In this document: piece by piece, positions 1 through 64,000 of the stretch | Numbering within the stretch: position 1 is the first letter of the stretch | Layout of the letters: every line of letters begins with the position of its first letter | Source of the DNA: Hydrogenophaga sp. IBVHS2 | Lineage (GTDB): Bacteria; Pseudomonadota; Gammaproteobacteria; Burkholderiales; Burkholderiaceae_C | Assembly: GCF_002127215.1 (NCBI RefSeq) | Contig: NZ_NFUT01000003.1 | Span: forward strand, 62,001-126,000 | Reading direction: 5' to 3' | DNA: 64,000 nt | Notes under the pieces: model-generated | Told to the model about the DNA's origin: nothing | Database searches by the model: none | The model's input: the letters and a program-made list of their open reading frames with translations, nothing else | Position numbers and translations under genes: made by a program

Positions 1-1
1 C

Positions 2-892
2 CTGGCGCGCCAGTTCGGCCCCGATGCGCAGGTGGAGGTGGTGTGGGTCGGGCCGTATGCCTACCGCAACGAATGCGTGCACGCCATGCGGCACGGCCGG
101 GTGTTCTTCATGGGCGACTCGGCCAAGATCGTCAGCCCCTTCGGTGCGCGCGGCGGCAACACCGGCGTGGCCGATGCCGACAACCTGGCCTGGAAGCTGG
201 CCCTGGTGCTGCAGGGCCGCGCCAGCCCGGCCCTGCTGGAGAGCTTCAACGACGAACGCCTGGAGGCCGCCCAGGAAAACGTGCGCGTGACCAGCCGCAC
301 CGCCCGCTTCCTGCGACCGGCCGACGGCATCGAGCGCACCTTCCGCACCGCCGCCATCGGCCTGGCCCGCGACCATGCCTTCGCACGGCCGCTCATCAAC
401 ACCGGCCGCATGGCCGTGGCCAACCCCTACACCCGCTCGCGCTGCGTGACGGGCCGCCCCGGCAGTGCCGCCGGCCGCTCGACCCAGAACGTGGTGCTGC
501 AGTGGGCCGACGGGCAGCCTGGCGAGCTGCACGACCTGCTGGCCTGGGCCGGCAGCGATCTGCTGCTGCTGGTGTTCGGTCCGCAGCCCCCGGCCTCCCT
601 GCAGCGCGTGCGCCAGCTCGGCAGCCATGCGCCGCTGCGGTCGGTGCAGGTGCTCGGGCCGCGCGAGCGGGGCGGCGCCGTGGAGCAGGTGCGCGACCCC
701 AAAGCCCACCTGCGCGCCACCTGCACGCTGGATGGCGCCCCCCCGCCCGGCTGGGCCCTGGTGCGGCCCGATGGCTACCTGGCCGCCACCGGCAGCCGCA
801 TCGACGGCTCGCTGGTGCAGGCGCTCGAACGGGCGCTGGGCCTGCGCGAACCCCTGTCCACTTCTGCCATCGCCACCCAGGTCTCCGCATGA
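2..892 (+). CDS. FAD-dependent aromatic monooxygenase, 3' part
   Basis: The gene enters from the left edge, so its N-terminal FAD-binding Rossmann region is outside the window. The visible part carries the second FAD motif of class A flavin monooxygenases: GDSAKIVSPFGARGGNTGVA followed by DNLAWKLALVL. It is then followed by a C-terminal thioredoxin-like region typical of the phenol hydroxylase/MhpA branch. The likely role is NAD(P)H-dependent hydroxylation of an aromatic substrate in the cytoplasm; the substrate cannot be read from the sequence. The reading frame is open from base 2, so no start codon is called. Its TGA overlaps the ATG of the next gene (ATGA), and that DUF2783 partner is commonly found beside such monooxygenases. 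Confidence 0.85.
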   Translation: MARQFGPDAQVEVVWVGPYAYRNECVHAMRHGRVFFMGDSAKIVSPFGARGGNTGVADADNLAWKLALVLQGRASPALLESFNDERLEAAQENVRVTSRTARFLRPADGIERTFRTAAIGLARDHAFARPLINTGRMAVANPYTRSRCVTGRPGSAAGRSTQNVVLQWADGQPGELHDLLAWAGSDLLLLVFGPQPPASLQRVRQLGSHAPLRSVQVLGPRERGGAVEQVRDPKAHLRATCTLDGAPPPGWALVRPDGYLAATGSRIDGSLVQALERALGLREPLSTSAIATQVSA

Positions 893-1089
893 ACCACCCT
901 GCCCTGCAAGCCACCCCGCAGTGGGAAGACGCCGACGCCTTCTACGAGCAGCTGCTGGACGCCCACGCCGGCCTCAGTGCCGAAGACTCGGCCCTGCTCA
1001 ACGCCCGGCTGATCCTGGTGCTGGCGCACCAGATCGGCCGGCGCGACGTGCTGACCGCCTGCATCGAGGCCGCGCGCCTGCCGGGCTGA
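889..1089 (+). CDS. DUF2783 domain protein
   Basis: A 66-residue protein with the core DAFYEQLLDAHAGLSAEDS and NARLILVLAHQIG, which matches the small DUF2783 family. The ATG overlaps the stop of the upstream monooxygenase by four bases, so the two are translationally coupled. The family has no established biochemical role. Its regular pairing with FAD monooxygenases suggests an accessory or stabilising function (inference). There is no signal peptide or membrane segment, so it is presumably cytoplasmic. Confidence 0.8.
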   Translation: MNHPALQATPQWEDADAFYEQLLDAHAGLSAEDSALLNARLILVLAHQIGRRDVLTACIEAARLPG

Positions 1090-1124
1090 GCCCCGGCCGC
1101 CCCGGCGAACACCGGGGGGCACCG

Positions 1125-1178
1125 TAAAATCGGGCGCTTCCCCGAACACCACCGACGGCATCCTGCGGGATGCCGTCG
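1125..1178 (+). promoter_or_regulatory. valS promoter -10 and leader hairpin
   Basis: A TAAAAT hexamer lies at 1125-1130. An inverted repeat at 1153-1178 has 11-bp arms (CGACGGCATCC and its exact complement) around a TGCG loop. The hairpin ends 16 nt before the valS ATG and is not followed by a T-run, so it does not look like a terminator. I see no Shine-Dalgarno sequence between hairpin and start. It may affect translation or stability of valS mRNA (inference). Confidence 0.45.
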
Positions 1179-1194
1179 CCACTCTGGCGCCCCC

Positions 1195-4179
1195 ATGACC
1201 GACACCGTGAACCAGCCCGGCCTGGCATCCCTGGCCAAATCGTTCGAGCCCGCCCCGCTGGAGGCCCGCTGGGGCCCTGAATGGGAACGCCGCGGCTACG
1301 GCCGCGCCGGCCACCGGGGCACGGGCGAGCCGAAGGCCGGGCAGCCGGGATTCGCCATCCAGCTGCCGCCGCCCAACGTCACCGGCACGCTGCACATGGG
1401 TCATGCGTTCAACCAGACCATCATGGACAGCCTCACCCGCTACCACCGCATGCTGGGCGCCAACACGGTCTGGGTGCCGGGCACCGACCACGCCGGCATC
1501 GCCACCCAGATCGTGGTGGAGCGCCAGCTGCAGGAACAGGGCATCACCCGCCACGACCTCGGCCGTGAAGCCTTCACCGCCAAGGTGTGGGAGTGGAAGG
1601 AAAAGAGCGGCAACACCATCACCACCCAGATGCGCCGCATGGGCGACAGCGTGGACTGGAGCCGCGAGTACTTCACCATGGACGAGAAGCTCTCGTCGGT
1701 GGTGACCGACACCTTCGTGCGCCTGTACCAGCAGGGGCTGATCTACCGCGGCAAGCGGCTGGTGAACTGGGATCCGGTGCTCAAGACCGCGGTGAGCGAC
1801 CTCGAGGTGGAGAGCGAGGAAGAAGACGGCTTCCTGTGGCACATCAGCTACCCGCTGGCCGACGGCTCGGGCGCCCTCACCGTGGCCACCACCCGGCCCG
1901 AGACCCTGCTGGGCGATGTGGCTGTCATGGTCCACCCCGAGGACGAGCGCTACACCCACCTGATCGGCCAGCAGGTGGTGCTGCCGCTGTGCAACCGCAC
2001 CATCCCGGTGATTGCCGACGACTATGTCGACCGCGCCTTCGGCACCGGCGTGGTCAAGGTCACCCCGGCGCACGACCACAACGACTACGCCGTGGGCCTG
2101 CGCCACCGGCTGCCCGTCATCGGCGTGCTGGCGCTGGACGCCAGCATCAACGACCACGCCCCCGAGAAGTACCGGGGCATGGACCGCTTCAAAGCCCGCA
2201 AGGCCGTGGTGGCCGACCTGGAAGCCGCCGGCCTGCTGGTGGAGACCAAGAAGCACAAGCTCATGGTGCCGCGCTGCGCCCGCACCGGCCAGGTGGTCGA
2301 GCCCATGCTCACCGATCAGTGGTTCGTGGCCATGACGAAGGTCAGCGAGCAGGACCCCACCGGCAAGAGCATCGCGCAGAAAGCCATCGACGCGGTGCAG
2401 TCCGGCGAGGTGAAGTTCGTGCCCGAGAACTGGGTCAACACCTACAACCAGTGGATGAACAACATCCAGGACTGGTGCATCAGCCGCCAGCTCTGGTGGG
2501 GCCACCAGATCCCGGCCTGGTACACCGAAGATGGTCAGGTCATCGTCGCCCGCAACGAAGCCGAAGCCCAGGCCCAGGCCCCGGGCAAGACGCTCACGCG
2601 CGACCCTGACGTGCTCGACACCTGGTACTCCAGCGCCCTGGTCCCGTTCAGCACCATGGGCTGGCCCGAAGCGGCGGGCGGCATGGGCGCCGGAAAGGGC
2701 GATTTGGTGAGCGCAGCGAACATGAGCCCGTCCGGCGACGATGCCGTCCGCCGCTTCGGGCCAGCCAGCACCACCGACTACGACCTGTACCTGCCCAGCA
2801 CGGTGCTGGTCACCGGCTACGACATCATCTTCTTCTGGGTCGCCCGGATGATCATGATGACCACCCACTTCACCGGCCGCGTGCCCTTCCGCCACGTCTA
2901 CATCCACGGCCTGGTGCGCGACGCCCAGGGCCGCAAGATGAGCAAGAGCGAAGGCAATGTGCTCGACCCGGTCGACCTCATCGACGGCATCGCCCTGGCC
3001 CCGCTGCTCGACAAGCGCACCACCGGCCTGCGCAAGCCCGAGACCGCCCCGCGCGTGCGCAAGGACACCGAAAAGGAATTCCCCGAGGGCATCCCGGCCT
3101 ACGGCGCCGACGCCCTGCGCTTCACCTTCGCCGCGCTGGCCTCGCTGGGCCGCAGCATCAATTTCGACAGCAAGCGCTGCGAGGGTTACCGCAACTTCTG
3201 CAACAAGCTCTGGAACGCCACCCGCTTCGTGCTCATGAACTGCGAAGGCCACGACTGCGGCCTGATGGAGCACACCAAGGAGCAGTGCCAGCCCGGTGGC
3301 CCGGCGCACGGTTACATGCACTTCAGCCAGGCCGACCGCTGGATCGCCTCGCTGCTGCAGAAGACCGAGGCCGAAGTGGCCAGGGGCTTTGCCGAATACC
3401 GCCTGGACCATGTGGCCAACGCCATCTACGACTTCGTGTGGAACGAGTTCTGCGACTGGTACCTGGAGATCGCCAAGGTCCAGATCCAGACCGGTGACCT
3501 GGCCCGGCAGCGCGCCACCCGCCGCACCCTGATCCGCACGCTCGAAGCCATCCTGCGACTGGCCCACCCGGTCATCCCCTTCATCACCGAGGAGCTCTGG
3601 CAGAAGGTGGCCCCGGTGGCCGGCGTGCTGCCGGCCGATGCCGACCCGGCGGGCGTGTCGGTGAGCGTGGCGCGTTACCCCGAGGCCCAGCCGTCCAAGA
3701 TCGACGAAGCCGCGATCGCGCACGTCGCCCGCCTGAAGTCGCTGGTGGATGCCTGCCGCAACCTGCGCGGCGAGATGGGCGTGTCGCCGGCCCAGCGCCT
3801 GCCGCTGTACGCCGTGGGCGATGCCGACTTCATGCGCGAGGCCGCACCGGTGCTGCAGGCCCTGGCCAAGCTGTCCGAGGTGAAGGTGTTCGACGACGAG
3901 GCCGCCTGGGCCGCTGCCGCGCAGGCCGCGCCGGTGGCGGTGGTGGGCAGCACCCGCCTGTGCCTGTTCATGGAAATCGACGTGGCGGCCGAGAAGCTGC
4001 GCCTGGGCAAGGAAGCCACGCGGCTGGAAGGCGAGATCACCAAGGCCCAGGGCAAGCTGGGCAACGAGTCTTTCGTGGCGCGCGCGCCGGCGGCGGTCAT
4101 CGATCAGGAGCGTCAGCGCCTGGCCGACTTCACCGCCACCCTGGCCAAGGTCCGCGAGCAGCTGGCCCGCCTGGGCTGA
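1195..4179 (+). CDS. valS: valyl-tRNA synthetase
   Basis: Class I aminoacyl-tRNA synthetase that charges tRNA-Val in the cytoplasm. At 994 residues it is longer than typical proteobacterial ValS (about 950). The HIGH-type motif is in [15 protein letters not shown] near residues 60-75. The editing domain follows ([12 protein letters not shown]). The KMSKS loop is [10 protein letters not shown] near residue 580. The C-terminal coiled-coil arm typical of ValS ends the protein. Residues about 489-524, between the conserved GWP and [16 protein letters not shown] blocks of the catalytic domain, are encoded by a 108-bp palindromic segment that gives a glycine/alanine-rich insertion. The ATG at 1195 lies just after a leader hairpin. 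Downstream is a convergent dehydrogenase gene. Confidence 0.97.
2659..2766 (+). repeat. in-frame palindromic insertion inside valS
   Basis: The left arm 2659-2684 and right arm 2741-2766 are inverted repeats of 26 bp with one mismatch. The pairing continues inward for about 10 bp (2685-2694 with 2731-2740, two mismatches), leaving a centre of about 36 bp. The total is 108 bp, exactly 36 codons, so the valS frame is kept. The sequence AGCACCA lies both 2 nt before the left arm (2650-2656) and directly after the right arm (2767-2773), resembling a short duplication. The encoded residues interrupt a stretch where other ValS proteins have a short linker between GWP and the LPSTV block. Confidence 0.75.
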
Positions 4180-4180
4180 C

Positions 4181-4197
4181 AGGCCGCACGCGGCCCT
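4181..4197. terminator. hairpin between convergent valS and dehydrogenase
   Basis: AGGCCG-CACG-CGGCCCT forms a short GC-rich stem in the 24-nt gap between two convergent stop codons. There is no T-run on either side, so intrinsic termination is only a possibility. Confidence 0.3.
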
Positions 4198-4203
4198 GGG
4201 CGA

Positions 4204-5247
4204 TCAGGGCAGCTGCATGTCCAGCGCACCCCATTGCGAGGGCGACAGGTTCTGCGGGTCGCTGCCACCGGGGTAACGCTCACGGTCCAGCGGCATGAAC
4301 TCGCTGCTCACCGTGGGTTCGCGGCGGGCCGCTTCCGGCGCCAGGGTTTCGTGGATGCGGTGCACCAGGTACCAGCTCGCCCGCATCTTGGCTTCGCGGG
4401 TGTGCGAGCCCAGCCGGGGCGTGAGGTGCAGGTGCGCGATGCCGTGCAGCACGCTGCCCGGCGCCGCGAACTGCGGGCCCGCGCCGTCGAGCATCATGGC
4501 GTCGATGCGGCCATCGGTCAGCGCCAGCGCCAGGGCTTCGGCGTCGAACAGCGAGCCCCGGCTGATGCCCACCCACAGCTGCCCCGGCTTGCAGTGGTTG
4601 AGCAGCCGCTCATTGATCCAGCCGTTGAAGCGGGGCGCGTGGATCATCTGCAGGGTGATGGCATCCGAGCGCTCCAGCAGGTCCTGCACCGGCACCGCCT
4701 CCACGCCCAGGCGGTCCCATACATCGGCCGCATGGTGCACCGCCGGGTCGTAACCGACGAGCTTGACGCCCAGGCAGCCCAGCATGGGGGCCAGCGCATG
4801 GGCCACCGGCGACAGACCCAGCAGGCCGATGGTGCTGCCACCGATCTCGCGGCCCAGCCGCACCTCCGACAGACGCCGACCCAGCAACGCGCTGACCATG
4901 CCGCGCCGGTACAGCATCAGCAGGCCGTAGAGGATGTATTCGGCGTTCGAGCGCACCGTGGCGCTGCGCGCCTGCAGCACCCGGATGTTGCGTCGGGCGC
5001 AGTCGTCCAGATCGATGTTGCCGCTCGACATCTGCAGACGGCCCACCACCTCCAGGCGGGGCGCAGCATCCAGCATGTGGCGGGTCACCACCACATGGGT
5101 GGGAAGCACCACGGCGCGCGCCTGCGCCATGGCCTTGATGAGGCCGGCCGGATCGTCGGCCAGCTCGGGGATGTAGGTGACCGCGTGCCGCTGACGCAAC
5201 CACTCCAGGGCCTCGGGCACCAGAGGATCGACCAGCAGGACTTCCAT
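4204..5247 (-). CDS. degenerate D-2-hydroxyacid dehydrogenase family protein
   Basis: A 347-residue cytoplasmic protein with the overall layout of D-isomer 2-hydroxyacid dehydrogenases: an N-terminal substrate-domain half, then a Rossmann half. The dinucleotide motif is altered: STIGLLGLSPVAHALAP has GxxG but an alanine where the last glycine of GxGxxG normally sits. Of the catalytic triad, the arginine is present (GISRGSLFD). The glutamate position falls in MMLDGAGPQF, and the histidine of the usual TPH motif is arginine (LTPRLGSHT). Redox activity is therefore doubtful. It starts 23 nt after the TusA-like gene on the same strand and may share its transcript. The ATG at 5247 is the only good start. 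Confidence 0.75.
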   Translation of the reverse strand: MEVLLVDPLVPEALEWLRQRHAVTYIPELADDPAGLIKAMAQARAVVLPTHVVVTRHMLDAAPRLEVVGRLQMSSGNIDLDDCARRNIRVLQARSATVRSNAEYILYGLLMLYRRGMVSALLGRRLSEVRLGREIGGSTIGLLGLSPVAHALAPMLGCLGVKLVGYDPAVHHAADVWDRLGVEAVPVQDLLERSDAITLQMIHAPRFNGWINERLLNHCKPGQLWVGISRGSLFDAEALALALTDGRIDAMMLDGAGPQFAAPGSVLHGIAHLHLTPRLGSHTREAKMRASWYLVHRIHETLAPEAARREPTVSSEFMPLDRERYPGGSDPQNLSPSQWGALDMQLP

Positions 5248-5270
5248 GGCGCCGGAAAGACAGGCCGCGA

Positions 5271-5498
5271 TCAGCGGCGTTTGAGCACGCTGATGTGTTC
5301 GCCGTTGACGGTTTCCTGCAGCACCAGCAGGTTGCCGGTCTGCTTGGCAAAGGCCTGGAAGTCGCGCACCGAACCCGAGTCGGTGGCCACCACCTTGAGG
5401 GTCTGGCCGCTGAGCATGTCGGCCAGGGCCTTCTTGGCCTTGAGGATGGGCAGCGGGCAGTTCAGGCCCCGGGCGTCGAGTTCTTTGTCAGCGGTCAT
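5271..5498 (-). CDS. TusA/SirA-family sulfurtransferase
   Basis: A 75-residue protein starting MTADKELDARGLNCPLPILK. It has the Cys-Pro-x-Pro motif that carries the persulfide in TusA-family proteins, followed by the usual small alpha/beta fold. TusA relays sulfur for tRNA thiolation or other sulfur transfer; which acceptor is used here cannot be told. I chose the ATG at 5498 because it places the motif at the usual distance from the N-terminus; a longer in-frame start at 5543 adds 15 unconserved residues. Neighbours on the same strand include cysM, which fits sulfur metabolism. Confidence 0.85.
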   Translation of the reverse strand: MTADKELDARGLNCPLPILKAKKALADMLSGQTLKVVATDSGSVRDFQAFAKQTGNLLVLQETVNGEHISVLKRR

Positions 5499-5546
5499 GG
5501 CCAGGATCGGGTGGGGGTTCGGATACAGGTAGGAAGTATGCAAATT

Positions 5547-6101
5547 TTACGTTGGCTCGGCCCGCGGCGCCTCATCCAGGAAAACCGGTTCGATCCCGCG
5601 TGACTTCAGCCACGCTGCCAGGGCCAGCCCGGTGCCGGCGCGCCAGCAGCGCACCTTCTCGGGCGGCAGCAGGCGGTGCTCGGAGAGTTCGGGCGAGAGC
5701 TTCACCGTGCCATGGGCCACCGCGTGGTACGTGACGATCACCTGGTTCATGCGCTGGAAATCGTGCACCCCGACCAGGCTGAGCCGGCTGACCTGCAGCG
5801 AGGTTTCCTCGGCAATCTCGCGGCGGATGCCGTCTTCCGGGCTCTCGCCAGCCTCCATGAAGCCGGTGATCAGCCCGAAAAAGCGCCCCGGCCATGCGGC
5901 ATTGCGCGCCAGCAGCACCTGGCCGTCGAGTTCGACGATCGCCGCCAGCACCGGCGTGGGGTTGTTCCAGTGGGTGAAGCCGCAGGCGGCGCAGCGCAGC
6001 CGCTGCACCAGGCCGCCGTCCTCCTGCCGGGCGAGCAGCCCCAGCGGGCCGGCGCACATCGGACAGAACCGGTATGTGGCGGCGCCGGCGGTCATCGCCA
6101 T
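5547..6101 (-). CDS. Nudix hydrolase with N-terminal zinc ribbon
   Basis: About 184 residues. The N-terminus has two CxxC pairs (C13/C16 and C37/C40, in FCPMC and CAAC), a zinc ribbon as in NudC-like and related Nudix proteins. The Nudix box spans residues 80-102: G80, E86, R94-E95, E98-E99 are all present, but the final glycine is serine (EETSL). The metal-binding glutamates are intact, so hydrolysis of a nucleoside diphosphate-linked substrate is expected; the substrate is unknown. The first ATG (6101) overlaps the cysM stop (ATGA); a second ATG two codons later (6095) is equally possible. The gene is downstream of cysM in the same operon. Confidence 0.85.
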   Translation of the reverse strand: MAMTAGAATYRFCPMCAGPLGLLARQEDGGLVQRLRCAACGFTHWNNPTPVLAAIVELDGQVLLARNAAWPGRFFGLITGFMEAGESPEDGIRREIAEETSLQVSRLSLVGVHDFQRMNQVIVTYHAVAHGTVKLSPELSEHRLLPPEKVRCWRAGTGLALAAWLKSRGIEPVFLDEAPRAEPT

Positions 6102-7003
6102 CAGGCCGGGAACACGCCGGTGGACAGGTAGCGGTCGCCCCGGTCGCAGACGATGAAGACGATGGTGGCGTTCTCCTCGCGGGCAGCGATCTGCTGCGCC
6201 ACCCAGCAGGCCCCCGCCGCCGAGATGCCGGCAAAGATGCCCTCTTCCCGCGCCATGCGCCGGGCGGTCTCCTCGGCATCGGCCTGGGTCACGTAGACCA
6301 GCTCGTCCACCGTGCTGGGGTCGTAGATCTTGGGCAGGTACTCCTGCGGCCATTTGCGGATGCCCGGAATGCGGGAACCTTCGCTGGGCTGCGCACCGAC
6401 GATGCGGATGGCCGGGTTCTTTTCCTTCAGGAACCGCGAGACACCCGTGATGGTGCCGGTGGTGCCCATGGCACTCACGAAGTGGGTGACGCGGCCCCCG
6501 GTCTGCTCCCAGATCTCGGGGCCGGTGGTCTCGTAGTGCACACGCGGGTTGTCGGCATTGGCGAACTGGTCGAGCACCCGGCCCTTGCCCTCGGCCTGCA
6601 TGCGCTCGGCCAGGTCGCGGGCCGACTCCATGCCGCCGCTCTTGGGCGTGAGGATGAGTTCGGCACCGAACGCCTTCATGGTCTGGGCGCGCTCGATGGA
6701 CAGGTCCTCCGGCATGATCAGCACCATGCGGTAACCCTTGATGGCCGCCGCCATGGCCAGCGCGATGCCGGTGTTGCCCGAGGTGGCCTCGATCAGGGTG
6801 TCGCCGGGACGGATGTCGCCCCGCTCTTCGGCCCGCCGGATCATGGACAGCGCCGGCCGGTCCTTCACCGATCCGGCCGGGTTGTTGCCCTCGAGCTTGC
6901 CCAGGATGACGTTGCCCCGGGCGGCATTGTCCCGGGCTCCCATGCGCTGCAGCGCAACCAGCGGCGTGCGGCCGACGGCGTCTTCGATGGTGGGGTATTG
7001 CAT
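6101..7003 (-). CDS. cysM: cysteine synthase B
   Basis: 300 residues, PLP-dependent fold type II. It makes cysteine from O-acetylserine and sulfide, or thiosulfate in the CysM isoform. The PLP lysine lies in NPAGSVKDRPA. The substrate/phosphate loop ATSGNTGIALA and the glycine-rich AMGTTGTITGVSRFL are both present. A conserved IPGIRKWPQEYLP segment and the short length favour CysM over CysK. It heads a minus-strand group with the Nudix gene (overlapping stop/start). Its upstream region is shared with the divergent tRNA-Leu. No regulatory binding site was recognised. Confidence 0.93.
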   Translation of the reverse strand: MQYPTIEDAVGRTPLVALQRMGARDNAARGNVILGKLEGNNPAGSVKDRPALSMIRRAEERGDIRPGDTLIEATSGNTGIALAMAAAIKGYRMVLIMPEDLSIERAQTMKAFGAELILTPKSGGMESARDLAERMQAEGKGRVLDQFANADNPRVHYETTGPEIWEQTGGRVTHFVSAMGTTGTITGVSRFLKEKNPAIRIVGAQPSEGSRIPGIRKWPQEYLPKIYDPSTVDELVYVTQADAEETARRMAREEGIFAGISAAGACWVAQQIAAREENATIVFIVCDRGDRYLSTGVFPA

Positions 7004-7016
7004 GGCGTCACTGTGC

Positions 7017-7022
7017 CATAAT
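7017..7022 (+). promoter_or_regulatory. putative -10 of tRNA-Leu
   Basis: CATAAT lies 17 nt before the tRNA 5' end, which would place the start of transcription about 10 nt upstream of the mature tRNA. No good -35 element is visible. Confidence 0.35.
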
Positions 7023-7039
7023 TTCCGGTTGCCCCTTCT

Positions 7040-7126
7040 GCCGGAGTGGCGAAATTGGTAGACGCAGCAGACTCAAAATCTGCCGGTGGCGACACCGTAC
7101 CGGTTCGATTCCGGTCTCCGGCACCA
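7040..7126 (+). tRNA. tRNA-Leu (anticodon CAA)
   Basis: An 87-nt type II tRNA. The acceptor arms GCCGGAG and CTCCGGC pair fully and are followed by an A discriminator and an encoded CCA. The anticodon stem GCAGA/TCTGC encloses loop CTCAAAA with anticodon CAA, reading UUG leucine codons. The long variable arm and the T-arm GGTTCGATTCC are present. It lies between divergent cysM and the XRE regulator gene. Confidence 0.96.
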
Positions 7127-7194
7127 GCCCGACACAGCCCCGTCGTCGCCTGGAACGCTCCCCGCCCCCTTCTCACTAACGGATGACCAGCCAA

Positions 7195-7206
7195 TCACGG
7201 CCGTGA
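7195..7206. promoter_or_regulatory. palindrome, candidate operator of XRE gene
   Basis: TCACGGCCGTGA is a perfect 12-bp palindrome about 38 nt upstream of the GTG start of the XRE/S24-like regulator. Autoregulation is common in this family, so this is a reasonable operator candidate; binding is not shown by sequence alone. Confidence 0.35.
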
Positions 7207-7243
7207 CCCTCTGGAACACGGGCGCATTGTCATCATCCTGCCT

Positions 7244-7915
7244 GTGAAAACCTTAGCCCAACGTGTCAAATACGCCCGCGAGCAACGAGGCTGGACGCAG
7301 AGCCAGCTGGCCGTTGCGGCCGGCCTCAGCCAGGGAACCATAGGCAACATCGAGTCGGGTGCACGGCAGGCGCGGGGCAGCCTGCCCCAGATCGCCGAGG
7401 CGCTGGGCGTCGAACACAAGTGGCTCTCGCTGGGCATGGGCAATCCCTGGAAGACACGGGAACTGCCGGTGGCCTATCTGGTCGGCACGCCGGGCTCCAA
7501 CGTGCAGGCCATCAGCCGGGTCAGGCTGCGTCTGCACGGAGGTTCACCGCAGGTGTCCATCGACACCGACGATGCCGACACCTCGCCGATCGCGCTGTCC
7601 AAGGTCTGGCTGGAAGCCCGCCAGCTCGATGCCCGGCGCCTGCTCGCCATGCGCGTGGCCCTGGCCGGCATGGAACCCAGCCTGATCGAGGGCGACACCA
7701 TCATCATCAGCCTGGTGCACACGGATCCGCAGGACGGCAGCGTCTATGCCGTCAATTACGAGGGCGAACTGGTGTTCCGCCGGCTGGTGCGGGACGGCGG
7801 CCTGTGGTGGATGTACGCCGACAACCCCGACCAGGCCCGCTTTCCGCGCAAGACCTTCGACGAACGCGCTTTGCTGATCGGGCGGGTGGTGCACAAGCTC
7901 ACCGACCACATCTGA
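7244..7915 (+). CDS. XRE-family regulator with S24-like domain lacking catalytic dyad
   Basis: 223 residues from a GTG start. The N-terminal helix-turn-helix (residues about 5-60) contains WTQSQLAVAAGLSQGTIGNI. The C-terminal half has the LexA/CI S24 peptidase fold. The usual GDSMEPT nucleophile motif reads LAGMEPSL, so the serine is glycine. The general-base lysine region reads GELVFRRL, so the lysine is arginine. Self-cleavage is therefore not expected, and the domain probably serves for dimerisation or ligand sensing. No phage genes surround it, and it is convergent with the SDR gene one base away. A perfect palindrome upstream may be its operator. Confidence 0.85.
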   Translation: MKTLAQRVKYAREQRGWTQSQLAVAAGLSQGTIGNIESGARQARGSLPQIAEALGVEHKWLSLGMGNPWKTRELPVAYLVGTPGSNVQAISRVRLRLHGGSPQVSIDTDDADTSPIALSKVWLEARQLDARRLLAMRVALAGMEPSLIEGDTIIISLVHTDPQDGSVYAVNYEGELVFRRLVRDGGLWWMYADNPDQARFPRKTFDERALLIGRVVHKLTDHI

Positions 7916-7916
7916 A

Positions 7917-8834
7917 TCAGGCGGAGGCGAGCCCCTCGCGCACCGTGGGGTAGCGCAGGCGCAGCCGCAGTTCGGTGCGCAGGCGGTCGTTGCGCAGCCG
8001 GCGCGACTCGCTCATGAAGCTCAGCAGCATCAGCGGCAGCTGTTCGCGGGCCGTGTCCCGGGGCACACGGGGTGGGCGCGGCAGGCCGTACAGGTCGGCC
8101 GCCAGGTCGTAGTAGTCGCCCATCATCAGATCGGAATCGTCCACCACATTGATGTTGCGCTGCGGCCGCCCGCGCCACAGGGCCAGCCGGCAGGCCCGGG
8201 CCAGATCGTCGGCGTGGATGTGGTTGGTAAAGACGTCATCAGCGCGCTGCAGCACCGGGGTGCCGCGCAACAGGCGCTCGCGGGGCGTGCCGCCCGGGCG
8301 GTCCGGCGCGTAGATGCCGGGGATGCGCAGCACGGTGGTGCGGGCACCGGTCATGCGGCCGAAGCCGTGCACCGAGGCTTCGGCGTCGACCCGGCGCCAG
8401 GCGCGTGGCGTGAGCGGTGCGCAGGGGGTGGACTCGTCGGTCCAGCGGCCTTGCCGGTCGCCATAGACGCCGGTGGTGGAGCCATAGACCAGCGCAGCCG
8501 GCGCGCTGCGTTGCATCAGGGCCCGCACCAGCTCGCGGCTGCGGGGATCACGTCGCCAGTCGTTCGCCTCGCCCGGCGGCGGCGCCAGGTGCAGCACCCG
8601 GGTCGCCAGACCCGCCAGCCGTGCCACGCTGCGGCGCTCGTCGAGGTTGCCCACCAGCGGCGTGATGCCCAGGCGGCGCAGCGCGGGCACGCGCCCGGGG
8701 CTGGAGGTCAGGGCCATCAACCGGACCGGCCGACCCTGCAGGTCGCGGGCCACCCGCTGGCCCACGTCGCCACAGCCGATGATGAGGATGCGTTCGCGCC
8801 GGAAGCGGGCGGGCAATGCGCCGTACAGACTCAT
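7917..8834 (-). CDS. SDR-type NAD(P)-binding protein, YeeZ-like
   Basis: 305 residues. The N-terminal dinucleotide motif is RILIIGCGDVGQRVARDL. The middle resembles nucleotide-sugar epimerases (YGSTTGVYGD; IHADDLARACRLAL). The usual catalytic YxxxK is not found: the region reads AWRRVDAEASV. It is therefore an atypical extended SDR related to E. coli YeeZ, of unknown reaction. I used the ATG at 8834; upstream in-frame codons run into the divergent reductase promoter. It is divergent from the ferredoxin-type reductase with 52 bp between them. Confidence 0.8.
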   Translation of the reverse strand: MSLYGALPARFRRERILIIGCGDVGQRVARDLQGRPVRLMALTSSPGRVPALRRLGITPLVGNLDERRSVARLAGLATRVLHLAPPPGEANDWRRDPRSRELVRALMQRSAPAALVYGSTTGVYGDRQGRWTDESTPCAPLTPRAWRRVDAEASVHGFGRMTGARTTVLRIPGIYAPDRPGGTPRERLLRGTPVLQRADDVFTNHIHADDLARACRLALWRGRPQRNINVVDDSDLMMGDYYDLAADLYGLPRPPRVPRDTAREQLPLMLLSFMSESRRLRNDRLRTELRLRLRYPTVREGLASA

Positions 8835-8886
8835 GCGGATTCGGGATTTGCGACAATGCGCGGTTGTTTTTTCGAGGACCGTCAGT

Positions 8887-9915
8887 ATGACATTCACCGT
8901 CACCGTGCAGCCCAGCGGGCGCCAGTTCAACGCCATGGACCAGGAGACGCTGCTGGCCGCCGGCATCCGCCAGGGCATCGGGCTGCCCTATGGCTGCAAG
9001 GACGGCGCCTGCGGGTCCTGCAAGTGCCGGCTGATCGAGGGCACGGTGGTGCACGGCCCGCACCAGAGCAAGGCGCTGTCGGCCGACGAGGAGGCCGCCG
9101 GCTTCATCCTGACCTGCTGCGGCGTGCCGCAGGGCGATGTGGTGATCGAGTCGCGCCAGGTGACCGAGGTGGGGGCGTTCCCGATCAAGAAGATGCCGGC
9201 GCGCGTGAGCAGCCTGGAGCGGGCATCGCACGACGTGATCGTCATGAAGCTGCAGCTGCCGGCCAGCGACACCTTCCAGTACCGTGCCGGCCAGTACGTG
9301 GAGTTCATCCTGCGCGACGGCGACCGCCGCAGCTATTCCATGGCCAATGCGCCCCACACCCAGGCCGAAGCCCCGGTGCTGGAGCTGCACCTGCGCCACA
9401 TGCCCGGCGGCAAGTTCACCGACCATGTGTTCACGAACATGAAGGAGAAGGAGATCCTGCGCATCGAGGGCCCCTTCGGCAGCTTCTTCCTGCGCGAGGA
9501 AAGCGAACGGCCCATGGTGCTGCTGGCCTCGGGCACCGGCTTCGCGCCCATCAAGGCCATCATCGAACACATGCGGTTCAAGGGCATCCAGCGGCCGGCC
9601 ACGCTCTACTGGGGCGGTCGCCGTCCGGCCGACCTGTACCAGCAGGCCTGGATCGAGGCCCAGCTGGCCGCCCTGCCGAACCTGCGCTATGTGCCGGTGG
9701 TGTCGGACGCCCTGCCCGAGGACGGCTGGACCGGCCGCACCGGTTTCGTCCACCGCGCGGTGCTGGAAGACCAGCCGGACCTGTCCGGCTTCGAGGTCTA
9801 CGCCTGCGGCGCGCCCATCGTGGTGGAATCGGCCCGGCGCGACTATGTGGCGGCTGGCCTGGCCGAGGAACTCTTCTACGCCGACTCGTTCACGAGCGCG
9901 GCCGACAAGGCCTGA
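8887..9915 (+). CDS. plant-type ferredoxin/FNR oxidoreductase
   Basis: 342 residues. An N-terminal 2Fe-2S domain has the cluster motif YGCKDGACGSCKCRL plus a downstream cysteine (ILTCCG). It is followed by an FAD-binding domain with RSYSMANAP and an NAD-binding domain with GTGFAPIKAIIEHM and the terminal acidic Y-A-D residues. The order (ferredoxin, FAD, NAD) is that of oxygenase reductases and the CDP-6-deoxy-3,4-glucoseen reductase-like proteins so annotated in Burkholderiales. It passes electrons from NAD(P)H to an unknown partner. There is no oxygenase gene next to it, so the partner must be encoded elsewhere. The ATG at 8887 has GAGGACC upstream. Confidence 0.87.
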   Translation: MTFTVTVQPSGRQFNAMDQETLLAAGIRQGIGLPYGCKDGACGSCKCRLIEGTVVHGPHQSKALSADEEAAGFILTCCGVPQGDVVIESRQVTEVGAFPIKKMPARVSSLERASHDVIVMKLQLPASDTFQYRAGQYVEFILRDGDRRSYSMANAPHTQAEAPVLELHLRHMPGGKFTDHVFTNMKEKEILRIEGPFGSFFLREESERPMVLLASGTGFAPIKAIIEHMRFKGIQRPATLYWGGRRPADLYQQAWIEAQLAALPNLRYVPVVSDALPEDGWTGRTGFVHRAVLEDQPDLSGFEVYACGAPIVVESARRDYVAAGLAEELFYADSFTSAADKA

Positions 9916-9925
9916 TCAGGCCCGA

Positions 9926-10549
9926 TCAGGCAGACACCAGCAGCTGCTTCACGTCGGCGATCAGCCCCTGCACACCGCTGCCGTAGCGGTGGTAGAGGCG
10001 GATGCGGCCCTGCGGGTCGTACACGTAGGTGCCGGCGGAGTGGTCCATGGTGTAGCTGGTGGGCGTCTTGCCCTCGACCTTCTTGTAGTAGATCTTGAAG
10101 CTCTTGGCCACCTCGGGCAGCCGGTCCAGCGGCGCCTGCAGGGCCAGAAAGCTCGGATCGAAGCTGGCCATGTACTCCTTCATGATCTCGGGCGTGTCGC
10201 GCTCGGGATCGACGCTGATGAAGATGCCCTGCACGCGGTCGCCATCGGCACCCAGGGCCTGCTTGACCTGGGCGATCTCGGTCAGCGTGGTCGGGCACAC
10301 ATCCGGGCACTGGGTGAAGCCGAAGAACACCAGCACCACCTTGCCCTTGAAGTCGGCCAGGGTGCGCCGCTGGCCGAACTGGTCGGCCAGGTCGAAACCG
10401 GTGGCGTAGTCGGCACCGGTGATGTCGATGCCGGCAAAGGCGGGCGCGCTGTCCTTGCCTTCCGAACAGGCCGCCAGCAGGGCGGTGGCCAGCGCGGCGG
10501 CCAGCAGGCTGCGGCGTCGGGGATGGGCTTGAGGTGCCAAGTCTTTCAT
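9926..10549 (-). CDS. SCO1/SenC copper chaperone lipoprotein
   Basis: 207 residues. The signal sequence ends in a lipobox (LLAAC, lipidated C28), so the protein is anchored on the periplasmic side of the inner membrane. The thioredoxin-like fold carries the copper ligands C81 and C85 (TQCPDVCP) and H170 (TMDHSAG). SCO proteins deliver copper to the CuA site of cytochrome oxidase subunit II. It is the last gene of the minus-strand surf1-(SCO-like)-ctaA-ctaB-sco run; its ATG overlaps the ctaB stop. Confidence 0.93.
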   Translation of the reverse strand: MKDLAPQAHPRRRSLLAAALATALLAACSEGKDSAPAFAGIDITGADYATGFDLADQFGQRRTLADFKGKVVLVFFGFTQCPDVCPTTLTEIAQVKQALGADGDRVQGIFISVDPERDTPEIMKEYMASFDPSFLALQAPLDRLPEVAKSFKIYYKKVEGKTPTSYTMDHSAGTYVYDPQGRIRLYHRYGSGVQGLIADVKQLLVSA

Positions 10550-11466
10550 CAGAATCCTCGGGGCAGGTAGTGGTCGATCAGCAGCGCGGCAAACAGCAGC
10601 GACAGGTGGATCAACGAGAAGCGGAAGGTCTTGCGGGCCAGCGCATCGGAATAGTCGCGCCATAGCTTCCAGGCGTAGGCGCAGAAGCCGGCATTGAGCA
10701 GCACGGCGGCCACCAGATAGAACCAGCCGCTCATGCGCATCATGAAGGGCATGAGGCAGGCCGCGAACAGCACGAAGGTGTAGAGCAGGATCTGCAGCCG
10801 GGTGAAGTCGGAGCCGTGGGTGACCGGCAGCATGGGCAGGCCGGAGCGGCGGTAGTCCTCCACCCGGTAAAGCGCCAGGGCCCAGAAGTGCGGCGGCGTC
10901 CACAGGAAGATGATGAGGAACAGGATCAGCGACTCGGGCGCCACCACGTTGGTCATGGCGGTCCAGCCCAGCACCGGCGGCATGGCACCCGAGGCGCCGC
11001 CGATCACGATGTTCTGCGGCGTCAGCGGCTTGAGCACCACGGTGTAGATGACGGCGTAACCCACGAAGGTGGCGAAGGTCAGCCACATGGTCAGCGGATT
11101 GACCGCCCAGTACAGCAGGGCCGAACCGGCGCCGCACAGCACGGCCGAGAAGCTCAGGGTCTGCACATTGGTGAGCTCGCCCTTGGCGGTGGGGCGCCAC
11201 GCGGTGCGCTTCATGCGGGCGTCGATGTGCTGCTCCACCACGCAGTTGAAGGCCGCCGCGGCCCCGGCCACCAGCCAGATGCCCAGGCAGGCCACGGCGG
11301 CCAGCTGCACCTGGGCCCAGGTGGGCACGCCGGGAACGGCCAGCACCATGCCGATGAGGGCACAGAACACGATGAGCTGCACCACGCGCGGCTTGGTCAG
11401 GGCGTAGAACTGCCGCCAGGTGGATGGCAGCGCCACGGCAGCGGAAGGGGAAGAGGCAGAACTCAT
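10549..11466 (-). CDS. ctaB: protoheme IX farnesyltransferase (heme O synthase)
   Basis: 305 residues with about nine membrane segments of the UbiA family. It adds a farnesyl chain to heme B to give heme O, the precursor of heme A. The prenyl-diphosphate binding Asp motif is in [21 protein letters not shown] second conserved motif is [14 protein letters not shown]. It lies directly downstream of ctaA and upstream of sco, each joined by a 4-nt overlap, so heme A synthesis and copper insertion genes are coexpressed. Confidence 0.96.
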
Positions 11467-12614
11467 CGGACAGATCGGGACAGGTGCAGGGGGGCGTTGA
11501 CGGCCTCGGGCAGCGAACGGCTCTGGGCCAGCGCGCCGGTGAACAGCACCACCAGCGCCGCAGCGCCGCCGGTGTGGCTGACGGCGGCCAGCAGCGGCCA
11601 GTCCAGCACCACGTTGGTCAGACCGGTGAGGAACTGCAGGGCACACAGCGCCACCACGCCCCGGGCAAAGCCCTGCAGGCCGGGCACGCGCCACAGCTTC
11701 CAGGCCACGGCCAGCAGGGCGGCGAACACCACCCAGGCGCTCAGGCGGTGCACATAGTGGATGGCGGTGAGTGCCGCGAAGGTGATGGTGTCGCCGTCGC
11801 GCTCGGTGCCCAGCTCGCGCCACAGCGTGAAGCCTTCGCGGAAGTCCATGGGTGGCCACCAGCTGCCCTGGCAGGTCGGGAACTCGTTGCAGGCCAGAAC
11901 GGCGTAGTTGGTGCTGACCCAGCCGCCCAGGGCGATCTGCAGCCACAGCAGCGCGAAGGCGGCCATCATGCCCAGGCGCAGTCGAGAGGGCAGTTCCACG
12001 GGACCGCGCGAAGCAGGATCGGCCAGCGCATAGGCCACCGACTGCGCCCGCAGCAGTGCCAGCAGCACCAGCCCGCCCAGCAGGTGCAGGGTCACGATGG
12101 CCGGGAACAGTTTCATGGTCACGGTCAGGGCGCCGAAGGCCCCTTGCAGGCAGACCCAGAACAGGGTGAAGGCCGGCCACACCCAGTGCACCGCCAGCCG
12201 GCGCCGCTGCATCCAGCTGCCCACCGCCAGCACGATGATCAGCACGCCCACCGTGGTGGCCAGGTAGCGGTGGATCATCTCGATCCAGGCCTTGGAGAAG
12301 GTCACCGGACCAGTGGGCATGGCCTGCTGGGCCGCCGAGATGTCGGCATGCGCCCCGATGGGACTGGCCGCGCCATAACAACCCGGCCAGTCGGGGCAGC
12401 CCAGACCGGAGTCGGTCAGGCGGGTGAAGGCGCCGAACAGCACCAGATCGAAGGTGATGAACAGCGTGACCAGCGTGAGCGTGCGCAGCCGTGTGGCCGG
12501 TTCGGCACGGCGGTTGCGCAGCCACACCCAGGCCAGCGGGCCGATGGCGAGCAGCACGCCCAGCAGCATCAGGCGGGCGATGGGGGCCAGGTCGTACAGC
12601 GGCTGGGTTTCCAT
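11463..12614 (-). CDS. ctaA: heme A synthase, COX15/CtaA family
   Basis: 383 residues, multi-pass inner-membrane protein. It oxidises the C8 methyl of heme O to the formyl group of heme A. Conserved features are [19 protein letters not shown] near residue 65 with its cysteine pair and RYLATTVG. Repeated histidines in the transmembrane helices (for example IHRYLATT and TLHLLGG, then HYVHRLSAW) are the expected heme ligands. It sits between the SCO-like gene (1 bp gap) and ctaB (4-nt overlap). Confidence 0.95.
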
Positions 12615-12615
12615 G

Positions 12616-13296
12616 TCAGGATCCTCCCCGTCCCGGCCGATCCCAGAACGACGAGGCCCGCAGCAGGCGGTCCAGGTCCCGCTTGGCGCGCTTGGGGTCG
12701 ATGTCGGCCGGGAAGCGCATCATCCAGTTGCCGATGGGGTCGACCACGTACAGGTGGTCCTCGAGGCGTTGACCCGGCGCCGGCTCCAGCCACCGGGCCA
12801 GCTCGTCGGCCGGCACCTGCAGCACGGTGGCCGCGGCGGTGGCCTGGGCGAGCGCGGGCTCGAGCGGGGCGTCACCGGTGCGCAGCCAGACCCAGTCCAG
12901 GCGATCCTTCTCGCGGCCCAGGGTCTCGCGCAGCTGGCGCTGCAGGTACAGGTGCTTCTGGCAGGCCTCGTTGCAGGCGGTGTCGGCCACGCTGATCAGC
13001 AGCCACTGGTCCTTGAGCGAGCTCAGGGCCACGGGTCGGCCCTGCACGTCGATGCCCTGCCACGACGGCAAGGCCCGCTGCGGCTGGATGAGTTCGCCGT
13101 AGTTGCGACGTCCTTCCGGCCGGATGACGTAGTAGGTGAGATACGACGCGATCACCGGCGACGCGCACACCAGCAGCAGCGCGATCATCTTCCAGCGGCC
13201 GCGTCGGGTGGCGGCCGCCGAGACGGTGCTGGCCTGGTCCGGCGTGGGCAGGCTGTGCACGGTCATGGTCAGGGGTTCATCGGGCGTCTGGGCCAT
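12616..13296 (-). CDS. SCO-like membrane-anchored thioredoxin-fold protein
   Basis: 226 residues from the ATG at 13296; an alternative start is 13266. One transmembrane segment (residues about 36-57, KMIALLLVCASPVIASYL) is followed by a periplasmic domain. The domain resembles SCO proteins: C108-x3-C112 in TACNEACQKHL and a histidine (H181) in EDHLYVVDPIGN, so all three possible copper ligands are retained. It lies between surf1 and ctaA in the oxidase assembly operon, which suggests a role as a second copper or thiol-handling factor for cytochrome oxidase (inference). Close relatives in Burkholderiales are usually left as hypothetical transmembrane proteins. Confidence 0.75.
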   Translation of the reverse strand: MAQTPDEPLTMTVHSLPTPDQASTVSAAATRRGRWKMIALLLVCASPVIASYLTYYVIRPEGRRNYGELIQPQRALPSWQGIDVQGRPVALSSLKDQWLLISVADTACNEACQKHLYLQRQLRETLGREKDRLDWVWLRTGDAPLEPALAQATAAATVLQVPADELARWLEPAPGQRLEDHLYVVDPIGNWMMRFPADIDPKRAKRDLDRLLRASSFWDRPGRGGS

Positions 13297-14047
13297 GGGA
13301 GTTGCGCTTTCGGCGGGGAAGAAGGATCTGGAACCAGAGGTAGAGCAGGACAAGCAGCGTGCTGAGCGAAAACCACTGGAAGGCGTATCCGTGGTGACGC
13401 GAGACATCGACCGCCGGCGCCGGCCAGTCGCGCAGCAGGCCGTCGTCGGAGGCGTTGGTCTGCTGCACCGACAGCGGCAGCAGGTTCAGGCCGGTCTCCA
13501 GGGCGAACCCGGGAAGGTCGATATTTTGCCGGATCACCCCGGGCGCCGCCTCGCCCAGCTGGTAAAGCTGGGCCGGCGGCGGGGCCAGCCGGCCCTCGAT
13601 GCGGACCGTGCCGTCGGGGGTGGGCACATCGGGCACCCGGGTGCGATCCTGAAAGTCGCGCAGCACCCAGCCCCGCTGCACCAGGATCACCCGCTCGCTG
13701 CCCTCGATGCGCAGCGGCATGACATGGAAGAAGCCCGTGCGCCCCCCCATCTGGCGGTTGTCCAGAAAGACCTGGGCCTGGGGCACCCAACGACCGGTCA
13801 GTACCACGTTGCGGTGATGGGCCTCGGTCACCGCCCTCGCCTCCTGTCCGCCAACCCCCGCCAGCAGCGCGGCGTTGTCCCACGATGGCAGGGAAGCGCG
13901 CTCGGCCATGCGGGCCTGCAGAGCAATCTTCTGCTCGGCCCGGTTCAGTTGCCAGCGCCCCAGCGAGGCGGTGGCCAACACGGCCAGCAAAGTGGCCACG
14001 GTGACGATCCAGAAGCGCAGGCGACGGCGGCCCAGGGTCTCAGCCAT
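13277..14047 (-). CDS. SURF1 family cytochrome oxidase assembly protein
   Basis: 256 residues with an N-terminal membrane anchor (FWIVTVATLLAVLATASLG) and a C-terminal one near residue 235. The large periplasmic part has SURF1 blocks such as LTGRWVPQAQVFLDNRQM and ILVQRGWVLRD. SURF1 helps insert heme A into subunit I. It appears to be the first gene of the minus-strand assembly operon, starting 47 bp from the divergent small membrane protein. Its end overlaps the longer form of the SCO-like gene. Confidence 0.93.
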   Translation of the reverse strand: MAETLGRRRLRFWIVTVATLLAVLATASLGRWQLNRAEQKIALQARMAERASLPSWDNAALLAGVGGQEARAVTEAHHRNVVLTGRWVPQAQVFLDNRQMGGRTGFFHVMPLRIEGSERVILVQRGWVLRDFQDRTRVPDVPTPDGTVRIEGRLAPPPAQLYQLGEAAPGVIRQNIDLPGFALETGLNLLPLSVQQTNASDDGLLRDWPAPAVDVSRHHGYAFQWFSLSTLLVLLYLWFQILLPRRKRNSHGPDAR

Positions 14048-14081
14048 GTCCGACCCCGGTGGTGGGCGGCTGGGGCAGATC

Positions 14082-14087
14082 GATAAT
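14082..14087 (+). promoter_or_regulatory. -10-like hexamer 7 nt before start
   Basis: GATAAT followed by 7 nt and then the ATG at 14095. A transcript initiated here would have essentially no leader. No matching -35 element is visible. Confidence 0.4.
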
Positions 14088-14094
14088 CGGTCCC

Positions 14095-14343
14095 ATGAAA
14101 TATCTGGTCATCGTGGCTTTCGTGGCCATCATCGGTTCGCTGGCGGCAGCGCTGTACTTCATGATGCGCGGCGGCCGTGTGGCCGGCCCCGACGAGGACC
14201 CGCAAGCGGCCCCGCCGCCCACCAACCACATGGCGCGGGCGCTGGCATTCCGTGTCGGGTTCTCGATCGTGCTGTTCATCGTGGTGCTGGTGAGCTGGCG
14301 GATGGGATGGATTCAGCCCACCGGGGTTCCCATGGGCCGTTGA
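14095..14343 (+). CDS. twin transmembrane small protein (DUF2909-like)
   Basis: 82 residues with two membrane helices (residues about 2-23 and 48-70) separated by a short polar loop rich in Pro, Asp and Glu. Start MKYLVIVAFVAIIGSL. It matches the DUF2909 'twin transmembrane' family often found beside cox genes in Burkholderiales, with no known function. It is divergent from surf1 and convergent with coxC, sharing the bidirectional terminator that follows. Its location suggests a role in oxidase assembly or stability (inference). Confidence 0.8.
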   Translation: MKYLVIVAFVAIIGSLAAALYFMMRGGRVAGPDEDPQAAPPPTNHMARALAFRVGFSIVLFIVVLVSWRMGWIQPTGVPMGR

Positions 14344-14362
14344 GCAACGCGGACCTGAACAG

Positions 14363-14390
14363 AAAAAAAGCGCCTCGCGGCGCTTTTTTT
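14363..14390. terminator. bidirectional rho-independent terminator
   Basis: An A7 run, the stem GCGCC-TCGC-GGCGC, then a T7 run. It works in both directions, for the small membrane protein on + and for the coxBA...coxC operon on -. Confidence 0.93.
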
Positions 14391-14439
14391 GTGGGGAACA
14401 CGCGGGGCTGGACGGGGCGCGCAGCGCGCCCCTGCCGCA

Positions 14440-15321
14440 TCACATCCAGTAGACCAGGATGTACAGGCCCAGCCACACCACGTCCACGAAGTGCCAGTAC
14501 CAGGCGGCGCCTTCGAAACCGAAGTGGCGCTCCTTGGTGAAGTGGCCCTTCTGCAGACGCAGGGTGATGAACAGCAGCATCAGCATGCCGACGAACACGT
14601 GGAAGCCGTGGAAGCCGGTGAGCATGAAGAAGGTCGAACCGAAGATGCCGGAGTTCAGCTTGAGGTTCAGGTCGGTGTAGGCGTGGTAGTACTCGTAGCC
14701 CTGCACGATCAGGAAGATCACACCCAGCAGCACCGTCATCCACATGAAGGCGATGGTCTTGCCCCGGTTGCCGACCTGCAGGGCATGATGGGCGATGGTC
14801 AGGGTGACGCCGGAGGTCAGCAGCAGTGCGGTGTTGATGGTGGGCAGCCAGAACGGGCCCATGGTCTGGAACGGCTCCACGATGCCGGCCGGCGAGGCGG
14901 TGGCACCCGCCTGCACGCTCGGCCACACGGCCGAGAAGTCGGGCCAGATCAGGGAGTTCTCGATGCCGCCCAGTGCCGGCACCGAGTGGGTGCGGGCCCA
15001 CCACAGCGCGGTGAAGAAGGCGCCGAAGAACATCACTTCCGAGAAGATGAACCAGCTCATGCTCCAGCGGTACGAGAGGTCGATCTTGCGGCCGTAGAGG
15101 CCGGCTTCGCTCTCGTGCACCGAATCACGGAACCACTGGAACAGCACGATCAGCCAGAAGGCCAGACCGAAGGCCAGCGAATAGGCACCCCACTGGACGC
15201 CGTTGACCCACTGGCCGGCACCCAGGATCACGAAGAAGAGGCCGATGGACGACATCACCGGATGCCGCGAGGGTCCGGGGACAAAGTAGTACGGCGTCGA
15301 ACCGTGGGTTGCTGCTGACAT
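14440..15321 (-). CDS. coxC: cytochrome c oxidase subunit III
   Basis: 293 residues with seven membrane helices. It is the third core subunit of the aa3-type oxidase and supports stable proton pumping. Typical segments are SMSWFIFSEVMFFGAFFTAL and TGFHGFHVFVGMLMLL. I chose the ATG at 15321 because AGGAG sits 5 nt upstream; a GTG two codons earlier has a worse position. It is the last gene of the minus-strand coxBA operon and ends before the bidirectional terminator. Confidence 0.96.
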   Translation of the reverse strand: MSAATHGSTPYYFVPGPSRHPVMSSIGLFFVILGAGQWVNGVQWGAYSLAFGLAFWLIVLFQWFRDSVHESEAGLYGRKIDLSYRWSMSWFIFSEVMFFGAFFTALWWARTHSVPALGGIENSLIWPDFSAVWPSVQAGATASPAGIVEPFQTMGPFWLPTINTALLLTSGVTLTIAHHALQVGNRGKTIAFMWMTVLLGVIFLIVQGYEYYHAYTDLNLKLNSGIFGSTFFMLTGFHGFHVFVGMLMLLFITLRLQKGHFTKERHFGFEGAAWYWHFVDVVWLGLYILVYWM

Positions 15322-15376
15322 GCTCACTCCTGTAAGTCTTGCGGATCGGTTTGTTATGAATGCGGGGGCGGGGGTC

Positions 15377-15580
15377 TCAGCCGGCGATCCAGTTCACCAG
15401 CAGGATCAGACCCGCCACGAACAGGAAGGCCATCACCACCCCGACCGCCATCAGGTGCAGCGGATTGAGGCGGGCGACGTCTTCCTGGAAATCGGTTCGG
15501 CGGCGCACGCCCAGAAAGCCCCACAGCACGGCCTTGACCGTTGCCACGAGGCTGCCCGGGCGTTGCACCGGCGTGCTCAC
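15377..15580 (-). CDS. DUF2970 small membrane protein
   Basis: 67 residues from a GTG start whose first bases overlap the ctaG stop (GTGA). An amphipathic N-terminal half (LVATVKAVLWGFLGVRRR) is followed by one membrane helix near the C-terminus (AVGVVMAFLFVAGLILLVNW). It fits the DUF2970 family, always found between ctaG and coxC in these bacteria. The function is not established; oxidase assembly is the obvious inference from its position. It is too short for many gene finders and uses a non-ATG start. Confidence 0.85.
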   Translation of the reverse strand: MSTPVQRPGSLVATVKAVLWGFLGVRRRTDFQEDVARLNPLHLMAVGVVMAFLFVAGLILLVNWIAG

Positions 15581-16206
15581 ACAGCCCCCTTGACGGCTGC
15601 GGGTGCGGCGGCCTTGGGCACGGACGTGTTCACCTGGGACAGCCCGCTCTGCGGCGCCGCCGGCACCTTGCCGCCCACCTCGAAGAAGGTGTAGGACAAG
15701 GTGATGGTGGTCACATCCTTGGGCAGGCGCGGGTCGATGACGAACGCCACCGGCCACTCCTTCTTCTCGCCCGGCGCCAGGGTGTACTGCGTGAAGCAGA
15801 AGCACTCCAGCTTGTTGAAATGGTTGCCCGCCTGACGCGGGGCATAGCTCGGGATGGCCTGGGCGGCCATGGTCCGGTTCTGGATGTTCTGGAACTCGTA
15901 GACCACCGTGGTGAGTTCACCCGGGTGGACCTGCAGGGAGCGCACGGCCGGCTTGAAGTCCCAGGGCCCGCGGACATTGGTGTCGAACTCCACCGTGATG
16001 GTGCGGGTGCGGTCCACCTGGGTGTTGGCCGGCAGGCTGGGGGCGGCTCCAGGCACCCGACGCTCGCTGATGGCCAGCACGTTGATGCCCAGGGCCTCGC
16101 AGATGTGGCGGTAGATCGGCACCAGCGCATAGCCGAAGGCGAACATGCCCAGCGCGATCACGCTGAGCTTGCCCACGATCTTGAGGTTTTCGCGTCGGAG
16201 TCCCAC
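15577..16206 (-). CDS. ctaG: cytochrome oxidase assembly protein CtaG/Cox11
   Basis: 209 residues. One N-terminal membrane helix (KLSVIALGMFAFGYALVPIY) is followed by a periplasmic immunoglobulin-like domain. It delivers copper to the CuB site of subunit I; the copper-binding CFCF motif is present in KLECFCFTQYTL. The start is GTG at 16206, since no upstream ATG exists in frame and the N-terminus then matches the family. It lies 23 bp after the 36-residue small protein and overlaps the DUF2970 gene. Confidence 0.94.
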   Translation of the reverse strand: MGLRRENLKIVGKLSVIALGMFAFGYALVPIYRHICEALGINVLAISERRVPGAAPSLPANTQVDRTRTITVEFDTNVRGPWDFKPAVRSLQVHPGELTTVVYEFQNIQNRTMAAQAIPSYAPRQAGNHFNKLECFCFTQYTLAPGEKKEWPVAFVIDPRLPKDVTTITLSYTFFEVGGKVPAAPQSGLSQVNTSVPKAAAPAAVKGAV

Positions 16207-16229
16207 GGGGAGCTTTCTGTCGGTTGGAT

Positions 16230-16340
16230 TCAGCGCCCGAACAGCACGAACTTGGCCACGAAGCCCAGGAAGAAGACGGCCGCCACCGACGCCAGGATCA
16301 GGCCCAGGCGGCGGTTCTGCTGTTTCTGGTCAGGTGTCAT
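16230..16340 (-). CDS. cytochrome oxidase small assembly protein
   Basis: A 36-residue protein: MTPDQKQQNRRLGLILASVA, then a single hydrophobic helix ending FVLFGR. It lies between coxA and ctaG, where Burkholderiales carry the short 'cytochrome oxidase small assembly protein'. The polar N-terminus and one helix suggest a membrane peptide with the N-terminus in the cytoplasm. It is co-directional with the operon, 22 bp after coxA and 23 bp before ctaG. Its exact role is unknown. Confidence 0.85.
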   Translation of the reverse strand: MTPDQKQQNRRLGLILASVAAVFFLGFVAKFVLFGR

Positions 16341-16362
16341 GTTCGTGCGGGCCGGATGGGGG

Positions 16363-17982
16363 TCAGCCGATCACCTTGGTGGCGGTGGCGTCCAGCTTGG
16401 GCGGGTTCTCGAAGGTGTGGAACGGGGCCGGCGACGGCACTTCCCACTCCAGGCCTTCGGCGCCTTCCCAGGGCTTCTGGGGGGCGGGCTCGCCCTTGCC
16501 CATCATGGCGGGCAACACCACGGCCAGGAAGAAGTAGACCTGGGCGAAGCCGAAGAAGAAGGCACCCACCGACGCGATCATGTTGAAGTCGGCGAACTGC
16601 ATGGGGTAGTCGGCGTAGCGACGCGGCATGCCGGCCAGACCCAGGAAGTGCATCGGGAAGAAGGTGACGTTGAAGGAGATCATCGACCACCAGAAGTGGA
16701 TCTTGCCGCGGGTCTCGCTGTACATCACGCCGGTCCACTTGGGCAGCCAGTAGTAGATGCCCGAGAACATGGCGAACAGCGAGCCGGCCACCAGCACGTA
16801 GTGGAAGTGGGCCACCACGTAGTAGGTGTCCTGCATCTGGATGTCGATCGGCGCGACCGACAGGATCAGACCGGTGAAACCACCGATGGTGAACACGAAG
16901 ATGAAGCCCACGGCCCACAGCATCGGGGTCTCGAAGGTCATCGAGCCCTTCCACATGGTCGCGATCCAGTTGAAGATCTTCACGCCCGTGGGCACGGCGA
17001 TCAACATCGTGGAGTACATGAAGAACAGCTGACCCGTGACCGGCATGCCGGTGGTGAACATGTGGTGCGCCCACACGACAAAGGACAGGATGGCAATGGA
17101 GCCGGTGGCGTACACCATGGAAGCGTAGCCAAACAGCTTCTTGCGCGAGAACGCCGGCACGACCTGGCTCACGATGCCGAAGGCAGGCAGGATCATGATG
17201 TAGACCTCGGGGTGGCCGAAGAACCAGAAGATGTGCTGGTACATCACCGGGTCGCCGCCGCCGGCGGGGTTGAAGAAGGTGGTGCCGAAGTGGCGATCCG
17301 TCAGCGTCATGGTGATGGCGCCGGCCAGCACGGGCATCACGGCGATCAGCAGGTAGGCGGTGATCAGCCAGGTCCAGCAGAACATCGGCATCTTCATCAG
17401 CGTCATGCCGGGCGCGCGCATGTTCAGGATGGTCACGATGATGTTGATCGAGCCCATGATGGACGATGCGCCCAGGATGTGCATGGCGAAGATGGCGGCG
17501 TCCATGGACGGACCCATCTGCAGCGTCAGCGGGGCGTACAGCGTCCAGCCGGCAGCGGGTGCGCCGCCAGGCATGAAGAAGGAGCCCGCCAGGATCAGGG
17601 CCGCCGGGATCATCAGCCAGAAGCTGAAGTTGTTCATCCGGGCGAAGGCCATGTCGGATGCGCCGATCTGCAGCGGGATCATCCAGTTCGCGAAGCCCAC
17701 GAAGGCCGGCATGATGGCGCCGAACACCATGATCAGGCCGTGCATGGTGGTGAGCTGGTTGAACAGCTGCGGGTTCACCAGCTGCAGGCCGGGCTGGAAC
17801 AGCTCGGCACGGATGCCCAGGGCCAGCACGCCGCCGATCATCAGCATGACGAAGGAGAACAGCAGGTACAGGGTACCGATGTCCTTGTGGTTGGTGGCGA
17901 ACACCCAGCGGCGCCAGCCCGTGGGGGCGTGGTGGTCGTGGTCGTGTCCGTGCGCGTCGTGGTGGTCGAGAACTGCACTCAT
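16363..17982 (-). CDS. coxA: cytochrome c oxidase subunit I
   Basis: 539 residues with twelve membrane helices. It is the heme a, heme a3-CuB subunit of the aa3-type terminal oxidase. Visible landmarks are the low-spin heme histidine in MHGLIMVFGA, the CuB/tyrosine segment FGHPEVYIMILPAFG, the two-histidine motif VVWAHHMFTTGM, and the a3/a ligands in YYVVAHFHYVL. The D-channel residues around helix II-III look normal. It follows coxB by 43 bp in the same operon. Confidence 0.98.
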   Translation of the reverse strand: MSAVLDHHDAHGHDHDHHAPTGWRRWVFATNHKDIGTLYLLFSFVMLMIGGVLALGIRAELFQPGLQLVNPQLFNQLTTMHGLIMVFGAIMPAFVGFANWMIPLQIGASDMAFARMNNFSFWLMIPAALILAGSFFMPGGAPAAGWTLYAPLTLQMGPSMDAAIFAMHILGASSIMGSINIIVTILNMRAPGMTLMKMPMFCWTWLITAYLLIAVMPVLAGAITMTLTDRHFGTTFFNPAGGGDPVMYQHIFWFFGHPEVYIMILPAFGIVSQVVPAFSRKKLFGYASMVYATGSIAILSFVVWAHHMFTTGMPVTGQLFFMYSTMLIAVPTGVKIFNWIATMWKGSMTFETPMLWAVGFIFVFTIGGFTGLILSVAPIDIQMQDTYYVVAHFHYVLVAGSLFAMFSGIYYWLPKWTGVMYSETRGKIHFWWSMISFNVTFFPMHFLGLAGMPRRYADYPMQFADFNMIASVGAFFFGFAQVYFFLAVVLPAMMGKGEPAPQKPWEGAEGLEWEVPSPAPFHTFENPPKLDATATKVIG

Positions 17983-18026
17983 GGTCGTTTCCTCAGGGGG
18001 GTCTCAATCGTGAAAACGGTGCCGGA

Positions 18027-19232
18027 TCACTTCCGGGCAGCCTGCACTTCGGCCGGCTGGATGATCTGGTCGGTCTTGTTGGACCAGCTGTTCTTGGTGT
18101 AGGTCATGACGGCGGCCAGCTCGGTGTCGGACAGCTGTTTCCAGGCCGGCATGGCACCGTTGTTCTGACCGTTGAGCAGCACGTTGATGATCTTGCCCTT
18201 GTCGGCATCGACCACCAGGGCGGAACCGTCCAGCGCCTTGATCGGGCCGGCACCCTTGCCGTTGGCCTGGTGGCAGGCCGCGCAGTTGGCGGCATACACC
18301 GACTCGCCGCGCTTGACCAGATCGGTCAGGGCCCAGACCTTGGACGGGTCGTCGGCCTTGGCGGCCATGGCCTTCTTCTGCTCGGCCACCCAGGCGGTGT
18401 ATTCCTCGGCGGTCACCACCTTCACGTGGATCGGCATGTAGGCGTGTTCCTTGCCGCACAGCTCGGCGCACTGGCCGTAGAAGTCGCCGGTCTTCTCGGC
18501 GCGGAACCAGGTGTCGCGCACGAAGCCGGGGATGGCGTCCTGCTTGACGCCGAAGGCCGGCACCATCCAGGCGTGGATCACGTCGTTGGCGGTCGTGATG
18601 ATGCGGACCTTCTTGCCCACCGGCACCACCATCGGGTTGTCCACCTTGAGCAGGTAGTCGTCGGTGGGGGTCAGCTTGCCGCTGTCGGACATGACGCGGT
18701 GGCTGTTGTCCAGGGTGGACAGGAAGCCGATGCCCTCGCCCTCGCCCTTGATGTAGTCATAGCCCCACTTCCACTGCATGCCGGTGGCCTTGATGGTCAG
18801 GTCGGCGTTGGTAGTGTCCTTCTGGGCCACCAGCACCTTGGTGGCCGGCAGGGCCATGCCGATGACGATCAGCAGAGGGACGATGGTCCAGCCCAGTTCC
18901 ACCCAGATCGGCTCGGCCAGTTCCTGCGACTTGTGGCCGACCGATTTGCGGTGCTTGAGGATGGAATAGAACATCACGCCGAACACGATCACGAAGATCA
19001 CGGCGCAGATGGCCATCATGAACCAGTGCAGCCAGTGCTGCTCCTCAGCGATCTTGGTGACCGGGGGCGCAAAGTTGAGCTGGTTGACGGCAGGACCGCC
19101 GGGCAGGTCGTTGACCTTCTGGGCCATCGCCGACGTCCAGGCACCCGCACCCAGGGCCAGCAGGGTGGCGGCATCGCGCAGCGAATGCCATCGGGTCCGC
19201 AGGGACTGCACGGTTTTCTTCGTCGTACTCAC
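18027..19232 (-). CDS. coxB: cytochrome c oxidase subunit II fused to cytochrome c
   Basis: 401 residues from a GTG start with GAGG 8 nt upstream. There is a signal or anchor region, then two membrane helices (about 68-91 and 113-131). The CuA domain has ligands H220, C255, E257, C259, H263 and M266 (QCAELCGKEHAYM). A C-terminal cytochrome c domain follows with CAACH (C317-H321) and a methionine ligand near M361 (NGAMPAW). The fusion makes this a caa3-type subunit that can bring its own electron-transfer heme. It is the first gene of the operon; the upstream gap holds an AT-rich promoter. Confidence 0.96.
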   Translation of the reverse strand: MSTTKKTVQSLRTRWHSLRDAATLLALGAGAWTSAMAQKVNDLPGGPAVNQLNFAPPVTKIAEEQHWLHWFMMAICAVIFVIVFGVMFYSILKHRKSVGHKSQELAEPIWVELGWTIVPLLIVIGMALPATKVLVAQKDTTNADLTIKATGMQWKWGYDYIKGEGEGIGFLSTLDNSHRVMSDSGKLTPTDDYLLKVDNPMVVPVGKKVRIITTANDVIHAWMVPAFGVKQDAIPGFVRDTWFRAEKTGDFYGQCAELCGKEHAYMPIHVKVVTAEEYTAWVAEQKKAMAAKADDPSKVWALTDLVKRGESVYAANCAACHQANGKGAGPIKALDGSALVVDADKGKIINVLLNGQNNGAMPAWKQLSDTELAAVMTYTKNSWSNKTDQIIQPAEVQAARK

Positions 19233-19334
19233 TTTTTGCGCCTCAAATATAAGTAATGATTGATATCAATACCGATTACAACAAACTTCCGGCGCGTGGC
19301 CTCGCATGACCACACACCCCTCATCCCTCGGTGC
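19233..19334 (-). promoter_or_regulatory. cox operon promoter region with palindrome
   Basis: An AT-rich stretch in otherwise GC-rich DNA. ATTGATATCAAT at 19259-19270 is a perfect 12-bp palindrome, about 27 nt upstream of the coxB GTG. It contains the TTGAT/ATCAA half sites of FNR-type boxes but without the usual 4-nt spacer. A TATATT lies between palindrome and gene. Probably the operon promoter and a regulator site; the regulator is unknown. Confidence 0.45.
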
Positions 19335-19817
19335 CTAGGCACCCCGCAGCGCCAGCCGGATTTCCCGTGCCAGCGCCGGCCGGAGGTCCGCCCGCAGGTA
19401 CCGGCCCACCTGGACCGACTGACCCGCACCGCGCACCTCGATCAACTGTCCGGAACCCGGCGGGGGATCCACCCGCACCCAGTCCCTCGGAAATTCACGG
19501 CGCTCCAGCCGGCCGCCGGACTCCAGCTCCACCACCAGGCGGCCATCGGTCAGGCAGATGCGCTCGCTGTCGGTGGCATGCCGGGCCCAGATCAGGAAGG
19601 CGGCAGCCACCGCCAGCAGCTCCAGCGCCGCAAAGGGCAGCACCAGCGTGGCGCCCTGGCTCCAGAAGAAACCGGCCACGCCCAGCGACACCACACACAG
19701 CGACGCGTACAGGGCACCCAGCTGGGCCGGCGTCACCGAGCAGTTCCTGCGCAGCGACCACTCGATGCCGGCATCGGAGCGGGTCGCAAAACGGAAAACA
19801 CTGCTGGCTTGAGACAC
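19335..19817 (-). CDS. DUF2244 membrane protein
   Basis: 160 residues from the GTG at 19817. The protein starts with VFRFATRSDAGIEWSLRRNC, which is where the DUF2244 family begins. Two hydrophobic helices (LYASLCVVSLGVAGFFW and LPFAALELLAVAAAFLIW) are followed by a basic C-terminal domain. A TTG start at 19889 would add 24 unconserved residues, though a TACAAT hexamer sits 9 nt before it. The family is near cox genes in many proteobacteria; its function is unknown. Upstream of the cox operon and co-directional, but with its own promoter-like element. Confidence 0.78.
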   Translation of the reverse strand: MSQASSVFRFATRSDAGIEWSLRRNCSVTPAQLGALYASLCVVSLGVAGFFWSQGATLVLPFAALELLAVAAAFLIWARHATDSERICLTDGRLVVELESGGRLERREFPRDWVRVDPPPGSGQLIEVRGAGQSVQVGRYLRADLRPALAREIRLALRGA

Positions 19818-19898
19818 ACCCACCACCGGATCACGTGAGGACGACGCGTGCCGCCCTTCGCGCAGGGGAACATACCCCGGGAATTTCAACCGGGAGCG

Positions 19899-19904
19899 AT
19901 TGTA
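19899..19904 (-). promoter_or_regulatory. -10-like element of DUF2244 gene
   Basis: TACAAT on the minus strand within an otherwise GC-rich gap. Expected transcription start is near 19892, which leaves a leader of about 75 nt to the preferred GTG start. Confidence 0.4.
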
Positions 19905-19987
19905 GCGGCGTCCACCCCCCCATCGGCTGACATGCCGTCACATCGCGGTCGGACAATCGACACCACCGCGGCCCCGCATCGGGCCCT

Positions 19988-20917
19988 TCAGCGGCGCGGG
20001 CCCTTCAACATCGCCCTCATCTCGTCCACCCCCACGGCACTGCTGGCGGCAACCGGAATGCGCGGTGGCGCCTTGAAGGCATGGCCGTAGATGATCTCGA
20101 AGGTCAGCAGCAGGCGGCCATCCGGTCCGCGCGGCAGGCCGCTCTCGATCGCCCGCTCCAGCTGGCGGCGCCAGTCCCGCCCCCTCAGACCGGGCTGTCG
20201 CCGGGACGACAGGTTGCGACCCAGGGTGCGCAGTTCGGCCAGCAACGCCGGCGCCGAGCTGTAAGACAGCGTGATGCGCTCCATGTCCATCACCGGCTCG
20301 GCAAAACCCTGGCGCACCAGCATGTCGCCCCAGTCGTGCATGTCGGTGAAATCGTGGGCCGGCGCCGGCCAGCCCCTATCGGCGTAGAGCTGGCGCAGCT
20401 CGCGCAGCGAGTCCGGGCCCAGGCAGGAAAACATCAGGAAGCCGTCGACCTCCACATGGCGATGCCAGCGGCGGATGAGCGAGATCGGGCGGGCCTCCGC
20501 ATGCAGCACCATGTTGGCCCAGAGCATGCGGACCGCGGTGTCGGCCCCGGCCAGCGCAGGCCCGTCCGCTTCGCGCCGGCGCCACCATGAGGTCCCGCCG
20601 GTGGTGGCCGGCCTCTCCCGGGTGGCCTTCAGGGCCTCGGCGGGCCGGGCCGAATGCAGCCAGCACGCCGCCTCGGGCAGGCGCTGCCGCAGTGTGCGAT
20701 GGACTCCCAGGCCGCCGGACACAGGCTCCCAGTGCAGCCAGCTGGCGGGCGGACTGCGGAACCACTGCAGGCGATCGGCCATGCGGCTTCCCACCTCTTC
20801 ATGGAGCCAGGGCGACTCGGCGCGTGGCAGCTGCCACCAGTGCCGGCAGGCCTGAGGGTCCATGCCGGGGACGGGTTCTTCAGCAGGGGTGGCGGTGTCC
20901 GCAGGGACGGAAGACAT
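19988..20917 (-). CDS. BioC-like methyltransferase-fold protein, motif I degenerate
   Basis: 309 residues. The C-terminal two thirds resembles BioC, the malonyl-ACP O-methyltransferase of biotin synthesis: FLMFSCLGPDSLRELRQL, then FTDMHDWGDMLVRQGFAEPV and the ITLSY stretch. The glycine-rich SAM-binding motif expected near residues 55-75 is not recognisable (the region reads WLHWEPVSGGLGVHR). Methyl transfer is therefore uncertain, and a scaffold or altered cofactor use is possible. No other biotin gene is near. It is divergent from comF with 76 bp between them. Confidence 0.7.
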   Translation of the reverse strand: MSSVPADTATPAEEPVPGMDPQACRHWWQLPRAESPWLHEEVGSRMADRLQWFRSPPASWLHWEPVSGGLGVHRTLRQRLPEAACWLHSARPAEALKATRERPATTGGTSWWRRREADGPALAGADTAVRMLWANMVLHAEARPISLIRRWHRHVEVDGFLMFSCLGPDSLRELRQLYADRGWPAPAHDFTDMHDWGDMLVRQGFAEPVMDMERITLSYSSAPALLAELRTLGRNLSSRRQPGLRGRDWRRQLERAIESGLPRGPDGRLLLTFEIIYGHAFKAPPRIPVAASSAVGVDEMRAMLKGPRR

Positions 20918-20981
20918 GGAAGGCAGGCGTGGGGCACGGCGCCCGTCCGATACGGGGCGTGCGCAGAAAGGAGCCGATCAG

Positions 20982-20987
20982 TATATT
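20982..20987 (+). promoter_or_regulatory. -10-like hexamer 6 nt before comF
   Basis: TATATT, then GGCCCG, then the ATG at 20994. Initiation here would give a leaderless comF mRNA. Confidence 0.42.
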
Positions 20988-20993
20988 GGCCCG

Positions 20994-21656
20994 ATGTCTG
21001 CAGACCGGTCTGCCTGGTGGCGAGCACTCTTGCGGCACGGGTTGCCGTCGGCCTGTGCCGTGTGTGGCCGATGGCCGGCCGAACCCGTGTGCACGGACTG
21101 CCTGCGATGCTTCGGCAGGGCCCCGGCGCCGGACCCGCTGGCACCGGGGCCGCTGGCGTGCTGCGTGGCGGCGGTCACCTACGCCTACCCCTGGGACACC
21201 CTGCTGGCGCGCCTGAAGTTCCACGACGAGCCGGGCTGGGCCGGGCCGCTGGCGCAGCAAATGGCACAGGCTGGTCACGACAGCGGGCTGCTGGACGCCT
21301 GCGACGCTCTGGTGCCGGTGCCGCTGAGCCCGCGCCGGCTGACCGATCGGGGCTACAACCAGGCCTGGGAGCTGGCACGCCGCCTGGGCCGCCCGGCCCT
21401 GCCCCAGGCATTGCTGCGCTGCACGGACGGACCGCCTCAGCGCACCCTGGAGCGGGCCGCCCGGCTGGACCACATGCGCGGCGCCTTCATGGTGCATCCC
21501 GACCGGCACGGATCGGTCCGCGGCCGGCATCTGCTGCTGATCGACGATGTGGTCACCACCGGTGCCACCCTGCAGGCCGCCGCCACGGCCCTGCACCTGG
21601 CGGGTGCCGCCTCGGTGCGGGCGCTGGTGCTGGCGGCCACGCCAGCGCCGCTATGA
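20994..21656 (+). CDS. comF: ComF family phosphoribosyltransferase-like protein
   Basis: 220 residues. An N-terminal four-cysteine zinc finger (C21, C24, C33, C36: SACAVC and VCTDC) precedes a type I phosphoribosyltransferase domain with the PRPP loop LLLIDDVVTTGAT. The middle has VPVPLSPRRLTDRGYNQAWE, typical of ComF/GntX. In other bacteria ComF acts in uptake and processing of transforming DNA; the enzymatic substrate is not settled. Start chosen at 20994; longer upstream frames are unconserved. It is followed 10 bp later by trmL. Confidence 0.9.
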   Translation: MSADRSAWWRALLRHGLPSACAVCGRWPAEPVCTDCLRCFGRAPAPDPLAPGPLACCVAAVTYAYPWDTLLARLKFHDEPGWAGPLAQQMAQAGHDSGLLDACDALVPVPLSPRRLTDRGYNQAWELARRLGRPALPQALLRCTDGPPQRTLERAARLDHMRGAFMVHPDRHGSVRGRHLLLIDDVVTTGATLQAAATALHLAGAASVRALVLAATPAPL

Positions 21657-21657
21657 T
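21652..21657 (+). promoter_or_regulatory. -10-like hexamer 9 nt before trmL
   Basis: TATGAT overlapping the comF stop, 9 nt before the trmL ATG. Could give trmL its own leaderless transcript; equally it may be chance because trmL can be read from the comF transcript. Confidence 0.25.
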
Positions 21658-21666
21658 CCGCCGCCC

Positions 21667-22140
21667 ATGTTCAACGTCGTGCTCGTCCACCCCGAGATTC
21701 CCCCCAACACCGGGAACGTGATCCGGCTGTGCGCCAACACCGGCTGCCGGCTGCACCTGATCGAGCCGCTGGGCTTCTCGATGGACGACAAGCAGATGCG
21801 CCGCGCCGGGCTGGACTACCACGAGTACGCCGAGGTGCGGCGCCATGCCGACTGGGCGGCCTTCCTGGCCCGCGAACAGCCCGACGCCGGGCGCATGTTC
21901 GCCTTCACGTCGCGCGGCAGCCATCCGGCCTTCGACGCGGCCTTCGCGCCGGGTGACTGGCTGGTGTTCGGCTGCGAGACGGCCGGCCTGCCGCCCGAGA
22001 TCCGCGACACCTTTGCCACGCCGCAACGCCTGCGCCTGCCCATGCGGGCGGGCCAGCGCAGCCTGAACCTGTCGAATGCGGTGGCGGTGGCGGTGTTCGA
22101 AGCCTGGCGACAGCAGGGCTTCGGAGGCGCTCAGGGGTAA
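21667..22140 (+). CDS. trmL: tRNA (cytidine34-2'-O)-methyltransferase
   Basis: 157 residues, SPOUT-class methyltransferase with a trefoil knot. It methylates the wobble 2'-O of tRNA-Leu species (CmAA, cmnm5UmAA). Motifs: VHPEIPPNTGNVIRLCANTG at the start, LVFGCETAGLP in the middle, and the knot segment RSLNLSNAVAVAVFEAWRQ. The length matches the family. Start ATG at 21667. Its last 10 bases overlap the convergent MaoC gene. A tRNA-Leu(CAA) gene, one of its usual substrates, lies in this window. Confidence 0.93.
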   Translation: MFNVVLVHPEIPPNTGNVIRLCANTGCRLHLIEPLGFSMDDKQMRRAGLDYHEYAEVRRHADWAAFLAREQPDAGRMFAFTSRGSHPAFDAAFAPGDWLVFGCETAGLPPEIRDTFATPQRLRLPMRAGQRSLNLSNAVAVAVFEAWRQQGFGGAQG

Positions 22141-22586
22141 CGGCGCACCAGCGACTCGGCCACGCACACCGGCTTGTCGACGCCCTCGCGCTCGATGGCC
22201 ACGCTCCAGGTCATCTGCAGGCCGTCGCCGGCCACCGGCTCGGCCGCGAGCAGGGTCAGGCGGCCCCGCAGGCGGCTGCCCACCGGCACCGGCCCGGTGA
22301 AGCGCACCCGGTTCAGGCCGTAGTTCACGCCCATGGCCGACTGCTCGATGGACATGGCCGATTCGAAGAACACCGGCAGCAGCGACAGCGTCAGAAACCC
22401 GTGGGCGATCGGCGCGCCGAACGGGCCGGCCTTGGCCCGCTCCACGTCCACATGGATCCACTGGTGGTCGCCGGTGGCCTCGGCAAAACGGTTCACCTGC
22501 TCCTGGGTGATGGTGGTCCAGTCGCTGACGGCCACCTCCTGGCCGACACAGGCGGCCACATCGGCCAGGGTCTTGAAATGTCGCAT
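22131..22586 (-). CDS. MaoC-like dehydratase (R-specific enoyl-CoA hydratase type)
   Basis: 151 residues with a single hotdog domain. The hydratase motif is FAEATGDHQWIHVDVERAK followed by FGAPIAHGFLTLSLLP, with the catalytic Asp and His of the MaoC family (D40, H45 in this numbering). It likely hydrates enoyl-CoA esters in fatty-acid or related metabolism. The substrate is unknown. It is co-directional with and 17 bp after the ParA gene, although the two functions are not obviously linked. Confidence 0.88.
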   Translation of the reverse strand: MRHFKTLADVAACVGQEVAVSDWTTITQEQVNRFAEATGDHQWIHVDVERAKAGPFGAPIAHGFLTLSLLPVFFESAMSIEQSAMGVNYGLNRVRFTGPVPVGSRLRGRLTLLAAEPVAGDGLQMTWSVAIEREGVDKPVCVAESLVRRYP

Positions 22587-22603
22587 GGGCGTGTTGAGGG
22601 GGT

Positions 22604-23221
22604 TCAGCGGTCGAGCCACTGGCAGACCGGCTGCCATTGCTCCAGGTCCTTGGCCACGCGGCCGGGCGCCACGTCGAACAGCGTGAGCCCGCGTGCGGCC
22701 AGATGGATGTAGTTCTGCGTGTCGCGCAGGTGGGTGAGCACCGGCAGCCCCAGCCCGGAGACGAAGGTCTGCAGCTGCTCGGCGGCGATGGTGCGCGGAT
22801 CGACCCGCATGCCCACCAGCCCGATCTGCAGGTGTTCGGCGCGACGCGATTCGAGCAGTTCGTCCAGAAAGGCGCGGGTGGCGTAGATGTCGAAGATGCT
22901 GGGCTGCAGCGGCACCAGCACCTTGTCGGCCATCTTGAGCACGTCCTTGAAACGCCAGCCGTGCAGGCCGGCCGGGGTGTCCAGCACCACGTGGGTGGTG
23001 TCGCGCGGCGGGCGGGCGATCAGGTCGTGCGAGATGTCCCAGGTGCGGATCGGCCGGGCCTGCGGCGGGCGCAGGCGCAGCCACAGCGCGGACGACTGCT
23101 GGCGGTCGATGTCGCCCAGCATCACCGCATGGCCCTGGCGGGCGTAATAACCCGCCACATGGGTCGACAGCGTGGACTTGCCCACACCGCCCTTGGGATT
23201 GGCCACCACCACGATCGGCAT
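22604..23221 (-). CDS. orphan ParA-family ATPase
   Basis: 205 residues. The deviant Walker A motif is KGGVGKST (residues 10-17), then IDRQQSSALWLRLR and a Walker B-like THVVLDTPAG. It is a short ParA/MinD-type ATPase of the kind that positions DNA or protein cargo. No parB gene is adjacent, so it is an orphan and not the chromosomal partition ParA. AGGAG precedes the ATG, and an inverted repeat (CTGTCC-C-GGACAG, 23235-23247) lies just upstream of that. Cargo unknown. Confidence 0.87.
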   Translation of the reverse strand: MPIVVVANPKGGVGKSTLSTHVAGYYARQGHAVMLGDIDRQQSSALWLRLRPPQARPIRTWDISHDLIARPPRDTTHVVLDTPAGLHGWRFKDVLKMADKVLVPLQPSIFDIYATRAFLDELLESRRAEHLQIGLVGMRVDPRTIAAEQLQTFVSGLGLPVLTHLRDTQNYIHLAARGLTLFDVAPGRVAKDLEQWQPVCQWLDR

Positions 23222-23234
23222 CGCGACTCCTGTT

Positions 23235-23247
23235 CTGTCCCGGACAG
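23235..23247. repeat. inverted repeat upstream of parA-like gene
   Basis: CTGTCC-C-GGACAG, perfect 6-bp arms, in the 35-bp gap between the TauE-type gene and the ParA gene. Candidate operator or weak terminator; no T-run. Confidence 0.35.
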
Positions 23248-23256
23248 GGAACGGGC

Positions 23257-24012
23257 CTATGGTATCGCCAGAGCGTCCCAGACCAGCTTCAGGCCGGTCA
23301 GCAGCATGCCGGCATAGACGAACCGGTAGAACAGCACCGGCTGTATGCGGTGGGCGATCCGCACACCGATCCACACCCCCACCGGCGCCAGCGGCAGCAA
23401 CACCAGCGAGGTGGTCATGTTGCGCATGTCCAGCAGCCCGAGCCAGGCGTAAGGAATCCACTTGGCCAGGTTGATGAAGAAAAAGAAGAACGCCAGCGTG
23501 CCGGTGAACACCACCGGCGACAGCCGCAGCGGGATCACATAGGCATTGATCGGCGGGCCGCCGGCATGGGCAATGAAGCTGGTGAAACCCGAGGTGGCGG
23601 AGAGCAGCCAGCCGGCCCAGCGCGGCGGCGGCGGGCTGTCCGGACGGGGCGGGAACAGCAGGCGCTGGGCCAGAAACAGCAGGGTGAAGCCACCGACGAT
23701 GCCGGCCACCACCCGCGCATCCAGCAGCTTGAACAGCGCCGTGCCGATGACGATGCCCAGCAGGCCCGAGGGCAGCAGGAAGGCCAGCAGTCTCCGGTCC
23801 AGGTCCTTGCGGAAGGCCGCCATGCCCAGCAGGTCCATGACCAGCAGCACCGGCATCAGGATGGCGGCGGCCTGCGGCACCGTGACAGCCAGCGCCATCA
23901 TGGGCACCGCCAGCGACCCGAAACCGGCCCCGAAACCGCTCTTGCTGATGCCCAGCAACAGCACCGCCGGAATGGCCACGGCATAGAAGAACGGGTCGGT
24001 GATGAGGGGCAT
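23257..24012 (-). CDS. TauE/SafE family membrane permease
   Basis: 251 residues with about eight hydrophobic helices in two halves, typical of the sulfite/organosulfonate exporter-like TauE/SafE (DUF81) family. Conserved stretches: GISKSGFGAGFGSLAVPMMA near the N-terminus and SGFTSFIAHAGGPPINAYVI in the second half. It is an inner-membrane transporter of small anions, with substrate unknown. Divergent from the TRIC gene with 22 bp between starts. 35 bp upstream of the ParA gene on the same strand. Confidence 0.9.
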   Translation of the reverse strand: MPLITDPFFYAVAIPAVLLLGISKSGFGAGFGSLAVPMMALAVTVPQAAAILMPVLLVMDLLGMAAFRKDLDRRLLAFLLPSGLLGIVIGTALFKLLDARVVAGIVGGFTLLFLAQRLLFPPRPDSPPPPRWAGWLLSATSGFTSFIAHAGGPPINAYVIPLRLSPVVFTGTLAFFFFFINLAKWIPYAWLGLLDMRNMTTSLVLLPLAPVGVWIGVRIAHRIQPVLFYRFVYAGMLLTGLKLVWDALAIP

Positions 24013-24022
24013 GGCGGGCGGC

Positions 24023-24028
24023 GACAAT
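24023..24028 (+). promoter_or_regulatory. -10-like hexamer 6 nt before TRIC gene
   Basis: GACAAT, then CGGCGG, then ATG at 24035. Leaderless transcription is suggested; no -35 consensus. Confidence 0.38.
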
Positions 24029-24034
24029 CGGCGG

Positions 24035-24673
24035 ATGCAGAACGTTCCATTGTGGGGTGAAACGCTCAGGCTGCTGGTGGAGCTGGCGGCCACCGCCGCC
24101 TTTGCGCTATCGGGTGTGCTGGCCGCCGCGCGCCACCGCATGGACGCGGTGGGCGTGTGCGTGGTGGGCTTCCTGGCGGCATTTGGCGGCGGCACCCTGC
24201 GCGACCTGCTGCTCGACCAGCGCCCCTTCTTCTGGGTGCAGCACGTGAACCTGCTGTGGGGCGTGCTGGGCCTGTGCGTGGCCTGCATGCTGTTCCTGCG
24301 CAACCGGCATTTCGAGCTCACCGAGCGCGCCATGCAGTGGCCCGATGCGCTGGGCCTGGGCCTGTTTGCGGCCACCGGCGTGCACATGGCGCTCGTGCAG
24401 CAGCTGCCGGCGGTGGTGGCCGTCATCATGGGTCTGATCACCGGCGTGGCCGGGGGCGTGCTGCGCGACGTGGTGTGCAACCAGATCCCGGCCGCCTTCC
24501 ACGACCACCGGCCCTACGCCGTGTGCGCCTTCGCGGGCGGCTGGACCTATGTGGGCCTGTGGAGCGTGCAGTCGCCGGGCTGGCTGTCGCTGCTGGGCTG
24601 TGTGCTGGTCACTGCCGGCCTGCGCGGCCTGGCCCTGTGGCGCAACTGGCAGCTGCCGGCCTGGCGCGTCTGA
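24035..24673 (+). CDS. TRIC/YadS family cation channel protein
   Basis: 212 residues with about seven membrane helices, arranged as two repeated halves. The glycine-rich kinks FLAAFGGGTLRDLLLDQRPFF and ITGVAGGVLRDVVCNQIP are the signature of the UPF0126/TRIC family, shown in other bacteria to form trimeric cation channels. Start ATG at 24035; upstream in-frame ATGs would overlap the divergent TauE start. The DUF1841 gene follows 20 bp later. Confidence 0.9.
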   Translation: MQNVPLWGETLRLLVELAATAAFALSGVLAAARHRMDAVGVCVVGFLAAFGGGTLRDLLLDQRPFFWVQHVNLLWGVLGLCVACMLFLRNRHFELTERAMQWPDALGLGLFAATGVHMALVQQLPAVVAVIMGLITGVAGGVLRDVVCNQIPAAFHDHRPYAVCAFAGGWTYVGLWSVQSPGWLSLLGCVLVTAGLRGLALWRNWQLPAWRV

Positions 24674-24693
24674 CCCCGACTCCGGAGACAACC

Positions 24694-25128
24694 ATGTTCA
24701 ACCCTTCCCAGGCCGATGTGCGCCGCTTCTTCTGCGGTGTATATGCCAAGCTCGGCACGCAGCAACCCATGGAAGCCATCGAGGTGCTGGCAGGCCAGTG
24801 GATCGCCGAACACCCCGAATACCACGCCGAACTGGCCGATGCGGACGCCGCCGTGGCCGCCCTGAGCCAGCCCGATGCCGCGCGCGAGAACCCGTTCCTG
24901 CACCTGTCCATGCACCTGTCCATCAGCGAGCAGTGCAGCATCGACCAGCCCCCGGGCATCCGGCAGGCGGTGGAGCTGCTGGCCGCCCGCCGGGACGATC
25001 TGCACGCGGCCCACCACGAGGTCATGGAATGCCTGGGCCGCATGCTGTGGGAGAGCCAGCGCGCCGGCCGGCCGCCCGACGGCCAGGCCTACATCGAGGC
25101 GGTGCGGCGCCGCGCCACGACCGACTGA
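24694..25128 (+). CDS. DUF1841 family protein
   Basis: 144 residues, start MFNPSQADVRRFFCGVY. It matches the DUF1841 family of short proteobacterial cytoplasmic proteins: NPFLHLSMHLSISEQ and the HHEVMECLGRMLWE block are characteristic. No catalytic motif or membrane segment is visible; the function is unknown. CGGAGA precedes the ATG by 8 nt. It ends before a terminator shared with the convergent cytochrome c4 gene. Confidence 0.87.
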   Translation: MFNPSQADVRRFFCGVYAKLGTQQPMEAIEVLAGQWIAEHPEYHAELADADAAVAALSQPDAARENPFLHLSMHLSISEQCSIDQPPGIRQAVELLAARRDDLHAAHHEVMECLGRMLWESQRAGRPPDGQAYIEAVRRRATTD

Positions 25129-25148
25129 GGCATTTCCCCTGCGGGCAT

Positions 25149-25173
25149 GAAAAAAGCCGCCCGAGGGCGGCTT
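25149..25173. terminator. terminator between DUF1841 gene and cytochrome c4
   Basis: An A6 run, then stem AAGCCGCC-CGAG-GGCGGCTT. On the minus strand it ends in a T-run, so it serves cytochrome c4 well and the plus-strand gene less so. Confidence 0.85.
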
Positions 25174-25192
25174 GATCGTGGTGGCAGGTGGT

Positions 25193-25858
25193 TTACTTGA
25201 AGCGCGACTGCGGCACCACCTTGAGTTCGCCTTCGACCGTGGCCAGGTACTTGGCGATCTCGCGCATCTCGGCCGGCGAGTACTGCTTGGCAATGCCGGC
25301 CATGATGCCGTTGCTGCGGCCGACCAGGTTGTTGCCTTCGACGGTGTAGGACTTGAGCGCCACGAACAGGTAGTCGGCGTGCTGGCCACCGATCTTGGGG
25401 TAGCTGGGGTCGATGGGCTTGCTGAAGTTGGCGCCGTGGCAGGAGATGCAGGCGCCCTTCTCGATCAGGGCCGCGACCTTGGGGCTGGCGGCCTTGGGGG
25501 TTTCGGGGGCGGTGGTGGTGGCGTGCGATGCGTAGAAGGCACCCAGGTCGGCCATGTCCTGCTCGGACAGCGAGCCGGCGATGCCGCGCATGGAGGGGTG
25601 CTTGCGCTCGCCCTTCTGGTACTGCTTGAGGGAAGACACGATGTACTGGGCCGACTGGCCGGAGATCATCGGGACCTTGTGGATCTCGGGGAAGCTGTTC
25701 TGGTAGCCGGGGATGCCGTGGCAGCCCACGCACATTTCGGCTTTCTTGCGACCGGCTTCCACGTCACCCGTGGCGCCCTGGGCGTGGGCGGCTGCGGCTG
25801 CGAGGAGCGTCGCAGCGGCGACAAAGGTACGGGCGATCGTGGTCAACAGGTGATTCAT
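25193..25858 (-). CDS. diheme cytochrome c4
   Basis: 221 residues. A cleavable signal peptide ends around AHA-QG (residues 25-28), giving a periplasmic protein. Two heme c motifs, CVGCH (43-47) and CISCH (137-141), sit in two similar halves, the cytochrome c4 arrangement. Met ligands are expected at HPSMRG and GIMAGI. It carries electrons between the bc1 complex and oxidases, which fits the cox genes in this window. It is divergent from moxR with a 113-bp promoter gap containing TATAGA-like elements on both strands. Confidence 0.93.
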   Translation of the reverse strand: MNHLLTTIARTFVAAATLLAAAAAHAQGATGDVEAGRKKAEMCVGCHGIPGYQNSFPEIHKVPMISGQSAQYIVSSLKQYQKGERKHPSMRGIAGSLSEQDMADLGAFYASHATTTAPETPKAASPKVAALIEKGACISCHGANFSKPIDPSYPKIGGQHADYLFVALKSYTVEGNNLVGRSNGIMAGIAKQYSPAEMREIAKYLATVEGELKVVPQSRFK

Positions 25859-25971
25859 TTTGCTAGCACAATGAAATGGTCGCCGATCCGGGCGTTCTAT
25901 AGATCAACCCGCGATTATAGAGTCGTCCCGACAGGCCCCGAACCCCCGCCAACCACCGCTGCAGGTCTTCC
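25859..25971. promoter_or_regulatory. divergent promoter region, cytochrome c4 / moxR
   Basis: A 113-bp gap. CTATAG at 25898-25903 suits a -10 on the minus strand for cytochrome c4, and GATTATAGAG at 25913-25922 a -10 on the plus strand for moxR. The moxR leader is then about 45 nt. Confidence 0.45.
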
Positions 25972-26826
25972 ATGAAATTCCAAGGTACCCCGAATTACGT
26001 CGCCACCCAGGACCTGATGCTGGCGGTCAATGCGGCCATCACCCTCAAGCGGCCGCTGCTGGTCAAGGGCGAGCCGGGCACCGGCAAGACCTTGCTGGCA
26101 GAGGAAGTCGCCCAGTCGCTGGGCATGCCGCTGCTGCAGTGGCACATCAAGAGCACCACCAAGGCCCAGCAGGGCCTGTACGAGTACGACGCGGTCAGCC
26201 GCCTGCGCGACAGCCAGCTCAACACCGCCGACAGCGCCCAGCGCGTGGGCGACATCCGCAACTACATCGTGCAGGGCGTGCTGTGGCAGGCCTTCACGGC
26301 GGACCAGCCGGTGGCGCTGCTGATCGACGAGATCGACAAGGCCGACATCGAATTCCCCAACGACCTGCTGCGCGAGCTCGACCGCATGGAGTTCTATTGC
26401 TACGAGACGCGCGAACTCATCCGGGCGAAGCACCGGCCGCTGGTGTTCATCACCTCCAACAACGAGAAGGAGCTGCCCGACGCCTTCCTGCGTCGCTGCT
26501 TCTTCCACTACATCCGGTTCCCCGATGCCGAGACCATGGAGAAGATCGTCGCGGTGCACTTCCCCACGCTGCGCAAGGACCTGCTGAAGATCGCGATGAA
26601 GACCTTCTACGACGTGCGCAACCTGCCGGGCCTGAAGAAGAAGCCCAGCACCAGCGAGCTGCTGGACTGGCTCAAGCTGCTGATGGCCGAGGACATCCCG
26701 CTGGAGGCCCTGCAGAGCGCGGACGACAAGGTGTCGATTCCGCCGCTGGTGGGTGCGCTGCTCAAGAACGAGCAGGACACCACCCTGTTCGAGAAGCTGG
26801 TCTTCATGAACCAGCGCAACCGATGA
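25972..26826 (+). CDS. MoxR-family AAA+ ATPase
   Basis: 284 residues. Walker A is GEPGTGKTLLA (residues 33-43), Walker B LLIDEIDKAD (about 117-126), then sensor 1 ITSNNEKELPDAFLRR, with an arginine finger at its end. MoxR ATPases act as chaperones for metalloenzyme maturation or envelope stress together with VWA proteins. The VWA partner is two genes downstream. The stop overlaps the GNAT start (ATGA), so the three genes form one operon. The substrate enzyme is unknown. Confidence 0.93.
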   Translation: MKFQGTPNYVATQDLMLAVNAAITLKRPLLVKGEPGTGKTLLAEEVAQSLGMPLLQWHIKSTTKAQQGLYEYDAVSRLRDSQLNTADSAQRVGDIRNYIVQGVLWQAFTADQPVALLIDEIDKADIEFPNDLLRELDRMEFYCYETRELIRAKHRPLVFITSNNEKELPDAFLRRCFFHYIRFPDAETMEKIVAVHFPTLRKDLLKIAMKTFYDVRNLPGLKKKPSTSELLDWLKLLMAEDIPLEALQSADDKVSIPPLVGALLKNEQDTTLFEKLVFMNQRNR

Positions 26827-27431
26827 GCAGCCATGCCGCGGGCTTCGTCCAGCCGGTGGTCCTGAGCGAGCGGGGCATCCGGCTGGAGCCGCTGGCCCTG
26901 CAACACGAAGCCGGGCTGAAGGCGGCCGCTGCCGATGGCGAACTGTGGCGCCTGCGCGTGACCTCGGTGCCGGAACCCGAGAACACCCGGGCCTACATCG
27001 AGACCGCGCTGAAGATGCGCGAGCAGGGCCACCGATTCGCCTTTGTGGTGGTCGATGAGGCCAGCGACACCGTGCTCGGCAGCACCAGCTTCCACGACAT
27101 CCTGCCGGAGGTGAAGCGGGTCGAGATCGGCTACACCTGGTACGCCCGGCGTGTGCAGCGCAGCCATGTCAACACCACCTGCAAGCTGCTGATGATGGGC
27201 CACGCCTTCGACACCCTGGGCTGCCACGTGGTGGGCTGGCGCACCGACAACTTCAACTTCGCCTCGCAGGCGGCCATCGAGCGGCTGGGCGCGAAAAAGG
27301 ACGGCGTGGTCCGCGGAAATGCCCTGCGCCGCGACGGCACCATCCGCGACACGGTCATGTACAGCATGCGTGCCGGCGAATGGCCGGAAGCCCGTGCGCA
27401 GCTGCTCTACCTGCGGGACCGCCCGCGCTGA
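26823..27431 (+). CDS. GNAT acetyltransferase, RimJ/RimL type
   Basis: 202 residues. The GNAT fold is visible from FVVVDEASDTVLGSTSFHDI and VEIGYTWYARRVQRSHVNT through the acetyl-CoA site to NFNFASQAAIERLGAKKDG. It belongs to the RimJ/RimL branch that acetylates N-termini of proteins or small amines. It starts with an ATGA overlap with moxR and ends 15 bp before the VWA gene, so it is embedded in the MoxR-VWA module. Modification of a MoxR/VWA client is possible but only inferred. Confidence 0.9.
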   Translation: MSSHAAGFVQPVVLSERGIRLEPLALQHEAGLKAAAADGELWRLRVTSVPEPENTRAYIETALKMREQGHRFAFVVVDEASDTVLGSTSFHDILPEVKRVEIGYTWYARRVQRSHVNTTCKLLMMGHAFDTLGCHVVGWRTDNFNFASQAAIERLGAKKDGVVRGNALRRDGTIRDTVMYSMRAGEWPEARAQLLYLRDRPR

Positions 27432-27446
27432 AGACGGAGGCTTGCC

Positions 27447-28634
27447 ATGCTGATCGACTTCTTCTACACCCTGCGCGCCGCCAAGGTGCCGGTGTCGGTG
27501 CGCGAGTACCTCACGCTGCTCGAGGCCCTGCAGGCCGAGGTGGTGGGGCCGACCAACCCGGATGCCTGCAGCATGGACGACTTCTACTTCCTGGCCCGCA
27601 CCGCGCTGGTCAAGGACGAGAAGCACTTCGACAAGTTCGACCGCGCCTTTGCCGCCTACTTCAAGGGCGTGGAGATGATCGCGGACTTCACCAAGCCGAT
27701 CCCGGCCGACTGGCTGCGCCAGGAGATGGAACGCATCCTGTCGGAGGAGCAGAAGGCCAACGCACCCAAGCTCGACTGGGACGAGCTCATGGACACGCTG
27801 AAGAAACGGCTGGAGGAGCAGAAGGAACGCCACGAAGGCGGCAGCAAGTGGATCGGAACCGGCGGCACATCGCCGTTCGGCAACGGGGGGCAGAACCCCC
27901 AGGGCGTGCGGATCGGCGGCAAGGGCGGAGGCAAGACGGCGGTGAAGGTGTGGGAGCAGCGCGCCTACCGCGACTACGACGACACCCAGGAACTCGGCAC
28001 CCGCAACATCAAGGTGGCGCTGCGGCGGCTGCGCAAGTTCGCGCGCGAGGGCAACGAGCTGGAGCTGGATCTGCCCGACACCATCCGCAGCACCGCCGCC
28101 AACGCCGGCTGGCTGGACATCAAGATGATTCCGGAGCGGCACAACAACGTGAAGGTGCTGCTGCTCATGGACGTGGGCGGCACCATGGACGAGCACATCC
28201 AGCGGGTCGAGGAGCTGTTCTCGGCGGTCAAGGGCGAGTTCAAGCACCTGGAGTTCTATTACTTCCACAACTGCGTCTACGACTTCATGTGGAAGAACAA
28301 CCGCCGCCGCTACGCCGAGAAGTTCCCCACCTGGGACATCATCCGCAAGTACAACAAGGACTACAAGCTGATCTTCGTGGGCGACGCCACCATGAGCCCC
28401 TACGAGATCCTGCAGCCTGGCGGCAGCGTGGAATACAACAACGAGGAAGCCGGGGCCGAGTGGCTGCAGCGGCTCACGCACGCCTTCCCGCGGTTTGCGT
28501 GGATCAATCCGGAACCCCAGGGCGTGTGGCAGTATCGACAGAGCATCAGCGTGATCCAGCAGCTCATGGGCCAGCGCATGTACCCGCTGACCCTCAAGGG
28601 GCTGGAAGACGCCATGCGCATGCTGTCGAAATGA
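27447..28634 (+). CDS. VWA domain protein, CoxE-like
   Basis: 395 residues. The N-terminal half is helical and charged and contains a glycine-rich linker (residues about 131-165, GGSKWIGTGGTSPFGNGG). The VWA domain is C-terminal. Its MIDAS motif reads LLLMDVGGTMDEH (D242), so the two serines of DxSxS are glycine and threonine-shifted; metal binding may be altered. Such proteins partner MoxR ATPases. GGAGG lies 7 nt before the ATG. tamA follows after 7 bp, so it may be on the same transcript. Confidence 0.9.
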   Translation: MLIDFFYTLRAAKVPVSVREYLTLLEALQAEVVGPTNPDACSMDDFYFLARTALVKDEKHFDKFDRAFAAYFKGVEMIADFTKPIPADWLRQEMERILSEEQKANAPKLDWDELMDTLKKRLEEQKERHEGGSKWIGTGGTSPFGNGGQNPQGVRIGGKGGGKTAVKVWEQRAYRDYDDTQELGTRNIKVALRRLRKFAREGNELELDLPDTIRSTAANAGWLDIKMIPERHNNVKVLLLMDVGGTMDEHIQRVEELFSAVKGEFKHLEFYYFHNCVYDFMWKNNRRRYAEKFPTWDIIRKYNKDYKLIFVGDATMSPYEILQPGGSVEYNNEEAGAEWLQRLTHAFPRFAWINPEPQGVWQYRQSISVIQQLMGQRMYPLTLKGLEDAMRMLSK

Positions 28635-28641
28635 ACCCCGC

Positions 28642-30606
28642 ATGACCCTGTTTCTCCGGGCCGGCCTGCTGCTGACCGGCCTGTGGCTCCTACCGCCGCT
28701 CCTGTGGCCCTTGACGGCCTCCGCCCAGAACGCCACCCCGTCGGCCACGGCCCCGGGCGAGGCGCGGGCTCCCGCGCGGGCGCGGGCCCAGCGCCCTCCT
28801 GCGCCACCGCGTTTCGACATCGAGCTCGAGGCCCCCGAGGAGGTGCGCGACACCCTGCTGCGCCACATGGAGCTCCAGCGCTTCCGCCGGTTGCGCAGCC
28901 TGGACATCAACGAGCTCAACCGCCTGCTGCTGCAGGCCCCCGACAACCTGCGCAACCTGCTGGGCACCCTGGGCCATTTCAGCCCGGCCATCCGGGTCGA
29001 TCCGGTCCGGCAACCGCCCGCAGCACCCGATGCCCAGGCGGGTCTCCCGGACGACGACGATGACGACGACGCCGCACCCGCGCCGCTGGGCACGGTGCGC
29101 ATCGTGGTGGACCCCGGGCCGCAGACCCGCATCGCTTCGGTGCAGGTCATCTTCCAGGGCGACATCGCCACCCTGCCGCAGGCCCAGGCCCAGCGCGAGG
29201 CCATCCAGGCGGCGGCCGCCGGCCGGGCCGACCGGCCCTTTTCCCAGTCGGAGTGGGACGGTGCGAAGAACCAGGCGCTGCGCCAGCTCACCGCGCTGCG
29301 CTTTCCGGGCGGCCGCATCAGCAACAGCCTGGCCGACATCGACGCGGCCAACCAGCGGGCCAACCTCTACATCGAACTCGACTCCGGTCCGCTGCAGCGC
29401 ATCGGCGCCATCGAGGTGGTGGGCACCGAGCGTTACGACCCGGCCATCAGCGAGCGGCTGGCGCGTCTCTCGGGCCTGACGCCCGGTACCGAGTACGACC
29501 TCGAACGCCTGCAGGCCGCACAGCAGCGCATGGCCGCCAGCGGGTACTTCGATGCGGTCTTCGTGTATGTGGAGCCCACCGAGCAGGCCTCAATGCTGCC
29601 GGTTAAGGTGCAGCTGCGCGAGGCCCGACGCCAGAAGCTGGTGCTGGGCGTGGGCGCCAGCACCGACAGCGGGGCGCGCGTGTCGATCGAGCACCTGCAC
29701 AACCGGGTGCCCGGGCTCGGCTGGCGCGCCCGCAGCGAGCTGCGCCTCGACCAGAAAGACCAGATCGCCCGCACCGACTGGCGCTCGCCGGTGGACGACA
29801 AGGGCTGGCAATGGTTGACCGAGGCCCAGCTCTCCCGCCTGGACGACGGCCTGACCCGCACCTCCAGCCAGCGCCTGCGCTGGGGCCAGGGCCAGGACGG
29901 CGAAACGCTGGACCGCAGCGTCTACCTCCAGTACGACCGGGCACGGGTGGTGCAGTACCTGCCATTCCCGTTGCCGGAAGCCGCCGAGTCGTCCATCACC
30001 GCCAACTACGCCTGGTCGCGCCGGCGCTTCGACGACCCGGTGTCGCCGCAACAGGGGCACGGACTGGCGGTGGAGCTAGGGGCAGGCACCACCCTGGGCA
30101 CCGACCGGCAGCCCTTCGCCCGCACCCAGGCGCGCTGGCTCGGGCTGTGGCCGCTGGACCGCGACGGCGCCGGATCGGCACGGAACCTGGGCCGACTGGC
30201 CCTGCGGCTCGAAGGCGGCGCGGTGGTGGCGCGCGACAACGCCCCGGTGCCGGAGACCCAGCTGTTCCTCACCGGCGGCGACAACACCGTGCGCGGCTAC
30301 GGGCTGCGCGACATCGGCGTGCCCTCCCCCACCGGCGGCGTGCGCGCCGGCCGGTACAAGGCGGTCATGAGCGTGGAGTGGCAACGCCCCATCTGGGCCG
30401 ACAACGGCCAGCGTTCGCCCTGGGAGAACGTGCTCTTCGTCGATGGCGGCGCCGTGGCCGACCGGGCCGGCGACCTGCGGCCGAAATGGGGTGTGGGCAC
30501 CGGCCTGCGCTACAACAGCCCGGTCGGTCCGCTGCAGGTCGATCTGGCCTATGGCCTGGAAACCCGCGAGCTGCGCCTGCACCTCAATGTGGGCTTCAGC
30601 TTCTGA
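28642..30606 (+). CDS. tamA: TamA-like Omp85 outer-membrane protein
   Basis: 654 residues. An N-terminal signal peptide (residues 1-29, ending TASA) is followed by a Pro/Ala-rich stretch. POTRA-type domains occupy residues about 50-330, interrupted by an aspartate run near residue 135. The C-terminal Omp85 barrel ends in the expected phenylalanine (LHLNVGFSF) and contains the FLTGGDNTVRGYGLRDIG motif of the family. With TamB it forms the TAM complex that spans the envelope and aids outer-membrane protein or lipid export. tamB follows 7 bp later. Confidence 0.92.
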   Translation: MTLFLRAGLLLTGLWLLPPLLWPLTASAQNATPSATAPGEARAPARARAQRPPAPPRFDIELEAPEEVRDTLLRHMELQRFRRLRSLDINELNRLLLQAPDNLRNLLGTLGHFSPAIRVDPVRQPPAAPDAQAGLPDDDDDDDAAPAPLGTVRIVVDPGPQTRIASVQVIFQGDIATLPQAQAQREAIQAAAAGRADRPFSQSEWDGAKNQALRQLTALRFPGGRISNSLADIDAANQRANLYIELDSGPLQRIGAIEVVGTERYDPAISERLARLSGLTPGTEYDLERLQAAQQRMAASGYFDAVFVYVEPTEQASMLPVKVQLREARRQKLVLGVGASTDSGARVSIEHLHNRVPGLGWRARSELRLDQKDQIARTDWRSPVDDKGWQWLTEAQLSRLDDGLTRTSSQRLRWGQGQDGETLDRSVYLQYDRARVVQYLPFPLPEAAESSITANYAWSRRRFDDPVSPQQGHGLAVELGAGTTLGTDRQPFARTQARWLGLWPLDRDGAGSARNLGRLALRLEGGAVVARDNAPVPETQLFLTGGDNTVRGYGLRDIGVPSPTGGVRAGRYKAVMSVEWQRPIWADNGQRSPWENVLFVDGGAVADRAGDLRPKWGVGTGLRYNSPVGPLQVDLAYGLETRELRLHLNVGFSF

Positions 30607-30613
30607 CGCTGCC

Positions 30614-33600
30614 ATGAGCGAACCGACGCCCCGCCCCGCTCCCACCGCTGCTGCCCCGCCAGCCGCTGCCCCGGCCCGTGCCCTGCGGGGGCTGACCGCA
30701 GCACTGGCGGGTGCCGGTGTGCTGGCCACCGCGGTGCTGGCGGGCGGCTGGTTCTGGGCCGGCCAGGAGGGATCGTTGGCCCAGGCGCTGCAATGGGCCT
30801 CCCGCTACAGCCAGGGACAGAGCCCGGGGGCCACGTCGCCCGCCAGCTGGGGCCGGCTCGATGCCGAGCAGGTCCAGGGCAGCGTGCGCGAGGGCGGCCG
30901 CATCGGCCGTCTGCAATGGCAACGGGAGCAGCTGCGGGTGGAGGTGCATGACCTGGAGATCCGCACCGGCAGCGGCTTCTGGCTCTACCTGCTCACCGGC
31001 CAGGGCGTGGCGCTCGAACACCTGGGTGCGCGGCGGCTGCAGATGGACGATCGACGGCCTGCCCCAGCCGATCCGGCGCCCCGGGAGCCGTGGACTTCGC
31101 TGGAACTGCCCTTGCCGGTGTCGGCCATGGTGGCCGTCGACGAGATCGAGCTCACCGGCGCACAGTCGCTGCGCCTGGGGCCGGTGAAGGCCCGCTATGC
31201 CTACGCCTCGGCGGCCGACCACGGGCGGCTGGGGCCGCACGAGCTGACCGGCGTGCAGCATGTGCACGGGCTGAGGATCGAGACGCTGCACATCGCCGGC
31301 GGCCGCTACCGCGCCCAGGCCGCCATGGGTGCCCAGGCGCCCCTGCCGCTGCGGCTGGACGTGCAGGCCGAGGTCGAGACCCAGGTGCCCGGGGGCGAGC
31401 CGCTGACCTTGCGGGGCAAGGCGCAGGTGGCCGGCACACTGGCTGGAGCCGACGCGGCGCTGCAGCTCACGGCCCACCTGCAGCCCGCACAGAACCAGCC
31501 GGCCAGCCCCACGCTGGCGGCCAAGGCCCGCATCCGGCCCTGGGCATCGCAGCCGCTGGACGAAGCCGACCTGCGGCTGCACCGGCTCGATCTGGCCAGC
31601 CTGTGGCCCGGTGCGCCGGTCACGGCGCTGGGCGGTACCGTCACGGTCCAGCCCCGGCCCGGCGGGTGGACGGTGCAGGCCGATCTGCAGAACCTGAGTC
31701 CGGGCCCGGCCGATCGTCGGCGGGTGCCGCTGGAACAGATCGCGGCGCAGGCACTGTGGCAGGACACCGGCTGGACCCTGGACCGGCTGGACGCCCGCCT
31801 GGGCGGCGGCCGGCTGCAGGCCAGCGGCACCTGGACACCGGCCAGCGAAAGCGGGCAGCGACCCATGACCTGGAGCGGTGAGGCCCGGCTCAAAGCCGTG
31901 AATCCGGCGCAGCTCTGGAGCACCCTGGCGCCGGCCGCGCTGGACGGACAGGCCAGTGCCCGCACCGGCGCATCGGATCGAGCGGCCATCGACTGGCAGG
32001 TGACCGTGCAGCCGGCCGGTCGCCAGCCGCCCCGCAGCGCCGCCGATGCCCTGCGCCTGCGCAACCTGCAGGCCCGAGGCCGCTGGCAGCCGGCCGATGC
32101 CGGGGGCACGCTCGACCTGGCCGAGCTGCGGCTCGATGCCCTGGATGCCCGGCTGCAGGGCCGGGGCCGTTATGGGCACCCCGCCGCCCGGGCCGAGGCG
32201 CAGTGGAGCCTTTCGCTGCCCGGCACACGGCTGGAAGGCGACGTGGACCTCGCACCCGACCGCGGCGACGGTGACGTGCAGCTGGATCTGGCCGACGCCG
32301 CCGCGACGCGGGCCTGGTTGCAGCGCCTGCGCGAACTGCCGCTGGCGGGGCCGGCCATCGCCCGTGCCTGGCCCGACATCGATGCCGCCGGCGCAGCCCG
32401 GGTCCGCCTGCGCTGGCAGGGCGGCCTGGCGGCCCTGGGGTGGCCCGGGGGCACGCCGGCTGCACAGACCCGCGTACCCACTGTGGACCTGGCGCTCTCC
32501 GCCGACCGCCTGCAGCTCGGGCTGGTGCCCGACGACAGCGGGGCGCGCACCCGGCTGGCGCTGAGCGCCACCGAACTGAGCCTGCAAGGCCCGGCCGACC
32601 GGCTTGCGCTGGCCCTGCGCGCCCGATTGGCACAGCCGGCACCGACCGCGCGTAGCCTGGGTGTGGACCTGCAGGGGCGCATCGAATCGGCAGGCCTGCC
32701 GCTGCTGCAGTCGGGGCGGCTGCAGCTGGACCGGGCGGTGCTGGACGGAACGCAGCAACGGACCGATGCCCCCCCGGTGGGAGGCACCCTGCAGAGCCTG
32801 CAACCGCTGCGGTTACGCTGGCAGACCGCATCCGGCCTGCGGCTCGAGACCGAGCCTGCGCGCTGGCGCCTGCTGCCCCGCCTGCCCGGCATGTCCGGCA
32901 TGAGCGCCGGATCGGTCGAACTGGGCTGGGACACGCTGGTGTGGCAGAACGGTGCGCTGCAGAGCCGGGGCCAGCTCGCCGGACTGCCGCTGGCCTGGGT
33001 CGACCTGCTCACGGTCGTGGACGGTGCCCGCAACGGGCCCCTGGCACGCGCCGGCCTGGGTGGCGATCTGGTCTTCGACGGCCGCTGGGACATCGACCTG
33101 CCGGCACAAGCCAGCCAGCCACCCCGGATCGATGTGCAGCTCGCCCGGCGCAGCGGCGATCTGCTGGTGCAGACCGACGGCGCCTTCGACGAAAACAACG
33201 CGTCGGTGCAGCGCCTGCCGGCCGGCATCCGGCAGGCCGAGCTTCGACTGACGAGCCAGGGCCGCGACCTGCAGGCCCGCCTGCGCTGGCAGGCCGAGCG
33301 CCTGGGTGAAGCCAGCGCCGACCTCTCCACCCAGCTGGCGCCGCCGGACCGCGAGCACGGGGCCTGGCACTGGCCCGCCGCAGCGCCGGTGCAGGGCCGG
33401 CTGCAGGCCAGCCTGCCGCAAGCCGGTCTGTGGTCCGCCCTGGCACCGCCAGGCTGGCGGGTGCGCGGCACGCTGGCCGCGCAGGCCACCGTGGGCGGCA
33501 CCCGCAGCGAACCGCGCTTGAACGGCAGCCTGGAGGCCGATCAGGTGGCCGTGCGTTCGCTGGTGGACGGCATTGCGTTCGTCAATGGCCAGTTGCGGGC

Positions 33601-34696
33601 CACGCTGGCCGGCGACCGCTTGAGCATCGACCGCTTCCGCATCGAAGGCCGGGGCGGGGCCGAGCGCGGCGGTGTGCTGGAAGCCAGCGGCCGGGCCGAG
33701 TTTCCACTCGCCACCATCGACGGCCGGGCCCGCCGGGTGCCGGCCCTGCAGCTGGAAGCCCGGGCCCGCCAGCTGCGCGTGAGCTCCCGACCCGATCGGC
33801 GACTCACCCTCTCGGGCGATGTGCAGGCCGCCCTCAACGGACCGGATCTGCAGCTGCGGGGCAACCTGCGGACCGACACGGCCCTGATCGTCCTGCCCGA
33901 CGAGCTGGCGCCCAGCCTGGGCAGCGATGTGGTGGTGCGCGGCACCGAACGCGCCATCGAACCGGCTGCCGGCCAGCGGATACGACCCGATGTGCAGGTC
34001 GACCTGGACCTGGGACGCGACTTCGCGGTGCGTGGACAGGGCCTGGACACCCGGCTCGAAGGACGCCTGACCCTGCGCAGCACCGTGGCGCTGCCCGCGC
34101 CACGCCTGCTGGGCGAAGTTCGCACCGTCAGCGGCAGCTACCGCAGCTACGGCCAGCAGCTCAGCATCGAGACCGGCGTGCTGCGCTTCAACGGACCTTT
34201 CGACAACCCGACGCTGGACATCACGGCCGTGCGACCCAACTCGGCCCAGCGGGTGGGCGTGATCATCACCGGCTCGGCGAATGCGCCCCGGGTACGGCTG
34301 TTCTCGGAGCCCGACCTGCCCGACAGCGAGAAACTGGCGTGGCTGGTGCTGGGCCGACCCGCCAGCGGGGCGGGCGCCGAGGCCGCGGTGCTGCAGCAGG
34401 CCGCCGCCGCCTTGATCGCCGGTGGTGGCGACCGTCGGGGCGGACTGGCCCAGGCCTTCGGACTGGACGAGATCTCGGTGGGCAGCAGCGGCCTCAATCC
34501 GGACGGCACACCGGCCACCGCGGTCACCCTGGGCAAACGCCTCACCCAGGACCTGTACCTGAGCTACGAACGCAGCGTGGCGGGGGCCGTGGGCACCATG
34601 TCCATCTTCTACGATGTCTCGCGGCGCTTCACGGTGCGAGCGCGTGCGGGCGAAGAAAACGCCCTCGACCTGATCTTCACCCTGCAGTTCGACTGA
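30614..34696 (+). CDS. tamB: TamB-like translocation and assembly module protein
   Basis: 1360 residues. A short cytoplasmic Pro/Ala-rich N-terminus precedes one signal-anchor helix (residues about 25-46, LTAALAGAGVLATAVLAGGW). A very long periplasmic beta-helical/AsmA-like region follows, and the C-terminal DUF490 domain has SYRSYGQQLSIETGVLRFNG and ends LDLIFTLQFD. The length is typical. It partners TamA directly upstream. Composition is very rich in Leu, Ala, Gln and Arg. The start at 30614 is the first that gives a good anchor helix. Confidence 0.92.
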   Translation: MSEPTPRPAPTAAAPPAAAPARALRGLTAALAGAGVLATAVLAGGWFWAGQEGSLAQALQWASRYSQGQSPGATSPASWGRLDAEQVQGSVREGGRIGRLQWQREQLRVEVHDLEIRTGSGFWLYLLTGQGVALEHLGARRLQMDDRRPAPADPAPREPWTSLELPLPVSAMVAVDEIELTGAQSLRLGPVKARYAYASAADHGRLGPHELTGVQHVHGLRIETLHIAGGRYRAQAAMGAQAPLPLRLDVQAEVETQVPGGEPLTLRGKAQVAGTLAGADAALQLTAHLQPAQNQPASPTLAAKARIRPWASQPLDEADLRLHRLDLASLWPGAPVTALGGTVTVQPRPGGWTVQADLQNLSPGPADRRRVPLEQIAAQALWQDTGWTLDRLDARLGGGRLQASGTWTPASESGQRPMTWSGEARLKAVNPAQLWSTLAPAALDGQASARTGASDRAAIDWQVTVQPAGRQPPRSAADALRLRNLQARGRWQPADAGGTLDLAELRLDALDARLQGRGRYGHPAARAEAQWSLSLPGTRLEGDVDLAPDRGDGDVQLDLADAAATRAWLQRLRELPLAGPAIARAWPDIDAAGAARVRLRWQGGLAALGWPGGTPAAQTRVPTVDLALSADRLQLGLVPDDSGARTRLALSATELSLQGPADRLALALRARLAQPAPTARSLGVDLQGRIESAGLPLLQSGRLQLDRAVLDGTQQRTDAPPVGGTLQSLQPLRLRWQTASGLRLETEPARWRLLPRLPGMSGMSAGSVELGWDTLVWQNGALQSRGQLAGLPLAWVDLLTVVDGARNGPLARAGLGGDLVFDGRWDIDLPAQASQPPRIDVQLARRSGDLLVQTDGAFDENNASVQRLPAGIRQAELRLTSQGRDLQARLRWQAERLGEASADLSTQLAPPDREHGAWHWPAAAPVQGRLQASLPQAGLWSALAPPGWRVRGTLAAQATVGGTRSEPRLNGSLEADQVAVRSLVDGIAFVNGQLRATLAGDRLSIDRFRIEGRGGAERGGVLEASGRAEFPLATIDGRARRVPALQLEARARQLRVSSRPDRRLTLSGDVQAALNGPDLQLRGNLRTDTALIVLPDELAPSLGSDVVVRGTERAIEPAAGQRIRPDVQVDLDLGRDFAVRGQGLDTRLEGRLTLRSTVALPAPRLLGEVRTVSGSYRSYGQQLSIETGVLRFNGPFDNPTLDITAVRPNSAQRVGVIITGSANAPRVRLFSEPDLPDSEKLAWLVLGRPASGAGAEAAVLQQAAAALIAGGGDRRGGLAQAFGLDEISVGSSGLNPDGTPATAVTLGKRLTQDLYLSYERSVAGAVGTMSIFYDVSRRFTVRARAGEENALDLIFTLQFD

Positions 34697-34753
34697 GCCG
34701 ACCGCGCGACCACCGATCCGACCCCCCACGGGGTGACCGCCACAGGCCGTCGA

Positions 34754-34759
34754 TACAAT
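34754..34759 (+). promoter_or_regulatory. -10 of tRNA-Arg
   Basis: TACAAT, 14 nt before the mature tRNA 5' end. Transcription would begin about 7 nt upstream of the tRNA. Confidence 0.5.
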
Positions 34760-34773
34760 CCGCGCCTGCCCTG

Positions 34774-34848
34774 GCCGCCATAGTTCAATGGATAGAACGA
34801 GCGCCTCCTAAGCGCTAGATACAGGTTCGATTCCTGTTGGTGGTACCA
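34774..34848 (+). tRNA. tRNA-Arg (anticodon CCT)
   Basis: 75 nt including the encoded CCA. Acceptor GCCGCCA pairs with TGGTGGT using two G-U pairs. Anticodon stem AGCGC/GCGCT with loop CTCCTAA gives anticodon CCT, reading AGG. T-arm CAGGTTCGATTCCTG is intact. It lies between tamB and the convergent PATAN-like gene, 3 bp from that gene's stop. Confidence 0.96.
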
Positions 34849-34851
34849 GCC

Positions 34852-35388
34852 TCAGCCCTGGGTCATGGCCTGGGCGCGCTCGGGGCCGAAGTACAAGGTC
34901 AGCTCATCCCGCAGTGCCTGCATCAGCGGGTCCCAGGCGGTTTCGGGCGGGTGTTGCGCGGTGAGCCCCACGAAGCGCTCGATGCCGTCCACACCCCCCA
35001 TGGTGTGGAATGCCCGCAGGATGTCGTCGAGCTGTTGCGCACGCAGGTTCGAACGCCCGGCGCCCGGGTTGGCCTGGGCATCGAGTTGCTCGATCCACAC
35101 CGACAGCACCGGCATGCCGTCCATGCGCTTGAGCACGTTGGAGCTCACCGGATACCAGCGCTGGCGCAACAGCAGGTGCGCCCGGGCCAGGTGGTCCATG
35201 GCCTGCATGCCCTGGCACTCGCGGGCCTCTGCGGCGGCCAGTTCGCCGCCCACGAAAGACAGGCTGAGCGCTTCCTTGACCGGCTCTGCGCCCTGCGATG
35301 CCGGCTGGGCCTCGATCACCAGGGACAGCAGCCCGGTCTGGCGCTCCTGGTGCAGGCGCAGCAGCAGGGATCGGATGTCGGGGTTCAT
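34852..35388 (-). CDS. PATAN/DUF4388-like protein, paralogue A
   Basis: 178 residues, not recognised as a named gene. The N-terminal half (SLLLRLHQERQTGLLSLVIE, then SLSFVGGELAAAEARE) resembles PATAN/DUF4388 domains, which occur in bacterial signalling proteins. The C-terminal half has FHTMGGVDGIERF, HPPETAWDPLMQALRDELT and YFG. The whole protein aligns along its length with the adjacent gene (35415-35951), also 178 residues, so the pair is a tandem duplication. No membrane segment. It is the last gene of a three-gene minus-strand operon. Confidence 0.7.
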   Translation of the reverse strand: MNPDIRSLLLRLHQERQTGLLSLVIEAQPASQGAEPVKEALSLSFVGGELAAAEARECQGMQAMDHLARAHLLLRQRWYPVSSNVLKRMDGMPVLSVWIEQLDAQANPGAGRSNLRAQQLDDILRAFHTMGGVDGIERFVGLTAQHPPETAWDPLMQALRDELTLYFGPERAQAMTQG

Positions 35389-35414
35389 GGCGTTTCTCCT
35401 GCAAAGCACGGGCC

Positions 35415-35951
35415 TCAGGCGTCCACCACCTGACGGGCCACCGGGTCTCCGAAGTACTGGGCGAGGTGATCCCGGAAGGCCTCCATGAGCTCGTCCCAGG
35501 CCAGGGAGGGCGGATGCTCGAAGATCAGCTCCATGAAGACGTCTGCGCCCTTGAGACCGCCCATGGTCTGGAGGAAGGTCTGGATGGCGAACAGGCGCTC
35601 CAGCCGCACCTGCTCCAGCGTGGCGGGAGCCCCTTCGGGCGGTGCCGGCACGACGTACCGGCTTTCGAAGGACAGGAAGTCCTGCAGGCGGGGCAGTTCC
35701 TGGACCTTCAGGTCGTCGGGGGCGGCCAGATCGAACCACTGCCAGCGGCGCAGAAGACGCGCATGCCTGAGCAGCATCAGGGCTTCGGCGCCCTTCCGCA
35801 GGCGACCGCTCACATGCACGAGTTCGCCTTCGCTCAGCCACACCGTGACGATGTGGGCGGCCGAACCGGAAGCGGTCATCACCAGCAGCAGCATGCCGGA
35901 TCGGCGATCCCGGGCGAGCTGCTGCAGCAGGCTGTACAGCGGCTCGATCAC
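35415..35951 (-). CDS. PATAN/DUF4388-like protein, paralogue B
   Basis: 178 residues. The N-terminal half reads LYSLLQQLARDRRSGMLLLV, then VWLSEGELVHVSGR and a KGAEALMLLRHARLL helix, the PATAN-like pattern of 'makes a gene product, visible charge, then helix'. The C-terminal half shares FLQTMGGLKGADVF, HPPSLAWDELMEAFRDHL and QYFG with paralogue A. Sequence divergence between the two is large but the spacing is kept. The start ATG overlaps the stop of the membrane protein gene (35948), so it is translationally coupled to it. Role unknown; a sensory or signalling adaptor is inferred. Confidence 0.7.
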   Translation of the reverse strand: MIEPLYSLLQQLARDRRSGMLLLVMTASGSAAHIVTVWLSEGELVHVSGRLRKGAEALMLLRHARLLRRWQWFDLAAPDDLKVQELPRLQDFLSFESRYVVPAPPEGAPATLEQVRLERLFAIQTFLQTMGGLKGADVFMELIFEHPPSLAWDELMEAFRDHLAQYFGDPVARQVVDA

Positions 35952-36292
35952 TGCGGCGCCTTGACCTTGAGCAGCGACTTCAGGGAGCGGGCGAACTGGC
36001 GCAGGCCGTTGGCGATGAACAGGAAGCCGATGAGGATGATGACGCGGTGAACCAGTTCGTTGGCTTCGGTGCCGACCTCGAACACCTCGAACAGCACGGT
36101 CTCGATCAGGTGGGCAAAACCCAGGACCACGGCGCCGATGGACACCTGCCGCAAGGTGGACCCGACCGCACCCCGCATCTGCATCTGGCGTGCCGTGGCG
36201 GCCATCCAGAAACCGGCAGCGATGAGCACGACATCCAGTGCATAACTGGCCAGGTGGAGGTATTCGTTCAGGTGGTTCATAGGGTGGTTCAT
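35948..36292 (-). CDS. small three-helix membrane protein
   Basis: 114 residues, unrecognised. Three hydrophobic helices: about residues 15-33 (YALDVVLIAAGFWMAA), 49-68 (VSIGAVVLGFAHLIETV) and 81-98 (VHRVIILIGFLFIANGL). The last two carry histidines at or near the membrane (GFAHLIET; ELVHRVI). The C-terminus is basic. The ATG at 36292 is preferred because AAGGA lies 8 nt upstream; a second ATG four codons later is possible. It heads the operon with the two PATAN-like proteins, so it may be their membrane partner (inference). Confidence 0.75.
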   Translation of the reverse strand: MNHPMNHLNEYLHLASYALDVVLIAAGFWMAATARQMQMRGAVGSTLRQVSIGAVVLGFAHLIETVLFEVFEVGTEANELVHRVIILIGFLFIANGLRQFARSLKSLLKVKAPQ

Positions 36293-36445
36293 GAAGGATC
36301 CTTCGATGGAGCCGCCACCATAAGACTACTTAAACACTAAATTGACGGGTGACGGTCGACGGATACTAGTTTTTTGGAATTCATTTTTGACATCCGGACC
36401 TGGCCACTGGCGGGGCCGGACTCACCGGCCATCGGACGATGGGCT
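36293..36445. other. AT-rich intergenic region upstream of PATAN-like operon
   Basis: 153 bp. Bases 36318-36395 are about 38% G+C in a 70% G+C neighbourhood. The region must hold the promoter of the minus-strand operon but I cannot fix its -10/-35. On the plus strand there are TTGACG (36342-36347) and TTGACA (36387-36392) without convincing -10 partners. Two overlapping hairpins follow fbpB: GGCCGG-ACTCA-CCGGCC (36414-36430) and CCATCG-GA-CGATGG (36429-36442), without T-runs, possibly a weak terminator. Confidence 0.5.
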
Positions 36446-38053
36446 TCAGCGGGCACGCAGCGTGCGGCTGAGCAGGATCACCGGAATCAGCCCGACCAGC
36501 ACCAGGGTCAGGGCCGGCAGGGCGGCTTCACCGAGTCGCTCGTCCCGGGCGAGCTGGTAGGTGACCACGGCCAGGGTGTCGCTGTTGAAGGGCCGCAGCA
36601 CCAGGGTGGCGGGCAGTTCCTTCATGACGTCCACGAACACCAGCAGCAACGCGGCCAGGGTCGCACGGCGCAGCAGCGGTGCATGCACCCGCAGCGCCAG
36701 CGCCAGGCCGGTGGTGCCCAGCATGCGGGCCGAGTCGTCCAGGCTGGCGGGAATGCGCGCATAGCCGCTCTGCACCGACTGCAGCGCCACCGCGGTGAAG
36801 CGCACCAGGTAGGCCCAGACGATCCCCAGCGCCGTGGCGGTGATCCAGTAGCCCACCGAGGTCTGCGGCCAGACGGATTGCACCCAGCCCACCGGCAGCA
36901 GCAGGCCGACGACGATGACCGCGCCCGGCACGGCATAGCCCAGGCTGGCAAGCTGCACCGTGCTGCGGGTCAGGGCACCGGGGCGGGTGCGCGCGGCCAG
37001 GGCCAGCAGCAAGGCCAGCACCGTGGCCAGGGCCGCCGACAGGCCGGCCAGCCACACGCTGTTGAGGGACCACTGCACGAACATGTGCCAGGGCAGATCG
37101 TCCCAGCCGCCCACCAGCGGACGCAGCATGAAGAGCACCGGCAGCACGAAACCGGCCAGGATGGGCAGCAGGCAGACCAGCACCGCCAGCAGGGCCGGCG
37201 TCCCGCGCAGGCGCACCGGCTGCGCTTCCTGGCTGCCGGCGCGCTGGCCGCGCAGCGATGCGAACCGCATGCGGCGCTGGGCACGGTGCTCCAGCCAGAG
37301 CAACACCGCCACGGTGAACAGCAGCAGGGTCGCGAGCTGGGCGGCGGCCAGCCGGTTGTCCATCGCCAGCCAGGCCTTGTAGATGCCGGCGGTGAAGGTC
37401 TGGATGCCGAAATAGCTGGCCACGCCGAAATCGGCCAGGGTTTCCATGAGCGCCAGGGCCACCCCGGCGGCCACGGCCGGTCGGGCCAGCGGCAGGGCCA
37501 CCTCGCGGATGCGCCGGCCCAGCGGTGCACCCAGCAGCCGCGCGGCCTCCATCAGCTGGGCGGCCCGTTCGGCCAGGGCGGTGCGGGCCAGCAGGTACAC
37601 ATACGGGTAGAGCGAGAAGGTGAACACCCAGACCGCACCGGCGGTGTTGCGCACCTCGGGGAACACCCGGCCCCGCAGGCCGAAGCTCTCGCGCAGCCAG
37701 ACCTGCAACGGCCCGGAGAACTGCAGGAAATCGGTGTAGGCATAGGCCACCACATAGGCCGGCATGGCCAGCGGCAGCAGCAGCGCCCATTCAAAGACAC
37801 GGCGCCCCGGAAAGTCGAACAAGGTCACGGCACTGGCGGTGAGCATGCCCACCACCGCCACGCCCAGGGCGACGGCCACACACAGGAGCAGCGAGGTGGC
37901 GGTGTATTCCGGCAGCACCGTGCCGGCCATCTGGCGCAGCACATCCAGTGCTTGGGCGTCAAAGCTGAGCCAGGCCCCCGAGAGCGACAGCACCGGCAGC
38001 ACCAGCAGCAGGGCGAGCACGATCAGGGGCGGCACGAACAACCAGCGCGGCAT
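36446..38053 (-). CDS. Fe3+-type ABC transporter permease, duplicated
   Basis: 535 residues with about twelve membrane helices in two halves, each with an ABC permease EAA loop: EAARLLGAPLGRRIREVALPLARPAV and the equivalent SLDDSARMLGTTGLALALRVHAPLL region. This duplicated single-chain form is that of FbpB/SfuB-type ferric iron permeases. It is divergent from its likely ATPase (38109) across a 55-bp region with an operator-like sequence. No periplasmic binding-protein gene is adjacent. Confidence 0.9.
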   Translation of the reverse strand: MPRWLFVPPLIVLALLLVLPVLSLSGAWLSFDAQALDVLRQMAGTVLPEYTATSLLLCVAVALGVAVVGMLTASAVTLFDFPGRRVFEWALLLPLAMPAYVVAYAYTDFLQFSGPLQVWLRESFGLRGRVFPEVRNTAGAVWVFTFSLYPYVYLLARTALAERAAQLMEAARLLGAPLGRRIREVALPLARPAVAAGVALALMETLADFGVASYFGIQTFTAGIYKAWLAMDNRLAAAQLATLLLFTVAVLLWLEHRAQRRMRFASLRGQRAGSQEAQPVRLRGTPALLAVLVCLLPILAGFVLPVLFMLRPLVGGWDDLPWHMFVQWSLNSVWLAGLSAALATVLALLLALAARTRPGALTRSTVQLASLGYAVPGAVIVVGLLLPVGWVQSVWPQTSVGYWITATALGIVWAYLVRFTAVALQSVQSGYARIPASLDDSARMLGTTGLALALRVHAPLLRRATLAALLLVFVDVMKELPATLVLRPFNSDTLAVVTYQLARDERLGEAALPALTLVLVGLIPVILLSRTLRAR

Positions 38054-38076
38054 GGACTTTGACCTCGGTCAACACA

Positions 38077-38101
38077 AATGAGAATTGTAGTTATCTACAA
38101 T
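38077..38101. promoter_or_regulatory. Fur-like box and palindrome between divergent iron-ABC genes
   Basis: AATGAGAATTGTAGTTATC (38077-38095) matches 11 of 19 positions of the Fur consensus by my hand alignment. TTGTAG-TTAT-CTACAA (38085-38100) is a perfect inverted repeat overlapping it. Its right end forms TACAAT (38096-38101), a -10-like hexamer 7 nt before the ATPase ATG. Binding here would block transcription of the ATPase gene and lies 24-48 nt from the permease start. Iron regulation is an inference. Confidence 0.5.
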
Positions 38102-38108
38102 CGTCCTC

Positions 38109-39230
38109 ATGTTCCTCGACGTCTCCCAGCTCCAGGTCCGCTACGGCCAGCAGCCCACTGCAGCGGTGGACGGCGTGAGCCTGGGTCTGCGCGCCGGCGA
38201 GATCGGCGTGCTCATCGGCCCCTCCGGCTGCGGCAAGACCACCCTGCTGCGCGCGGTGGCCGGTCTGGAACGGGCCAGCGGCGGACGCATCGTGCTCGGG
38301 GGCGAGACGGTGAGCGAGCCCTCACGCCACGTGCCGGCCGAACAGCGCCGCATCGGCATGGTGTTCCAGGATTACGCCCTGTTCCCGCACCTGGACGTGG
38401 GCCGCAACGTGGCCTTCGGCATCGACCGCCTGCCCCGCCGCGAGCGCGAGGCCCGGGTGACCGAGGTGCTCAAGCTGGTCGGCCTGGACGGCCTGCAGTC
38501 CCGTTATCCGCACGAACTCTCGGGCGGCCAGCAGCAGCGCGTGGCCCTGGCCCGCGCGCTGGCGCCCAATCCGCGCCTGCTGTTGCTGGACGAGCCTTTC
38601 TCCAACCTCGATGTCGACCTGCGCGAACGCCTGGCGCACGAGGTGCGAGGCATCCTGAAGGCGGCCAACGCCACCGCGCTGTTCGTGACCCACGACCAGC
38701 TCGAGGCGTTCGCCATCGGCGACCGCATCGGTGTCATGCACGAAGGCCACCTGCACCAGTGGGACGACGCCTATGCGCTCTACCACCGGCCGGCCACCCG
38801 TTTCGTGGCCGAGTTCATCGGCCACGGGGTGTTCGCTCCGGCCCAGATCCGCCTCGATGGCCAGGAGGTGTCGGTCCAGACGCCGCTGGGCCGGCTGCAG
38901 GATGTGGAGGAGTGCCCCCTGCCCACCGCCTACGAGGCCGGCCTGTGCGATGTACTGCTGCGGGCCGACGACATCGTCCACGACGACGATGCGCCGGTGA
39001 AGGCCCAGATCATCCGCAAGGCATTCCGGGGCTCGGAGTTCCTCTACACGCTGCGGCTGTCGTCGGGCGAGGTGCTGATGACGCACGTGCCGTCCCACCA
39101 CAACCACGCGCTGGGCGAATGGATCGGCATCCGCGCCGAGGTCGAGCACGTGGTGACGTTCGAGCGCGGGGGCGGGGCCGCCAGTCCGCCGGCCTCGGGC
39201 GTGGCGCGCCAGCCGGTCTCGCCGGCCTGA
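38109..39230 (+). CDS. Fe3+-type ABC transporter ATP-binding protein
   Basis: 373 residues. Walker A is GPSGCGKTTLLRAV (residues about 38-51), the signature LSGGQQQRVALARAL, Walker B LLLLDEPFSNLD and the H-loop FVTHDQLEAF. A C-terminal TOBE-like domain follows (residues about 250-350). It resembles FbpC-type importers of ferric iron and fits the permease encoded divergently. A TACAAT sits 7 nt before its ATG, suggesting a leaderless transcript. The C-terminus ends 5 bp before the convergent PCu(A)C gene. Confidence 0.92.
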   Translation: MFLDVSQLQVRYGQQPTAAVDGVSLGLRAGEIGVLIGPSGCGKTTLLRAVAGLERASGGRIVLGGETVSEPSRHVPAEQRRIGMVFQDYALFPHLDVGRNVAFGIDRLPRREREARVTEVLKLVGLDGLQSRYPHELSGGQQQRVALARALAPNPRLLLLDEPFSNLDVDLRERLAHEVRGILKAANATALFVTHDQLEAFAIGDRIGVMHEGHLHQWDDAYALYHRPATRFVAEFIGHGVFAPAQIRLDGQEVSVQTPLGRLQDVEECPLPTAYEAGLCDVLLRADDIVHDDDAPVKAQIIRKAFRGSEFLYTLRLSSGEVLMTHVPSHHNHALGEWIGIRAEVEHVVTFERGGGAASPPASGVARQPVSPA

Positions 39231-39235
39231 ATCCT

Positions 39236-39709
39236 TCAGTGCTTGTGGCCGGCCTGGCCACCGTGGGCACTGCCATGGCCGGCCGGCATGGCCATCGCCC
39301 TGGCCTTGACCTCCAGGTTCTGGCGCTTCCCGTCGGGCGACTCCAGGGTCAGGTTGATCGGCAGCACGTCACCCGCCTTCACCGGGGCCTTGAGGTCCAT
39401 CAGCATCACATGCAGGCCACCCGGCTTGAGTTCCACCGCCTGACCGGCCGGCAGCGACAGGGCCTGGACCGCACGCATCTTCATCACGTCCTTGTCCATG
39501 AACATCTCGTGGATCTCGACGATGCCGGCCGCCGGTGAACTCACCTCCACGACCTTGAGCGGGCTGGCGGCCGTGAGCTTCATGTAGGCGCCGGTGGCCG
39601 ACTGCTGGGACACGGTGGGCCGGGCCCAGGCGTCCTTCACATCGACAGTGACACTCTGGGCAAACGCGGGCGCAGCGGCCAGCAGGACGGTCAGGAACAG
39701 GGATTTCAT
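39236..39709 (-). CDS. PCu(A)C periplasmic copper chaperone
   Basis: 157 residues. The signal peptide is residues 1-17 (cleavage after AFA). The Cu(I) site of the DUF461/PCu(A)C family is complete: H67-x10-M78-x21-H100-x-M102. A His-rich tail (HGSAHGGQAGHKH) ends the protein and may give a second metal site. The family delivers copper to SCO or to the CuA site of oxidase, which fits the cox genes at 10-19 kb although those are not adjacent. No co-transcribed partner is visible. Confidence 0.93.
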   Translation of the reverse strand: MKSLFLTVLLAAAPAFAQSVTVDVKDAWARPTVSQQSATGAYMKLTAASPLKVVEVSSPAAGIVEIHEMFMDKDVMKMRAVQALSLPAGQAVELKPGGLHVMLMDLKAPVKAGDVLPINLTLESPDGKRQNLEVKARAMAMPAGHGSAHGGQAGHKH

Positions 39710-39738
39710 GGCATGGACTCCAGGGGGTCGGAAACGGG

Positions 39739-39765
39739 ACCGGGGCAGTGTATCGCCGCCCCGGT
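39739..39765. repeat. inverted repeat upstream of GST gene
   Basis: ACCGGGGC (39739-39746) and GCCCCGGT (39758-39765), perfect 8-bp arms around an 11-nt loop, between the divergent PCu(A)C and GST genes. Candidate operator; no regulator is known. Confidence 0.35.
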
Positions 39766-39830
39766 CATGCACGCGACTCGGTCCGGTGCGGCTGCGCCCT
39801 AGCATGTGGTTCTTCCACAGGAGACACCCC

Positions 39831-40478
39831 ATGATCCAGCTCTGCGGCTTTGCGGCCAGCAACTATTACAACAAGGTCAAGCTGGCCTTGCTCGAGAAGA
39901 ACGTGCCTTTCGAAGAGCAGCTGGTCTGGGTCGGACAGACCGATGCCGCCGCCAGCCCGCTGGGCAAGGTGCCCTACATCGTGACCCCGCAGGGTCCGAT
40001 CTCGGAATCGACCGTGATCCTCGAGTACATCGAGCAGGCCCATCCGCAGCACCCGCTGCTGCCGGCCGACCCGTTCGCCGCCGCCAAGGTGCGTGAACTG
40101 GTGCGCTACCTCGAACTGCACCTGGAGCTGGTGGCCCGCAACCTCTACCCCGAGGCCTTCTTCGGCGGCAAGGTGAGCGACGCGGCCAAGGAGAAGACGC
40201 TGGCCCAGCTGGAGAAGAACATCGCGGCCTTCGCCACGCTGGCGCGCTTCGCGCCCTTCGTGGCCGGCGACAGCTTCACCCTGGCCGACTGTGCCGCCGC
40301 GGTGCATCTGCCGCTGGTGGGCAGCGCCACCAAGGTCATCTATGGCCGCGATCTGCTGGCAGGCCTGCCGGTGCGGGACTACCTGCAGCAGATCAACGAG
40401 CGCCCCGCCGTGGCCCGGGTCAATGCCGACCGCAAGGCCAACACGGCGCTGATGATGCAGCGCGCCAAGGGCGGCTGA
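39831..40478 (+). CDS. glutathione S-transferase family protein
   Basis: 215 residues. The N-terminal thioredoxin-like domain (residues 1-80) has the expected SNYYNKVKLALLEKNVPFEE and PYIVTPQGPISESTVILEYI, where ES binds the glutathione glutamate. A helical C-terminal domain follows. AGGAG lies 10 nt before the ATG. The substrate cannot be predicted. Divergent from PCu(A)C and convergent with plsC; an inverted repeat containing both stop codons (40475-40491) separates the latter pair. Confidence 0.92.
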   Translation: MIQLCGFAASNYYNKVKLALLEKNVPFEEQLVWVGQTDAAASPLGKVPYIVTPQGPISESTVILEYIEQAHPQHPLLPADPFAAAKVRELVRYLELHLELVARNLYPEAFFGGKVSDAAKEKTLAQLEKNIAAFATLARFAPFVAGDSFTLADCAAAVHLPLVGSATKVIYGRDLLAGLPVRDYLQQINERPAVARVNADRKANTALMMQRAKGG

Positions 40479-40491
40479 CCCGGCGGGTCAG
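40475..40491. terminator. hairpin spanning convergent GST and plsC stop codons
   Basis: CTGACCC-GGC-GGGTCAG, a perfect 7-bp stem that contains the stop codon of each gene. No T-run, so intrinsic termination is weak at best. Confidence 0.35.
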
Positions 40492-41234
40492 AGCGGTTCG
40501 CTGCGACGCAGCCGCTCGACCTCGTCGCGGGCCTGCTGGGCCCAGGTGCGGCGGTCGCGGCCCAGGCACTCCTCGGGCAGACCGTAATGCACCACGGCCT
40601 GCAGGCCGTCGGCGCTCAGCACGTTCCAGATCGAGGCCACCAGCGTGGTGTCGCCCACGAAAACCGGTGCCGGATGCGGCCGACCGGTGGCGGCATCGAT
40701 GAAGGCCAGACCGACCGGCAGCACCGGGGCACCGGCCGAAATGGCCGCCTGGAACAGGTTGGCATGGAAAGGCAGCAGCTCCGATCCGTCGCCGGTGGTG
40801 CCCTCCGGGAACACCGAGATCACGTCGCCGGCCTGCAGACGCTCGGCCACGTGGTGCACCACACGCATCGCATCACGCCGTTTCTCGCGCTCGATGTAGA
40901 GCGTGCCGGCACCCGTGATGAGGGAGCCCAGCAGCGGCCAGTGGCGCGCATCGGCCTTGGACACGAAGCGGCTCGGCCGCGCCGCATTCATGACGATGAT
41001 GTCCAGCCAGCTGGTGTGGTTGGCCACCTGCAGCAGCGGGCCACCGGTGGGCACCTCGCCCCGCACCGACAGCGCCACCCCCAGGATGCGCAGCAGGCCC
41101 CTGGACCATTCACGGACCACCAGATCGGTCTGCGCCGGTGTGAGCCGTCCGAATTCGGTGCGGATGATCCACAGCCCGCGCACCACATGCCACAGGGCAT
41201 GCAGGGCCCGGCCCAGCGCACGCAGTGTCTTCAC
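40488..41234 (-). CDS. plsC: 1-acylglycerol-3-phosphate acyltransferase
   Basis: 248 residues from a GTG start that overlaps the pyrC' stop (GTGA). The acyltransferase motif HX4D is in NHTSWLDIIVM and the second block is VFPEGTTGDGSELLPFH, both typical of PlsC. It transfers an acyl chain to lysophosphatidate at the inner membrane; an N-terminal hydrophobic stretch (WHVVRGLWIIR) may anchor it. It is the last gene of the pyrimidine operon, a link between phospholipid and nucleotide genes that is common in this order. Confidence 0.92.
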   Translation of the reverse strand: MKTLRALGRALHALWHVVRGLWIIRTEFGRLTPAQTDLVVREWSRGLLRILGVALSVRGEVPTGGPLLQVANHTSWLDIIVMNAARPSRFVSKADARHWPLLGSLITGAGTLYIEREKRRDAMRVVHHVAERLQAGDVISVFPEGTTGDGSELLPFHANLFQAAISAGAPVLPVGLAFIDAATGRPHPAPVFVGDTTLVASIWNVLSADGLQAVVHYGLPEECLGRDRRTWAQQARDEVERLRRSEPL

Positions 41235-42547
41235 GCGCCGGCGTCCGCGTAGGCCACCTGACCACCCACCAGCGTGGTCTTCACACGGCCCGGCAGCTCA
41301 TGCCCCTCGAACGGGGTGTGTTTGCCCTGGCTGCGCAGCGCCGCCGGGTCCACCCGCACCAGCGCCTCGGGATCGAACACGCACAGATCGGCCACGCCAC
41401 CGACGGCCAGCCGGCCCACGCTGGCCTGCAGCGTGCCCAGGCGGGCGCCCAGCACCTGTTGCGGCCCCTGGGTGAGCACCGCCAAGGCCTTCATCAGGTC
41501 ATGGCCGTCCTGCTCGGCCCAGCGGCAGGCCAGGCCCAGCAGCAGCTCGACCGCCGTCGCACCGGGTTCGGCCTCGGCAAAGGGCAGCACCTTGGCATCG
41601 GCGTCGACCGGGTTGTGGTCCGACACCAGGGCGTCGATGGTGCCATCGGCCAGACCGGCGCGCAGGGCATCGCGGTCGCGCTGCTGCCGCACCGGCGGCT
41701 GCAGGCGCAGGCGGCTGTCGTAGTAGCCGATGTCCACATCGGTCAGGTGCAGGTTGTGCACGCTCACGTCGCAGGTCACGGCCAGGCCGTCGGCCTTGGC
41801 CTGGCGCACCAGGGCCAGACCGGCGGCGCTGCTGATGCGGCACAGGTGCACGCGCGCGCCCTGCCCGCCACTGCGGATGCCGCGCATCAGCTCGAACAGG
41901 GTGTGCAGCGCAATCGTCTCGGCCGCTGCCGGCACGCCCGACAGACCCAGGCGGGTGGCCAGCGGACCGCTGGCGGCCACGCCCTTGCCCAGCCAGGCAT
42001 CGTTGGGCCGCAGCCAGACGGTGTAGCCGAAGGTGGCGGCGTACTGCAGGGCCCGCTGCAGCACCTGCGTGTTGAGGATGGGCACCTCGGCCTGACCGAA
42101 GCCGATGCAGCCCGATTCGGTGAGTTCGGCCATCTCGGTCAGCACTTCGCCCTGCAGGCCCCGGGTGAGCGCTCCCACCGGGAACACGCGCGCCAGATGC
42201 AGCTTCTCGGCCCGGAAGCGCAGCATGTCGACCAGACCGGGCTCGTCGAGCACCGGGTCGGTGTCGGGCGGGCAGATCAGCGAGGTCACGCCACCGGCCA
42301 CGGCGGCGGCCATCTCGCTCTCGAGCATGCCGGCGTGCTCCTGGCCGGGTTCACGCAGCCGCACCGACAGGTCGACCAGGCCAGGGGCCACCACGCAGCC
42401 GCCGGCGTCGATGGTGCGGTTGGGGTGGAAGTCGGACGCCACATGGCCGATGGCGATGATGCGGCCGGCGGCCACCGCCACGTCGGCCACTTCGTCGCGG
42501 CCGGAGGCCGGGTCCAGGACACGACCGTTCTGGATGAGGATCTTCAT
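41231..42547 (-). CDS. non-catalytic dihydroorotase homologue (PyrC'/PyrX)
   Basis: 438 residues with a class I dihydroorotase fold. The zinc-binding HxH of the family is replaced: PGLVDLSVRLREPG has S61 and R63 where histidines should be. In Pseudomonas the same protein is an inactive homologue required to assemble the aspartate transcarbamoylase dodecamer, and this gene sits 2 bp after pyrB exactly as there. I infer that role here. A catalytically active dihydroorotase must be encoded elsewhere. Confidence 0.92.
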   Translation of the reverse strand: MKILIQNGRVLDPASGRDEVADVAVAAGRIIAIGHVASDFHPNRTIDAGGCVVAPGLVDLSVRLREPGQEHAGMLESEMAAAVAGGVTSLICPPDTDPVLDEPGLVDMLRFRAEKLHLARVFPVGALTRGLQGEVLTEMAELTESGCIGFGQAEVPILNTQVLQRALQYAATFGYTVWLRPNDAWLGKGVAASGPLATRLGLSGVPAAAETIALHTLFELMRGIRSGGQGARVHLCRISSAAGLALVRQAKADGLAVTCDVSVHNLHLTDVDIGYYDSRLRLQPPVRQQRDRDALRAGLADGTIDALVSDHNPVDADAKVLPFAEAEPGATAVELLLGLACRWAEQDGHDLMKALAVLTQGPQQVLGARLGTLQASVGRLAVGGVADLCVFDPEALVRVDPAALRSQGKHTPFEGHELPGRVKTTLVGGQVAYADAGA

Positions 42548-42549
42548 GG

Positions 42550-43512
42550 TCAGGCTTCGTTGCTGGCGACGATGGACATCACGGCCATGCGGACCGCAAT
42601 GCCGAAAGTGACCTGGGGCAGGATCACGCTCTGGGGTCCGTCGACCACGGCCGAGTCGATCTCCACGCCGCGGTTGATGGGACCCGGGTGCATGACGATG
42701 GCGTCGGGCTTGGCCCAGCGCAGGCGCTCGGGCGTGAGCCCGAAGCTCTTGAAGTACTCCTGGCTGGACGGCAGCAGCGCGCCGCTCATGCGCTCGTTCT
42801 GCAGACGCAGCGCAATGACCACGTCGCAGCCCTTGATGCCTTCTTCGAGCGTGTGGCACACCCGCACACCCATGTGCGAGAGATCGGACGGCACCAGGGT
42901 GCGCGGGCCGACCACACGCAGGTCGGGGCAGCCCAGGGTGGTGAGCGCGTGGATGTCGGAGCGGGCCACGCGCGAATGCAGCACGTCGCCCACGATAGCC
43001 ACCGACAGGTTGGTGAAGTCGCGCTTGTAGTGGCGGATGGTGAACATGTCCAGCAGCCCCTGGGTGGGGTGGGCATGGCGGCCGTCTCCGGCGTTCACCA
43101 CATGCACATGCGGCGCCACATGCTGGGCGATCAGGTAGGGCGCACCCGACTCGCTGTGCCGCACCACGAAGATGTCGGCGGCCATGGCGCTGAGGTTGGC
43201 GATGGTGTCCAGCAGCGACTCGCCCTTGGCGGTGGAACTGCGCGCGATGTCGAGGTTGATGACGTCGGCACTCAGGCGCGTGGCCGCGATCTCGAAGGTG
43301 GTGCGGGTGCGGGTGCTGTTCTCGAAGAACAGGTTGAACACGCTCTTGCCGCGCAGCAGCGGCACCTTCTTGACCTCGCGGTTGCTCACGCTGGTGAAGC
43401 TCGCGGCGGTGTCCAGGATGTGGGTGAGCAGGTCTCGCGACAGGCCCTCGGTGGAGAGCAGATGGATCAGCTCGCCGTTGCGGTTGAGCTGCGGGTTGCG
43501 GCGGGCACTCAT
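42550..43512 (-). CDS. pyrB: aspartate carbamoyltransferase catalytic subunit
   Basis: 320 residues. It makes N-carbamoyl-aspartate in pyrimidine synthesis. Motifs: [13 protein letters not shown] (carbamoyl phosphate loop), [12 protein letters not shown], and [12 protein letters not shown] in the aspartate domain. The N-terminal extension and the following pyrC' gene mark the class A ATCase of pseudomonads and Burkholderiales. The ATG overlaps the pyrR stop (ATGA). No separate regulatory subunit gene (pyrI) is present. Confidence 0.97.
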
Positions 43513-44024
43513 GGCTGACGGGCCTCCAGGTTGAACCTCAGCTGGCCGTCGTCGGTGCGGGCCAGCGACAGGGTGCGGTCGGCCGGCACCGGCAGCCGCG
43601 CGGCGGCCAGGTCGGCCTGGATCGGCAGCTCGCGGCCGCCCCGGTCCACCAGCACCGCCAGCCGCACGCTGGCCGGGCGGCCGTGGTCGAACAGCTCGTT
43701 GAGCACCGCGCGCAGGGTGCGGCCGGTGAACAGCACATCGTCGATCAGCAGCAGGTGGGCGCCGTTCACATCGAAGGGCAGCGAGGTCTGGCGGGCATGG
43801 GCCAACCCGCGCTGCGCAAAGTCGTCGCGGTGCAGGGCCGAGGACACGATGCCCGGCTCGCCGCTGCGGCCCAGATCGCGCTGCAGCCGTTCGGCCAGCC
43901 AGGCGCCACCCGAGGTGATGCCCACCAGCTGGGTGGGTTGCGGGCCGCCGGCCAGCAGGGCGGTGACGCCGCTGCGCAGCGCGCCATACAGCGCCTCCGC
44001 GTCGGGCAGGGGGTAATCCGGCAT
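43509..44024 (-). CDS. pyrR: PyrR-like bifunctional regulator/uracil phosphoribosyltransferase
   Basis: 171 residues with the PRPP-binding motif [20 protein letters not shown] and [11 protein letters not shown]. In Gram-positive bacteria PyrR attenuates pyr transcription by binding RNA and also acts as uracil phosphoribosyltransferase; whether the RNA role holds here is unknown, and I found no clear attenuator. I used the ATG at 44024; a TTG three codons earlier is also in frame. It lies between ruvX (5 bp gap) and pyrB. Confidence 0.92.
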
Positions 44025-44029
44025 GGGAT

Positions 44030-44449
44030 TCAAGGCAGGCTCCTCAGGAACTGTTCCAGGATGATGCAGGCCGACGCCGCATCGGCGTCGGCGGCACCCA
44101 GGGCATGGGCTTCGGTGGTGCTGTAGCGTTCGTCCACCTCGAACACCGGCAGGCCGTGGCGGCCGCGCAGCTGGCGGGCAAACCGGCGCGCCAGGGCCGT
44201 GTTCTCGTGCTCGGCACCGTCGGGATGAAAAGGCACGCCCACCACCAGGGCATCGGGCTGCCAGTCGCGCAGGATGGCGGCCACCTGGGGCCAGCGGGCA
44301 TCGCCTTCGGCCCGCAGCGTGGGGCGCGGGGTGGCGGTGCGGGTGAGGCGGTTGCCGGTGGCCACCCCGGTGCGCTTGCGGCCCACGTCGAAGGCGACGA
44401 AGGTCTGGCAGTGTGCGGGCACCGCGATGGCGTCAGGCGTGGCCGGCAT
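44030..44449 (-). CDS. ruvX: Holliday junction resolvase-like protein YqgF/RuvX
   Basis: 139 residues, RNase H-like fold. The first catalytic Asp is in [16 protein letters not shown], and the second region reads [16 protein letters not shown], with [12 protein letters not shown] and [15 protein letters not shown] towards the end. The family processes 16S rRNA in E. coli and is annotated as a putative Holliday junction resolvase. Its start overlaps the yqgE end by 17 bp. The order yqgE-ruvX-pyrR-pyrB is conserved in many proteobacteria. Confidence 0.93.
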
Positions 44450-45020
44450 CGCGGGACAGCATCCAGGGTTGCAGGCCCAGCAGGGCCATGGCGCGTTCGT
44501 AGCGCTGGTCCACCGGGGCCTCGAAGATGATGGCGGGATCGGCCTGCACCGTGAGCCAGGAGTTCTCGGTGATCTCGGATTCGAGCTGGCCCTTGGCCCA
44601 CGAGGCGTAACCCAGCGACACGAACACCCGCCTCGGCCCGGCCCCCAGGGCCATGGCCTCCAGCACATCACGGGAGGTGGTCATCTCCAGGCCGCCGGGA
44701 ATGGTCAGGGTGGAGGCATACACCCCCTCGCCGTCGTCGCCCACCGCGTCGTGCAGCACGAAGCCGCGCTCGGTCTGCACCGGGCCGCCCTGGAACACCG
44801 GCTGCAGGGCCAGATCGTCGCGCCCCAGGGCGAGATCGACCTTCTCGAACAGGCGCGGCAGCAGGATCTCGCCGGGCTTGTTGATGATCAGCCCCAATGC
44901 ACCCCGCTCGCTGTGCTCGCACATGAACACCACGCTGCGGCCGAAAAGCTCGTCGCTGAGGCCGGGCATCGCAATCAGGAAATGATTGGTCAGGTTGATG
45001 GGGGCAGAATCAGCGGGCAT
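44433..45020 (-). CDS. yqgE: YqgE/AlgH family protein (UPF0301)
   Basis: 195 residues with NLTNHFLIAMPGLSDELFG at the start and GGPVQTERGFVLHD and SLGYASWAKGQLE further on, all UPF0301 landmarks. The biochemical role is unknown; an algH mutation affects alginate in Pseudomonas. It is the first gene of the pyr operon. A TAAAAT lies 6 nt before the ATG, which suggests a leaderless transcript. Confidence 0.92.
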   Translation of the reverse strand: MPADSAPINLTNHFLIAMPGLSDELFGRSVVFMCEHSERGALGLIINKPGEILLPRLFEKVDLALGRDDLALQPVFQGGPVQTERGFVLHDAVGDDGEGVYASTLTIPGGLEMTTSRDVLEAMALGAGPRRVFVSLGYASWAKGQLESEITENSWLTVQADPAIIFEAPVDQRYERAMALLGLQPWMLSRDAGHA

Positions 45021-45026
45021 CGGCGG

Positions 45027-45032
45027 ATTTTA
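45027..45032 (-). promoter_or_regulatory. -10-like hexamer of the yqgE-pyr operon
   Basis: TAAAAT on the minus strand, then CCGCCG, then the ATG. It would place transcription start at about the first base of the start codon. Confidence 0.45.
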
Positions 45033-45073
45033 AGCCGCCACCCCCACCCTTCCTGCCCCGCGGGCCTCCCGAC

Positions 45074-46549
45074 ATGCAACGCTTCGACAGTGGACTCATG
45101 TGGTTCCGGCGCGACCTGCGCGCCTCCGACAACACTGCCCTGCACCACGCCCTGGCCAGCTGCCGGCGCGTGTGGTGCGTCTTCGTGTTCGACCGCGACA
45201 TCCTCGATCCCCTGCCGCGTGCCGATCGCCGGGTCGAGTTCATCCGCGAATCGCTGGTGGAGCTCGACGCCCGGTTGCGCGAGATGGGTCAGGCCCATGG
45301 CGTGGAGAGCGCCGGCCTGATCGTGCTGCACGACACCGCCCGCAGCGCCATCCCGGCGCTGGCCCAGCGTCTGGGCGTGCAGGCGGTGTTCACCAACCAC
45401 GACGACGAGCCGGCCGCCCTGGCCCGCGATGCCCGGGTGCTGGGCGACCTGGCCCATGCCGGCATCATCCTGCGCAGCTTCAAGGACCATGTGATCTTCG
45501 AACGCCGCGAGGTGCTGACCCAGGCCGGCGGGTGCTTCGGCGTGTTCACGCCCTACAAGAACGCCTGGCTCAAGGCCCTGCGCGACGAGCACCTCAAGGC
45601 CTGGCCGGTCGAGCCGCTGGCCGGCGCGCTGGCGCCGCGACCGGCCGAACATGCCAGGCCGGTGCCCACGCTGCAGGACATCGGCTTCGAGCCGACCAAC
45701 CTGGCGCAGCTGCCCATGCCCACCGGCGCCCGCGGCGCACAACGCCTGCTTGACGATTTCGTGCAGCGCATCGACCGGTACCAGGAAGCCCGTGACTTCC
45801 CGGCCATCAAGGGTCCCAGCTACCTCAGCGTGCACCTGCGCTTCGGCACGGTGTCGGTGCGGCAGCTGGCCTCGCTGGCCTGGCCCATGCACCTGCAGGG
45901 CATGGCCGGCGCGAGCAACTGGCTCTCCGAGCTGATCTGGCGCGACTTCTACCACCAGATCATGGCCAACTTCCCGCACGTGACGGAGCGGGCCTTCAAG
46001 CCGGAATACGACCGCATCGCCTTCGAGCACGGGGCCAGGGCCGAGGCGCTGTTCCAGGCCTGGTGCGAGGGCCGCACCGGCTACCCGCTGGTGGATGCCG
46101 CCATGGCCCAGATCAACCAGACCGGCTACATGCACAACCGCTTGCGCATGGTGGTGGCGAGCTTCCTGGTCAAGGACCTGGGGCTGCACTGGCAATGGGG
46201 CGAGCGCTACTTTGCAGAAAAGCTGATCGACTTCGACCTGGCCGCCAACAACGGCGGCTGGCAGTGGGCCAGTTCCAGCGGCTGCGATGCCCAGCCCTAC
46301 TTCCGCATCTTCAACCCGGTGAGCCAGAGCGAGAAGTTCGATGCCCAGGGCAGGTTCATCCGCCGCTACCTGCCGCAGCTCGAGGGCCTGTCGGACAAGT
46401 CCATCCATGCACCGTGGGCTGCACCGGCGATGGAGCGGCTCTCAGCCGGCGTGGAACTGGGGGTGAACTACCCGCACCCGGTGGTCGACCACGCGCTCGC
46501 ACGGGAGAAGACGCTGGAGCGCTACGCCGTGGTCAAGAAGGCCGCCTGA
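45074..46549 (+). CDS. phrB: deoxyribodipyrimidine photolyase
   Basis: 491 residues. The N-terminal antenna-binding Rossmann domain begins LMWFRRDLRASDNTALHHAL. The C-terminal FAD domain has WLSELIWRDFYHQIM, GRTGYPLVDAAMAQINQTGYMHNR and the last catalytic segment NNGGWQWASSSGCDAQPYFRIFNP. It repairs cyclobutane pyrimidine dimers using blue light and FADH-. The length and motifs fit class I CPD photolyases. It is divergent from yqgE with a 53-bp gap and convergent with chpA. Confidence 0.95.
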   Translation: MQRFDSGLMWFRRDLRASDNTALHHALASCRRVWCVFVFDRDILDPLPRADRRVEFIRESLVELDARLREMGQAHGVESAGLIVLHDTARSAIPALAQRLGVQAVFTNHDDEPAALARDARVLGDLAHAGIILRSFKDHVIFERREVLTQAGGCFGVFTPYKNAWLKALRDEHLKAWPVEPLAGALAPRPAEHARPVPTLQDIGFEPTNLAQLPMPTGARGAQRLLDDFVQRIDRYQEARDFPAIKGPSYLSVHLRFGTVSVRQLASLAWPMHLQGMAGASNWLSELIWRDFYHQIMANFPHVTERAFKPEYDRIAFEHGARAEALFQAWCEGRTGYPLVDAAMAQINQTGYMHNRLRMVVASFLVKDLGLHWQWGERYFAEKLIDFDLAANNGGWQWASSSGCDAQPYFRIFNPVSQSEKFDAQGRFIRRYLPQLEGLSDKSIHAPWAAPAMERLSAGVELGVNYPHPVVDHALAREKTLERYAVVKKAA

Positions 46550-46572
46550 GGGCCTTCTCCACCCGGCTCCGG

Positions 46573-49500
46573 TCAGCCGGCCTCGGCCGGCGCGTGGGCG
46601 TAGCGGGCCACCAGGGCCAGCAGATCGTCTTCGGCGTAGGGCTTGCCCAGGTAGTGGTCCACGCCGAGTTCCCGTGCGTGGTCGCGGTGCTTCTCGGCAA
46701 TGCGCGAGGTGATCATGATCACCGGCAGGCCCTTGAGGGACGGGTCGTTGCGGATGTTGCGCACCAGGTCGAAACCGTCCATGCGCGGCATCTCGATGTC
46801 CGACAGCACCACCGCGGGCCGCTCGGCCTGCAGCCGCTCCAGTGCCTGCAGGCCATCGGCGGCCAGCGCCACGCGGTAGCCCTCGCGCTGCAGCATGCGC
46901 TGCGTGACCCGGCGCACGGTGATGGAATCGTCCACCACCAGCACCAGCGGCACGCCGGCCACCACCGCGTCGGACGCGCTGCCTGCGGGTCCGCCCGCTG
47001 CCGGGGCGGCCAGCCTTGCAGCCACCCAGCCACGCACCTGCTCGCCGTACACGGTGGACAGGGCCACCGGGTTGTAGATCAGCACCACCGCGCCGGACGC
47101 CAGCACCGACATGCCGGCCAGGCCGGGCAGGCGCGAGAGCTGAGCACCCAGGTTCTTCACCACGACTTCCTGGCTGCCGAGCACCTCGTCCACATGGACC
47201 GCCACCCGCTGGGCCGCACTGCGGAAGATGACCACCGGCAAGGTGCGGCCCTGGGTCTCCGTGGAGGCCGCAGAGGCCTGCAACAGGGCACCGGACCAGT
47301 AGAACGGCACCGACTCGCCGGCGTAGTCCATCTGGCCGCTGGCATAGGCAGCTTCCAGTTCGGCCGCCGACACCCGCCGCACCAGTTCGACCAGGTTGGA
47401 GGGCACACCCACCGTCTGGTCACCCGCGCGCAGCATGACCACCTGCGTGACCGCCGTGGTCAGGGGCAGCACCAGCGTGAAACGCGTCCCTTCGCCGGCA
47501 CGGCTGGCGGTCTCCACCCGACCACCCAGGCCCACGACATCGCTGCGCACCACATCCATGCCGATGCCCCGGCCCGCCAGTTCCGACACGCTCTGCGCCG
47601 TGCTGATGCCAGGCTCGAACACCAGCTGGGCCACGCGCGGATCGGCCGCCGGCACGCTGTCGTCGATCAGGCCGGCGGCCATTCCCTTTTCGCGCAGGCG
47701 GTCCAGGTCGAGGCCGTTGCCGTCATCGGCAAACACCACCGACACATCGTTGAGTTCCTGGGTGAGCGTGATCTCGATCCGGCCCTCGGCAGGCTTGCCC
47801 CGTGCCGCACGCACCTCGGGCGCCTCGATGCCGTGCACAACACAGTTGCGCAACAGATGTTCGAACGATGCGGTCATGCGGTCGAGCACGCCCCGGTCCA
47901 TCTCGATGTTGCCGCCGGTGATGTCGAGCCGCACCTGCTTGCCGGTTTCCTTGGAGGCCTGCCGCACCACGCGGTAAAGGCGTTCGGAGATGCCCTCGAA
48001 CTCCACCATGCGGGTGCGCAGCAGGTCGCGCTGGAGTTCGCGTGTCTGACGGGCCTGGGCGACCAGGCTGTCTTCGGTCGATTCCACCGCCCGCTGCAGG
48101 TTGCGCTGCACCGTGGCCACGTCGTTGACCGACTCGGCCATCATGCGGGTGAGTTCCTGCACGCGGGTGAAGCGGTCGAACTCCAGCGGATCGAACGACT
48201 GGTCGGCGTCGCGCGCCTGGGCCAGCCGGGACTGCATCTGGGATTCGGCCTGCAGTTCGATGTCGCGCAGCTGCTGGCGCAGGCGATCGAGGTTGCCGGT
48301 GAGGTCCTTGAGCGATGCCCGCAGGGTCACGAGTTCGGACTCCATGCGCGACCGGGTGATCAGCACTTCGCCGGCCTGGTTGACCAGCCGGTCCAGCAGC
48401 TCCGGGCGCACGCGCACCGCACTCTGGTTGCGGGCCGCCAGCGCCACGGGCGCCTGCGGCGTGGTCAGGCCGGTCAGTCCGGTGCTGGTGCTGACGGTGG
48501 CGATCGGCGCCGGCGGGGCGGTGGCCGCCTCAGGCTCGGTCTCCAGCCCGTCGGCCACGGGCAGGGCCGAGGTGTCGCCCTCGGGCGCGGTCTGCAGCAC
48601 GTCCTGCGCGGCCTCGGGATGGCGCAGCTGATCGAAGCGGGCGACGATGGCATCGAATGCTGCCTGCAGCGGCTCGATGTCGGTCGAGCGCTGCACGTCG
48701 GAGCCCAGCCGCTCGGCCACGGTTTCCATGCGGTGGGCCATTTCGCCCAGGCGCAGCGCGCCCGCCAGCCGGGCACTGCCCTTGAGCGTGTGCAGGTTGC
48801 GCAGCACCTCGGCCCGCGCACTGGCGTTGTCCGGGCGGGCGCTCCACTGCCGCAGTGCGCCCGCGAGCTGGGGCAGCAACTCGTCGGCTTCCTCGCTGAA
48901 GATGGGGAACAGATCGACGTCGATGGTGTCGACGGCATCGATGTCGTCATCGATGTCCTGCACCGCAGCGGCCCGCCGCTGGACCGGCCTGGCCGGCTGC
49001 ACGGCGGTGGGCAGGGGGGATTCGGGTGCCTGCACCGGCTGCGCCGGTTCCTGTGCCGTGGCGGGTTCGTCGGCTTCCTCGATGGCGGTGTCGGTGATGC
49101 CATCGGACGACACCCCCAGATGCGCCTGGCTGGCCGCCTCGCGCACCGCGGCCAGCAGACCGGCGTCCGGTTCCTTGAGGAATCCGGCCGCGAACTGGTG
49201 CAGAAGGCGCCGGATGTCTTCGGCGGCATCGACGAACAGGCGCGCCAGCGAGGTCGATGCGACAAAGCCGTCCTGCTGGTGCGCGGCCACCATGCCCAGG
49301 GCATGCTCCAGCGCGCGGGCCATCTGCGACAGGCCGTCGAACCCGACCGTGGCCGAACTGCCCGCCAGCGAATGGGCCAGGGCCTCGGCGGCGTCCGGCA
49401 CCGGCTCATGGCTCTCCAGCGCCCATTCGGACAGCAGGGTGCTCAGGCGGCGGGACCACTCGTCCGCCTCGTTGAGATACACGTTGAACAGCTTGAGCCC

Positions 49501-52413
49501 GATGCGCAGCGGGCCGATGACCCGAACCTGCTCGTCGGACGGCTCGTCCGGCAGGACTTGCGGCTCGGGCGTGTCGATCGGCGCCCCGCTCAGCTCGATG
49601 GCCTCCACGGACTCGACGAACTCGACCGTCTCTGTCACTGCCGGCACCGCCACCGGCTCGTCCACCGGATCGGGCTCGAGGAATTCGGCGTCGTCGTACG
49701 AGGCAAAGATGGACTCGGGCGCGGCCGTCTCGGACCTTGCCTGCGGTTCGGGTTCGGTTGCAGCGGGCGCGGCGGGTGCGGGATCGGCGAAGGCCTCGAG
49801 ACTGCCCAGATCGATGTCCGCCAGTTCGGGCAAGGGCACCGGATCGGCCGGCAGGTCGGGCAGGGGCTGGGTGTCGAGATCGATCACCTCGACCAACGGG
49901 TCGTCGGGCTGCTCCGTCTCGACGGCGGGGGTCTGGCGCATCGGCTCCAGCGGAACCGGCGCCGACTGGTCGCGCAGGGCTTCTGCGCTGCGGCGGAACG
50001 CGTCTGCGGTCCATACCGAGGTGCGGCCGGCTGCGATGTCGTCGGCCCACTGGCCGAAGGCCTGCAGCGCCTGCGACGACAGGTCGAGCAGATCGCTGCC
50101 GGCTGCGCGTTGCTCGGCCAGCGTGGCATTGAGCAGCTGCTCCATGGCCCAGGCTGCATCTCCGAACTCGCCCAGCCCCACCATGCGTGAACTGCCCTTG
50201 AGGGTGTGAAAGGCGCGCCGCAGGGTCGTGAGCTGCTCCAGATCGCGGCCCTGAGCACGCAGCTGGACCACGGCCTCCTGGCCGTTGCCCACCACTTCAC
50301 GGGCCTCTTCCAGGAAGATGCCCAGCAGGTCATCGTCATCCACCTCGTCGGCGGTGGTGCCGGTGTCTGCCGGCACCGGCGCGCTGACGACGGTGGACGT
50401 GCTGAGATCCACCAGTGCCTGGGCTCCGGCCAACGGATCGTTGGCCACCACGGCGTCCGCGGCCTCCCGCGCTGCCCGGGCCACCGCCGGCTGATCGGCC
50501 AGCGAGGCCTGCTCGGCCAGCTGATCCAGCGCCTGGGTGATGTCGACCAGCGGCGTGCCTTCCTGCACGCTCTCCACCACCTCCTGCACCCCCTGGCTGA
50601 GCTCCAGCGCGTCCTGGGCGGGCGACGGTCCGGCCACGTCGGCGGAACCGACCCGGCCCATCACCGGCATGAGCTCGCCAGACTGGTCATCGAACACGAA
50701 GAGCTTGCGGGCCAGGGTGGGCTGGTAGTTCAGCATGTCCACCAGGAAGCTCAGGGCACTGAGGTTGTCGCCGAGCAGCTGGAAGGTGCCGGCGGCGCGC
50801 GCCTGAACCCCGTCGACCTCGGTGTCGATCATCTGCTCGACCGAGGTGCGCATTCGGGCCACCGCCTGGACCGCCTGATCAAGGCCCAGGACCGACAGCA
50901 CGCCACGCATCTGCGCGAACTGGCTGGCGGCCACGTGCAGGCCAGCCTTGTCCTGGGGATCGCGGAAGAACTGGTCCAGCGCCTTCTCGGCCTCGCCCAG
51001 CGAGACCTTGAGTTCGCCCACCACACTGCCCATGGTCTGGCGGTCGCTGACCCGGCTGTAGAGCTGCTCCATCCAGACATCGAGCGGCTGGGCCGGCGCA
51101 CCGGACATGGCACCGTCCAGGCGGGATGCCAACGCCTGGCTGCGCTCGGTCAGCTCGGTGGCGTCGGGGTCGAAGTCGTCGAACACCGCTTCCAGGTACA
51201 GGGTGACCGTGGCCACCTCCATCGCCAGTTCGGCGCTCACGCCGGTGGGCGAAGCGACGGCGTGCTCGGCGGCCCGCACCAGGGATGCTGCCAGCGCGGT
51301 GCTGGCAGGATGCAGCTTGAGCAGGGAATCGGCGATCAGGCCGATCTGCTCGTGCGCAGGCCGGGCACGGGCAGCGTCTCCACCGGCAAACAGGGACCAG
51401 GTCTCCTTGGCGGCATGGATGCGTTTGCGGGCCTGGGCCAGGATGGCCGGATCGTAGCGGCCGAGCGAAGCCTGCTGGTAGTCGACCGACGCCAGCCCCT
51501 GCAGACCATAGGCCTGACGCACCGTGTGCAGCTGGGGTGTGCGGGCTGCATCGGCACCCTGGGCCTGGGCACAGAAGAAGAGCAGGTCGTGCAGCAGGGT
51601 TTCGGACACCTGGGTCTTGCCCTGCTGGAGGCTGGTGAACTGCAGCAGCACGCGGGAGGTGGCCCGCTTCACATGCACGTCGGCCGGGATCAGGCCCGCT
51701 GCCTGGGCTTCGAAGAAGCCCGCGGCGACGCGCCAGAAGGTGCGCTGCCGGGGCGCGGTGGCACCCGCCGAGAGACCGGCACACAGACGGGCCAGCGACT
51801 GCAGCGATGCAGGGCTGTGGGTCTTGACCACCAGCAGCACCAGCCGGTCCAGCATGGACCGCAAGGTCGGGCTGGGCTGTTGCCCGGTCACGCCCTCGGG
51901 CGCGGGCAGCTCGATGCCGCGATGCTCGGCCGGCCAGAGGTCGGCCGGGTGGATGCGCTCGGCGCCGGCAACTTCCTGCACCTCGCGGTACTGGGGAAAC
52001 AGGGCCACGGCCGGCAGCTGCCGGCCACGCAGGACCCGCTCGAGGTATTCGATCAAGGCAAAGCCGGCTCGCTCCACCCGGGCTGCCGCATCGGTCGTGC
52101 AGGCGTCGGGGCGCTGCACGAAGCGCTGCACGGCAGCCTCCATGCCGCGCAACACCTGGGCCGGGGCACTGAGCCCGACCAGCTCCAGGGCACCCACCGC
52201 CTGGTGGATCTGCTGCCGGGCCAGCCGCAGCGAAGCGGGATCGGCCAGCTCCAGATCGCCCTGGCGCGCCTGTTCGTGGTCCCTCAGGAACCGGCGGATG
52301 GCCTTGTTGGCGGCATCGAGCGATTTGCGGAGCTCCTCGAACACCCAGGCCAGCGGCCCCAGGTCTGCATCGGGGCTGTCCTTCGGTGCGCTGTCGGTGA
52401 CGGGGTCAAGCAT
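46573..52413 (-). CDS. chpA: CheA-type hybrid histidine kinase of the Pil-Chp system
   Basis: 1946 residues, cytoplasmic. Several Hpt-like domains fill the N-terminal two thirds. Canonical phospho-histidine motifs occur at H736 (RRAFHTLKGSS), H1014 (HSLAGSS) and H1208 (LHTLKGSARL), while two further Hpt-like folds near residues 70 and 490 lack a good HxLKG. The kinase core (N-box EHLLRNCVVHGIEA near 1520; ADDGNGLDLDRLREKG; GIGMDVVRSD) is followed by a CheW-like domain and a receiver with phospho-Asp D1872 (VLSDIEMPRMDG). It links pilus chemoreception to PilG/PilH and sits at the end of the pilGHIJ operon. Confidence 0.95.
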   Translation of the reverse strand: MLDPVTDSAPKDSPDADLGPLAWVFEELRKSLDAANKAIRRFLRDHEQARQGDLELADPASLRLARQQIHQAVGALELVGLSAPAQVLRGMEAAVQRFVQRPDACTTDAAARVERAGFALIEYLERVLRGRQLPAVALFPQYREVQEVAGAERIHPADLWPAEHRGIELPAPEGVTGQQPSPTLRSMLDRLVLLVVKTHSPASLQSLARLCAGLSAGATAPRQRTFWRVAAGFFEAQAAGLIPADVHVKRATSRVLLQFTSLQQGKTQVSETLLHDLLFFCAQAQGADAARTPQLHTVRQAYGLQGLASVDYQQASLGRYDPAILAQARKRIHAAKETWSLFAGGDAARARPAHEQIGLIADSLLKLHPASTALAASLVRAAEHAVASPTGVSAELAMEVATVTLYLEAVFDDFDPDATELTERSQALASRLDGAMSGAPAQPLDVWMEQLYSRVSDRQTMGSVVGELKVSLGEAEKALDQFFRDPQDKAGLHVAASQFAQMRGVLSVLGLDQAVQAVARMRTSVEQMIDTEVDGVQARAAGTFQLLGDNLSALSFLVDMLNYQPTLARKLFVFDDQSGELMPVMGRVGSADVAGPSPAQDALELSQGVQEVVESVQEGTPLVDITQALDQLAEQASLADQPAVARAAREAADAVVANDPLAGAQALVDLSTSTVVSAPVPADTGTTADEVDDDDLLGIFLEEAREVVGNGQEAVVQLRAQGRDLEQLTTLRRAFHTLKGSSRMVGLGEFGDAAWAMEQLLNATLAEQRAAGSDLLDLSSQALQAFGQWADDIAAGRTSVWTADAFRRSAEALRDQSAPVPLEPMRQTPAVETEQPDDPLVEVIDLDTQPLPDLPADPVPLPELADIDLGSLEAFADPAPAAPAATEPEPQARSETAAPESIFASYDDAEFLEPDPVDEPVAVPAVTETVEFVESVEAIELSGAPIDTPEPQVLPDEPSDEQVRVIGPLRIGLKLFNVYLNEADEWSRRLSTLLSEWALESHEPVPDAAEALAHSLAGSSATVGFDGLSQMARALEHALGMVAAHQQDGFVASTSLARLFVDAAEDIRRLLHQFAAGFLKEPDAGLLAAVREAASQAHLGVSSDGITDTAIEEADEPATAQEPAQPVQAPESPLPTAVQPARPVQRRAAAVQDIDDDIDAVDTIDVDLFPIFSEEADELLPQLAGALRQWSARPDNASARAEVLRNLHTLKGSARLAGALRLGEMAHRMETVAERLGSDVQRSTDIEPLQAAFDAIVARFDQLRHPEAAQDVLQTAPEGDTSALPVADGLETEPEAATAPPAPIATVSTSTGLTGLTTPQAPVALAARNQSAVRVRPELLDRLVNQAGEVLITRSRMESELVTLRASLKDLTGNLDRLRQQLRDIELQAESQMQSRLAQARDADQSFDPLEFDRFTRVQELTRMMAESVNDVATVQRNLQRAVESTEDSLVAQARQTRELQRDLLRTRMVEFEGISERLYRVVRQASKETGKQVRLDITGGNIEMDRGVLDRMTASFEHLLRNCVVHGIEAPEVRAARGKPAEGRIEITLTQELNDVSVVFADDGNGLDLDRLREKGMAAGLIDDSVPAADPRVAQLVFEPGISTAQSVSELAGRGIGMDVVRSDVVGLGGRVETASRAGEGTRFTLVLPLTTAVTQVVMLRAGDQTVGVPSNLVELVRRVSAAELEAAYASGQMDYAGESVPFYWSGALLQASAASTETQGRTLPVVIFRSAAQRVAVHVDEVLGSQEVVVKNLGAQLSRLPGLAGMSVLASGAVVLIYNPVALSTVYGEQVRGWVAARLAAPAAGGPAGSASDAVVAGVPLVLVVDDSITVRRVTQRMLQREGYRVALAADGLQALERLQAERPAVVLSDIEMPRMDGFDLVRNIRNDPSLKGLPVIMITSRIAEKHRDHARELGVDHYLGKPYAEDDLLALVARYAHAPAEAG

Positions 52414-52457
52414 GGGCGTCCGTGGTGGGCTGGCGGGAGGGGGTCGAGCGGCGGGTC

Positions 52458-54707
52458 TCAGGCGATCTTGAAACGCGCCACGGACTGGCGAAGTTCTTCC
52501 GCCATGGCGGACAGTTCACGCACCTGCTGGGCCGTGGAACGGGTGCCTTCACCGGTCTGCTCGGTCACGGCAAAGATGTGCTGGATGTTGCCGGCCACCT
52601 CGTTGGCCGAATCGGCCTCGCGGGACGCGGCATCGGAAATCTGCTCGATCAGCTCGGCCAGTCGGCGCGACACGCGGTCGATCTCGGACAGTGCGGTACC
52701 GGCGTTGTCCGACAGCTTGGCCCCTTCCACCACACCCTGGGTGGAGCGCTCCATGGCGGCCACGGCGTCCTGGGTGTCGGTCTGGATGGCCTTCACCAGC
52801 GCGGCAATCTGGCGCGTGGCATCGGCGGAACGCTCTGCCAGACGCTGCACTTCTTCCGCCACCACCGAGAAGCCGCGACCGGCTTCACCGGCAGACGCTG
52901 CCTGGATGGCGGCGTTCAGGGCCAGCACGTTGGTCTGTTCGGTGATGTCGGAGATCAGTTCGGTGATCTCGCCGATCTCCTGGGACGATTCGCCCAGCCG
53001 CTTGATCCGCTTGGAGGTTTCCTGGATCTGGTCGCGGATGGCGTTCATGCCGCCGATGGCGTCCTGCACGGCCTGCAGACCGGATTCGGCGGCCTGCAGC
53101 GAGGCCCGCGCCACCTGGGCCGACTCCTGCGCCTGACCGGACACCTGGTTGATGCGCTGCGCCATGTCCAGCACCGACTGACCGGTTTCGCGGATCTCGC
53201 GCAGCTGTTCGGTGGAGGCCGCCAGCAGCTCGGTGGAGGTGGCTTCCACCGCCGAGGTGGTCTGCGCCACCCGGGTGGCCGTGGCCTGCACGTTGCCCAC
53301 CAGCGATCGCAGTTCTTCCACCGTGTAGTTCACCGAGTCGGCGATGGCGCCGGTGATGTCCTCGGTCACGGTGGCTTCCTGGGTCAGGTCGCCTTCGGCC
53401 ACCGTCTGGAGTTCGTTCATGAGCCGCAGAATGGCCGCCTGGTTGGCGTCGTTGATGCGTTTGGCGTCCTGCTCCTGCGCCTCGGCGGCGAGCCGCTGGG
53501 CTTCGGCCACGAGCTGGCGCTGCCGGCTGTCCTGCAGCTGCACATAGGCCAGACCGGCCGCGCACAACAGGGCAAAGGTGGCCGAGATCAGCAGTGCGGC
53601 GAATTCGGTACCGCCCAGACCCGAGCGCGACGACAGGCTCTCCTGCAGCTGCTGCAGGCCCAGCCGCAGCGGCTCGCTCTCGTTGACGATGCCCACCTGG
53701 GCCTCGCGGGCCGACACCAGGCCCTGCAGGTTGCCCAGGATGGCGCCGGCTTCGGTGCGGGTCTGTTCGTAGCGCTGCAACAGCGCGTTCAGGCGCTCCT
53801 TGACCTGCTCGTCGGTGGCGGGACGCAGGCGCAGCTCCTCGCTGCCCTTGAGCAGACCCTCGGAAATCTCCTTGAAGGTGTTGAGGTCCTTGCCCAGCAG
53901 GAACACGGCCTCCGGGCTCACGCCTTCGGCGGTCAGGAACTCGTTGGCCGACTTGCCGATGCGCTGGGTCAGCATCACCAGCTGGCCCGCCGCCGAGATC
54001 TCGGCGGCCGGCGCGTTCTGCTGCAGCTTGAGCGAGGAGATGGTCTCGGCGATCTCCAGCAGGTCGGACGACTCGCGGTTGACGGTGCGCAGTGCGTTGC
54101 CCACCTGGGTCAGGATGGCCTGCTGGGCCAGCACGGTGCGGGCGTTGGCTTCGGCCTGGTCCACCTTGGGCAGCAGGGTATCGAGCTGGGCACTGTATTC
54201 GGCACTCAGGGCGTCGAGCGCCATGTCGCCGTCGCCCTGCTTCAGGCCCCGCACGCTGCGGGTGAGCACGCTGATGCTGTCCTGCACCTCGGCAAAGGCC
54301 GACGGGCTGCCCACCAGCGCCTGGGACACGCTCTTGGCCAGTCGCTGCGACTGCATCAGGGCCTGACCGCTGGTGGCCACCTGCTGACCGATCTTTTCGG
54401 TCTGGCTCAGCACGAAGAAGGTGATGGCACCCAGCACCACCAGACCGAAGGCCAGCAGCACGGCCAGGGTTCGCTGGTGCTGTTCGGCCGGCTTGCGGCC
54501 CAGCAGCGGCACCGACACCAGTCCGCCCCCGGCGAGCAGCTGCTCGTCGTCCGGACTGAGGTCCACGGCACCGAAGGGCGCATCGTCCGTGGGAGCCAGA
54601 CGGGCGGCTGCCAGCTCGGCCACGTCCTGGTCGGTCACGGTGGACAAGTCGGGCTCGTCAGCCGGTTTCTTCTTGAAAAGACCCTGGAATCGGTCAAGCG
54701 CGGCCAT
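52458..54707 (-). CDS. pilJ: methyl-accepting chemotaxis protein PilJ
   Basis: 749 residues. An unusually long cytoplasmic N-terminus (about 75 residues) precedes the first membrane helix (residues 78-98, LAVLLAFGLVVLGAITFFVL). Two PilJ-type four-helix sensor modules lie in the periplasm, followed by a second helix near 380, HAMP, and a signalling domain. The tip sequence ISDITEQTNVLALNAAIQAA is standard. It is the single receptor of the twitching-motility cascade. GGAAGG lies 10 nt before the ATG. Confidence 0.95.
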   Translation of the reverse strand: MAALDRFQGLFKKKPADEPDLSTVTDQDVAELAAARLAPTDDAPFGAVDLSPDDEQLLAGGGLVSVPLLGRKPAEQHQRTLAVLLAFGLVVLGAITFFVLSQTEKIGQQVATSGQALMQSQRLAKSVSQALVGSPSAFAEVQDSISVLTRSVRGLKQGDGDMALDALSAEYSAQLDTLLPKVDQAEANARTVLAQQAILTQVGNALRTVNRESSDLLEIAETISSLKLQQNAPAAEISAAGQLVMLTQRIGKSANEFLTAEGVSPEAVFLLGKDLNTFKEISEGLLKGSEELRLRPATDEQVKERLNALLQRYEQTRTEAGAILGNLQGLVSAREAQVGIVNESEPLRLGLQQLQESLSSRSGLGGTEFAALLISATFALLCAAGLAYVQLQDSRQRQLVAEAQRLAAEAQEQDAKRINDANQAAILRLMNELQTVAEGDLTQEATVTEDITGAIADSVNYTVEELRSLVGNVQATATRVAQTTSAVEATSTELLAASTEQLREIRETGQSVLDMAQRINQVSGQAQESAQVARASLQAAESGLQAVQDAIGGMNAIRDQIQETSKRIKRLGESSQEIGEITELISDITEQTNVLALNAAIQAASAGEAGRGFSVVAEEVQRLAERSADATRQIAALVKAIQTDTQDAVAAMERSTQGVVEGAKLSDNAGTALSEIDRVSRRLAELIEQISDAASREADSANEVAGNIQHIFAVTEQTGEGTRSTAQQVRELSAMAEELRQSVARFKIA

Positions 54708-54761
54708 GTAATCACCTTCCCTGAGAAATAACGGATGACGTAGTGCAGACGGGCCAAGCCC

Positions 54762-55292
54762 TCAGGCAGCGATCAGGAGGAACCCGGGTTCGCTGACCAG
54801 CTGCTGCAGATCGATTTCGTGCCAGCGTTGACCCTGGCCATCCACCAGGGCACGCGTGATGAACGGCGGATCGTCCGGGCTGCGATCCTCGATGGCCGCG
54901 AACTGGCCCGGGCTGCGCAGACCCAGCAGGCGATCGATCCACAGCACGGCATTCAGGCCCAGGGCGGCATGCAGGCTCACCAGGCGCGACTCGGACGTGG
55001 TCCGGTCCGACGTGCCGGCCGAGGAGCCCAGGCCCATCAGGTGCGCCAGGTCGATGACGCCGTTGAGTCCGCCCCGCAGGTTGGCCACGCCCACGAACCA
55101 GTCCTTGGTGTAGGGCACCCGCTGGATCGGCGCCAGCGGAAAGATCTCCCCGGACTGCACCAGCGGCAACAGGAACCGGCGGCCGCCGGCCTCGATGGCC
55201 AGCCAGGTGGCTGCCACGGCCTCGGACCGGGCGACCGTCAGACGCTCTGCCAGCCTTTCCTGCAACTCCTTGAGCGACTGTCGTTTGGCCAT
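54762..55292 (-). CDS. pilI: CheW-like coupling protein PilI
   Basis: 176 residues with one CheW domain: VPYTKDWFVGVANLRGGLNG and PVIDLAHLMGL-like segments (here NGVIDLAHLMGLGSS) are the usual landmarks. It couples PilJ to ChpA. The N-terminal helix (SLKELQERLAERLTVARSEA) is charged and precedes the domain. It starts 23 bp after pilH on the same strand and is followed 54 bp later by pilJ. Confidence 0.92.
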   Translation of the reverse strand: MAKRQSLKELQERLAERLTVARSEAVAATWLAIEAGGRRFLLPLVQSGEIFPLAPIQRVPYTKDWFVGVANLRGGLNGVIDLAHLMGLGSSAGTSDRTTSESRLVSLHAALGLNAVLWIDRLLGLRSPGQFAAIEDRSPDDPPFITRALVDGQGQRWHEIDLQQLVSEPGFLLIAA

Positions 55293-55315
55293 GCTGGGCG
55301 GGGGTACTTGGGGTG

Positions 55316-55717
55316 TCAGGTCTTGGGGTTGTCGCCTTTGGCAATCGCGGCGATCTTGGAGAGGAGCTCTTCGGCGTTCACGGGTTTGGTGACGTAGTCA
55401 CGCGCTCCCTGGCGCATGCCCCACACCCGGTCGGTCTCCAGGCTCTTGCTGGTGCACATGATGATGGGGATGTGCGCGTACTTCGGGTCCTTGCTGATCG
55501 CCCGGGTCGCCTGGTAGCCATTCTGGTTGGGCATGACGACGTCCATCAGGATGAGGTCGGGCTTTTCGGCGTCAAGCTGACCAAAGGCAGCCTCCGCGTT
55601 CTCGGCGGTACAGACGGTGTAGCCATTTTTTCCCAGCAGGTCCGAGAGGAACATCAGCTCGGTCTTGGAGTCGTCCACGACGAGGATCTTGCGAATGGGG
55701 GTCGGTGCAGTGGCCAT
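55316..55717 (-). CDS. pilH: response regulator PilH
   Basis: 133 residues, a single receiver domain. Acidic pair VVDDSKTE near residue 15, phosphoacceptor D59 in LILMDVVMPNQNG, Thr/Lys switch CTSKSLETDR and VTKPVN. No output domain, as expected for the PilH branch that antagonises PilG in twitching. The ATG overlaps the pilG stop (ATGA). Start at 55717 rather than a TTG one codon upstream. Confidence 0.93.
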   Translation of the reverse strand: MATAPTPIRKILVVDDSKTELMFLSDLLGKNGYTVCTAENAEAAFGQLDAEKPDLILMDVVMPNQNGYQATRAISKDPKYAHIPIIMCTSKSLETDRVWGMRQGARDYVTKPVNAEELLSKIAAIAKGDNPKT

Positions 55718-56112
55718 CAAGCGACTCCGGTGAGGTTGGACCCGAACTGCTGCACCGCTTGCAGCAGCTGGTCTTTGGTGAAGGGTTTGGTGAGGTAGTC
55801 CTGGGATCCGACCATGCGGCCGCGCGCCTTGTCGAACACGCCGTCCTTGGACGACAGCATGACCACCGGAATGCCGGCAAAGCGCGCATTGCGCTTGATG
55901 ATGGCGCAGGTCTGGTAGCCGTCCAGCCGCGGCATGAGGATGTCGCAGAAGATCAGGTCGGGCTGGTAGTCGTTGATCTTGGCCAGGGCGTCGAACCCGT
56001 CTTCGGCCAGAAGGACCTCGTGACCTCCCTGCTTGAGGAAGATCTCGGCACTGCGGCGGATGGTGTTGCTGTCGTCGACGACAAGGACCTTCAAGGGCGC
56101 TGCGTTGCTCAC
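55717..56112 (-). CDS. pilG: response regulator PilG
   Basis: 131 residues from a GTG start (VSNAAPLKVLVVDDSNTI). A single receiver domain with phospho-Asp D57 in LIFCDILMPRLDG and the switch residues LSSKDGVFDKARG and LTKPFTK. The start is GTG at 56112, with GGGAG 10 nt upstream; a TTG at 56169 would add unconserved residues. First gene of the pilGHIJ-chpA operon; a TACATT about 57 nt upstream is a candidate -10. Confidence 0.93.
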   Translation of the reverse strand: MSNAAPLKVLVVDDSNTIRRSAEIFLKQGGHEVLLAEDGFDALAKINDYQPDLIFCDILMPRLDGYQTCAIIKRNARFAGIPVVMLSSKDGVFDKARGRMVGSQDYLTKPFTKDQLLQAVQQFGSNLTGVA

Positions 56113-56168
56113 GGTGCGAGGACTCCCGGATGTTGGACCGTCAGGACTGGGATCGGCCGGATCGCGCA

Positions 56169-56174
56169 AATGTA
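56169..56174 (-). promoter_or_regulatory. -10-like element of the pil-chp operon
   Basis: TACATT on the minus strand, giving an expected leader of about 50 nt to the GTG of pilG. No clear -35. Confidence 0.4.
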
Positions 56175-56235
56175 GCGGTCATGTTAACGAGATAGCCACC
56201 CTGACTTACCAGGGCCGTGGTGCGCCGACGACAGG

Positions 56236-56409
56236 TCAGATCTGCACCATCTCGAAGTCTTCCTTGCGGGCGCCACACTCGGGGCAGGTCCAGTTCATGG
56301 GGACATCGGCCCAGGCGGTGCCGGGGGCGATGCCGTGCTCGGGTGCGCCGGCGGCTTCGTCGTAGATCCAGCCGCAGATCAGGCACATCCAGGTCTTGTT
56401 GTCGGTCAT
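56236..56409 (-). CDS. rubredoxin
   Basis: 57 residues, the usual rubredoxin length. Two Cys pairs bind one iron: MCLICGWIYDEAAG and WTCPECGARKEDF, with the conserved aromatic core. It acts as a small cytoplasmic one-electron carrier; its partner enzyme is not encoded next to it. The gene between the pil-chp promoter and thiD is a recurrent Burkholderiales neighbourhood. Start ATG at 56409; longer in-frame sequence upstream overlaps the divergent thiD promoter. Confidence 0.96.
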   Translation of the reverse strand: MTDNKTWMCLICGWIYDEAAGAPEHGIAPGTAWADVPMNWTCPECGARKEDFEMVQI

Positions 56410-56428
56410 TTGGTCAGAAGCCCTATCG

Positions 56429-56446
56429 TAGAATGGCGCGATTGTA
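56429..56446. promoter_or_regulatory. overlapping divergent promoters, rubredoxin / thiD
   Basis: TAGAAT on + (56429-56434) and TACAAT on - (56441-56446) lie 6 bp apart in one gap, so polymerase could occupy only one at a time. Expected starts are near 56441 (+) and 56434 (-). Confidence 0.4.
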
Positions 56447-56509
56447 TCGGCGCACCACGACGGTCCACGCCCCGGGGAAATCCGATGCACGGCCGCTGAT
56501 TCCGGGTGA

Positions 56510-57505
56510 ATGGACAGCCTCCTGGTGAACGCGAACCCCCTTGCCGGATGCACGTTGCGAGCCATGCCCGAAACCCCTCCCGATTCCCCCCGCGACGACA
56601 GCCACCCGCCCGCCTCCCTTCCCTGCGTGCTGGTCTTCAATGCCAACGACCCCAGCGGTGCCGGCGGCCTGAGCGCCGACCTCACCGCCATGAGCAGCGC
56701 TTCGGTGCATGTGCTGTCGGTGGTCACCGGTGCCTATGTGCGGGACACCAGCGAGGTGCACGATCACATCGCCTTCGACGAGGAAGCGGTGGTCGACCAG
56801 GCCCGCTGCGCGCTGGAGGACATGCCGGTGCAGGCCTTCAAGGTGGGGTTCGTGGGCACGCCCGAGAACCTCAGCGCCATTGCCGGCATCACCAGCGACT
56901 ACACCGACGTGCCGGTGGTGGCCTACATGCCCGACCTGTCCTGGTGGGACGAGATGGCGATCGACACCTACCTGGACGCCTTCACCGAACTGCTGCTGCC
57001 CCAGACCACGGTCCTGGTGGGCAACCACAGCACCCTGTGCCGGTGGCTGCTGCCCGAATGGGAAGGTGACCGCCCGCCGAACGCCCGCGAGATCGCCCGC
57101 GCCGCCGCCGTCCACGGCGTGCCCTACACGCTGGTGACCGGCTTCAACGCGGCCGACCAGCACCTGGAAAGCCACCTGGCATCGCCCGAGTCGGTGCTGG
57201 CCAGCGCCCGGTACGAACGCTTCGAGGCCACCTTCAGCGGAGCCGGCGACACCTTGTCGGCCGCGCTGTGCGCCTTGATCGGTGGCGGTGCCGACCTGCA
57301 GTCGGCCTGCGCCGAAGCCCTGACCTACCTCGACCAGTGCCTGGACGCCGGTTTCCAGCCCGGCATGGGGCACGCCGTGCCGGACCGCCTGTTCTGGGCC
57401 CACGAAGACGAACCCGACGACGATGCCGCCGATCCGCAGCAGGACGCCGGCACCGACAGCACCCTGGATGCCGACGATTTCCCGCTCGACACCACCCGCC
57501 ATTGA
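56510..57505 (+). CDS. thiD: hydroxymethylpyrimidine kinase, ThiD-like
   Basis: 331 residues. Ribokinase-like fold with [19 protein letters not shown] at the N-terminal domain start and the anion-hole motif [16 protein letters not shown]. It phosphorylates HMP/HMP-P in thiamine synthesis. This Burkholderiales branch lacks the usual ThiD N-terminus and ends in a very acidic tail ([11 protein letters not shown]). Starts at 56510 and 56564 are both possible; the second gives a protein beginning near MPETPPDS, close to the conserved domain. No TPP riboswitch found upstream. Followed 25 bp later by hemL. Confidence 0.8.
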
Positions 57506-57530
57506 GCAGAACGCCACCTCCCTACCCGCC

Positions 57531-58832
57531 ATGACCGACCGCAACCAGATCCTGTTCGACCGTGCCAAGACCCTGATCCCCGGCGGCGTCAATTCGCCGG
57601 TGCGCGCCTTCCGTGCGGTGGGCGGCACCCCCCGCTTCGTGCAGAAAGCCCAGGGCGCCTACTTCTGGGACGCCAACGGTCAGCGCTACATCGACTACAT
57701 CGGCTCCTGGGGGCCGATGATCCTGGGCCATGGCCATCCGGCCGTGGTGGAAGCGGTGCAGAAGGCCGTGCTGGAAGGCTTCTCCTACGGCGCCCCGACC
57801 GAGCGCGAAGTGGAGCTGGCCCAGGCCATCGTGGACATCGTGCCGAGCATCGAGATGGTGCGCCTGGTGTCATCCGGCACCGAAGCCGGCATGAGCGCCA
57901 TCCGCCTGGCGCGCGGCGCCACCGGCCGCAAGAAGATCATCAAGTTCAACGGCTGTTACCACGGCCATGCCGACGCGCTGCTGGTCAAGGCCGGCTCCGG
58001 CCTGGCGACCTTCGGCCACCCCACCAGCTCCGGCGTGCCGCCCGAGGTGGTGCAGCACACGCTGGTGCTCGAGTACAACGACATCGCCCAGCTGGAAGAA
58101 GCCTTTGCCGAACACGGCAGCGACATCGCCTGCCTGATGATCGAGCCGATCGCCGGCAACATGAATTTCGTGCGGGCCAGCGTGCCCTTCGTGAAACGTT
58201 GCCGCGAGCTGTGCACGCAGCACGGCGCCCTGCTGGCCTTCGATGAAGTCATGACCGGCTTCCGTGTGGCCCTGGGCGGCGCCCAGAGCGTCTACGCGAA
58301 GCTGATCCCCGGCTTCGAGCCCGACATGACGGTGATGGGCAAGGTGATCGGAGGCGGCATGCCGCTGGCAGCGTTCGGCGCCAAGCGCGCCGTGATGGAG
58401 CAGCTCGCCCCCTTGGGCGGGGTGTACCAGGCCGGCACCCTCTCGGGCAACCCGGTGGCCACCGCCTGCGGCCTGGCCACCCTGGCCGAGATCCGCAAAC
58501 CCGGTTTCTACGAGGCGCTGGGCCAGCGCACGCGCTCGCTGGTCGAGGGGCTGAAGGCCGCGGCCGATGCCGAAGGCGTGCCGTTCTGCGGCGACAGCGA
58601 AGGCGGCATGTTCGGCTTCTTCCTGCTGCCCGAGCTGCCGCAGAACTACCCCACCGTCATGACCACCGACGGTGCGAAGTTCAATGCCCTGTTCCACGGT
58701 CTGCTGGACCGCGGCATCTACATCGCCCCGGCGCTGTACGAGGCCGGCTTCGTGAGCGCGGCCCATACCGAGCAGGACATCGCGGACACCGTCTCGGCCG
58801 CCCGCGAGATCTTCAAGCAGTTCAATGCCTGA
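57531..58832 (+). CDS. hemL: glutamate-1-semialdehyde 2,1-aminomutase
   Basis: 433 residues, PLP-dependent. Converts glutamate-1-semialdehyde to 5-aminolevulinate for heme, which the oxidase genes here need. Landmarks: [10 protein letters not shown] at the start, [37 protein letters not shown], and the PLP-lysine region [15 protein letters not shown]. Start ATG at 57531 in a run of genes after thiD. Its last 11 bases overlap the convergent purH gene. Confidence 0.96.
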
Positions 58833-60408
58833 AGTGGCGCACGCCTGAGAAGACCATCACCACGCCGCGCTCGTCCGCGGCGGCTATCACTTCCTGATCG
58901 CGCATCGAGCCGCCCGGCTGGATGACGCAGCTGGCGCCGGCATCCACCACCACGTCCAGGCCGTCGCGGAACGGGAAGAAGGCGTCGCTGGCCACGGCCG
59001 TGCCCTGCAGCGTGAGCTTCGCGTGGCCGGCCTTGATGCTGGCGATGCGGGCCGAATCCAGGCGACTCATCTGGCCGGCGCCCACGCCCATCGTCATGCC
59101 GTCCTTGCAGAAGACGATGGCGTTGCTCTTGACGAACTTGGCCACCTTCCAGGCGAACATCAGGTCATCGAGCTGCTGTTCGGTGGGCTGCAGCTTGGTC
59201 ACCACCTTCAGGTCGGCGCGCTGCAGCACATGGTTGTCGGCGCTCTGGATCAGCAGGCCCGAGCCGATGCGCTTGATGTCGCTGAGGTTCAGGCCCCGCT
59301 CCCAGGCGGTGGCGCCACCCGGGGGCAGCGCGATCTCGAGCACGCGCACATTCACCTTGGACTTGAACACCTCCAGCGCCTCGGCCGAGTAGCCGGGGGC
59401 CATCAGCACTTCCACGAACTGCTTGCTCACGGCCTCGGCCGCCGCCTTGTCCAGCGGGCGGTTGAAGGCAATGATGCCGCCGAAGGCGCTGGTCGGATCG
59501 GTCTGGAAGGCCTTGCTGTAGGCCTGCAGCGGGTCTGCGCCCACGGCCACGCCGCAGGGGTTGGCGTGCTTGACGATGACGCAGGCGGGCGCTTCGAAGC
59601 TCTTGACGCACTCCCACGCGGCATCGGCGTCGGCGATGTTGTTGTAGGACAGTTCCTTGCCCTGCAGCTGGCGGGCAGTGACCAGCGAGCCGGGCGCCGG
59701 GTGCAGGTCGCGGTAGAACGCCGCCGTCTGGTGCGGGTTCTCGCCGTAGCGCAGGTCCTGCAGCTTGACGAAGCGGCCGTTGGCCTGAGCGGGGTATTCG
59801 CTGCGCTGGGGCACCGCTGCCGTTTCGTCGAATTCGATGGCCGACAGGTAGTCGCTGATGGCGGCGTCGTAGTTGCTGATGCGATTGAACGCTGCCACCG
59901 ACAGGGCGAAACGGGTCTTGAGCGAGAGCTTGCCGTGCGCCTGCAGCTCTTCCACGACACCGGCGTACTGCGAGGCATCGGTCAGCACCGCCACGTCCTT
60001 CCAGTTCTTGGCCGCGCTGCGCACCATGGCCGGACCGCCGATGTCGATGTTCTCGATCGCGTCGTCCAGCGTGCAGCCGGCCTTGGCCACGGTGGCCTCG
60101 AACGGGTAGAGGTTGACCACCAGCAGGTCGATGGTGGCGATGCCGTGGGCCTGCAGCGCGGCCATGTGCTCGGGCAGATCGCGCCGGGCCAGCAGGCCGC
60201 CGTGCACCTTGGGGTGCAGCGTCTTGACACGGCCGTCCAGCATTTCAGGGAAGCCGGTGACCTCGGCCACTTCGGTGACCGGCAGGCCCTGGTCGGCCAG
60301 CAACCGGGCGGTGCCGCCGGTGGAGATCAGGGACACGCCGAGGCGGTGCAGGGCCTGGGCGAGTTCGACGATGCCGGTCTTGTCGGAGACGGAGATGAGT
60401 GCGCGCAT
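58822..60408 (-). CDS. purH: bifunctional AICAR transformylase/IMP cyclohydrolase
   Basis: 528 residues. The N-terminal IMP cyclohydrolase domain (residues 1-200) begins [20 protein letters not shown] and includes [20 protein letters not shown]. The C-terminal AICAR transformylase has [14 protein letters not shown] and the [20 protein letters not shown] block. It performs the last two steps of IMP synthesis. It is 24 bp downstream of fis in the dusB-fis-purH operon. Confidence 0.97.
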
Positions 60409-60432
60409 GGGAAGGGTGGATGTGATGGAAAT

Positions 60433-60669
60433 TCAGTCGATGAGGCCGTGTTCGACCAGTTTCTTGCGCAGGGTGTTGCGGTTCAGGCCCAGCCATTGCG
60501 CGGCACGCGACTGGTTGTGCTGGGCCTGCTCCATCACCACCTCGAGCAGCGGCCGCTCCACCGCCTTGACCAGCATGTCGTAGAGGTGGGCCGGCTCGGT
60601 GCCGTCGAGGTCCTGGAAGTAGCCCTCCAGGCTGGAGCGCACGCAATCGTGCAGGTTGTTCTTTTTCAT
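60433..60669 (-). CDS. fis: DNA-binding protein Fis
   Basis: 78 residues. The C-terminal helix-turn-helix QSRAAQWLGLNRNTLRKKLV is typical of Fis, and the N-terminal half carries the dimerisation region LVKAVERPLLEVVM. A nucleoid protein that bends DNA and activates rRNA and other promoters in fast growth. The ATG overlaps the dusB end by 4 bp, the classic dusB-fis arrangement, here with purH following. Confidence 0.95.
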   Translation of the reverse strand: MKKNNLHDCVRSSLEGYFQDLDGTEPAHLYDMLVKAVERPLLEVVMEQAQHNQSRAAQWLGLNRNTLRKKLVEHGLID

Positions 60670-61688
60670 GCAGCCAGTTTCCAGGGGAGGATGGACGCAC
60701 CCGCCTGCCAGGCGTCGAAGCTGTGGCACACCGCCTGCAGCTGCTCGTCGATGGTGGTGGTGCGGTTGATGAGGTGCCGGAAGGCGTCGGCTTCGGCCGG
60801 CGCCACCGGCAGCGAGCGCACATACCAGCCCAGATGCTTGCGGGCGCTGCGCACGCCGGTGAACTCGCCGTACAGGTCGTAGTGGTCGTGCAGGTGGTCC
60901 AGCAGCCACGGACGCACCTCGGTCAGCTCCGGCGGCGGCAGGTGCTGACCGGTCGCCAGGAAATGGGCGATCTCGCGAAAGATCCAGGGCCGGCCCTGGG
61001 CTGCGCGACCGATCATGAGCGCATCGGCGCCGGTGTGCCGCAGCACCTCGCGCGCCCGCTCGGGCGAGTCGATGTCGCCGTTGGCCACCACCGGGATGCG
61101 CAACACGCTCTTGATGTGGGCCACGGTGTCGTGCTCGGCCTGGCCCTTGTAGCCCTGCTCGCGCGTGCGGCCGTGCACGGTGAGCATCTGCACCCCGGCG
61201 GATTCGGCCGCCAGGGCCAGCGTGGGCGCATTGCGCACCGACTGGCACCAGCCGGTGCGCATCTTGAGCGTGACCGGCACGCCGTGCGGCGCGCAGGCGG
61301 CCACCACCGACTCCACGATCTGCACGGCCAGGGCCTCGTCCTGCATCAGGGCCGAGCCGGCCCACTTGTTGCACACCTTCTTGGCGGGGCAGCCCATGTT
61401 GATGTCGATGATCTGCGCCCCGCGGTCGATGTTGTAGCGGGCGGCGTCGGCCATCATCTCGGCGTCGGTGCCGGCGATCTGCACCGCGATCGGCGCGGCC
61501 TCGCCGTCGTGGTTGGCGCGGCGCGAGGTCTTGAGGCTGTCCTGCAGGTCCGGGCGGCTGGTCACCATCTCGCTGACCGCATACCCGGCACCCAGCCGCT
61601 TGCACAGCTTGCGGAACGGCCGGTCGGTCACGCCCGCCATGGGGGCGACGAACAGCGCGTTCGGCAAGGCGTAGGGGCCGATCTGCAT
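60666..61688 (-). CDS. dusB: tRNA-dihydrouridine synthase B
   Basis: 340 residues, FMN-dependent. VAPMAGVTDRPFRKLCKR at the start, NMGCPAKKV with the catalytic C100 in the middle, then VTLKMRTGW and ALMIGRAAQGRPWIFREIAHF, all Dus family motifs. It reduces uridine in tRNA D-loops. Start ATG at 61688; it heads the dusB-fis-purH operon. A TACAAT on the minus strand at 61760-61765 is a candidate promoter element. Confidence 0.96.
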   Translation of the reverse strand: MQIGPYALPNALFVAPMAGVTDRPFRKLCKRLGAGYAVSEMVTSRPDLQDSLKTSRRANHDGEAAPIAVQIAGTDAEMMADAARYNIDRGAQIIDINMGCPAKKVCNKWAGSALMQDEALAVQIVESVVAACAPHGVPVTLKMRTGWCQSVRNAPTLALAAESAGVQMLTVHGRTREQGYKGQAEHDTVAHIKSVLRIPVVANGDIDSPERAREVLRHTGADALMIGRAAQGRPWIFREIAHFLATGQHLPPPELTEVRPWLLDHLHDHYDLYGEFTGVRSARKHLGWYVRSLPVAPAEADAFRHLINRTTTIDEQLQAVCHSFDAWQAGASILPWKLAA

Positions 61689-61815
61689 GGCGGGTCGGGG
61701 GAGGGCGAGGGGCGGTGGTCGGGCGGGGGCGGCCCGCAATGCCGGCCGGCGAAGGGCGCATTGTACTGCCCACTTTTTGAGCACCCCGGAGCTGCGCAGA
61801 TCTGCACCGGCTTCC

Positions 61816-61821
61816 TACAAT
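61816..61821 (+). promoter_or_regulatory. -10-like hexamer 9 nt before yqaA-like gene
   Basis: TACAAT, then 9 nt, then ATG at 61831. Suggests a leader of only about 2-3 nt. Confidence 0.42.
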
Positions 61822-61830
61822 GCGCGACCC

Positions 61831-62319
61831 ATGCCCACCTGGTTCACTCCGTTCATGCAATGGCTGGCCCTGCCCGAGGTCGGCCTGAGCACCGTCTTTG
61901 TGGTGGCCTTCGTATCGGCCACCCTGCTGCCCATGGGATCGGAGCCGGCGGTGTTCGGCCTGATCAAGCTCAACCCCGAGCTCTTCTGGCCGGCCATCCT
62001 GGTGGCCACCGCCGGCAACACGCTGGGGGGCGCGGTGAGCTGGGCCATGGGGCTGGGCGCCCACAAGGCCGTGGACCGCGCCCGGGGAAGCGAGCGCAGC
62101 GCCGGCGAACTGCGCGCCCTGGCCTGGCTGCGCCGATTCGGGCCCAAGGCCTGCCTGCTGAGCTGGCTGCCGGTGGTGGGCGACCCGCTGTGCGCCGTGG
62201 CCGGCTGGCTGCGCCTGCCGTTCTGGCCGTGCGTGGCCTACATGGCGGTGGGCAAGCTGGGGCGGTATGTGGTGATGACGTCGGGTCTGTTGTGGGCGTT
62301 TCCGGGCGGGATCGGCTGA
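61831..62319 (+). CDS. YqaA/DedA-like membrane protein
   Basis: 162 residues with about four hydrophobic segments. The N-terminal part (FVVAFVSATLLPMGSEPAVF) and GNTLGGAVSWAMG fit the YqaA branch of the SNARE-associated/DedA family. FGPKACLLSWLPVVGDPLCA follows, with a Gly-Asp-Pro in place of the usual re-entrant loop. The role may be lipid transport or envelope homeostasis, as for other DedA proteins; there is no direct evidence. It is divergent from dusB with 142 bp between them. Confidence 0.88.
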   Translation: MPTWFTPFMQWLALPEVGLSTVFVVAFVSATLLPMGSEPAVFGLIKLNPELFWPAILVATAGNTLGGAVSWAMGLGAHKAVDRARGSERSAGELRALAWLRRFGPKACLLSWLPVVGDPLCAVAGWLRLPFWPCVAYMAVGKLGRYVVMTSGLLWAFPGGIG

Positions 62320-62374
62320 CGCCGTGTCACCCGCAGCACCCCCGGGTCAACCCTGATGCCCGACACTCGGGCCC

Positions 62375-63565
62375 ATGTCCGCCACGACCACCGCCGAACG
62401 CACCCCGCTGCCCCCCGTCCTCTGGGCGCTGATGGTGGGCAATTTCGTGATCGGCACCGGCGTGATGGTGGTGCCGGGCACGCTCACCGACATCAGCCAC
62501 TCGCTGGGCGTGTCCATCCCCAAGGCGGGTCAGCTGATCACTGCAGCGGCCATCCTCATGGGGGTGGGTGCACCCTTGTTCGCCAGCCTGGTGGCCGGCT
62601 GGGACCGGCGGCGGCTGCTGGCGCTCTCGCTGGTCTGGTACGGTCTGCTCACGCTGGCCTGCGCGCTGGCGCCCAGCTACCCGGTGCTGCTGGTGCTGCG
62701 GGTGCTGGCGGTGGTGTCGCCGGCCATCTTCACACCGCAGGCGGCCGCCAGTGTGGGCCTGCTGGTGGAGCCGCACCAGCGCGGGCGGGCCATCACCTTC
62801 ATCTTTCTGGGCTGGTCGGTGGCGTCCGTCATGGGCATGCCGCTCTCGGCCTTCATCGGCGGGACGCTGGGCTGGCGCTGGGCCTTCGGCCTGGTGGGGG
62901 TGCTGGCCCTGCTGAGCGCGGCCTGGGTGTGGCGGGCCATGCCGGATGGCGTGAAGCCGGCCGCCCTGTCGCGCCAGGCCTGGGGCGCCACGCTGGGCTC
63001 GTCGGCCCTCATGATGGCCGTGGGCGTCACCCTGCTCTCGGCCTTCGGCCAGTTCACCCTGTTCTCGTACTTTGCGCCCTACCTGCTGCAGACCCTGGGC
63101 CTGAGCGGAGGCAGCCTGTCGCTGATGTTCCTGTGGTTCGGCGCCTTCGGCCTGCTGGGCAACGTGATGCTCTCGCGCTGGATCGACCGCATCGGCGCGC
63201 CGCGCGCGGTGCTGCTCACCCTGGGTTCGATGGCGGTGTGTCTGCTGCTGTGGCCGCTGGGCCGACTGGGCATCTGGCAGCAGGCCCTGGTGCTGGTGCC
63301 CTGGGCTCTGGGCTGCTTCTCGGCCAACTCGGCCCAGCAGGCCCGGCTGGTGCAGCTGTCACCGTCACTGGCCTCGGCCACGGTGGCCCTGAACACCTCG
63401 GCCATGTACGGCGGTCAGGCCATGGGCGCCGCCCTGGGCGGGGTGATGATCGCCGGCGGCCAGATGCTGCAGCTGCACTGGGTGGGGCTGGTGGTGCTGG
63501 GCAGCGCCATGGCCCTGAGCGTGTGGGCCGCCTCGCGGCAGATGCGGCCGATGGTGGCGACCTGA
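62375..63565 (+). CDS. MFS transporter, drug-efflux type
   Basis: 396 residues with twelve predicted membrane helices. The early motif VVPGTLTDISHSLGVSIPKAG and the loop 2-3 region GAPLFASLVAGWDRRRL match DHA-type major facilitator antiporters. A second conserved stretch is HQRGRAITFIFLGWSVASVM. Likely a proton-driven exporter of an unknown compound; no regulator gene is adjacent. It follows the YqaA-like gene by 55 bp and may be independent. The next gene on the opposite strand has a different base composition. Confidence 0.9.
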   Translation: MSATTTAERTPLPPVLWALMVGNFVIGTGVMVVPGTLTDISHSLGVSIPKAGQLITAAAILMGVGAPLFASLVAGWDRRRLLALSLVWYGLLTLACALAPSYPVLLVLRVLAVVSPAIFTPQAAASVGLLVEPHQRGRAITFIFLGWSVASVMGMPLSAFIGGTLGWRWAFGLVGVLALLSAAWVWRAMPDGVKPAALSRQAWGATLGSSALMMAVGVTLLSAFGQFTLFSYFAPYLLQTLGLSGGSLSLMFLWFGAFGLLGNVMLSRWIDRIGAPRAVLLTLGSMAVCLLLWPLGRLGIWQQALVLVPWALGCFSANSAQQARLVQLSPSLASATVALNTSAMYGGQAMGAALGGVMIAGGQMLQLHWVGLVVLGSAMALSVWAASRQMRPMVAT

Positions 63566-63585
63566 CTGCACAGCCAGCCCGCCGT

Positions 63586-64000
63586 TTACTTTAGAGGGTC
63601 TTGGGGCTTTGACCTCAAAAACGGGCTGCGCTGTACAGGTCCGCTGCCAGGCGTCCGGGGGCTGGATGGCCATTGAGCGATGTGTTTGGGCACATCGTCA
63701 TCAGGCAACGCGTTGCTTGAGCCAGCGTCACCATCCGGCAGTTCCACGATCTCGTATTGCTCGCGTACCAGTATCTCGATGTAGATCTCCCCTTCCACAT
63801 CGGCATCTTCTGGTGTCTCGTTGGTGGGCTCCGAATGCAAGGGCGACGAGCTCGGTAGCGGAGGCAGCTCGGGCATGGACTCGAGGTCGTTGGACAGATT
63901 GAACTTGGGTACCGGCGATCGGCGCGCATCGTTCGGGATGAACCGGGGGGAAACCGGTCCTCGCTCGGACGATGCGAGGTTGGCCGTACTGGGCTTGGGC
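63586..64000 (-). CDS. 3' end of an unrecognised, lower-GC gene
   Basis: The frame is open from the right edge to TAA at 63586-63588 (138 codons visible). An ATG at 63876 lies inside it, but the frame continues to base 64000 without a stop, so the true start is probably beyond the window. The protein is rich in Pro, Ser, Asp and Glu (for example SSSPLHSEPTNETPEDADVE) and has one hydrophobic beta-like segment, IYIEILVREQYEIVELPDG. No family recognised. Base composition and codon use differ from the neighbours, suggesting recent acquisition or a fast-evolving disordered protein. Confidence 0.55.
   Translation of the reverse strand, partial: PKPSTANLASSERGPVSPRFIPNDARRSPVPKFNLSNDLESMPELPPLPSSSPLHSEPTNETPEDADVEGEIYIEILVREQYEIVELPDGDAGSSNALPDDDVPKHIAQWPSSPRTPGSGPVQRSPFLRSKPQDPLK

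Follow-up and report, generated by a model that had tools for sequence, protein, structure and literature searches.

The valS gene of Hydrogenophaga sp. IBVHS2 contains, in frame, an 84-bp palindromic element whose two arms vary from species to species yet stay complementary and enclose a core that is conserved in sequence. The element is probably a mobile, non-autonomous repeat of about 84 bp in Comamonadaceae that sits in a loop of valyl-tRNA synthetase (ValRS), with arms homogenised and a core sometimes inverted by template switching. The window, by which we mean the entire 64,000-nucleotide stretch of DNA that was analysed, comes from an assembly of 3.17 Mb in 7 contigs that is 93% complete (genome G000). 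Its relevant features are collected in Table 1.

Table 1. Features of valS and of its palindromic element (positions in the window)
Feature	Position	Strand	Evidence or remark
valS, valine--tRNA ligase, 994 aa	1195..4179	+	Frame open through the element; NCBIfam PRK05729/valS; match to 1gax
AGCACCA, left flank (conserved FSTMG codons)	2650..2656	+	Also in relatives without the element
Conserved host codons GWPE, outer left arm of the extended palindrome	2659..2670	+	GGCTGG also in relatives without the element
84-bp palindromic element, 28 codons, residues 493-520	2671..2754	+	Covariance model R1, 84.1 bits
Left arm (23 nt); its sequence differs among species	2671..2693	+	Alignment A1 and pair counts
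Conserved core, 38 nt, identical in sister genome G012	2694..2731	+	
Right arm (23 nt), which pairs with the left arm	2732..2754	+	
Mirrored copy of host codons 2659-2670, beyond the right arm	2755..2766	+	In G000; in G025 with one mismatch
AGCACCA, right flank, outside the element	2767..2773	+	

The region from 2560 to 2860 contains a single inverted repeat, with 36-nt arms (2659-2694 and 2731-2766) that are 92% complementary. The near-perfect inverted arms of the original prediction are confirmed, with 25 of 26 positions paired in their outer part. Folded as RNA, 2659-2766 reaches -91.9 kcal/mol, compared with -51.4 +/- 3.5 kcal/mol for 200 dinucleotide shuffles (z -11.6), none of which was as low. 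A scan of window positions 1100-4300 against Rfam gave the hairpin a match of only 22 bits, far below the gathering score of 80, and assigned it to no family. The R1 match to the element is the sole strong one, both in the genome and in the window. An antisense open frame of 982 aa also runs through valS (window 775-3723, minus strand); the high G+C content probably accounts for it.

The limits of the element differ from those first proposed. The original prediction described a unit of 108 bp, or 36 codons, and the unit common to other carriers is the 84 bp at 2671-2754. It also proposed that the right arm is an inverted copy of host sequence, or else that the element had inserted at a matching site; an inverted host copy accounts for no more than the outermost 12-14 bp. 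In G000 and G025 the bordering host codons recur in mirror image on the far side of the element (with one mismatch in G025), and G012 has only the outermost six bases of this mirror. The predicted AGCACCA is present on both sides, at 2650-2656 and 2767-2773, and the right-flank copy is found in G012 as well and, with one base different, in G025. We rejected AGCACCA as a target duplication because the left copy consists of host codons that occur in relatives lacking the element and the right copy lies outside the element.

Insertion of the element into valS is well supported. We read 26 congeneric valS sites (G000 included), of which four carry the element (G000, G012, G025 and G002) and 22 do not, which bears out the predicted in-frame palindromic insertion. 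The linker is 59 residues long in G000 and 31 residues long in 17 of these 26 sites, a difference of exactly the 28 residues encoded by the element. Similarly, the distance from DTWYSS to LPSTV is 27-31 residues in 75 of 137 relatives and 59 in G000. In all 39 valS copies examined, the core is in codon phase 0 and the copy spans 84 bp; 35 of these copies are in forward orientation and four are inverted. Doublets, inverted then forward, are present in two valS genes (L195 and L290), and one valS (L293) contains a tandem pair. The same site is filled in many other Comamonadaceae, which by the terms of the original prediction speaks in part against it, but only the core residues are conserved among them.

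The core is present in 13 of the 76 sites that were read among 80 valS loci (10 forward and 3 inverted; L135, L143, L149 and L150 were unreadable), which is a fairer estimate than the 41 of 137 rows with the element, a figure that is not a frequency because some carriers were chosen for having the element. On a FastTree tree of the 137 valS rows (L167, one of 138, was dropped beforehand because its end motif was not found), presence changes at least 17 times, with 12 changes forced by starred branches, compared to a mean of 35.7 after shuffling. Gains and losses of the element are frequent but clustered, and repeated insertion and repeated loss are indistinguishable on this tree. Single branches were not trusted because G012 falls away from G000 despite 90% protein identity. 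L165 and L258 are close sister valS genes, the former without the element and the latter with it; the L165 linker is 6 residues longer than the shortest type, possibly as a scar.

The element is not the only repeat inserted in this valS loop. G001, one of the 22 congeneric non-carriers, holds a different repeat at this site, and repeats reading SVRPEPFEG...STGSARTD (L033), SVRAEPVEA... (L144) and ...SSLPPEGA... (the linkers of L166, L184 and L189) are found there in other species. This loop seems to be where inserted repeats land in general.

Placed on the structure 1gax, the insertion point falls after GWPEE, at residue 473. An AlphaFold2 model of the G000 enzyme (mean pLDDT 78.1, pTM 0.72) aligns with 1gax over 777 residues (Z 28.1, rmsd 3.5). 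The predicted model is consistent with the loop anticipated at this site, in that residues 493-524 have pLDDT values below 50, which is no proof of disorder because several shorter stretches elsewhere in the model are equally low. We take the segment to be a flexible loop of an ordinary ValRS.

What is conserved in the arms is their pairing and not their sequence. Alignment A1, an ungapped alignment of 22 valS copies from many genera (it excludes L194, and G025 and L181 were read later), resolves the unit into 23, 38 and 23 nt. The core sequence (CGATTT...ATGAG) is conserved in A1 and the arms vary, with 92.5% of 506 cells paired and two-sided changes in 20 of the 23 pairs. Covariation is 0.666, compared with 0.218 in shuffled alignments and at most 0.124 in slid ones.

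Comparison of G000 with its sister G012 illustrates this pattern. None of the 38 core bases differs between them, whereas 10 and 11 of the 23 positions in the two arms have changed, at an overlap of changed arm positions with P 6e-4; fourfold sites elsewhere are 23% different. Nine pairs changed on both sides and are still paired, one changed on one side and is still paired, and two one-sided changes broke or mended a pair. The comparison with G025 was made separately and is absent from our 31 close pairs (which are not independent of one another), because the G025 contig ends near the site. Over 36 extended pairs, G000 and G025 differ on both sides of two pairs, both still paired, and on one side of six, where two changes make a mismatch, one makes a G-T pair and three restore a standard pair; three of 36 core bases also differ. 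In the two double changes, the left-arm substitutions (GAA>GAG and GCG>GCT) are synonymous and the mirror changes in the right arm replace residues.

Some other close pairs behave differently. L131 and L191 have no two-sided changes, three one-sided changes that are still paired and five that are broken or mended, and show decay. L161, L182 and L273 have almost the same arms (0-1 of 46 positions changed) although their fourfold sites differ by 26-27%. At the orthologous intergenic sites L243/L271 and L249/L259 the pattern is that of G000 and G012, in that the core is kept and the arms differ in step.

G-T mismatches exceed A-C mismatches on the strand that carries the core, by 66 to 14 in the 35 forward valS copies, 14 to 6 in the 4 inverted valS copies and 26 to 9 in 23 non-valS copies. 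The G-T share in 24 copies is 83%, compared with 65% after shuffling. This excess hints at a constraint that acts on one strand in its single-stranded form. It is at most a tentative sign of selection at the level of RNA, because it tracks the core strand and not the mRNA strand, because base make-up alone gives the 65% share, and because there are only four inverted valS copies, two of them from near relatives. Pairing in our 62-copy set is inflated, because at least 13 of 24 Watson-Crick pairs were required for entry into it.

The element belongs to a family that is dispersed in other genomes. The original prediction weighed whether further copies of the arms occur in the genome, and none was found in G000, where matches besides the element have E values of 0.097 or worse and the next R1 match after the valS copy has E 0.5. 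Elsewhere in G000 the core has ten imperfect matches (one with 1 mismatch and nine with 3 mismatches), and no hairpin is centred on any of them. In other genomes, in contrast, the core family is dispersed: R1 finds up to 12 copies in a single genome (G247), and weaker copies are present in eight further congeners. Of 399 genomes of the family, 26 contain the core pattern (45 matches), and the reversed pattern has zero matches in the same 399. The 26 genomes are a lower bound, since G083, G132, G148, G175 and G195 have R1 matches in valS and no pattern match; at least three of the 45 matches (L266, L280 and L283) are without a hairpin.

Beyond the family, R1 matched G000 alone among 200 order-level genomes (E 1e-4, strict filters). 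A shorter core pattern gave 36 matches, spread over 21 of the 60 genomes searched, some of these at order level. Of these matches, 28 were checked: the valS copies L079 and L083 reach 21-22 of 24 Watson-Crick pairs, whereas L078 (15 of 24) and the other 25 (9-13) have too few and were not counted as copies. No hairpin was seen in the short-core matches checked from other families. Plasmids and phages, searched in distant mode with a 122-bp query, and viral contigs, searched with the exact core pattern, gave no match at this sensitivity. With these searches, the repeat family was detected only in the GTDB family of the window.

Copies that are nearly identical at different places indicate movement. 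One copy in G132 matches two others there with identities of 96% (over 84 bp) and 98% (over 83 bp). These copies lie at unrelated sites, with no flanking match reported; because the sites are otherwise without similarity, the whole 84-bp unit has moved. In four of the non-valS loci analysed the copy lies inside a continuous reading frame; one of these is uvrA of G321, where a doublet lies in frame before the LLLEEITTRL block (L331:1425-1670). At L312, L325 and L335 a conserved domain begins after the copy, so these copies are located upstream of the start or within an open leader. The remaining non-valS copies analysed are intergenic by the base-composition gene rule, as applied to a genomic-context set of 54 matches in 41 loci that leaves most core-pattern loci outside it. 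All 18 pairs of opposite-strand neighbours within 300 nt are arranged minus then plus, and one same-strand pair is found in valS of G314.

Several of these locations deserve mention. Intergenic copies often lie shortly behind stop codons, for example 3' of a groEL-like gene (L315) and of an ftsZ-like gene (L247), both named by eye from the sequence. In G321, minus and plus copies 1.2 kb apart lie between two convergent genes (L326:1439-2803). An amidohydrolase locus with copies (L310-L313, L256 and L257, with a Pfam match in L312) looks common to different genera.

Bacterial genomes contain several families of small palindromic repeats, which we compared with ours by their published descriptions. 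Rickettsia palindromic elements (RPEs) are small palindromic repeats, about 150 bp long, that are found in frame in unrelated genes and are thought to be compatible with protein folding (PMC10969869); those of R. conorii end in CGTC (PMC3733652). Like them, our repeat is inserted in frame in unrelated protein genes (valS of many species and uvrA of G321), and the suspected likeness to the Rickettsia elements holds in behaviour: in frame, in a loop and also in uvrA. Unlike them, the unit is 84 bp, is found in another bacterial class and keeps its arms in pairing only. REP sequences have stems of 5-13 bp with family-specific sequence and a GTAG/CGTC tag, and G-T pairing has been noted in them (PMC3733652). 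Our repeat resembles REPs, BIMEs and REPINs in being palindromic, mostly intergenic, sometimes intragenic and arranged in dimers of preferred relative orientation, the fixed opposite orientation (18 of 18 minus then plus) being REPIN-like, and G-T pairing occurs here too. Its stems, in contrast, are at least 23 bp and differ between loci. In a test for tags, the letters GTAG or CGTC were near an end, on either strand, in 9 of 62 copies and at varying places, so that the repeat is without the consistent tag described for RPEs and REPs. The original prediction also raised an associated REP-type transposase. No Y1 transposase (PF01797, RAYT) was found in G085, G211 or G132, each of which has several copies, and PF01797 is present in 18 of 26 genomes, carriers and non-carriers alike. 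We therefore rejected it as a partner, as it is not associated with carriage.

Another published repeat that resembles ours is the BRE, a betaproteobacterial repeat (Comamonadaceae included) of 75-91 bp at full length and high G+C, usually intergenic and sometimes wholly within coding sequences, which is reported to be conserved in sequence and to form tandem arrays at some loci (PMC3110155). Size, G+C content, host group and a mostly intergenic distribution with some copies in coding sequence are shared with our repeat; conservation of the arms in pairing only is not. Compared by description alone, our repeat may or may not be the BRE. Mitochondrial genes of Nematomorpha contain coding palindromes with perfect inverted repeats, in which both arms encode conserved protein (PMC6649704). 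These too are inverted repeats within working protein genes, although the abstract of that report mentions no conserved core or repeat family such as we find. No description of this valS element was found in the literature searched (subscription papers and figures lay outside the search). Our repeat works like an RPE, and we have not filed it as one.

Template switching during replication homogenises the arms of inverted repeats and inverts the spacer between them (PMC8604942, PMC8794818). It is a mutational mechanism and not an element, and we infer it for this repeat from the pattern, since both of the signatures that it predicts, homogenised arms and inverted spacers, are found here. In our reading, the repeat inserted in frame between GWPE and the YDLYLPS block of ValRS and adds 28 translated residues, which the protein could tolerate because the loop would lie outside the folded core. 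The hairpin would then form where the DNA is single-stranded at the replication fork, and template switching there would carry changes over from one arm into its partner. In G000 and G025 it would also have copied the host GWPE codons to the far side, and in some lineages it would have inverted the core. Copying from left to right would simply explain both the mirrored host codons and the changes that are silent on the left and replace residues on the right. The excess of one-sided (6) over two-sided (2) changes between G000 and G025 is a poor fit to this mechanism, as is the decay between L131 and L191, and the near-unchanged arms of L161, L182 and L273 fit selection on structure at least as well.

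Selection on structure is central to a different explanation, in which the element is functional. A host factor would bind the core strand, folded either as RNA (in the valS mRNA and in 3' intergenic transcripts) or as single-stranded DNA. Selection would maintain pairing as well as core, and compensatory substitutions would follow. The strong covariation around a conserved core fits this explanation, as do the one-sided changes in G025, the G-T excess on the core strand, the static arms just mentioned, the retention of orthologous intergenic doublets whose arms are different yet paired, and the frequent location of intergenic copies behind stop codons of genes such as the groEL-like and ftsZ-like ones. 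We nevertheless consider it unlikely. The element is missing from 22 of 26 congeneric valS sites, its core pattern was found in just 26 of the 399 genomes of the family, a minimum count, and it matches no Rfam family. In addition, valS contains it in both orientations, which a cis-acting mRNA element could hardly tolerate, and selection on the 84-bp element does not require the mirrored outer host codons. A more specific version, in which the core is displayed on a long stem of free sequence and enforced pairing, is recognised by a host factor as RNA or single-stranded DNA, and also shapes the synthetase, is slightly less likely still.

Two further explanations have little in their favour. A palindrome that arose de novo within valS by template switching, and is no mobile repeat, would be consistent with the failure to find a second copy in G000 and with the outer right arm that mirrors host codons. 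However, the core recurs in valS of other species, in uvrA and between genes, and G132 contains nearly identical copies. De novo origin of the core is thus already refuted, could hold only for the outermost 12 bp, and as an account of the whole is very improbable. A hairpin of -92 kcal/mol within an essential message might also suggest that the segment is never translated, being skipped by the ribosome or lost from the mRNA. We regard this as the least probable explanation, to be given hardly any weight, because codon phase 0 and the 84-bp length are kept in 39 of 39 valS copies, and a fixed phase and length are expected only if the segment is read through. A mobile repeat altered by template switching remains the explanation that we favor.

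The element provides a natural series, in which one hairpin occupies one codon position of an essential gene in many species, with its core and flanks as internal controls. The debated question of whether long stems are kept paired by selection or by template-switch mutation thereby becomes testable. In addition, the range of coding palindromic repeats now reaches beyond Rickettsia into betaproteobacteria. Because the arms vary by species yet stay complementary, the palindrome rewrites a stretch of protein: synonymous changes on one side are mirrored as replacements on the other, such that the palindrome itself writes protein sequence.
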